22,777 nt of DNA from Candidatus Desantisbacteria bacterium CG1_02_38_46 (lineage in GTDB: Bacteria > Desantisbacteria > UBA1551 > UBA1559). Location of the stretch: contig MNUO01000030.1 in the NCBI GenBank assembly GCA_001871015.1, positions 1 to 22,777 of the forward strand. The letters run 5' to 3'. The first letter of the stretch is position 1, and each line of letters starts with the position of its first letter. Both the position numbers and the translations under genes were made by a program. A model generated the notes under the pieces. It searched no databases. It saw only the letters and a program-made list of their open reading frames with translations, and was not told the origin of the DNA. Of this stretch, positions 1 to 22,777 are shown in pieces.

Positions 1-867
1 CTGGGAAGAATCGCAGCAAAGTGGGCAAGTAGGGAGGGTTATCGTCCAGCTATAGTTCATACGCCTCATGGACATGTGTTCTACGGATATTATGGAACTG
101 TTCTTTCAAAATTGTTTTTAGCTCTGGAGAGGTGGGCAGCAAACTTCACTGACAGAATCATTACTCTTACCCAGAAAGGAATTGACGAACATTTACAATT
201 TGGGGTTGGCAAAGACAGGTCAAAGTTTACTGCAATCCCAGACGGAGTGGATTTAAATAGATTCACGAATTTGAAAATAGACCCTACAAGAAAGAAAAAA
301 GAGCTTGGTTTGCCGCCTGAAGGAGTGAAATTAATAGGAAGCGCGGGAAGACTTGAGCCTGTAAAAGGTTACAAATATTTCGTAGAGGCAAGTTTTAGAG
401 TAAAAAAATCTATTCCAGATTGCCTGTTCCTTTTAATTGGAGACGGAAGTTTGTACAACAAACTCCAGCATCAGATAGAGAGTAGCGGACTTCAACAAAA
501 CTTCAGGATTTTGGGTTGGCGCAACGATATTAATGAAATTATCTCAATTCTGGATATATTTGTACTTTCTTCATTAAACGAAGGAATGGGGCGGGTACTC
601 GTTGAAGCAATGGTAATGGGAAAACCAGTTGTTGCCACAAAAGTGGGTGGAATTCCATCGGTGGTGATTGATGGTGAGACCGGAATGCTTGTACCTTCTA
701 AGAACCCGCAAGCACTTGCAGAAGCGATTATTTCATTGTTGAAGAATCCAGAAAAAATGAAAAAAATGGGTGAGGCAGGAAAGGAAAGAGCAAGATTATT
801 CAGTATTGAAGTAATGGTTGAAAAAACACAGAAATTATATGAAGAATTACTAAGGGAACGCAGATGA
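1..867 (+). CDS. Family 4 glycosyltransferase, 5' end outside window
   Basis: The reading frame is open from base 1, so the start lies upstream of the window; 288 residues are visible. The first residues read ...HTPHGHVFYGYYG, typical of the end of the N-terminal Rossmann domain of GT4/GT-B enzymes. The C-terminal domain shows GSAGRLEPVKG (about nt 340-370), LLIGDG, and the donor-binding E-x7-E motif within NEGMGRVLVEAM (about nt 577-612). Family knowledge: these retaining enzymes move a sugar from a nucleotide donor to a lipid-linked or glycan acceptor on the cytoplasmic side. The ATG of the next gene overlaps the stop by 4 bases, so it is the first visible gene of a polysaccharide operon. 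Its last codons (RERR) run into a CGCAGAT repeat. Donor and acceptor cannot be told from the sequence. Confidence 0.9.
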   Translation: MGRIAAKWASREGYRPAIVHTPHGHVFYGYYGTVLSKLFLALERWAANFTDRIITLTQKGIDEHLQFGVGKDRSKFTAIPDGVDLNRFTNLKIDPTRKKKELGLPPEGVKLIGSAGRLEPVKGYKYFVEASFRVKKSIPDCLFLLIGDGSLYNKLQHQIESSGLQQNFRILGWRNDINEIISILDIFVLSSLNEGMGRVLVEAMVMGKPVVATKVGGIPSVVIDGETGMLVPSKNPQALAEAIISLLKNPEKMKKMGEAGKERARLFSIEVMVEKTQKLYEELLRERR

Positions 868-900
868 ACGCAGGCAGTAAACCGCAGATTCGCGCAGATA
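855..900 (+). repeat. CGCAGAT-type short repeat array spanning a gene junction
   Basis: CGCAGAT occurs at 859-865, 883-889 and 893-899, with a related CGCAGGC at 869-875; the unit spacing is 10, 14 and 10 bases. The array covers the last codons of the glycosyltransferase and the first dozen codons of the PHP protein. I recall similar CGCAGAT arrays scattered between genes in many candidate-phylum genomes, so this is probably a dispersed element rather than ordinary coding sequence. Confidence 0.6.
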
Positions 901-2213
901 AGTATAAACTCAGACAGAAGAATACATTATTTGTCTTTTTTGTTGCGGTGATTTTTTCTGCCGTTTCTGCAGCCGCGCAGGTTTCCCAGAATTACCAGCG
1001 GGTTCCCGGCATAATTCATGTTCATACAAAAGCGAGCGGTGGAATATTTTCAGTAGAAGAAATTGCAAAGAGGGCAAAAAGTAAAGGGATAAAGATAGTC
1101 ATCCTGACCGATTCGGCGATGCGGAAGGCTCAATACAGTCCTCTTCCATTTTTGCGCAGCATAATAAATAAGACAGTTGAGCTCAATTCAGTCCTGAAAT
1201 ATGGTCCTGGAAAATATCTTAAAGAGATAGAGACTGCAAATAAATCAAATCCGGATATGGTGATTATCCCCGGCGTTGAGGTGTCTCCGTTTTATTACTG
1301 GGAAGGAAATTACTTCAGAAAAAACCTTGTGATGCACAACTGGCATAAGAATATACTTGTTATCGGACTTGACAAATCTTCTGATTATAAGTATTTACCA
1401 ATGGTTTCCAACGGCAAAAGCAGATTTAATCAATATCAGGGAGACAAAGGTTCAGCACCATATCAGGATTTGATTGATTATGTGAATGAAAAGGGTGGAT
1501 TGTGTTTCTGGTCCGCACCAGAGGTTAAAACTGAAACAACTTATGCTGGAATAAAACTTTTGACCCTTTCTTATTACGAAGAACTTTTGCATACTTCTGG
1601 CTATACTGGATTCGCTGCTTTCTTTGAAGGGTATAGAAAGATTGGGGAACCCGCTGGTGTATGGGATGAAGTCCTTATGGAATATTGTAAAGGAAAAAGA
1701 GGTAAGCCAGTTTGGACAATTGGTGAGATTGACTACCACTATGAAGGAGAGGCGGGTGGAAAAACCATTGATGAAGTTCAGACAGTATTTTATCTGCCAA
1801 ATGTAGCGCAGGACTTTAGTCCTGCTAAAATATCTAGACAAAGTATTCTGAATGCCCTGCGTTCAGGGAAAATGTATGCACTCTGGAAAACAAAAGAGTA
1901 TGGATTAATACTGGATAAGTTTTTTATTGATGTTGATGGGAAACCTTTAATTATGGGTGATGAAATCACTTCTTCAGGACGGGTGAAAATTTACTGCAAT
2001 ATTATTTCCTCAGATGGGAAGGCAAAGTCTGTTAAAGTTAAAGTGATAAAAAGTGGTAGTATACTTAAGATTTTTGAGGGTTTTACACCGATGAATGTGC
2101 GATTTCAGGATTCAAATTTAGAAAAAGGAAGGAAAATTTATTATCGATTAGATATAGAAGGAAAATATCCACATAGAATATTCACTAATCCTGTATTTGT
2201 TAATATAAAATGA
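864..2213 (+). CDS. Secreted PHP-domain (metal-dependent hydrolase-like) protein
   Basis: 449 residues. The N-terminus is basic and followed by a hydrophobic stretch (residues about 22-38, ending SAAAQ), a probable signal peptide with signal peptidase I cleavage after an A-x-A site. The mature part starts with GIIHVHTKASGG and VEEIAKRAKSKGIKIVILTD, the first PHP metal-binding motif (H-x-H) and the following strand, and later has PGVEVSPF. Family knowledge: PHP domains bind two or three metals and act as phosphoesterases or related hydrolases; exported members are uncharacterised. It sits in a polysaccharide operon with 4-base overlaps on both sides. Residues about 1-14 come from a CGCAGAT repeat, and residues 314-322 (VAQDFSPAK) are encoded by a palindromic repeat. 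The true start could be slightly downstream of 864 because the repeat supplies the first codons. Confidence 0.75.
   Translation: MNAGSKPQIRADKYKLRQKNTLFVFFVAVIFSAVSAAAQVSQNYQRVPGIIHVHTKASGGIFSVEEIAKRAKSKGIKIVILTDSAMRKAQYSPLPFLRSIINKTVELNSVLKYGPGKYLKEIETANKSNPDMVIIPGVEVSPFYYWEGNYFRKNLVMHNWHKNILVIGLDKSSDYKYLPMVSNGKSRFNQYQGDKGSAPYQDLIDYVNEKGGLCFWSAPEVKTETTYAGIKLLTLSYYEELLHTSGYTGFAAFFEGYRKIGEPAGVWDEVLMEYCKGKRGKPVWTIGEIDYHYEGEAGGKTIDEVQTVFYLPNVAQDFSPAKISRQSILNALRSGKMYALWKTKEYGLILDKFFIDVDGKPLIMGDEITSSGRVKIYCNIISSDGKAKSVKVKVIKSGSILKIFEGFTPMNVRFQDSNLEKGRKIYYRLDIEGKYPHRIFTNPVFVNIK
1808..1825 (+). repeat. CAGGACTTTAGTCCTG palindromic repeat inside a coding region
   Basis: GCAGGACTTTAGTCCTGC is an inverted repeat with 7-base arms around TTTA. 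It lies in frame in the PHP gene and encodes AQDFSPA. The same core (CAGGACTTTAGTCCTG) recurs at 18104-18119 in the non-coding leader of dnaE, so it is a dispersed element and not a chance feature of this gene. Confidence 0.8.
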
Positions 2214-2911
2214 TTATAGCAATTCATCAGCCACAATATTTGCCATGGCTTGGTTATTTTGATAAAATTGATAAGAGTGATAAATTTGTCCTTCTTGATG
2301 ATGTTCAATTTAAAAAAAATGAATGGCAAAACCGCAATCGTATCAAGACTGCTGGCAGTGGTGGCTGGCAGTGGATAACAGTGCCGGTAATCCATAGGTT
2401 TGGGCAGAAAATAAATGAAGTAAAAATCAACAATCAAGAGAACTGGTGTAAAAAACATCTCCATCAACTTGAGACAAATTACTTTAAATCCCCACATTTT
2501 CCACAATATTACGATTTTTTAAAAGAAACTTATGCAAGAAAATGGGAAAATTTAAGTGAAGTGAATATTTACTTCATAGAGTATTTGACAAAGACCCTTG
2601 GTATCAAGAAACAGTTAGTTAAATCCTCAGATTTGAAAGTTAGTGGTGAAAAAACAGACAGGCTTGTCAATATTTGCAAGATGCTAAATGCAAATATCTA
2701 TCTTTCTGGAGTTGGTGCTAAAGAATATATTGAGATAGAAAAATTTGAAAAAGAAAAAATTAAAGTTATTTTTCAGGATTTTCACCATCCTGTTTATAAA
2801 CAATTATACGGAGAATTTATTCCGAACCTCTCTGTTGGAGATTTGCTTTTCAACTACGGGGATGAAAGCCTGAAAATATTAAGAGGAAATACGGAGCATT
2901 TATGTACTTAA
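2210..2911 (+). CDS. WbqC-like family protein
   Basis: 233 residues beginning IIAIHQPQYLPWLGYFDKI, the diagnostic N-terminus of the WbqC-like family (H-x-P-x-Y-x-P-W), followed by FVLLDDVQFKKNEWQNRN. Family knowledge: WbqC-like proteins occur in O-antigen and polysaccharide loci and are thought to act in amino-sugar modification, but their reaction is not well established. The ATG overlaps the PHP stop by 4 bases, and the stop overlaps the next start by 10, consistent with one translationally coupled operon. Length fits the family. The role in this locus is inferred from context. Confidence 0.88.
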   Translation: MIIAIHQPQYLPWLGYFDKIDKSDKFVLLDDVQFKKNEWQNRNRIKTAGSGGWQWITVPVIHRFGQKINEVKINNQENWCKKHLHQLETNYFKSPHFPQYYDFLKETYARKWENLSEVNIYFIEYLTKTLGIKKQLVKSSDLKVSGEKTDRLVNICKMLNANIYLSGVGAKEYIEIEKFEKEKIKVIFQDFHHPVYKQLYGEFIPNLSVGDLLFNYGDESLKILRGNTEHLCT

Positions 2912-3717
2912 ATTTCTGGGGATTAAAAGAAAAACCGTTTGAGAACACTCCTGACCCACGATTCCTTTATTGTTCCCTACAACATGAGGAAGCGTTATCC
3001 CGACTTCTATATGTGGTAAGGGAGCGCAAAGGCGCAGGAATGTTAACAGGAGTGTTTGGCTGTGGCAAGACACTTCTGGCGCATACTCTTTTGAGAGAAC
3101 TCGGGAGTGATATTTATAGAATTGCCCTGATTAATAATCCAAAATTAAGTCATATTGAGTTATTGATGGATATAGCGCTTAAACTTGGAGCATCAAATTT
3201 GCCTGCCAGGAAAACTGATGTATTGACGAACCTCTTGCTGGATTCAATTAATGAAATTCTTCAGGACAATCTCAAGGATGGAAAGGAAACAGTCATTATT
3301 ATTGATGAAGCACACGTGATTAAAGACGAAGACGTCTGGGATGAATTGAGACTTTTATTGAACTTTCAGCTGGAGGATAAATTTCTTCTGTCACTTTTAT
3401 TACTTGGACAACCTGAATTGCGTAAGATAATTGAGGCTAACAAACCACTTTTACAGAGAATAACAATCAAATCTCGTCTGGAGAGCCTGAGTGAGACCGA
3501 TACATCTTTCTATATTTTGCACAGGTTAAAGATAGCGGGTAGAGAAAAGGAAATTTTTACCAAGGGTACAATCCCGTTGATACATAAGCAATCAGGTGGC
3601 ATCCCACGCCGGATAAATCAGATTTGTGATATGGCATTGTTTGCGGGTTTTGGGAAGAAAGCAAAATCAATTGATGAGAAAATAATTCAGGAAGTAATGA
3701 AGGGTTTGGAGGAATAA
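2902..3717 (+). CDS. ExeA-like secretion ATPase, first of two tandem copies
   Basis: 271 residues, an AAA-type ATPase. The Walker A motif GVFGCGKT is at residues 50-57 and Walker B VIIIDEAH at 131-138; the N-terminal FWGLKEKPFENTPDPRFLY is the signature of ExeA/GspA-like ATPases. The length matches the ATPase subfamily found in XrtA/PEP-CTERM exopolysaccharide loci. Family knowledge: these are thought to couple ATP hydrolysis to assembly of secretion or polysaccharide-export machinery at the inner membrane. No transmembrane or peptidoglycan-binding extension is visible, unlike full-length ExeA. It is preceded by CGGAG 6 bases before the ATG and followed two bases later by a close paralogue. 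It is possibly half of a hetero-oligomer with that paralogue. Confidence 0.88.
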   Translation: MYLNFWGLKEKPFENTPDPRFLYCSLQHEEALSRLLYVVRERKGAGMLTGVFGCGKTLLAHTLLRELGSDIYRIALINNPKLSHIELLMDIALKLGASNLPARKTDVLTNLLLDSINEILQDNLKDGKETVIIIDEAHVIKDEDVWDELRLLLNFQLEDKFLLSLLLLGQPELRKIIEANKPLLQRITIKSRLESLSETDTSFYILHRLKIAGREKEIFTKGTIPLIHKQSGGIPRRINQICDMALFAGFGKKAKSIDEKIIQEVMKGLEE

Positions 3718-3719
3718 TT

Positions 3720-4520
3720 ATGTATGAAGAGTTTTGGGGATTGAAAGAAAAACCGTTTGAGAACACTCCTGACCCACGTTTTCTTTATAACTCAAACCAG
3801 CACGAAGAAGCGCTTTCCCGCTTGCTCTACGTGATTCGAGAGCGCAAGGGAGCAGGGATGCTTACAGGTGTTTTTGGTTGTGGAAAGACCCTTATTGCAA
3901 AAACTATCCTTGCAGAACTCGGAAGGGATATTTACAGAGTTTCACTTGTCACAAACCCGAGGTTAAATGATGTGGAGCTATTGAGGATGATTGGTTATCA
4001 GCTTGGTGGCGAGGTATTACAGACCACAAAGTCAGATGTACTTATAAGTTTAGAAAATGTTCTTCTCAATAACATAAGGGATGGAAAAAATACAGTTGTC
4101 ATTATAGATGAGGCCCATTCAATTGAAAACAGGGAAGTATTTGAAGAGATAAGACTTTTGTTAAACTTTCAGCACGAAGATAAATTTCTTCTAACAGTTC
4201 TACTGCTCGGTCAGCCAGAATTAAGAGAGAAAATAGACGCAAATAAACAATTGAGCCAACGCATAGCCTTGAAGTATCATCTCCAGGGATTGAGTAAAGA
4301 GGAGGCAGGTTTTTATATTGAACACAGAATAAAAGTTGCAGGTGGCAAAAAGGATATATTTAAACAGGAGGCAAAAGAACTTATCTTTGAGAATTCAGCA
4401 GGCATTCCACGCAGAATAAATCAAATATGTGATATGGCTCTATTTTTGGGTTTTGGCAAAAAGATAAAGTCAGTTGAGAAAGAAATGGTCAGGGAATCTC
4501 TTGCAGGGCTGGAGGGATGA
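3720..4520 (+). CDS. ExeA-like secretion ATPase, second tandem copy
   Basis: 266 residues, clearly paralogous to the preceding gene. Walker A GVFGCGKT is again at residues 50-57 and Walker B VVIIDEAH at about 126-133, with AGIPRRINQICDMALF near the C-terminus in both. The N-terminal roughly 57 residues are nearly identical, including a nearly unchanged DNA stretch (about 3738-3778 against 2920-2960). The middle of the proteins has diverged far more, in the segment following Walker A that reads the sensor strands. ATPase function is seen; coupling to polysaccharide export is inferred from the operon. The stop overlaps the next ATG. Confidence 0.88.
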   Translation: MYEEFWGLKEKPFENTPDPRFLYNSNQHEEALSRLLYVIRERKGAGMLTGVFGCGKTLIAKTILAELGRDIYRVSLVTNPRLNDVELLRMIGYQLGGEVLQTTKSDVLISLENVLLNNIRDGKNTVVIIDEAHSIENREVFEEIRLLLNFQHEDKFLLTVLLLGQPELREKIDANKQLSQRIALKYHLQGLSKEEAGFYIEHRIKVAGGKKDIFKQEAKELIFENSAGIPRRINQICDMALFLGFGKKIKSVEKEMVRESLAGLEG

Positions 4521-5152
4521 TGGGGGTTATGATGAAGATATTAGCGATAGGTGCGCATCCAGATGATCTGGAATATGGGTGTGGGGGAACGCTTTTGAAG
4601 TATAGCAAAAAGGGGGTAAAGATTCATCTTCTTGTTTTAACTCAGGGTGAAATTGGCGGCAAACCAGGAGTGCGTAAAATAGAACAGGGGGAATCAGCAA
4701 AAATACTCAAGGCAAAGGTTTACTGGGGAGGATATGCGGATACAGAGATTCCAAATGATAAAGGTTTGATTTCCAAAATAGAGAACGTAATTAAACTTGT
4801 GAAGCCTGATTTAATTTTTGTCAATTATTTTAATGATACCCACCAGGACCACCGCAGCACTGCCGCTTCCACTATTTCTGCTACAAGGCATTTGAGAAAC
4901 GTTCTTTTCTACGAAGTTCCTACAACCGTGGATTTTACGCCAACTGTTTTTATGGATATCGGCGATGTACTTCAGTATAAAATGAGGTTGCTGAAAGCAC
5001 ATAAATCCCAGGTCTACGCAACAAAGATTGCAGGAAGGGTTGGCATTCTGAGCATTCTGGAAAGCGTGAGGTCCTGTGCCAATTTTAGAGGATTTCAGGG
5101 AAGGGTGAAATACGCAGAAGGGTTTGCACCACTGAGATTGTCATTGAAATGA
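4517..5152 (+). CDS. PIG-L/LmbE family deacetylase
   Basis: 211 residues. ILAIGAHPDDLEYGCGGTL carries the AHPDD zinc and catalytic motif (His14, Asp16, Asp17), and HQDH (109-112) provides the later metal-binding His. Family knowledge: these zinc enzymes remove acetyl groups from N-acetylglucosaminyl substrates, as in GPI-anchor, mycothiol and bacillithiol synthesis. Here, between an ExeA-like ATPase and a sugar aminotransferase, the likely substrate is an amino-sugar intermediate of the exopolysaccharide, but this is inference. Start choice is unclear: ATGs occur at 4517, 4520, 4529 and 4532, and GGAGGG ends directly before 4517, so 4529 or 4532 are better spaced for initiation. Confidence 0.9.
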   Translation: MMGVMMKILAIGAHPDDLEYGCGGTLLKYSKKGVKIHLLVLTQGEIGGKPGVRKIEQGESAKILKAKVYWGGYADTEIPNDKGLISKIENVIKLVKPDLIFVNYFNDTHQDHRSTAASTISATRHLRNVLFYEVPTTVDFTPTVFMDIGDVLQYKMRLLKAHKSQVYATKIAGRVGILSILESVRSCANFRGFQGRVKYAEGFAPLRLSLK

Positions 5153-6195
5153 TACCGCATTCAAAACCAACTATTGGCAAGGATGATGAAGAGGCAATTT
5201 TGCGTGTATTGCATTCAGGTCAAATTGCACAGGGGAGAATTACAAGAGAATTTGAAAAAAAATTTGCTTCATTCATTGATTTGAAGGATGGAGTTGCATT
5301 AAATTGTGGAACATCAGCTCTCCACTTAAGCCTTCTTGCACTTGAAGTAAAGGAAGATGATGAGGTTATAATTCCTTCATATACTTGTACTGCTCTTTTA
5401 AATGCAGTGAACTATGTCAGGGCTAAACCGAGGATAGTGGATATCGATCGCGATGACTATAATATTTCTTTTTCTGAAATTGAAAAAAATCTGACAAAGA
5501 AGACCAAAGCAGTCATTGTCCCCCATATGTTTGGGGCTCCTGTTAAGGAAATTTTAAAGATTCTAAAATTTGGTCTTCCTGTTATTGAGGATTGTGCTCA
5601 GGCAATTGGGGCGACAAGCAATGGCAAAATGATTGGTACATTTGGTATCCTCTCCATTTTTTCATTTTATGCAACAAAAGTTATGACAACTGGAGAAGGC
5701 GGAATGGTTTTATCAAATTCTAAAAGGTTACTTGAGAAAATAAGAGATTTAAGAGATTATGACGAAAAAAAAGATTATAAGATAAGATATAATTATAAAA
5801 TGACTGATATACAGGCAGCGCTCGGCTTAAGTCAACTGAGAAAACTCCCGGATTTCATTAAGAAGAGAAAAGAAACTGCATCAACTTATAGCCGGCATTT
5901 TTCAAGTCTTGGATTGAGGATACCAGAATTTCGGGAGGGGCATATCTATTTTCGTTATATAATTGAGCAGGAACTGAGTTCAGTTGAGAAATTTTTGAGA
6001 AAATTAAGAAGAGCAGGAATAAATTGTAAAAAACCTGTATTTAGACCTTTACACCATTATCTGGGATTAAAGGGATTTTTAAATAGCGAGGATGCCTGGC
6101 AGTGTTCAGTTTCAATCCCAATTTATCCATCTTTAACAGAAAATGAAATCAAAAAAATAATTGAAAGCGTCCGTTACCTTTTTGTAGAAAAGTAG
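5149..6195 (+). CDS. DegT/DnrJ/EryC1/StrS-type sugar aminotransferase
   Basis: 348 residues of a PLP-dependent fold type I enzyme. The visible landmarks are CGTSALHL (53-60), the cofactor-contacting acid in EDCAQAIGA (Asp148) and the Schiff-base lysine in FSFYATKVMTTGEGG (Lys177). Family knowledge: these transfer an amino group from glutamate to a keto-sugar nucleotide, making amino sugars such as perosamine or 4-amino-4,6-dideoxy sugars. The ATG overlaps the deacetylase stop by 4 bases. With the dehydratase-like enzyme at 7520 it could form a route from a nucleoside-diphosphate 4-keto-6-deoxy sugar to an amino sugar, which is inference. Confidence 0.93.
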   Translation: MIPHSKPTIGKDDEEAILRVLHSGQIAQGRITREFEKKFASFIDLKDGVALNCGTSALHLSLLALEVKEDDEVIIPSYTCTALLNAVNYVRAKPRIVDIDRDDYNISFSEIEKNLTKKTKAVIVPHMFGAPVKEILKILKFGLPVIEDCAQAIGATSNGKMIGTFGILSIFSFYATKVMTTGEGGMVLSNSKRLLEKIRDLRDYDEKKDYKIRYNYKMTDIQAALGLSQLRKLPDFIKKRKETASTYSRHFSSLGLRIPEFREGHIYFRYIIEQELSSVEKFLRKLRRAGINCKKPVFRPLHHYLGLKGFLNSEDAWQCSVSIPIYPSLTENEIKKIIESVRYLFVEK

Positions 6196-6221
6196 AAGCG
6201 TCCCCTTTTTTGGAGGAAAAT

Positions 6222-7262
6222 ATGTTTACTTTTTATGGATTGAGATTTTTTTTGATGTTTCTTATTTCTTTTTCGGTGAGTTATTTTCTCACTCCTCTGG
6301 TGAGGTTTGTAGCAATTAAACTGAAAGTCTTAGATTATCCCAACCAGAGGAAGAAACATCAAATCCCTACTCCCTTGCTTGGGGGAATTGCAGTATATGT
6401 TGCATATGCAGTTTCAATTTTATGGAATCTTGAATTTTCACTTGAATTAAAAGGGATTGCTGTTGGCTCTACAATTATACTTCTTATAGGAGTGATAGAC
6501 GATTGGAAAAATCTCCCTGCAGGTATAAAATTGGCAGGTCACATTGCCGCTGCATCAATTGTCATATTCTGGGGCGGGTCAACCATAAGTTTCATTCCAC
6601 ACTGGCCTTGTGAGAAAATTCTGGAAATAATTATTTCTTATTTCTGGTTGGCGGGTGTCACAACTGCTTTTAATTGTATGGACGGGGTAGACGGTTTGGC
6701 AACGGGTCTTGGGATTATCAGTGGGGTCTGTTTCTTTGCCATCGCATATTTGACTCACCAGAGTTATTTAGGTTTCCTTTCAATTGCGCTCATAGGTGCT
6801 TGCGCCGGGTTTTTACGGCACAACTGGAAACCGGCGAGCATTTTTTTAGGAGATGGCGGGAGCAATTTTATTGGTTTTGTCCTTGCAGGATTGGCACTAC
6901 TGGGTAGCTGGAGCGACACCAATCCAATGGTTTCACTTGGAATCCCGCTTCTTATTCTCGCAGTGCCTATTTTTGATATGGTTTATATTACAGCCTCCAG
7001 AATCAAAAATGGCAATGTTAGGAATCTCCATCAATGGATTGAATATGTCGGAAGGGACCATTTTCATCATCGTTTAATCAACCTCGGATTTGGAGAAAGG
7101 GGCGCTGTAATCTTTATATATTTCCTGAGCCTTTCTCTGGGAATAAGTGCAATAGCAATCAGTAGAACAGGTTTCAGAGAGGTCATTCTGTTGCTGACCC
7201 AGGCAATAATCATTCTATTGATTATCACAAGTGTAATGGTTGTAGGCCGCAAAGAGGAATAA
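6222..7262 (+). CDS. WecA/TagO-like undecaprenyl-phosphate sugar-1-phosphate transferase
   Basis: About 346 residues, polytopic, with roughly ten hydrophobic segments. Family motifs are all present: IDDWKNLP (first Asp-rich loop), AFNCMDGVDGLATG, FLGDGGSNFIGF and the C-terminal GRDHFHHRL histidine loop. Family knowledge: this enzyme joins a sugar-1-phosphate (usually GlcNAc-1-P) to undecaprenyl phosphate and starts glycan synthesis at the cytoplasmic membrane face. I chose ATG 6222 because GGAGG (6212-6216) lies 5 bases upstream. A TTG at 6210 in frame would place that site inside the gene. There is a 26-base gap to the previous gene, the longest within this part of the operon, holding GCGTCCCC. 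Confidence 0.93.
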   Translation: MFTFYGLRFFLMFLISFSVSYFLTPLVRFVAIKLKVLDYPNQRKKHQIPTPLLGGIAVYVAYAVSILWNLEFSLELKGIAVGSTIILLIGVIDDWKNLPAGIKLAGHIAAASIVIFWGGSTISFIPHWPCEKILEIIISYFWLAGVTTAFNCMDGVDGLATGLGIISGVCFFAIAYLTHQSYLGFLSIALIGACAGFLRHNWKPASIFLGDGGSNFIGFVLAGLALLGSWSDTNPMVSLGIPLLILAVPIFDMVYITASRIKNGNVRNLHQWIEYVGRDHFHHRLINLGFGERGAVIFIYFLSLSLGISAIAISRTGFREVILLLTQAIIILLIITSVMVVGRKEE

Positions 7263-7507
7263 TGGAACTGGCAATATTCATCGGGCTGTGGTTCTTCTTT
7301 TTAGGGATGTCCATCTATGCTATAAGATATTTCTTGAGTGGTGGTAAGTCATTCCTGTTAGGAATACCCAGCATTATTTTGTTTATTATTCTCATTATGA
7401 TGTTTCCAGGTGTTTATCATGGATACAGAGGAGTTATATTCTGGACATTGTGGATTTTGATATTAATTGGTATTCTAATATTCTTCATTGCTGTTTTTAG
7501 AAAATGA
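7262..7507 (+). CDS. Small membrane protein of unknown function
   Basis: 81 residues, nearly all hydrophobic. Three probable membrane helices are visible at about residues 3-24, 31-51 and 58-78, linked by short polar turns such as LSGGKS. The ATG overlaps the TAA of the WecA-like gene by one base (TAATG), so its translation is probably coupled. I do not recognise a family. The position suggests an accessory subunit of the glycan-initiating enzyme or of export, but nothing in the sequence proves it. Confidence 0.65.
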   Translation: MELAIFIGLWFFFLGMSIYAIRYFLSGGKSFLLGIPSIILFIILIMMFPGVYHGYRGVIFWTLWILILIGILIFFIAVFRK

Positions 7508-7519
7508 GAAGGAGGAAAA

Positions 7520-8482
7520 ATGCGTGTATTGATTACTGGGATAAGTGGTTTTGTGGGCAGTCATCTCGCAGAGTTTTTGCTTGCAAATGGCGCGGAGGTT
7601 TATGGTAGTATTAGATGGAGAAGCCAGACCGAGAATATTGACCATCTCAAGGAAAAATTGAAATTAATTGATTGTGATATCCGCGATGCTTCCTCTGTGG
7701 AGAAAGTTATTCGGGAGAGTAAGCCAGACCTTATTTATCATCTTGCTGCCCAGTCCTTTGTGCCAACTTCCTGGAATGCTCCTTCAGAGACATTAGTTAC
7801 CAATATCATTGGGGAGTTGAATATTTTTGAGGCGGTCAGGCATTTGCAGATTGCTCCCAAAATTCATATTACTGGTTCATCTGAGGAGTATGGACTTGTT
7901 TATGAAAATGAATTGCCAATTAGAGAGACAAATCCCCTGCGCCCACTTTCTCCTTATGGGGTTAGCAAAGTTGCACAGGATTTACTTGGCTGGCAGTATT
8001 TCCAGAGTTATAAATTAAACATTGTGCGTACCCGTGCTTTTAATCACACCGGACCACGCCGCGGCGAAGTTTTTGTAACATCAAATTTTTCAAAACAAAT
8101 TGCAATGATTGAAAAAGGATTGCAGGAGCCAGTGATGATGGTTGGAAATCTTGAAGCAAGGCGGGATTTCAGCGATGTCAGGGATGTGGTCAGGGCATAC
8201 TGGCTTGCACTGGAGAAAGGAGAAGTAGGCGAAGTATATAATATCTGCTCAGGAAAAACACGCAAGATTCAGGAAGTGCTTGATATTTTGTTTGGAATGA
8301 CAAAGAGTAAAATAGAAATAAAGCAGGACCCTGCAAGGATTCGCCCCTCAGATGTGACTGTCCTCCAGGGAGATAGTACTAAATTTCGTACTAAAACAGG
8401 CTGGAACCCTGAAATTCCTTTTGAGAAAACTCTTGAGGATTTACTTAACTACTGGCGAAAAAAATTGGAAAAATTGAGTTAA
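7520..8482 (+). CDS. NAD(P)-dependent sugar epimerase/dehydratase, GDP-mannose 4,6-dehydratase-like
   Basis: 320 residues of an extended short-chain dehydrogenase. The nucleotide-binding loop is TGISGFVGSHL (6-16), YHLAAQSF (73-80) is a conserved strand, Ser120/121 lie in GSSEEYG, and the catalytic Y-x3-K is YGVSK (Tyr146, Lys150). FNHTGPRRGE and ARRDFSDVRDVVRAYW resemble the GDP-mannose 4,6-dehydratase / GDP-4-keto-6-deoxymannose reductase group more than UDP-glucose epimerases. AAGGAGG at 7509-7515 is an ideal ribosome site for ATG 7520. It likely makes or reduces a 4-keto-6-deoxy sugar nucleotide for the aminotransferase at 5149. It ends the polysaccharide operon, and a new promoter follows directly. 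Confidence 0.85.
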   Translation: MRVLITGISGFVGSHLAEFLLANGAEVYGSIRWRSQTENIDHLKEKLKLIDCDIRDASSVEKVIRESKPDLIYHLAAQSFVPTSWNAPSETLVTNIIGELNIFEAVRHLQIAPKIHITGSSEEYGLVYENELPIRETNPLRPLSPYGVSKVAQDLLGWQYFQSYKLNIVRTRAFNHTGPRRGEVFVTSNFSKQIAMIEKGLQEPVMMVGNLEARRDFSDVRDVVRAYWLALEKGEVGEVYNICSGKTRKIQEVLDILFGMTKSKIEIKQDPARIRPSDVTVLQGDSTKFRTKTGWNPEIPFEKTLEDLLNYWRKKLEKLS

Positions 8483-8484
8483 AC

Positions 8485-8513
8485 TTGATTTTTTTCAGTT
8501 TTTGTGATATAAT
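8485..8513 (+). promoter_or_regulatory. Sigma70-like promoter for the 58-residue gene
   Basis: TTGATT (8485-8490) and TATAAT (8508-8513) are separated by 17 bases, directly after the dehydratase-like stop and about 38 bases before the next ATG. AAGGAGG follows before that ATG. The spacing and -10 match to consensus make this one of the two clearest promoters in the window. Confidence 0.6.
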
Positions 8514-8550
8514 AAATAGAAATTAAAGTATATAGCAAAAGGAGGGCGAA

Positions 8551-8727
8551 ATGAGGTTAACAGCATTAATTTGTGTTATTATTGCAGTTGTGAGTTTAGT
8601 GGTTGGCATTGTTTCCCGGCTGATGGTAACACCGATGGGTCCAGGGGGACTTGAATCGAGAGCATTCGCTGGTTTCAGTGCAGTCATGCTTCTTCTCGCA
8701 ATAGCATTGTCAGCTCTCAAGAAATAA
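8551..8727 (+). CDS. Small two-helix membrane protein of unknown function
   Basis: 58 residues beginning MRLTALICVIIAVV. Two hydrophobic segments (about 3-22 and 40-56) flank a conserved-looking polar linker SRLMVTPMGPGGLESRAFAG. A ribosome site (AAGGAGG, about 8 bases upstream) and its own promoter support it as a real gene. The linker and second helix recur almost unchanged in a truncated copy at 9770-9895, where most DNA differences fall at third codon positions, so the protein has been under selection. I do not recognise a family. Confidence 0.72.
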   Translation: MRLTALICVIIAVVSLVVGIVSRLMVTPMGPGGLESRAFAGFSAVMLLLAIALSALKK

Positions 8728-9037
8728 ACTGCCAAAATTTATGGCTCTTCAGAGAAAAGTGTGGGTAAATCTCGAACCCCAAAAGACAGAAAGCCCTTGT
8801 TTTTTAAGGCTGTTTCAGAGATTTTTACCCACACAAAAGTCAGAAGAACCAAATTTATACAATAAAACAGGGTTTGTCTTGCTAATTTTTGCGAGGAAAG
8901 CCCTGTTATTATGTTGTAGAGAAGGTAAGTTTAATGAGTAAAAACGCATTGGCGACCTCAGTAGTCTTGGCGGCGCCCACTGAGTTTCGTTGTTGGTAAG
9001 ATTTTAAAAAAATCCATCCAGTTTATAAAGGAAAAAA
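8728..9037. other. 310-base stretch with inverted repeats, no convincing gene
   Basis: No gene with family resemblance is visible. GTGTGGGTAAATCTC (8759-8773) pairs with GAGATTTTTACCCACAC (8818-8834), allowing two extra bases. Inside this pair AGCCCTT and AAGGCT can form a second stem. Further on AACAGGG (8866-8872) pairs with CCCTGTT (8901-8907). CTCAGT and ACTGAG bracket a GC-rich loop at about 8956-8984. It may be a decayed mobile-element remnant or a structured RNA; the sequence alone does not decide. A 66-codon open frame at 8741 has no family signature and runs through the repeats. Confidence 0.5.
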
Positions 9038-9346
9038 ATGAATAACACTCCAATAGAAATTTTATCAAAACGAGGTTTAATTGAGAAGTTCTGCAAAAAA
9101 AACGGCATAATTTTCCTGGGTGTATTTGGTTCTTTTGCAAGAAATGAAACGAAAGAAGAAAGCGACATTGATATTTTAGCCAAATTTGAGCACATAGGAG
9201 GATTATTAGAATTCATAAGGGTGGAATATGAATTAAGTGATCTACTGGGAAGAAAAGTTGACCTCGTTGAGGAAAAGGGTATACCTGATTTGTTAAAAGA
9301 AAGAATAGAAAAGGAGATTATGCCAATCTATGAAAGACGAAGATAA
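9038..9346 (+). CDS. mntA: MntA-like minimal nucleotidyltransferase antitoxin
   Basis: 102 residues with the MNT signature GSFARNETKEESDID (Gly31-Ser32, x10, Asp43-x-Asp45) followed by a third-carboxylate strand ending KVDLVEE. Family knowledge: in type VII toxin-antitoxin pairs the MntA enzyme transfers AMP from ATP onto a tyrosine of the HEPN toxin and so inactivates it. AAAGGA sits just upstream of the ATG, and the stop overlaps the HEPN gene start by 17 bases, the usual coupled arrangement. Both GS and D-x-D residues are intact, so activity is plausible. Confidence 0.88.
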   Translation: MNNTPIEILSKRGLIEKFCKKNGIIFLGVFGSFARNETKEESDIDILAKFEHIGGLLEFIRVEYELSDLLGRKVDLVEEKGIPDLLKERIEKEIMPIYERRR

Positions 9347-9671
9347 AGATAAATTTTTTATACATAGCATATTTGAAGAAATTAAAAAAATAGAAAATTT
9401 TGTTGAAAATGAAACATATGCTACTTTTATAAAGGATGAAAAATTACAATATGCTATCTATAAAGCATTTGAAAACATTGGAGAAGCGTCAAAAAATATT
9501 TCAACTGGCCTTAAGGAAAAACATACTGATATTCCATGGAGAGAACTTGCTGGTTTAAGAGATAAGCTTTCACATGGTTATTTTGGTATTGACTGTGAAC
9601 GAATCTGGGAAGCAGTGCATAGAGATGTTCCAGCAGTGAAGGCCGGCATAGAAAAACTTATTAATGAATAA
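9330..9671 (+). CDS. hepT: HepT-like HEPN ribonuclease toxin (DUF86)
   Basis: 113 residues, mainly helical. The HEPN catalytic motif R-x4-H-x-Y is present as RDKLSHGY (Arg77, His82, Tyr84), and the upstream YAIYKAFENIGEASKNIS is typical of the DUF86/HepT family. Family knowledge: HEPN toxins cleave RNA, and the motif tyrosine is the residue modified by the partner MNT enzyme. It follows mntA with a 17-base overlap. The module interrupts a duplication of the 58-residue gene and is probably a recent arrival. Confidence 0.9.
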   Translation: MKDEDKDKFFIHSIFEEIKKIENFVENETYATFIKDEKLQYAIYKAFENIGEASKNISTGLKEKHTDIPWRELAGLRDKLSHGYFGIDCERIWEAVHRDVPAVKAGIEKLINE

Positions 9672-9682
9672 GCAATTTAAAA

Positions 9683-9769
9683 AATGGTGTCTGTCCCTAT
9701 TTTTACCCCAGCTACAAATACAAAGGAGAGTTGTTAGATGTTGAGGTCTGACCCCATTATTTTAATGAT
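9683..9769 (+). other. Mobile-element-like junction with two related motifs
   Basis: Between hepT and the truncated gene copy are GTGTCTGTCCCTATTTTTA (about 9687-9705) and GTCTGACCCCATTATTTTA (about 9746-9764). They share a GTCTG-(A/T)-CCC-then-T/A-rich pattern in the same orientation, about 60 bases apart. I recall such GTCTGACCCC strings near IS200/REP-associated elements, but no transposase is present. The second motif abuts the break point of the duplicated gene. Confidence 0.4.
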
Positions 9770-9895
9770 GGCATTGTTTCACGGCTGATGGTAACGCCGA
9801 TGGGTCCATGGGGACTTGAATCAAGAGCATTTGCAGGTTTCAGTGCAGTTATGCTTCTGCTTGCAATAGCACTATTATCGCTTGAGAAAAAATAA
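9770..9895 (+). pseudogene. 5'-truncated second copy of the 58-residue membrane-protein gene
   Basis: From GGCATTGTTTC to the TAA this matches 8605-8727 closely and encodes GIVSRLMVTPMGP then W in place of G, followed by GLESRAFAGFSAVMLL, 41 residues against 40. The first 18 codons, including the start and first helix, are missing, and a TGA lies in frame at 9749-9751 just upstream. Most differences are synonymous, so the duplication predates the truncation or the copies come from related strains. It is probably not expressed as a full protein. Confidence 0.8.
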
Positions 9896-9907
9896 TTGAA
9901 AGATAAA

Positions 9908-10219
9908 ATGAGTCCAGGATGTTCTGAATATTACTTGTCCAGATGTTATGAGAAGAGTTCTTCTATTGTCTCAAGGAAAATTGACGACGAAGTCATACTT
10001 GTGCCAATCCGCAAGAATGTAGGTGATCTGGAAAGCATATATACTCTGAACGAGGTAGCAAGCCGTATTTGGGAGCTCATCGACGGCAAAAGAAAAGTAA
10101 GGGAAATTAAGGAAATAATTATTGAGGAGTTCGATGTAAGTCCACAGGAGGCAGAGAAGGATGCAGTCGAATTCCTGCAACAACTAGAGAAGATGGGTGG
10201 CATTAAAACTGTGGAGTAG
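9908..10219 (+). CDS. PqqD-like RiPP recognition element protein
   Basis: 103 residues from ATG 9908 (a TTG at 9896 is an alternative; neither has a strong ribosome site). The pattern is that of PqqD: two beta strands (VSRKIDDEVILVPI), then the hallmark LNEVASRIWELIDGKRKVREIKEIIIEEFDVSP and a final helix ending FLQQLEKMGGI. Family knowledge: PqqD folds as a winged helix that binds the leader of a precursor peptide and delivers it to a radical SAM enzyme. It directly precedes two radical SAM genes and is most likely the leader carrier of this cluster. A Cys-containing extension of about 20 residues (PGCSEYYLSRCYEKSS) precedes the domain and is unexplained. Confidence 0.85.
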   Translation: MSPGCSEYYLSRCYEKSSSIVSRKIDDEVILVPIRKNVGDLESIYTLNEVASRIWELIDGKRKVREIKEIIIEEFDVSPQEAEKDAVEFLQQLEKMGGIKTVE

Positions 10220-10231
10220 GAGGAGTGGTTA

Positions 10232-11359
10232 TTGAGGCCCGAAGAAAGTATCTTCATGAAGGAATACCTGGTGAGCAAGGCAAAACAGACCATGCCAATA
10301 AGTGCGAGGTGCAATTTACGCTGTGTATTCTGCTCCAATTATAGTAATCCCTTTCCTATTACCAGGGATGTGTTCAGGGACTTAGAAGATATAAAAGCCA
10401 ACATTCCTCTTTTGCAACCATTCAATGGAACTATAAATATTAGCGAAAACATACCGGGCCGAATTGCCGAAGGAGAGGCACTACTTCATCCAAAACTATT
10501 TGAAATATTGAATTTAATCAGAAAAAGGTTCAGGTATACAGAAACAATAGAATTTTCCACTAACGGTACCACTCTCACCGAGGAGATGATAAAGAAATTG
10601 TACGCCTACATGCCTATCAGAATCAGAACAATCTCTATGAATTCATCAAGCATAAATTACTGGCAGGAGATATCAGTGGGGATGAGAAAGCAGGGAGAGA
10701 TAGCCATTAAAGCTGTAGAACTTTTAGGGAAATACTCCATTCCTTTTGATGGCTCTATTGTGGCTGTGCCAAAGATTACAGGATGGGAGGGAATAGAAGA
10801 GACGATAAAATATTATGTAAAAAATAATGTCCGTGAGATAATTATCTGGCATCCAGGCTATTCAAAACTGATAGACCCTCGTATTAAAGAAAAGATAGAA
10901 TGTTCTTTTGAAGAGCTGAGTAAGTTTGCGACAAAAATGAGGAAGGTTTATAAAAAGCCAATCAATCTTTTTCCCGATTTGCTTATGCCCTGCTCGGTAA
11001 ATATCCAAAAAATTATGGACTTTATGCAGGATATGGGCAAAGCAAAAGTACTCTGGTTAGTATCTGAAGCAGCAAAGGAGATGCTTGGTCTTGAGATAGA
11101 GAGATACTCTCCTTATGTGTGGAATGAGCATTTCGTTATGCCGGTTAAAAATCTAACCTATGGAGGAAATATAATCGTTTCAGGACTGCTCACTGTAGAT
11201 GACTTTATCAGGGCTGGAAAAGAATTCCTTAAAACCAAGTCGGATATAGACCTGGTTCTTGTGCCAAAGGAACCCCTTGATACAGCGGGCCAGGATTTAT
11301 TATATACCCCTTATTATAAAATTGAAGAGGAACTGGGTTGTCAAGTTAAGGTGGTATAG
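10232..11359 (+). CDS. Radical SAM enzyme with DUF512-like C-terminal domain
   Basis: 375 residues from TTG 10232, chosen because AGGAGGAG (10218-10225) is well placed. Residues 27-34 (CNLRCVFC) are the C-x3-C-x2-C [4Fe-4S] motif, and EGEALLHP (80-87) replaces the usual GGEP SAM-contact motif. No SPASM cysteine cluster follows. The C-terminus (about 300-375: VKNLTYGGNIIVSGLLTVDDF, then IDLVLVPKEPLDTAGQDLLY and EELG) resembles DUF512, a domain normally found in another radical SAM family with an N-terminal PDZ domain. Substrate unknown. Position between PqqD-like and SPASM genes suggests it acts on the peptide or makes a cofactor for it. The DUF512 assignment is from memory. Confidence 0.82.
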   Translation: MRPEESIFMKEYLVSKAKQTMPISARCNLRCVFCSNYSNPFPITRDVFRDLEDIKANIPLLQPFNGTINISENIPGRIAEGEALLHPKLFEILNLIRKRFRYTETIEFSTNGTTLTEEMIKKLYAYMPIRIRTISMNSSSINYWQEISVGMRKQGEIAIKAVELLGKYSIPFDGSIVAVPKITGWEGIEETIKYYVKNNVREIIIWHPGYSKLIDPRIKEKIECSFEELSKFATKMRKVYKKPINLFPDLLMPCSVNIQKIMDFMQDMGKAKVLWLVSEAAKEMLGLEIERYSPYVWNEHFVMPVKNLTYGGNIIVSGLLTVDDFIRAGKEFLKTKSDIDLVLVPKEPLDTAGQDLLYTPYYKIEEELGCQVKVV

Positions 11360-12484
11360 ATGAAAGATTTTCGCGGGTCCCCGATTAAATATGGAGATTT
11401 TAGCCAGCACCTTCACGAGAAGGGAGCTAAGAAGGGAATACCCCTCAACGGAGAGATTGACCTAACCTACCGCTGCAACTTAAAGTGTGGTCATTGTTAC
11501 GGCGTTTATGAACCGGACAAAAAAGAACTCACTACCGATGAGGTCATGCGCATCCTCGATGAGATGAATCAAGCAGGGTGCCTCTGGTTATTGTTAAGTG
11601 GAGGGGAGCCTCTGGTACGCAAGGACTTCCGGGAAATTTATGACTATGCCAAAAAGAAAGGTTTTATTATTACTCTATTTACTAATGGAACGCTCATTAC
11701 TCCTGAGATTGTTGTTCTCCTTCGTGAGTATCGTCCCTTTTCCGTGGAAGTTAGTCTTTATGGCATAAGCAAAGAAATCTATGAGAAAGTTACTGGGGTA
11801 GTTGGTTCTTTCAAGCGCTGCATGAAAGGCATTCATTTATTACTGGAGCACAGGATTCCACTCAAGGTAAAAACTACAGTGACAACCTTAAATCAGCATG
11901 AATTGTGGAAGATAAAGAAATATGTTGAGGAAGAGTTAAAGGTGGAATTTAGATTTGATGCCACGATTAGCCCTAAACTTGACGGTTCTAAAGGACCCTG
12001 TAATTTAAGGATACCCCCGGAGGAAGTAGTTAAACTTGACATTGCTGATGAAAGACGGTTCAAAGAATGGACAGAAATCTGTAAGAGATTCTGGGGACCA
12101 ATTCATTCTGATACATTATATAATTGTGGAGCAGGACTGAGTTCATTCCATGTTGATCCTTATGGAATGTTGCGTATCTGCCTTATGGTTCGCACCCCGA
12201 GATGGAACCTGCGTCAATTCAGTTTTCAAGAAAGCTGGAAGGAGCTCAATAAATTCAGGATGCAAAAAGCAGGCACCGACTCGAGGTGCAGGAATTGTGA
12301 AATTGCTTTTTGTGATTGGTGCCCGGGATGGGCACAGGTGGAAAATGGAGACCTCGAGACACCGGTAGAATACCTTTGCCAGATTGCCCATTTACAAGCA
12401 AAGGCATTTGGTATGATAAGAGGAGGTGATTTAAATGAAGAAGGAAAAAAAGTTTTATCAAAAGCCTCAGATAAAAGAGGTTAA
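11360..12484 (+). CDS. PqqE-like radical SAM/SPASM peptide maturase
   Basis: 374 residues. CNLKCGHC (Cys39, 43, 46) binds the radical SAM cluster, and SGGEP (80-84) contacts SAM. The C-terminal SPASM domain has C256-x12-G-x4-C274 and C310-x2-C313-x4-C318-x2-C321, then C340, enough to hold auxiliary iron-sulfur clusters. Family knowledge: SPASM enzymes of this kind form thioether, C-C or other crosslinks in ribosomal peptides. It starts one base after the previous stop, and its last 50 bases overlap the precursor gene at 12435, the strongest evidence that it matures that peptide. It is the best candidate for the main core-modifying enzyme. Confidence 0.93.
   Translation: MKDFRGSPIKYGDFSQHLHEKGAKKGIPLNGEIDLTYRCNLKCGHCYGVYEPDKKELTTDEVMRILDEMNQAGCLWLLLSGGEPLVRKDFREIYDYAKKKGFIITLFTNGTLITPEIVVLLREYRPFSVEVSLYGISKEIYEKVTGVVGSFKRCMKGIHLLLEHRIPLKVKTTVTTLNQHELWKIKKYVEEELKVEFRFDATISPKLDGSKGPCNLRIPPEEVVKLDIADERRFKEWTEICKRFWGPIHSDTLYNCGAGLSSFHVDPYGMLRICLMVRTPRWNLRQFSFQESWKELNKFRMQKAGTDSRCRNCEIAFCDWCPGWAQVENGDLETPVEYLCQIAHLQAKAFGMIRGGDLNEEGKKVLSKASDKRG
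12421..12430 (+). promoter_or_regulatory. Near-perfect ribosome binding site of the precursor gene
   Basis: AGGAGGTGAT is complementary to the 16S rRNA 3' end over ten bases and ends 4 bases before ATG 12435. It lies inside the SPASM gene, and no other ribosome site in the window matches so well, consistent with making the precursor in excess over its enzymes. Confidence 0.75.
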
Positions 12485-12599
12485 ATTAGTTCCTGGAGAG
12501 GCAGTTTTGATGGGTTGCAAATCAACAGGGAGTGCAGGTAGCAAAGCAGGTAGATGTCAATCGGTTTCAGCCTGCAACAATAGAGTCCTTGATTCTTAA
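12435..12599 (+). CDS. RiPP precursor peptide (candidate)
   Basis: A 54-residue gene. The leader is MKKEKKFYQKPQIKEVKLVP then GEAVLMG, basic and then alternating, followed by a small-residue core with Cys28, Cys41 and Cys47 and the C-terminus RVLDS. Core composition is dominated by Gly, Ser and Ala with a few Arg, Asn and Gln, typical of modified peptides and unlike a globular protein. The excellent ribosome site, the overlap with the SPASM enzyme and the upstream PqqD-like gene all point to a substrate. The Y-x-KP-x-I-x2-V-x-L-x-P-x-EAVL pattern reminds me of Cys-containing substrates of other SPASM enzymes, but I cannot name a family. It lacks the E-x3-Y crosslink motif of PqqA. Cleavage could fall after Gly27 or nearby. 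Confidence 0.78.
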   Translation: MKKEKKFYQKPQIKEVKLVPGEAVLMGCKSTGSAGSKAGRCQSVSACNNRVLDS

Positions 12600-12640
12600 T
12601 CTACAACTGATTTATTCCCTCAAAGAGAGACACGTCACTT

Positions 12641-13522
12641 ATGCCTGAAGAGAAGTTCTTAAGAGAATTGAAATTGGGGATTGGCGGCATCAGCATCTCG
12701 ATTAATTTTCCTGATTCAAAGAAGGGTTTCGAAGTCGATGATGCCTACAGACGTTTTATTACTACTGATAAGCCCGAGATAGTTCTGCATCTCCATTGTG
12801 GTCATATTCCCTGGATTGAGTCCGGGGAAAAAGTTTTTGATAGCAGTATTTGGAAGCTCTATCGCAAGAACGGAAAGCACATTCTCGGGTTCTATTTCTA
12901 TAATTCAGGTAACTTTCCATATAAGATAGCGGTGCTCGCGCATGATTTTAAATCAGGTGATATTTATATTAAAAATGACGGGTTCAATCACAGTTATTTT
13001 CTCAATCCTTTGGAATATCCCTTAGGTCAAGTTTTAATGATAAATCTACTTTCCAGAAAACGGGGAATGATGGTTCATGCCTGTGGAATTGAGATTAATG
13101 GAAGTGGAATTCTCTTTGTGGGGAAATCTGGAGAAGGAAAAAGTACACTTGCAAATTTATGCAGGAAGGAAAGGGATATAATCCTTTTGAATGATGATAG
13201 AATCATTGTCCGCGAAATGAAGAATGACTTTTTAATATATGGCACTCCCTGGCATGGAGATGTAAAAATTTGCTCTTTAGACCCCATGCCTTTAAGAAAG
13301 ATTTTCCTTCTCAAACACGCCTCCAGGAATTATCTGACAAGGCTAAGCAACATTGAAGCATGTTCCAGGTTACTTGTGCGTGTGTTCCCTCCTATTTGGA
13401 GTCACTCGGGTATGGAATATACACTGGCACTTTCTGCTGAAATCACCCGGGTAATCCCCTGTTTTGAACTGGAATTTGTGCCTGATAAAAGCGCTATTGA
13501 TTTCATCAGGAGTCAAATATAA
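12641..13522 (+). CDS. HPr-kinase-like protein (HprK-related)
   Basis: 293 residues. The C-terminal half shows VHACGIEINGSGILFVGKSGEGKST with a P-loop GKSGEGKST (161-169), then LLNDDRI (182-188) and YGTPWHGD (200-207), the pattern of HPr kinase/phosphorylase-related proteins. The N-terminal about 130 residues look like a substrate-binding beta domain. Family knowledge: stand-alone members occur in RiPP loci, and in paeninodin-type lasso clusters they phosphorylate the precursor's C-terminal serine. Here the precursor ends in Ser, so phosphorylation of Ser54 is a reasonable inference. The ribosome site is weak. Stop and next start overlap by one base (TAATG). A role in sugar regulation is unlikely because no HPr or PTS gene is nearby. 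Confidence 0.85.
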   Translation: MPEEKFLRELKLGIGGISISINFPDSKKGFEVDDAYRRFITTDKPEIVLHLHCGHIPWIESGEKVFDSSIWKLYRKNGKHILGFYFYNSGNFPYKIAVLAHDFKSGDIYIKNDGFNHSYFLNPLEYPLGQVLMINLLSRKRGMMVHACGIEINGSGILFVGKSGEGKSTLANLCRKERDIILLNDDRIIVREMKNDFLIYGTPWHGDVKICSLDPMPLRKIFLLKHASRNYLTRLSNIEACSRLLVRVFPPIWSHSGMEYTLALSAEITRVIPCFELEFVPDKSAIDFIRSQI

Positions 13523-14673
13523 TGGCTATCGGTCCTATCGGTCACAAAGCCCTAATTGCTGATACTGTTCGAACTACTGCTTACAAGAAGGCAATTTTCG
13601 AAACAGTCGAAGATGGCGATGTAGTGGTGGATTTGGGAACGGGTACGGGAGTCCTTGCCTTCTTCGCCTGTCAGGCAGGGGCGAGGAAGGTGTACGCCAT
13701 TGAGGAAAAGAAAATAATTGAACTTGCAAAAGAGATTGCCAAGGCAAACAATTTAGAGAAAAAAATAGTTTTTATAAGGGATATTTCCAATGAGGCTACT
13801 TTACCCGAAAAGGTGGATGTTTTAGTCTCAGAGATAATAGGAAATTTTGCTTATACTGAGAATCTTCTCCATTTTCTCCTTGATGCACGGGACCGTTTTC
13901 TAAAGAAAAATGGAACCTTAATTCCTTCTTCAGTTGAGATATTTCTTGTTCCTGTAGAGGCTCCAAAGATCTATAATGAAATAACTTTTTGGAATAAAGA
14001 ACTTTATGGAATTAATTTTCTTCCAGCACATAAAGTTGATGTGAATACTCTTCACAACTGTCGAATTGAAACCGAATTTTTCTTATCCACTCCACGATTA
14101 ATAAAACATATTGACTTTAATAAAGTTCAAAAGCCTGAAGAATTATATTTGGAAGAAACTGTTTCCTTTGTCCTCAATCGCTCTGGAATATTACATGGTC
14201 TAGCTGGATGGTTTGATATCCACCTCTCCAAAAACGTTTTGCTATCAACTTCACCTGCTTCGTCCATCACCCACTGGGAGCAAACTTTTTTTCCTATAGA
14301 AAAATCAATAGAGGTAGCAAAGGGAGATGCTGTTAAGGTAGAAATAATTGCTACTCCCTGGCAGGAAGATATTGTTTATAGTTGGAATGTACAGGTGGGG
14401 AAGAATAGTTTTAGTCATTCTACTCTTCAAGTTCCTTCGTTTTCTAAGAAGGACTTCTTGAGCCGTTCAATCGATTTTGTCCCAACACTTTCAAATGCAG
14501 GAAAGGAAGAACTTTTTATCCTTAGCTGCTGTAACGGAAAGAATACTATTCAACAAATTGCCCAAGAATTATGCAAGCACTATCCGGAAATCTATAATAA
14601 CCTAAGAAAGGCTTTAATCAGAGTGGGAAAAACAGTGAAGAAATACTCTCATGGAAAAATTCAAAAAAGATGA
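13522..14673 (+). CDS. PRMT-like arginine methyltransferase with fused PqqD-like domain
   Basis: 383 residues. Residues 14-21 (DTVRTTAY) match the D-x2-R-x3-Y start of protein arginine methyltransferases; DLGTGTGVLA (37-46) binds SAM; SEIIGNFAYTE (103-113) fits the double-glutamate loop (Glu104, Glu113), and THWEQTFF (250-257) fits the THW loop. All four are landmarks of the PRMT family, which is rare in bacteria. Residues about 318-375 (FVPTLSNAGKEELFILSCCNGKNTI and IAQELCKHYP) resemble PqqD's final strand and helix, so a leader-binding domain seems fused to the enzyme. The precursor core has Arg40 and Arg50, plausible targets. The gene overlaps the next by 23 bases. Function is inferred from motifs. 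Confidence 0.78.
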   Translation: MAIGPIGHKALIADTVRTTAYKKAIFETVEDGDVVVDLGTGTGVLAFFACQAGARKVYAIEEKKIIELAKEIAKANNLEKKIVFIRDISNEATLPEKVDVLVSEIIGNFAYTENLLHFLLDARDRFLKKNGTLIPSSVEIFLVPVEAPKIYNEITFWNKELYGINFLPAHKVDVNTLHNCRIETEFFLSTPRLIKHIDFNKVQKPEELYLEETVSFVLNRSGILHGLAGWFDIHLSKNVLLSTSPASSITHWEQTFFPIEKSIEVAKGDAVKVEIIATPWQEDIVYSWNVQVGKNSFSHSTLQVPSFSKKDFLSRSIDFVPTLSNAGKEELFILSCCNGKNTIQQIAQELCKHYPEIYNNLRKALIRVGKTVKKYSHGKIQKR

Positions 14674-15160
14674 TGTCGTTGAGTTAATTAAGGAAATAAT
14701 GGATAAAGGAGCATGTCTTAGATTCCGTACTACAGTAGGAGCAAGCATGCATCCTTTTATCAGGGATGGAGATATTCTCTGGGTCAAACCTGTCAATGCT
14801 TCTGAGATAAAGATTGGGGATGTCATTTTTTATCGTAATTCAAATGGAGGAATAACTGTTCACCGGCTTATAAAAAAAATTTCAAAGAATGGCAAATTAT
14901 CCTTCCTGACAAAAGGGGATTCTGTTTCCGGGGTTGATGAAATCATATATCCGGAACAAGTCCAGGGCAAAGTTATAATTATTGAACATAATAAATGGAG
15001 AATAAGAATTGATAGGGGTCCGGGCAGAATAGTAGGATTTCTCTGGGCAAGAATTTCAATGTTTAGTCCATGGGTTTATTACCCGTTCAGGAAAATCAAG
15101 CGATTATTTCTAAAAATAAAGGTTTCATTAAAAAGAACATGCGCCAAGAAGATTTGCTGA
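14651..15160 (+). CDS. S26-type serine peptidase
   Basis: 169 residues. VGASMHPFIRDGD carries the nucleophile Ser32, GDVIFYRN (56-63) is the next box, ITVHRLIKK provides His71 and TKGDS (87-91) is the last conserved box. A Ser-His pair (not Ser-Lys) matches the SipW/archaeal signal-peptidase-like branch. Unlike true signal peptidases there is no N-terminal membrane helix. A hydrophobic, aromatic stretch at about 127-146 might attach it to the membrane peripherally. It lies between a tailoring enzyme and a nucleotidyltransferase in a RiPP cluster, so removal of the precursor leader is the likely job, which is inference. Confidence 0.83.
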   Translation: MEKFKKDDVVELIKEIMDKGACLRFRTTVGASMHPFIRDGDILWVKPVNASEIKIGDVIFYRNSNGGITVHRLIKKISKNGKLSFLTKGDSVSGVDEIIYPEQVQGKVIIIEHNKWRIRIDRGPGRIVGFLWARISMFSPWVYYPFRKIKRLFLKIKVSLKRTCAKKIC

Positions 15161-16284
15161 TTCGCAAATGTATTTTTCCCATTGATAAGGAAAAAATTGA
15201 GGCATTTTTAAGCCCAGGATTAAACTGGGCTTATATTTTTAATGAGAGCCTCAAGCAGAATGTGGCTCCCTTGTTATATTATAACCTGCTTGAAGCAAAA
15301 TCCATAAGGGAGAAAATACCCAGAGATATCTGGGAGAAATTCGAGAGGACTTATTACAGTATCGCTGCCTATAATACCTGCTTACTTGAGGAACTCCAGA
15401 AAGTTTTAAAATCCCTTTTAGAATCCGGAATAGAGGTCATTGTGCTGAAAGGAATGGCTCTGGTTGAAAGGGTGTATCCCGTGCTTGCGCTTCGGCCTAT
15501 GGCTGACATTGACCTCTTAGTTCACGAGGAGGATATGCCTGAGGTTGAGGCCAGATTAGATGAATTGGGTTATGAGAATTTGACCAGGGGGCCGGAAGAC
15601 TTTATTAAAAAAATTGGAGGAAATTTTATTGTAGATATAGATATCCATTCGGAGATTTTAAACATTACCCGTGTTCCCTCCCGGCGAAAATCCCATCGGG
15701 TTAATCTGGAACGCCTTTGGAAAAATTCTCAAGATACCGAAATTGCTGGGGTTGAAGCGCGCATATTATCTCCTGAGGATTTCCTGATTGACCTTTGTTT
15801 GCATCTGGTAGTCCATCATGGCTTCGAAAAGTTAATCTGGTCTGCTGACATATTTTATGTATCAAATCACTATCGGGAAGTTTTTGACTGGAATAAATTT
15901 GTAAAAGATGCTCTAGAATATAAGGTTGGCAAAGCAGGATATTATACTCTTTATTATGTGAAGGAAATCCTGGGTGCAGAGGTACCTGTAAATGTCATTA
16001 AGATGCTTACTCCCTCAAAACAGAATGGCCTGGAGAGAAGACTCTTCAATCTAATCTTGAGTGGTCAGTCCATAGAGCAGAGCAGATTCCTTTTTACCCT
16101 TTCAATGATAGAGGGATTTGGAGACCAATTGAAACTTCTAAGGGAAATTGTCCTCCCCAGGCCTAGTTTACTGCGGGCAAGATACGACATCCCCCCTTTA
16201 AGAAGTACTTATCCCTATTACCTGCTTCATTTTACAAAGAGTTCCTTCCTTGCATTCAAGGCCTTAAGAAAAGTGATTGCTTGA
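15139..16284 (+). CDS. Family 5 nucleotidyltransferase (NTP_transf_5-like)
   Basis: About 381 residues from ATG 15139. An in-frame ATG at 15070 would overlap the peptidase gene by 91 bases and add unlike residues, so I reject it. EVIVLKGMALVERVYP followed by RPMADIDLLVHEEDM gives the K-G and D-x-D metal motifs of the nucleotidyltransferase superfamily, in the arrangement of PF14907. Family knowledge: such enzymes occur beside HPr-kinase-like proteins in lasso peptide clusters, where they are thought to extend the phosphorylated C-terminus (pseudomycoidin). It is the last plus-strand gene of the cluster. Activity on the phosphorylated precursor is a hypothesis. Confidence 0.83.
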   Translation: MRQEDLLIRKCIFPIDKEKIEAFLSPGLNWAYIFNESLKQNVAPLLYYNLLEAKSIREKIPRDIWEKFERTYYSIAAYNTCLLEELQKVLKSLLESGIEVIVLKGMALVERVYPVLALRPMADIDLLVHEEDMPEVEARLDELGYENLTRGPEDFIKKIGGNFIVDIDIHSEILNITRVPSRRKSHRVNLERLWKNSQDTEIAGVEARILSPEDFLIDLCLHLVVHHGFEKLIWSADIFYVSNHYREVFDWNKFVKDALEYKVGKAGYYTLYYVKEILGAEVPVNVIKMLTPSKQNGLERRLFNLILSGQSIEQSRFLFTLSMIEGFGDQLKLLREIVLPRPSLLRARYDIPPLRSTYPYYLLHFTKSSFLAFKALRKVIA

Positions 16285-16326
16285 TTTTAAGAGGTGGGGC
16301 ATAAGACTTGTCCAAATGGTCACCTT

Positions 16327-17130
16327 TTAATACTGAGAGAGCGTCCCCTCTAACTTTGTCCTCTTAACTGCATATTTAAAAAAGAAGATGCTCAAGGGTA
16401 GGACTATTACACAAAAAAGGACAAGCACGAGGATATCAGGCAGGAGCATTTTGAAAGAGTAGCCCTGCAGTAATGCATGCCTTATTGCCCTCAGAGCATA
16501 GGTGATTGGAAGAAGATGAGAGATTACCTGAACGAAAGGAGGAAGAATTGTGATTGGGAAATATACTCCTCCCAGGAAATCGGAGACATTACCCAGTATC
16601 CAGTTGACGGGGTCTCCTCGTTTGAGGATCATAATAAAAGAAGCAGAGATTATTCCAAAACCTGTAAAGGAACCAAGGGTAAGGAAGAGTATAAGAAAGG
16701 CGGCTCCTATATTGGCATTGCTTATGTCAACGCCAAAGAGCAATGTTCCCAGTAAGAGATAAATTAAAATCTCAGCAGTGGCATAGATGAAGTTCCAGGC
16801 GGATAACGAGAAGATAATGGTAGAAACACGGGTAGGGGTGACCAGCATTGCTTCTAAGGTTCCCATCATCTGCTCACTCCTTAAGTTACCCGAGAAACTG
16901 CCCAGGCCTACTCCCATATAACTGGAAAATGCAATTCCGATGAGCACGAAGGAAAAGTAATCTCCTCCATAGGATTCCAGATAGGGGATCGCTACCTTCC
17001 CAAATAACTTAGTAATAAAATAAAAAGTGAGGATGAAGAAGAGAATGCTTAATATTTCCAACAGGAAGGCAAAGCGATAACTCATCTCATGAAGAATGCC
17101 CTTTTTTAAGAAGGCAACTATCACCCTCAA
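16327..17130 (-). CDS. ABC-2-type transporter permease
   Basis: 267 residues on the minus strand with about six hydrophobic segments. GSFSGNLRSEQMMGTLEAMLVTPT is a strong ABC-2 permease signature (the cytoplasmic loop contacting the ATPase). Family knowledge: two such subunits form the channel of exporters for drugs, peptides or polysaccharides. The start overlaps the ATPase stop by 4 bases. It converges on the RiPP cluster with only 42 bases between stops and is the only exporter nearby, so it may export the mature peptide. The C-terminal codons (LEGTLSQY) read through GAGGGGACGCT, which resembles a short string also present at 6198-6206. Confidence 0.9.
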   Translation of the reverse strand: MRVIVAFLKKGILHEMSYRFAFLLEILSILFFILTFYFITKLFGKVAIPYLESYGGDYFSFVLIGIAFSSYMGVGLGSFSGNLRSEQMMGTLEAMLVTPTRVSTIIFSLSAWNFIYATAEILIYLLLGTLLFGVDISNANIGAAFLILFLTLGSFTGFGIISASFIMILKRGDPVNWILGNVSDFLGGVYFPITILPPFVQVISHLLPITYALRAIRHALLQGYSFKMLLPDILVLVLFCVIVLPLSIFFFKYAVKRTKLEGTLSQY

Positions 17131-17846
17131 TTTCCCTCCTCTTCATGGTTTATTTCTAAGATCTCCTCGAGATCTTCTTTCTTCTCACATACTTGAAATC
17201 TTCCTTTTTGCATTATACCAATACGGTCAGATAATTCCTTTGCTTCTTCAATTTGATGAGTGACAAAGAGAATAGTTTCCTTTTGTTCCCTGGAAAGTTT
17301 TTCTTTGATGAATTTTCTTAAGTGAGAGGCAGCCCTTGGATCCAGGCTTTTCGTGGGTTCATCAACAAGAAGGATTGCAGGGTTATGAAGAAGAGCGCGG
17401 ATAATAGAAAATTTTTGCTTGATGCCAGTAGAATATGTGACAAACATACGGTCCGCATAAAGTTCTACTTCAAGTAAGTTTAATAATTGATTAATCCGTT
17501 CCTTGGATTGAGAGGAGAATAAATTATAGAGAGAGGCATAAAATTCTAAGTTCTGCCTTCCAGTGAGTCGCCAATAAAAAGAGCGTTCATCACCACCAAC
17601 AAACCCAATTGATGATTTCACTCCGATTTCATCTTTTGTGATATCATAACCGTTGACATAAGCAGTGCCTGAGGTTGGAAGAATCAGGGTGGCAAGCATT
17701 TTCAGAAGAGTTGTTTTTCCAGCACCATTTGGTCCTAGCAAACAAAAAACCTCACCTTTTTTTATTTCAAGAGATACATTATCAACAGCTTTGATTATTG
17801 TTTTCTTGCTATAAAAATATTTGGTGAGGTTTACAGTTTCAATCAT
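17127..17846 (-). CDS. ABC transporter ATP-binding protein
   Basis: 239 residues, start at 17846 (MIETVNLTKYF). A longer frame from 17876 is possible, but the family begins here and AAGG lies about 6 bases upstream. Walker A is GPNGAGKT (38-45), the signature is YSTGIKQK (138-145, a common variant of LSGGQ), Walker B with catalytic Glu is ILLVDEP (158-164), and the switch His is His197 (VTHQ). The Q-loop position is GGDERSFYWRL, as in exporters of the DrrA/NodI type. It pairs with the permease at 16327 and has its own promoter on the minus strand. Self-protection against, or export of, the cluster product is the natural inference. Confidence 0.92.
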   Translation of the reverse strand: MIETVNLTKYFYSKKTIIKAVDNVSLEIKKGEVFCLLGPNGAGKTTLLKMLATLILPTSGTAYVNGYDITKDEIGVKSSIGFVGGDERSFYWRLTGRQNLEFYASLYNLFSSQSKERINQLLNLLEVELYADRMFVTYSTGIKQKFSIIRALLHNPAILLVDEPTKSLDPRAASHLRKFIKEKLSREQKETILFVTHQIEEAKELSDRIGIMQKGRFQVCEKKEDLEEILEINHEEEGN

Positions 17847-17927
17847 GAAAAGCCTTGTGACCCTATTCTTCCACATTCCGCTGATTTTTCTATCATTTTT
17901 AGCCTCAATTACTCTGCCACTACATTT

Positions 17928-17955
17928 ATTATATATATTTTTTAAAAAAAATCAA
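17928..17955 (-). promoter_or_regulatory. Sigma70-like promoter of the ABC transporter
   Basis: On the minus strand TTGATT (17955-17950) and TATAAT (17933-17928) have a 16-base spacer of almost pure A/T. The start of transcription would be near 17921, about 75 bases before ATG 17846. Its -35 box lies only 7 bases from the -35 box of the divergent dnaE promoter. Confidence 0.5.
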
Positions 17956-17962
17956 GTTAAAT

Positions 17963-17990
17963 TTGACAAATTTCTGAAATTGGGTATACT
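17963..17990 (+). promoter_or_regulatory. Sigma70-like promoter of dnaE
   Basis: TTGACA (17963-17968, exact consensus) and TATACT (17985-17990) are 16 bases apart. Transcription would start near 17997, just where the palindromic-repeat block begins, giving dnaE a leader of about 145 bases. Confidence 0.6.
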
Positions 17991-17998
17991 ATATTAAA

Positions 17999-18120
17999 TC
18001 AAACCTAAAGGTTTGAGTTACATCAAACCCTCCGCCATAAAGATTGGCAGATCTTCGAAAAGGTTTGAGTTACGTCAAACCTAAAGGTCTGAGTTACGTA
18101 ACTCAGGACTTTAGTCCTGA
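17999..18120. repeat. Block of related palindromic repeats in the dnaE leader
   Basis: TCAAACCTAAAGGTTTGA (17999-18016) and TCAGGACTTTAGTCCTGA (18103-18120) have the same design: 7-base arms around a TAAA/TTTA centre, but with different arm sequences. Between them GAGTTAC recurs, GAGTTACATCAAACC and GAGTTACGTCAAACC are near-copies, and GAGTTACGTAACTC (18091-18104) is a perfect 14-base palindrome. The CAGGACTTTAGTCCTG core is also inside the PHP gene (1809-1824). Confidence 0.75.
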
Positions 18121-18142
18121 TTATTCATAATGGAGTGTATAT

Positions 18143-21100
18143 ATGGAGCATGCTGGTTTTGTACATCTTCATACACATACAGAATATAGCCTTCTTGATG
18201 GTGCCTGCAAGATTGAAACATTGGTGAAAAGGGCTAAGGAGTGTAGAATGCCCGCGCTTGCAATTACTGACCATGGTAATATGTTTGGCGCCATTGAATT
18301 CTATCAGAAGGCAATGAAAAACGGTATAAAACCTATTATTGGTTGCGAGGTTTATGTTGCACCCGGCAGCCGACATGAGAAAAAAGGATTCGTTACTCAT
18401 GGAGAAACTGCATATCATTTGACTCTTCTGGCAAAAGACAGGGATGGGTACAAAAACTTAATTAAATTGGTAAATATAGGATATCTGGAGGGATTTTATT
18501 ATAAACCAAGAGTTGACAAAGAAACACTGTCAAAATATTATGAAGGTCTTATCTGCCTGTCAGGGTGTCTGAAAGGGGAAGTATCCGCCCTGATTACAAA
18601 GGATAAATTAGATGAGGCAAAAGATGTCCTCCTCGGATTGAAAAAAATATTTAAGGATGATTTTTATCTTGAACTCCAGGATAATGGATTGCCGGAACAA
18701 AAAGTTGTAATGAGCCATTTGCTTGATTTAAGTAAAAAGTTATCCATACCTGTTGTTGGGACCAATGACATACATTATCTTCACAAAGAGAATAGCTATA
18801 GCCATGAGATTTTACTCTGTATCCAGACAGTCACGAACATAAATGACCCTGCCAGACTCAAATTTTCAACCAATGAGTTTTACTTCAAAGATGCCAATGA
18901 AATGAAGTCGCTGTTCAAAGAATGTCCTGAGGCAATTTCAAATACGATAAAAATTGCGGAATCCTGCAACCTCAGTCTTGATTTCTCAAAGACTTACCTT
19001 CCTCCATATGTCATTCCAAAGGGGTATAAGGATACAGATGATTACCTTGAAAAGTTAAGCAGGGACGGTCTTAAACAACGTTATCCTGAGGTTACGGCGG
19101 AGGTTGAGGCGAGACTGAATAAAGAACTGGATGTAATCAGAAAGACAGGATATGCAGGGTACTTCCTTATTGTTGCAGATTTTGTGAATTATGCCAAAAG
19201 AAATGGAATTCTGGTTGGTCCGGGTCGGGGTTCAGGGGTTGGAAGTCTTGTGACTTATTCATTAGGCATTACGAATTTGGACCCTATTAAGTTTGGATTG
19301 ATTTTTGAGCGTTTGTTGAATATAGAAAGGGTGAATCCACCTGATATTGATATTGATTTTGCTGATGACAGAAGAGATGAAATTATTCAATATATCATCG
19401 GAAAATATGGAGCAGAAAAAGTTTCGCAGATTATTACTTTCGGAACGTTGAAGCCGAGGCTTGTAATTAGAGATGTTGGAAGGGCTCTTGATATTTCTTA
19501 TAATGAGGTAGATAAACTTGCGAAGCTGGTGCCTTTCGACACACACACTGTTGAAGATGCACTGGAAATGTCCCATGAATTAAAAAAAATGGTGGAAGGG
19601 GATGAAAGATTCAAAACACTTATAAAGATTTCCCGCGAATTGCAGGGTTTGACCCGCCATGCCTCAACTCACGCTGCCGGAATTGTTATTGCACCGGATA
19701 ATTTAGAGAACTACACTCCATTTTACAAAGACAACAAGGACCAAATTGCTACTCAATATGATATGGATGCCCTCAGCAAAATTGGATTAATCAAGATAGA
19801 CATACTTGGCTTGCGTAATCTTACCGTAATCAAAGATACACTATTCCTGATTAAAGAAAGAAAGGGAAAGGATATAGACCTGGATAAAATCTCATTAGAG
19901 GATGCGAAAACCTTCCAGCTTTTACGGGATGCAGAAACGCTTGGTGTTTTCCAGATTGAATCGAGTGGTTTCAGGGATCTTTTAAAGAAACTTAAGCCAG
20001 ACAATTTAGATGACTTAATTGCGCTTGTAGCATTATATCGTCCTGGGCCAATGGGTTCTATTGATGATTTTATAAAGAGAAAACATAAATTAGTTCCCAT
20101 TGAATATATTCATCCAAAGGCAGAGGAAGTTCTAAAAGAGACGTACGGCGTTATGGTTTACCAGGAGCAGGTTATGAATATTGCAAACAAACTTGCTTCT
20201 TTTTCATTAGGAAAAGCAGATTTACTGCGTCGTGCCATGGGAAAGAAAATACCCGAGGTAATGGAAGAACAGCGGGAGGAATTTATAAAAGGTGCCAGGG
20301 CAAATGGAATTTCCCAAGCGAAGGCAAATAAAATTTTTGATTTGATGGCAGAATTTGCCGGATATGGATTTAATAAATCTCATGCCGCAGCATACGCAAT
20401 AATTGCATATCAGACTGCTTATTTAAAAGCAAATTATCCGATTGAGTATATGACCAGCTTGCTTACAAGTGAAATGGGAAATACTGACAAACTTGTGTTG
20501 TACATAAATGAATGTAAAAGGATGGGGATGGAGATTCTTCCACCGGACATTCAGAAAAGTTCTTTTAAGTTTACAATTGCAGGTGAATCTGTCCGATTTG
20601 GACTGGGAGCAGTGAAAAATGTAGGAGAGGGAGCGGTTAATTCAATTCTTGAAGCGAGAGCACGGGATGGTTTATTTACTTCCCTCGAAGATTTATGCCG
20701 GCGAGTTGATTTGCGTCTAACAAACCGTAAGGTGATGGAGAGCTTGATTAAATGTGGTGTTTTTGATTCTTTTAAGATTCCCAGAGCTCAATTAATGAAA
20801 GAGATTGATGGAGCAATGAGTGCAGGTCTCCATACTCAGAAAGACAGAGCCAGGGGGCAATTTTCTCTGTTTGAGTCTCAAGAAGACAGTTCGCCCCCTT
20901 CAGGGGTTCAGGTAAATGAGTCAATTGCCCGGAAAGACGAGTGGCACGAATCAAAATTACTTGCAAATGAAAAGGAGGTCCTCGGGTTCTATTTGAGCGG
21001 GCATCCTCTGGCGAACTTCGAGCCTGTAATTAAAAAATATGCTAACACATCCAGCGCTGAACTTGCAAATTTAGTAAGTGAGGGTCTAACTTCAAAGAAT

Positions 21101-21598
21101 AATGGTGAGGTGAAGATAGCCGGGATTATCACTTCTGTAAAAAAACTCAACGACCGCAACGGAAAGAGAATGGCATTCGCAACACTCGAAGACCTGGACG
21201 GAGCAATTGAGATAGTAGTATTTTCTGATGTGTATGCCAAATTTAGTCAATGGATAAGGAAAGATTTTCCAGTGCTTGTGAGGGGCGAGGCAGATCTAAC
21301 CCATGAGAGTCCTAAAGTGCTTGCAGATGAATTGATTCCACTGTCTGAAGTGCAGGAAAAATTGACAAAGGCAGTACATCTAAATATAAGTAGCGTTGGG
21401 CTCGAGGATGAGCTCCTATTCCAATTTCAGAAAATATTACTTGAGCACAGAGGTGACAGACCGTTATATATACATTTGAAAACAGGCAGAGAAGAGGTGA
21501 TATTAGGTCTTGGTTCTGATTTTTTTGTCCAGCCTTCTTCTCAGCTGGTCGGCAATATTGAAAAACTGTTTGGTGGGAATGTGGTGTCCCTTGAGTAA
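18143..21598 (+). CDS. dnaE: DNA polymerase III alpha subunit
   Basis: 1151 residues, typical DnaE1 length. The N-terminal PHP domain begins GFVHLHTHTEYSLLDGACKI with ITDHGNMFG. GPGRGSGVGSLVTYSLGITNLDPI precedes the catalytic PDIDIDF, whose aspartates are Asp401, Asp403 and, with the third, Asp405/Asp555-type. QFSLF (906-910) is an internal beta-clamp-binding motif, and VKIAGIITSVKKLNDRNGKRM starts the OB-fold domain (about 990 onward). Family knowledge: this is the replicative polymerase. GGAG (18132-18135) lies 7 bases before ATG 18143. It is a single housekeeping gene with a repeat-rich leader, and the next gene starts two bases after its stop. Confidence 0.97.
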   Translation: MEHAGFVHLHTHTEYSLLDGACKIETLVKRAKECRMPALAITDHGNMFGAIEFYQKAMKNGIKPIIGCEVYVAPGSRHEKKGFVTHGETAYHLTLLAKDRDGYKNLIKLVNIGYLEGFYYKPRVDKETLSKYYEGLICLSGCLKGEVSALITKDKLDEAKDVLLGLKKIFKDDFYLELQDNGLPEQKVVMSHLLDLSKKLSIPVVGTNDIHYLHKENSYSHEILLCIQTVTNINDPARLKFSTNEFYFKDANEMKSLFKECPEAISNTIKIAESCNLSLDFSKTYLPPYVIPKGYKDTDDYLEKLSRDGLKQRYPEVTAEVEARLNKELDVIRKTGYAGYFLIVADFVNYAKRNGILVGPGRGSGVGSLVTYSLGITNLDPIKFGLIFERLLNIERVNPPDIDIDFADDRRDEIIQYIIGKYGAEKVSQIITFGTLKPRLVIRDVGRALDISYNEVDKLAKLVPFDTHTVEDALEMSHELKKMVEGDERFKTLIKISRELQGLTRHASTHAAGIVIAPDNLENYTPFYKDNKDQIATQYDMDALSKIGLIKIDILGLRNLTVIKDTLFLIKERKGKDIDLDKISLEDAKTFQLLRDAETLGVFQIESSGFRDLLKKLKPDNLDDLIALVALYRPGPMGSIDDFIKRKHKLVPIEYIHPKAEEVLKETYGVMVYQEQVMNIANKLASFSLGKADLLRRAMGKKIPEVMEEQREEFIKGARANGISQAKANKIFDLMAEFAGYGFNKSHAAAYAIIAYQTAYLKANYPIEYMTSLLTSEMGNTDKLVLYINECKRMGMEILPPDIQKSSFKFTIAGESVRFGLGAVKNVGEGAVNSILEARARDGLFTSLEDLCRRVDLRLTNRKVMESLIKCGVFDSFKIPRAQLMKEIDGAMSAGLHTQKDRARGQFSLFESQEDSSPPSGVQVNESIARKDEWHESKLLANEKEVLGFYLSGHPLANFEPVIKKYANTSSAELANLVSEGLTSKNNGEVKIAGIITSVKKLNDRNGKRMAFATLEDLDGAIEIVVFSDVYAKFSQWIRKDFPVLVRGEADLTHESPKVLADELIPLSEVQEKLTKAVHLNISSVGLEDELLFQFQKILLEHRGDRPLYIHLKTGREEVILGLGSDFFVQPSSQLVGNIEKLFGGNVVSLE

Positions 21599-21599
21599 A

Positions 21600-22568
21600 A
21601 TGAATGATTTTCTTGAAAAATTAAATAAGGGCGAGATACTGATATGTGACGGCGCGATGGGGACAATGCTCCAGAAAAAAGGACTTAAACCAGGAGATTG
21701 TCCTGAAGAATGGAATATAACTCATTCAAAAGAAATTATAAAAATTCACAATTCATATCTTGATGTCGGAGCTGACATTATTCTGACAAATACCTTTGGT
21801 GGCAATTCTTTGAAATTAAAAGCTTGTGGTAGAGAAGATAAAACCAGAGAATACAATCTTAAAGGTGTGAAAAATGCCCGTGATAGTATTGAGATTTGCC
21901 AAGTACCTGCCCAACGCACAACGATTTATATTCTTGGCGACATCGGACCAACAGGACAGATTATGGAATCTGCTGGTGGGACCTTGACATTTGAGCAGGC
22001 AAAAGAAATTTTTAAGGAGCAGATAGGTATTTTGATTGAAGGCGGGGTAGACGGAATTATATTTGAGACCTTTGAGGACATAGAAGAGTTAAAAGCAGGA
22101 ATTGCTGCGGCAAAAGAAATAGGTGTGGATTTTCCAATTATTGCTTCAATGACATTTCATCCAGGTGCAAGGGGTTTTCGTACAATAATGGGTGTGAGCG
22201 TTGAGGATGCAGTAAAAGGATTGGTGGATTGCAATGTTGATATTATTGGGACCAATTGCGGGAATGGACCAAAAGAAGTGGTTGAAATAATAAAAGAAAT
22301 GCACAAGTTTACAGATTTACCTTTGATATCTGAGCCAAATGCCGGTGTTCCGGTTTTGAAGGAAGGTAAGACTGTTTTTCCTATGGGGCCTGAAGATATG
22401 GCGAAATTTATCCCGCAATTAATTGAATCAGGAGTAAATATAATCGGTGGATGCTGCGGCACCACTCCAGAACATATAAAAAAAGTAGTAGAGTGTAGCG
22501 ATGCGATTCATCGCACCCGAAAGGATGGGATTGGTAAATCAAGCCCCTACAAAAAGATTATCCTATAA
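21600..22568 (+). CDS. Homocysteine S-methyltransferase domain protein (MetH N-terminal type)
   Basis: 322 residues from ATG 21600. A longer in-frame start at 21510 lies wholly inside dnaE and adds residues unlike the family. ILICDGAMGTMLQKKGL is the start of the MetH homocysteine domain. The zinc-binding cysteines are in GTNCGNGP (about 217-224) and GGCCGTTPEH (about 280-289). Family knowledge: it transfers a methyl group to homocysteine, usually with separate cobalamin and methyl-donor subunits; the full-length MetH modules are absent here. The last about 24 residues (CSDAIHRTRKDGIGKSSPYK) are encoded by a palindromic repeat, beyond the end of the family fold, so the tail is probably acquired. 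Confidence 0.9.
   Translation: MNDFLEKLNKGEILICDGAMGTMLQKKGLKPGDCPEEWNITHSKEIIKIHNSYLDVGADIILTNTFGGNSLKLKACGREDKTREYNLKGVKNARDSIEICQVPAQRTTIYILGDIGPTGQIMESAGGTLTFEQAKEIFKEQIGILIEGGVDGIIFETFEDIEELKAGIAAAKEIGVDFPIIASMTFHPGARGFRTIMGVSVEDAVKGLVDCNVDIIGTNCGNGPKEVVEIIKEMHKFTDLPLISEPNAGVPVLKEGKTVFPMGPEDMAKFIPQLIESGVNIIGGCCGTTPEHIKKVVECSDAIHRTRKDGIGKSSPYKKIIL
22493..22557 (+). repeat. Palindromic repeat forming the C-terminus of the methyltransferase gene
   Basis: GCGATG (22498-22503) and CATCGC (22509-22514) form a perfect hairpin with a 5-base loop, and GGGATTGG...AATCAAGCCCC makes a second imperfect hairpin ending CCCCTAC. I recall GATT-CATCGC and AATCAAGCCCCTAC strings as a dispersed repeat family of candidate-phylum genomes. 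The unit begins TGTAGCG, as does the repeat inside the PHP gene (1802-1808). Confidence 0.7.
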
Positions 22569-22608
22569 AGTCAAGTTTTAAATTTCCAAAGAGCGTTCTT
22601 TGATAAAT

Positions 22609-22777
22609 TTATGTGTTAGCATATACCTGAATCGGGTTATATGTCTTTCCTGACTTAAGCATAGCCAGCATTACCTCTAAGAGTTTCTTTGCCACAACAA
22701 TAAGTGCCTGTTTTGCTGATTTACCCTGCGAGATTTTTCGCTGGTAAATCACGCGCATCTCTTTGTTGTGGATAAGG
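22609..22777 (-). CDS. IS110-family transposase, C-terminal end only
   Basis: On the minus strand 55 residues are visible before the stop at 22611-22609; the 5' part lies beyond the window. QGKSAKQALIVVAKKLLEVM and LAMLKSGKTY are typical of the C-terminal (Transposase_20) domain of IS110-type enzymes. Family knowledge: these DEDD recombinases use a bridge RNA encoded in a flank of the element. Only about 40 bases separate its stop from the methyltransferase stop, so the element's end lies in 22569-22608 or within the repeat. Confidence 0.8.
   Translation of the reverse strand, partial: LIHNKEMRVIYQRKISQGKSAKQALIVVAKKLLEVMLAMLKSGKTYNPIQVYANT

Follow-up and report, generated by a model that had tools for sequence, protein, structure and literature searches.

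SynChlorMet, for which a 2011 paper by Haft and Basu is reportedly the likely source, is to our knowledge an uncharacterised system, and we know of no characterised product from it. As named by NCBIfam (TIGR04248-04251), its cassettes place a PqqD-like protein, two radical SAM enzymes, a small precursor and an HprK-like protein in a set order, and the roles of HprK-like kinases, family-5 nucleotidyltransferases (NTF5) and S26 peptidases in such loci are left unexplained there. Several of these components are better understood from lasso peptide clusters, in which (e.g., paeninodin PadeK/ThcoK, pseudomycoidin PsmK/PsmN, and BsfK/BsfN) a PqqD-like RRE and a YxxP leader occur with an HprK-like kinase bearing a His-Lys-Asp-Asp set, a terminal Ser and an NTF5 (PMC9266682, PMC10368454). 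The His-Lys-Asp-Asp set is essential in lasso kinases, paeninodin-type kinases phosphorylate a C-terminal Ser, and the pseudomycoidin NTF5, PsmN, adds a hexose to the C-terminal phosphate (PMC9266682); BsfK, likewise a lasso kinase, puts the phosphate on a Ser within the chain, and the lasso leader motif reads YxxPxL (PMC10368454). Ranthipeptides and sactipeptides are matured by SPASM-type radical SAM enzymes such as SkfB, CteB and PapB, which act on Cys-containing cores. Finally, protein arginine methyltransferases (PRMTs) are best known from animals and plants and have been studied mostly in eukaryotes; we know of no PRMT that tailors a ribosomal peptide.

The stretch of DNA analysed here (hereafter the window; 22,777 nucleotides) comes from Candidatus Desantisbacteria bacterium CG1_02_38_46, an 88%-complete metagenome-assembled genome. 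Small or negative intergenic gaps make positions 9908-16284 of the plus strand read as a single transcription unit, which opens with a PqqD-like peptide chaperone (RRE; 9908-10219; PF05402, E 3.2e-18, 66 bits) and two radical SAM enzymes: rSAM1 (10232-11359; PF04055, with a C-terminal DUF512 match to PF04459 and without SPASM) and rSAM2 (11360-12484; PF04055, E 6.7e-24), the latter with a SPASM-like, Cys-rich C-terminus. These are followed by a 54-residue precursor peptide (12435-12599), an HprK-like kinase (12641-13522; TIGR00679 and PF07475 matches), a PRMT (13522-14673), an S26 signal-peptidase-like protease, the proposed leader peptidase (14651-15160; TIGR02228, 64 bits, above cut-off), and a PsmN-like NTF5 with a DxD motif (15139-16284; PF14907, E 1.3e-51, 176 bits), for which, judged from the sequence, the ATG at 15139 is the more likely start over 15070. 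All of the operon genes are intact, and domain matches and motifs thus bear out the gene inventory that a first, sequence-only reading had given. That reading had also counted an ABC exporter within one contiguous cluster, which holds for the operon genes and fails for the proposed exporter pair: the ABC-2 permease (16327-17130; PF01061) and the ATPase (17127-17876; PF00005) are encoded on the minus strand and converge with the operon. Polysaccharide genes adjoin the operon, and a second PqqD domain (C33), encoded elsewhere in the genome, lacks RiPP genes around it.

The sequence-only reading called the locus apparently undescribed, in that no described RiPP class combined its enzymes; this was too strong, since NCBIfam names a collinear cassette. 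Locus L125 encodes PqqD, two radical SAM enzymes, a 55-residue peptide, HprK, S26 and NTF5, which is the order of the window minus the PRMT, and its HprK reaches 303 bits against ScmC (cut-off 125), as befits a bona fide SynChlorMet cassette. The window shares the SynChlorMet gene order from PqqD through both radical SAM genes and the peptide to HprK, and ScmC, ScmD and ScmE rank high among the named matches to its proteins. It is on these grounds possible, if rather doubtful, that the window holds no more than a divergent SynChlorMet cassette, with the PRMT and rSAM1 as ordinary local additions. Nevertheless, the window proteins score far below every SynChlorMet cut-off (HprK 25.6 against 125, PqqD 35.6 against 100, rSAM2 109 against 400), rSAM1 is not ScmF (14 against 400), and the L125 precursor lacks both the EEAVLxxCK motif and the terminal Ser/Thr that characterize the precursor family of the window. 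The locus is a variant of a RiPP system that is already known in kind, though uncharacterised; it works like SynChlorMet and is probably a sister of it, yet falls outside the cassette as its curators defined it. The gene combination itself was not found described in the literature, a search of open-licence papers only, so that its absence is weak evidence.

The surroundings of rSAM2 homologues place the locus in a wider family. With rSAM2 alone as the query against 386 diverse genomes, 44 loci were fetched with no selection for other genes; within 5 kb of the homologue, PqqD was present in 39 of the 44, HprK in 35, S26 in 25 and NTF5 in 17, and all 15 of the loci nearest the window by rSAM2 carried both HprK and S26. 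The usual order is PqqD, rSAM2, a peptide of about 55 residues, HprK and S26, in some cases followed by NTF5, and dozens of the relatives likewise lack the lasso B and C proteins. The gene set is far beyond chance, with the same neighbours around homologues in dozens of genomes. A neighbourhood search of this kind had been proposed in the sequence-only reading, with independent scattering of the homologues, or the lack of a conserved small gene beside them, as the outcome that would speak against a system; instead, the homologues recur as a set together with a short Cys-containing gene. Because a small precursor gene is kept beside a leader-binding domain and tailoring enzymes from genome to genome, the window locus is a RiPP operon, one member of a recurring operon set without lasso enzymes. 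The PqqD, rSAM2, HprK and S26 steps form a conserved core common to many genomes and to SynChlorMet, while the PRMT and the second radical SAM enzyme are additions of the window copy outside that core.

Individual components are retained closely. The window PqqD is 54-71% identical to those of the closest loci (L140, L176, L177, L178, L179 and L180), and rSAM2 orthologues, 48-58% identical, sit in operons sharing the layout of the window. The peptidase is tied to the pathway by gene fusions, of S26 with NTF5 in L176, L141 and L052 and of S26 with HprK in L127 and L128; in L183, NTF5 is recognised by Pfam and S26 by a custom profile only. A convergent ABC-2 permease (41-56% identical) with its ATPase partner (40-58%) occupies the same position after the operon in L176, L183 and L141, so that the association with an exporter holds. 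Every component is present in one independent genome, a Deltaproteobacterium MAG placed by tree in Myxococcota, whose locus (L052) has PqqD, two radical SAM proteins, peptides, HprK, PRMT, an S26-NTF5 fusion and an ABC transporter.

The window precursor (MKKEKKFYQKPQIKEVKLVPGEAVLMGCKSTGSAGSKAGRCQSVSACNNRVLDS) begins inside the 3' end of rSAM2, behind a textbook Shine-Dalgarno sequence (GGAGGTGATTTAAATG). The small genes beside rSAM2 belong to one family, whose position recurs in at least 15 loci, as expected from the suggestion that a short Cys-containing gene accompanies the SPASM enzyme; no model in Pfam or NCBIfam covers these precursors, and none was found in the close loci L178, L180 and L181. 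A leader of the form K-x-Y-x-x-P-x-I (YxxP) precedes EEAVLxxCK, most members have two further Cys (usually three Cys in all), and the C-termini read GS, GT, DS or similar, as in the window (...QSVSACNNRVLDS, ...VLDS), L140 (...DHAQCKRSVYGS), L142 (...VVQCSTIIGS) and L179 (...NLCQHKVSGS). To guard against circularity, a leader-only profile was cut at the first core Cys and was thus blind to the C-terminus; 16 of its 18 significant members end in Ser or Thr, as against a fraction of 0.12-0.16 among background ORFs, an excess whose binomial p of 1.4e-11 is overstated because the rows share ancestry. Both members that end otherwise are SynChlorMet-like peptides from L052. A match to FlmA was weak and was set aside as a chance match; the associated paper is about arginases.

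Such C-termini fit a kinase of the lasso type, and the HprK-like protein retains the full His-Lys-Asp-Asp set (H146, K167, D185 and D186 by motif alignment) opposite a precursor that itself ends in Ser. A C-terminal target is nevertheless not universal, given that the HprK-bearing SynChlorMet-type precursors of L125 and L052 have Gly or Ala as their last residue and that BsfK acts on an internal Ser; the site in the window peptide is for the latter reason a predicted one. The sequence-only reading had proposed crosslinks, methylation and C-terminal phosphorylation in one product: the phosphorylation gains support from the conserved terminal Ser/Thr, and all three are predicted modifications.

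Since lasso clusters typically contain HprK, NTF5, PqqD and YxxP leaders, and PRMT, HprK and NTF5 accompany a lasso C protein in L030, L041, L042 and L043, the locus might be taken for a lasso cluster whose B2 and C genes were lost or are encoded elsewhere, with HprK and NTF5 as remains. This is very improbable. The window has no B2 protease or C cyclase, as the sequence-only reading had it, and the 88%-complete genome has no B2 (PF13471) above cut-off; radical SAM enzymes and an S26 peptidase are present instead, dozens of relatives also lack B and C, and in the three-Cys core the pattern of Gly1 with Asp/Glu at positions 7-9 is not apparent. In the kinase tree, moreover, the radical-SAM-linked kinases, those of SynChlorMet and the window included, form a group apart from the lasso and PRMT-only kinases (support 95/93), with deeper branches poorly resolved. 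The missing B2 and the separate kinase group largely refute a lasso remnant.

rSAM2 carries a CNLKCGHC motif and a Cys-rich C-terminus that scores 18.3 against SPASM (PF13186; below the cut-off of 21.5) with the C-terminal Cys pattern present, and its best match in the PDB is SkfB (6efn, E 8e-18), the closest solved relative. The pairing of a SPASM-type radical SAM enzyme with a Cys-rich core is that of sactipeptides and ranthipeptides, and rSAM2 is proposed to be a thioether- or crosslink-forming maturase; in contrast to those systems, the window adds a separate PqqD, a kinase, NTF5 and S26, and no NCBIfam sactipeptide or ranthipeptide maturase model is above cut-off in it. rSAM1 (CNLRCVFC; Cys 27, 31 and 34) stands apart, and none of the related clusters contains a counterpart: its nearest relatives in the 386 genomes are free-standing rSAM-PDZ-DUF512 proteins, so distant as to make it unfit as a cluster marker, none was found in viral contigs, and its structure model is poor (pLDDT 66).

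It is likely that the locus makes and exports a radical-modified, phosphorylated RiPP along the following lines. The PqqD-like protein would hold the precursor leader through its conserved YxxP motif while rSAM2 links at least one Cys of the core, which has three, to carbon atoms of the backbone or of side chains, in ranthipeptide- or sactipeptide-like thioethers or, alternatively, by another kind of radical crosslink. By analogy with paeninodin, the HprK-like kinase would then phosphorylate the C-terminal Ser54, and NTF5, as in pseudomycoidin, may place a nucleotidyl or hexosyl group on the Ser54 phosphate. S26 would take off the leader in place of lasso B2, and the ABC-2 exporter would secrete the product. 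In the window copy, rSAM1 may contribute a second radical step, and the PRMT, docking through its own PqqD-like tail, would probably methylate core Arg40 and/or Arg50. The product need not be a secreted antimicrobial: PqqD and SPASM systems also produce cofactors, and polysaccharide genes lie next to the operon, as might suit a redox peptide or cofactor, such as PQQ or mycofactocin, or a signal of the producer's own. Such a role seems unlikely, as the core sequences differ between loci, unlike those of cofactor precursors, and an exporter is linked in several of them. The product of the cluster is probably a small bacterial peptide that is both cross-linked and phosphorylated. Crosslinking by radical SAM enzymes would thereby be joined, in one widespread operon family, to the lasso-style phosphorylation of C-termini and their decoration by NTF5; the recognisable precursor signature of the family makes mature products predictable, such that they can be sought. 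The family also offers a direct test of the roles of HprK-like kinases, NTF5 and S26 in RiPP loci outside lasso clusters.

The PRMT of the window is, by sequence and structure model, a real one. It matches PRMT3 (1f3l) at E 1.5e-42, its model (pLDDT 92) retrieves PRMT structures with Foldseek at E 1.1e-32, and it shares with the type I enzymes PRMT1, PRMT3 and CARM1 the fold, a double-E loop with nine-residue spacing (E104/E113) and a THW loop (250-252). It differs from them in being bacterial, in lying in a RiPP operon and in bearing a C-terminal domain: residues 320-375 form three helices aligned to PqqD by hhalign at a probability of 82, with controls below 0.1. The closest homologous operons have no PRMT, and a relative in L026 lies beside a dimethylargininase-like gene, as in free protein-arginine methylation; the enzyme might accordingly target a host protein, or the ABC or HprK components, and not the peptide. 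This is improbable, however, for a gene flanked in the operon by HprK and S26, with a PqqD-like leader-binding tail on its product, and recurring with PqqD, HprK and NTF5 in L015-L018 and L052. Action on the precursor would be a new use of this enzyme class, in a RiPP pathway, and, as far as is known, the first demonstrated case of ribosomal-peptide tailoring by a PRMT. More tentative, yet conceivable, is a new RiPP class as such: a radical-crosslinked three-Cys peptide that carries phosphate, together with a nucleotidyl or glycosyl group, on a conserved C-terminal Ser/Thr, without lasso chemistry, a member of which is Arg-methylated by a true PRMT with a built-in leader-binding domain.

PRMT-like proteins with PqqD-like tails occur in other settings as well, in L015-L018 beside PqqD, HprK and NTF5 without radical SAM and in L027, L030 and L041 beside a lasso C protein. 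The THW loop is degenerate in L015-L018 and in the lasso-C-associated copies, and the putative cores of L015 and L016, whose PRMTs lack a canonical THW loop, have no Arg, so that the PRMT-like proteins of such clusters may act otherwise; judged by these motifs, only the window-type enzyme, found also in L052 with THW kept, looks like a canonical arginine methyltransferase. The collection was scanned with a four-sequence PRMT alignment, and two PRMT labels were withdrawn on reading the sequences, that of L133 belonging to an unrelated methyltransferase and that of L189 to a KsgA-like protein.

In the bacterial locus L026, the gene for a PRMT with a PqqD-like tail (a C-terminal helical domain that aligns with PqqD; 1440-2570, plus strand) suggests genuine arginine methylation in this lineage, because it adjoins a dimethylargininase/arginine-deiminase-like gene (281-1072, minus strand). 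Two tandem precursors (10936-11494, minus strand), both rich in Cys-x-Gly-Gly, lie beside the PRMT of another compared locus, L052, and one of them contains Arg-Gly-Gly, a classic PRMT target motif.

PRMT-like genes are also found alongside HprK, usually together with the family-5 nucleotidyltransferase, in lasso-type clusters with an asparagine-synthetase-like C protein (L027, L030, L041, L042, and L043). A second recurring layout (L015, L016, L017, and L018) comprises a precursor, PqqD, HprK, a PRMT-like protein, and the family-5 nucleotidyltransferase, with neither radical SAM nor lasso enzymes in these clusters; its precursor combines an RREF...YxxPxI leader with a tail rich in Gly, Met, and Pro, and the layout possibly represents another, as yet unnamed, RiPP type. 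Two neighboring cassettes akin to the window operon occupy one contig end in L128, where they are accompanied by several radical SAM and HprK genes and encode precursors that differ from each other (4448-4735 and 10954-11271).

Directly 5' of the RiPP operon in the window lies an MntA-like nucleotidyltransferase/HepT-like gene pair (9038-9671; PF01909, PF01934), a probable toxin-antitoxin system. This pair is bracketed by two copies of a 124-nt direct repeat (8604-8727 and 9769-9892; 86% identical), which looks like an insertion scar; within an ORF for a 58-aa membrane peptide (8551-8727), the first copy makes up the 3' half, and the second copy of that half immediately precedes PqqD. Downstream, short palindromic repeats (AAAGGTTTGAGTTACGT and complements) cluster at 17994-18114, between the ABC gene and a DNA polymerase III gene.
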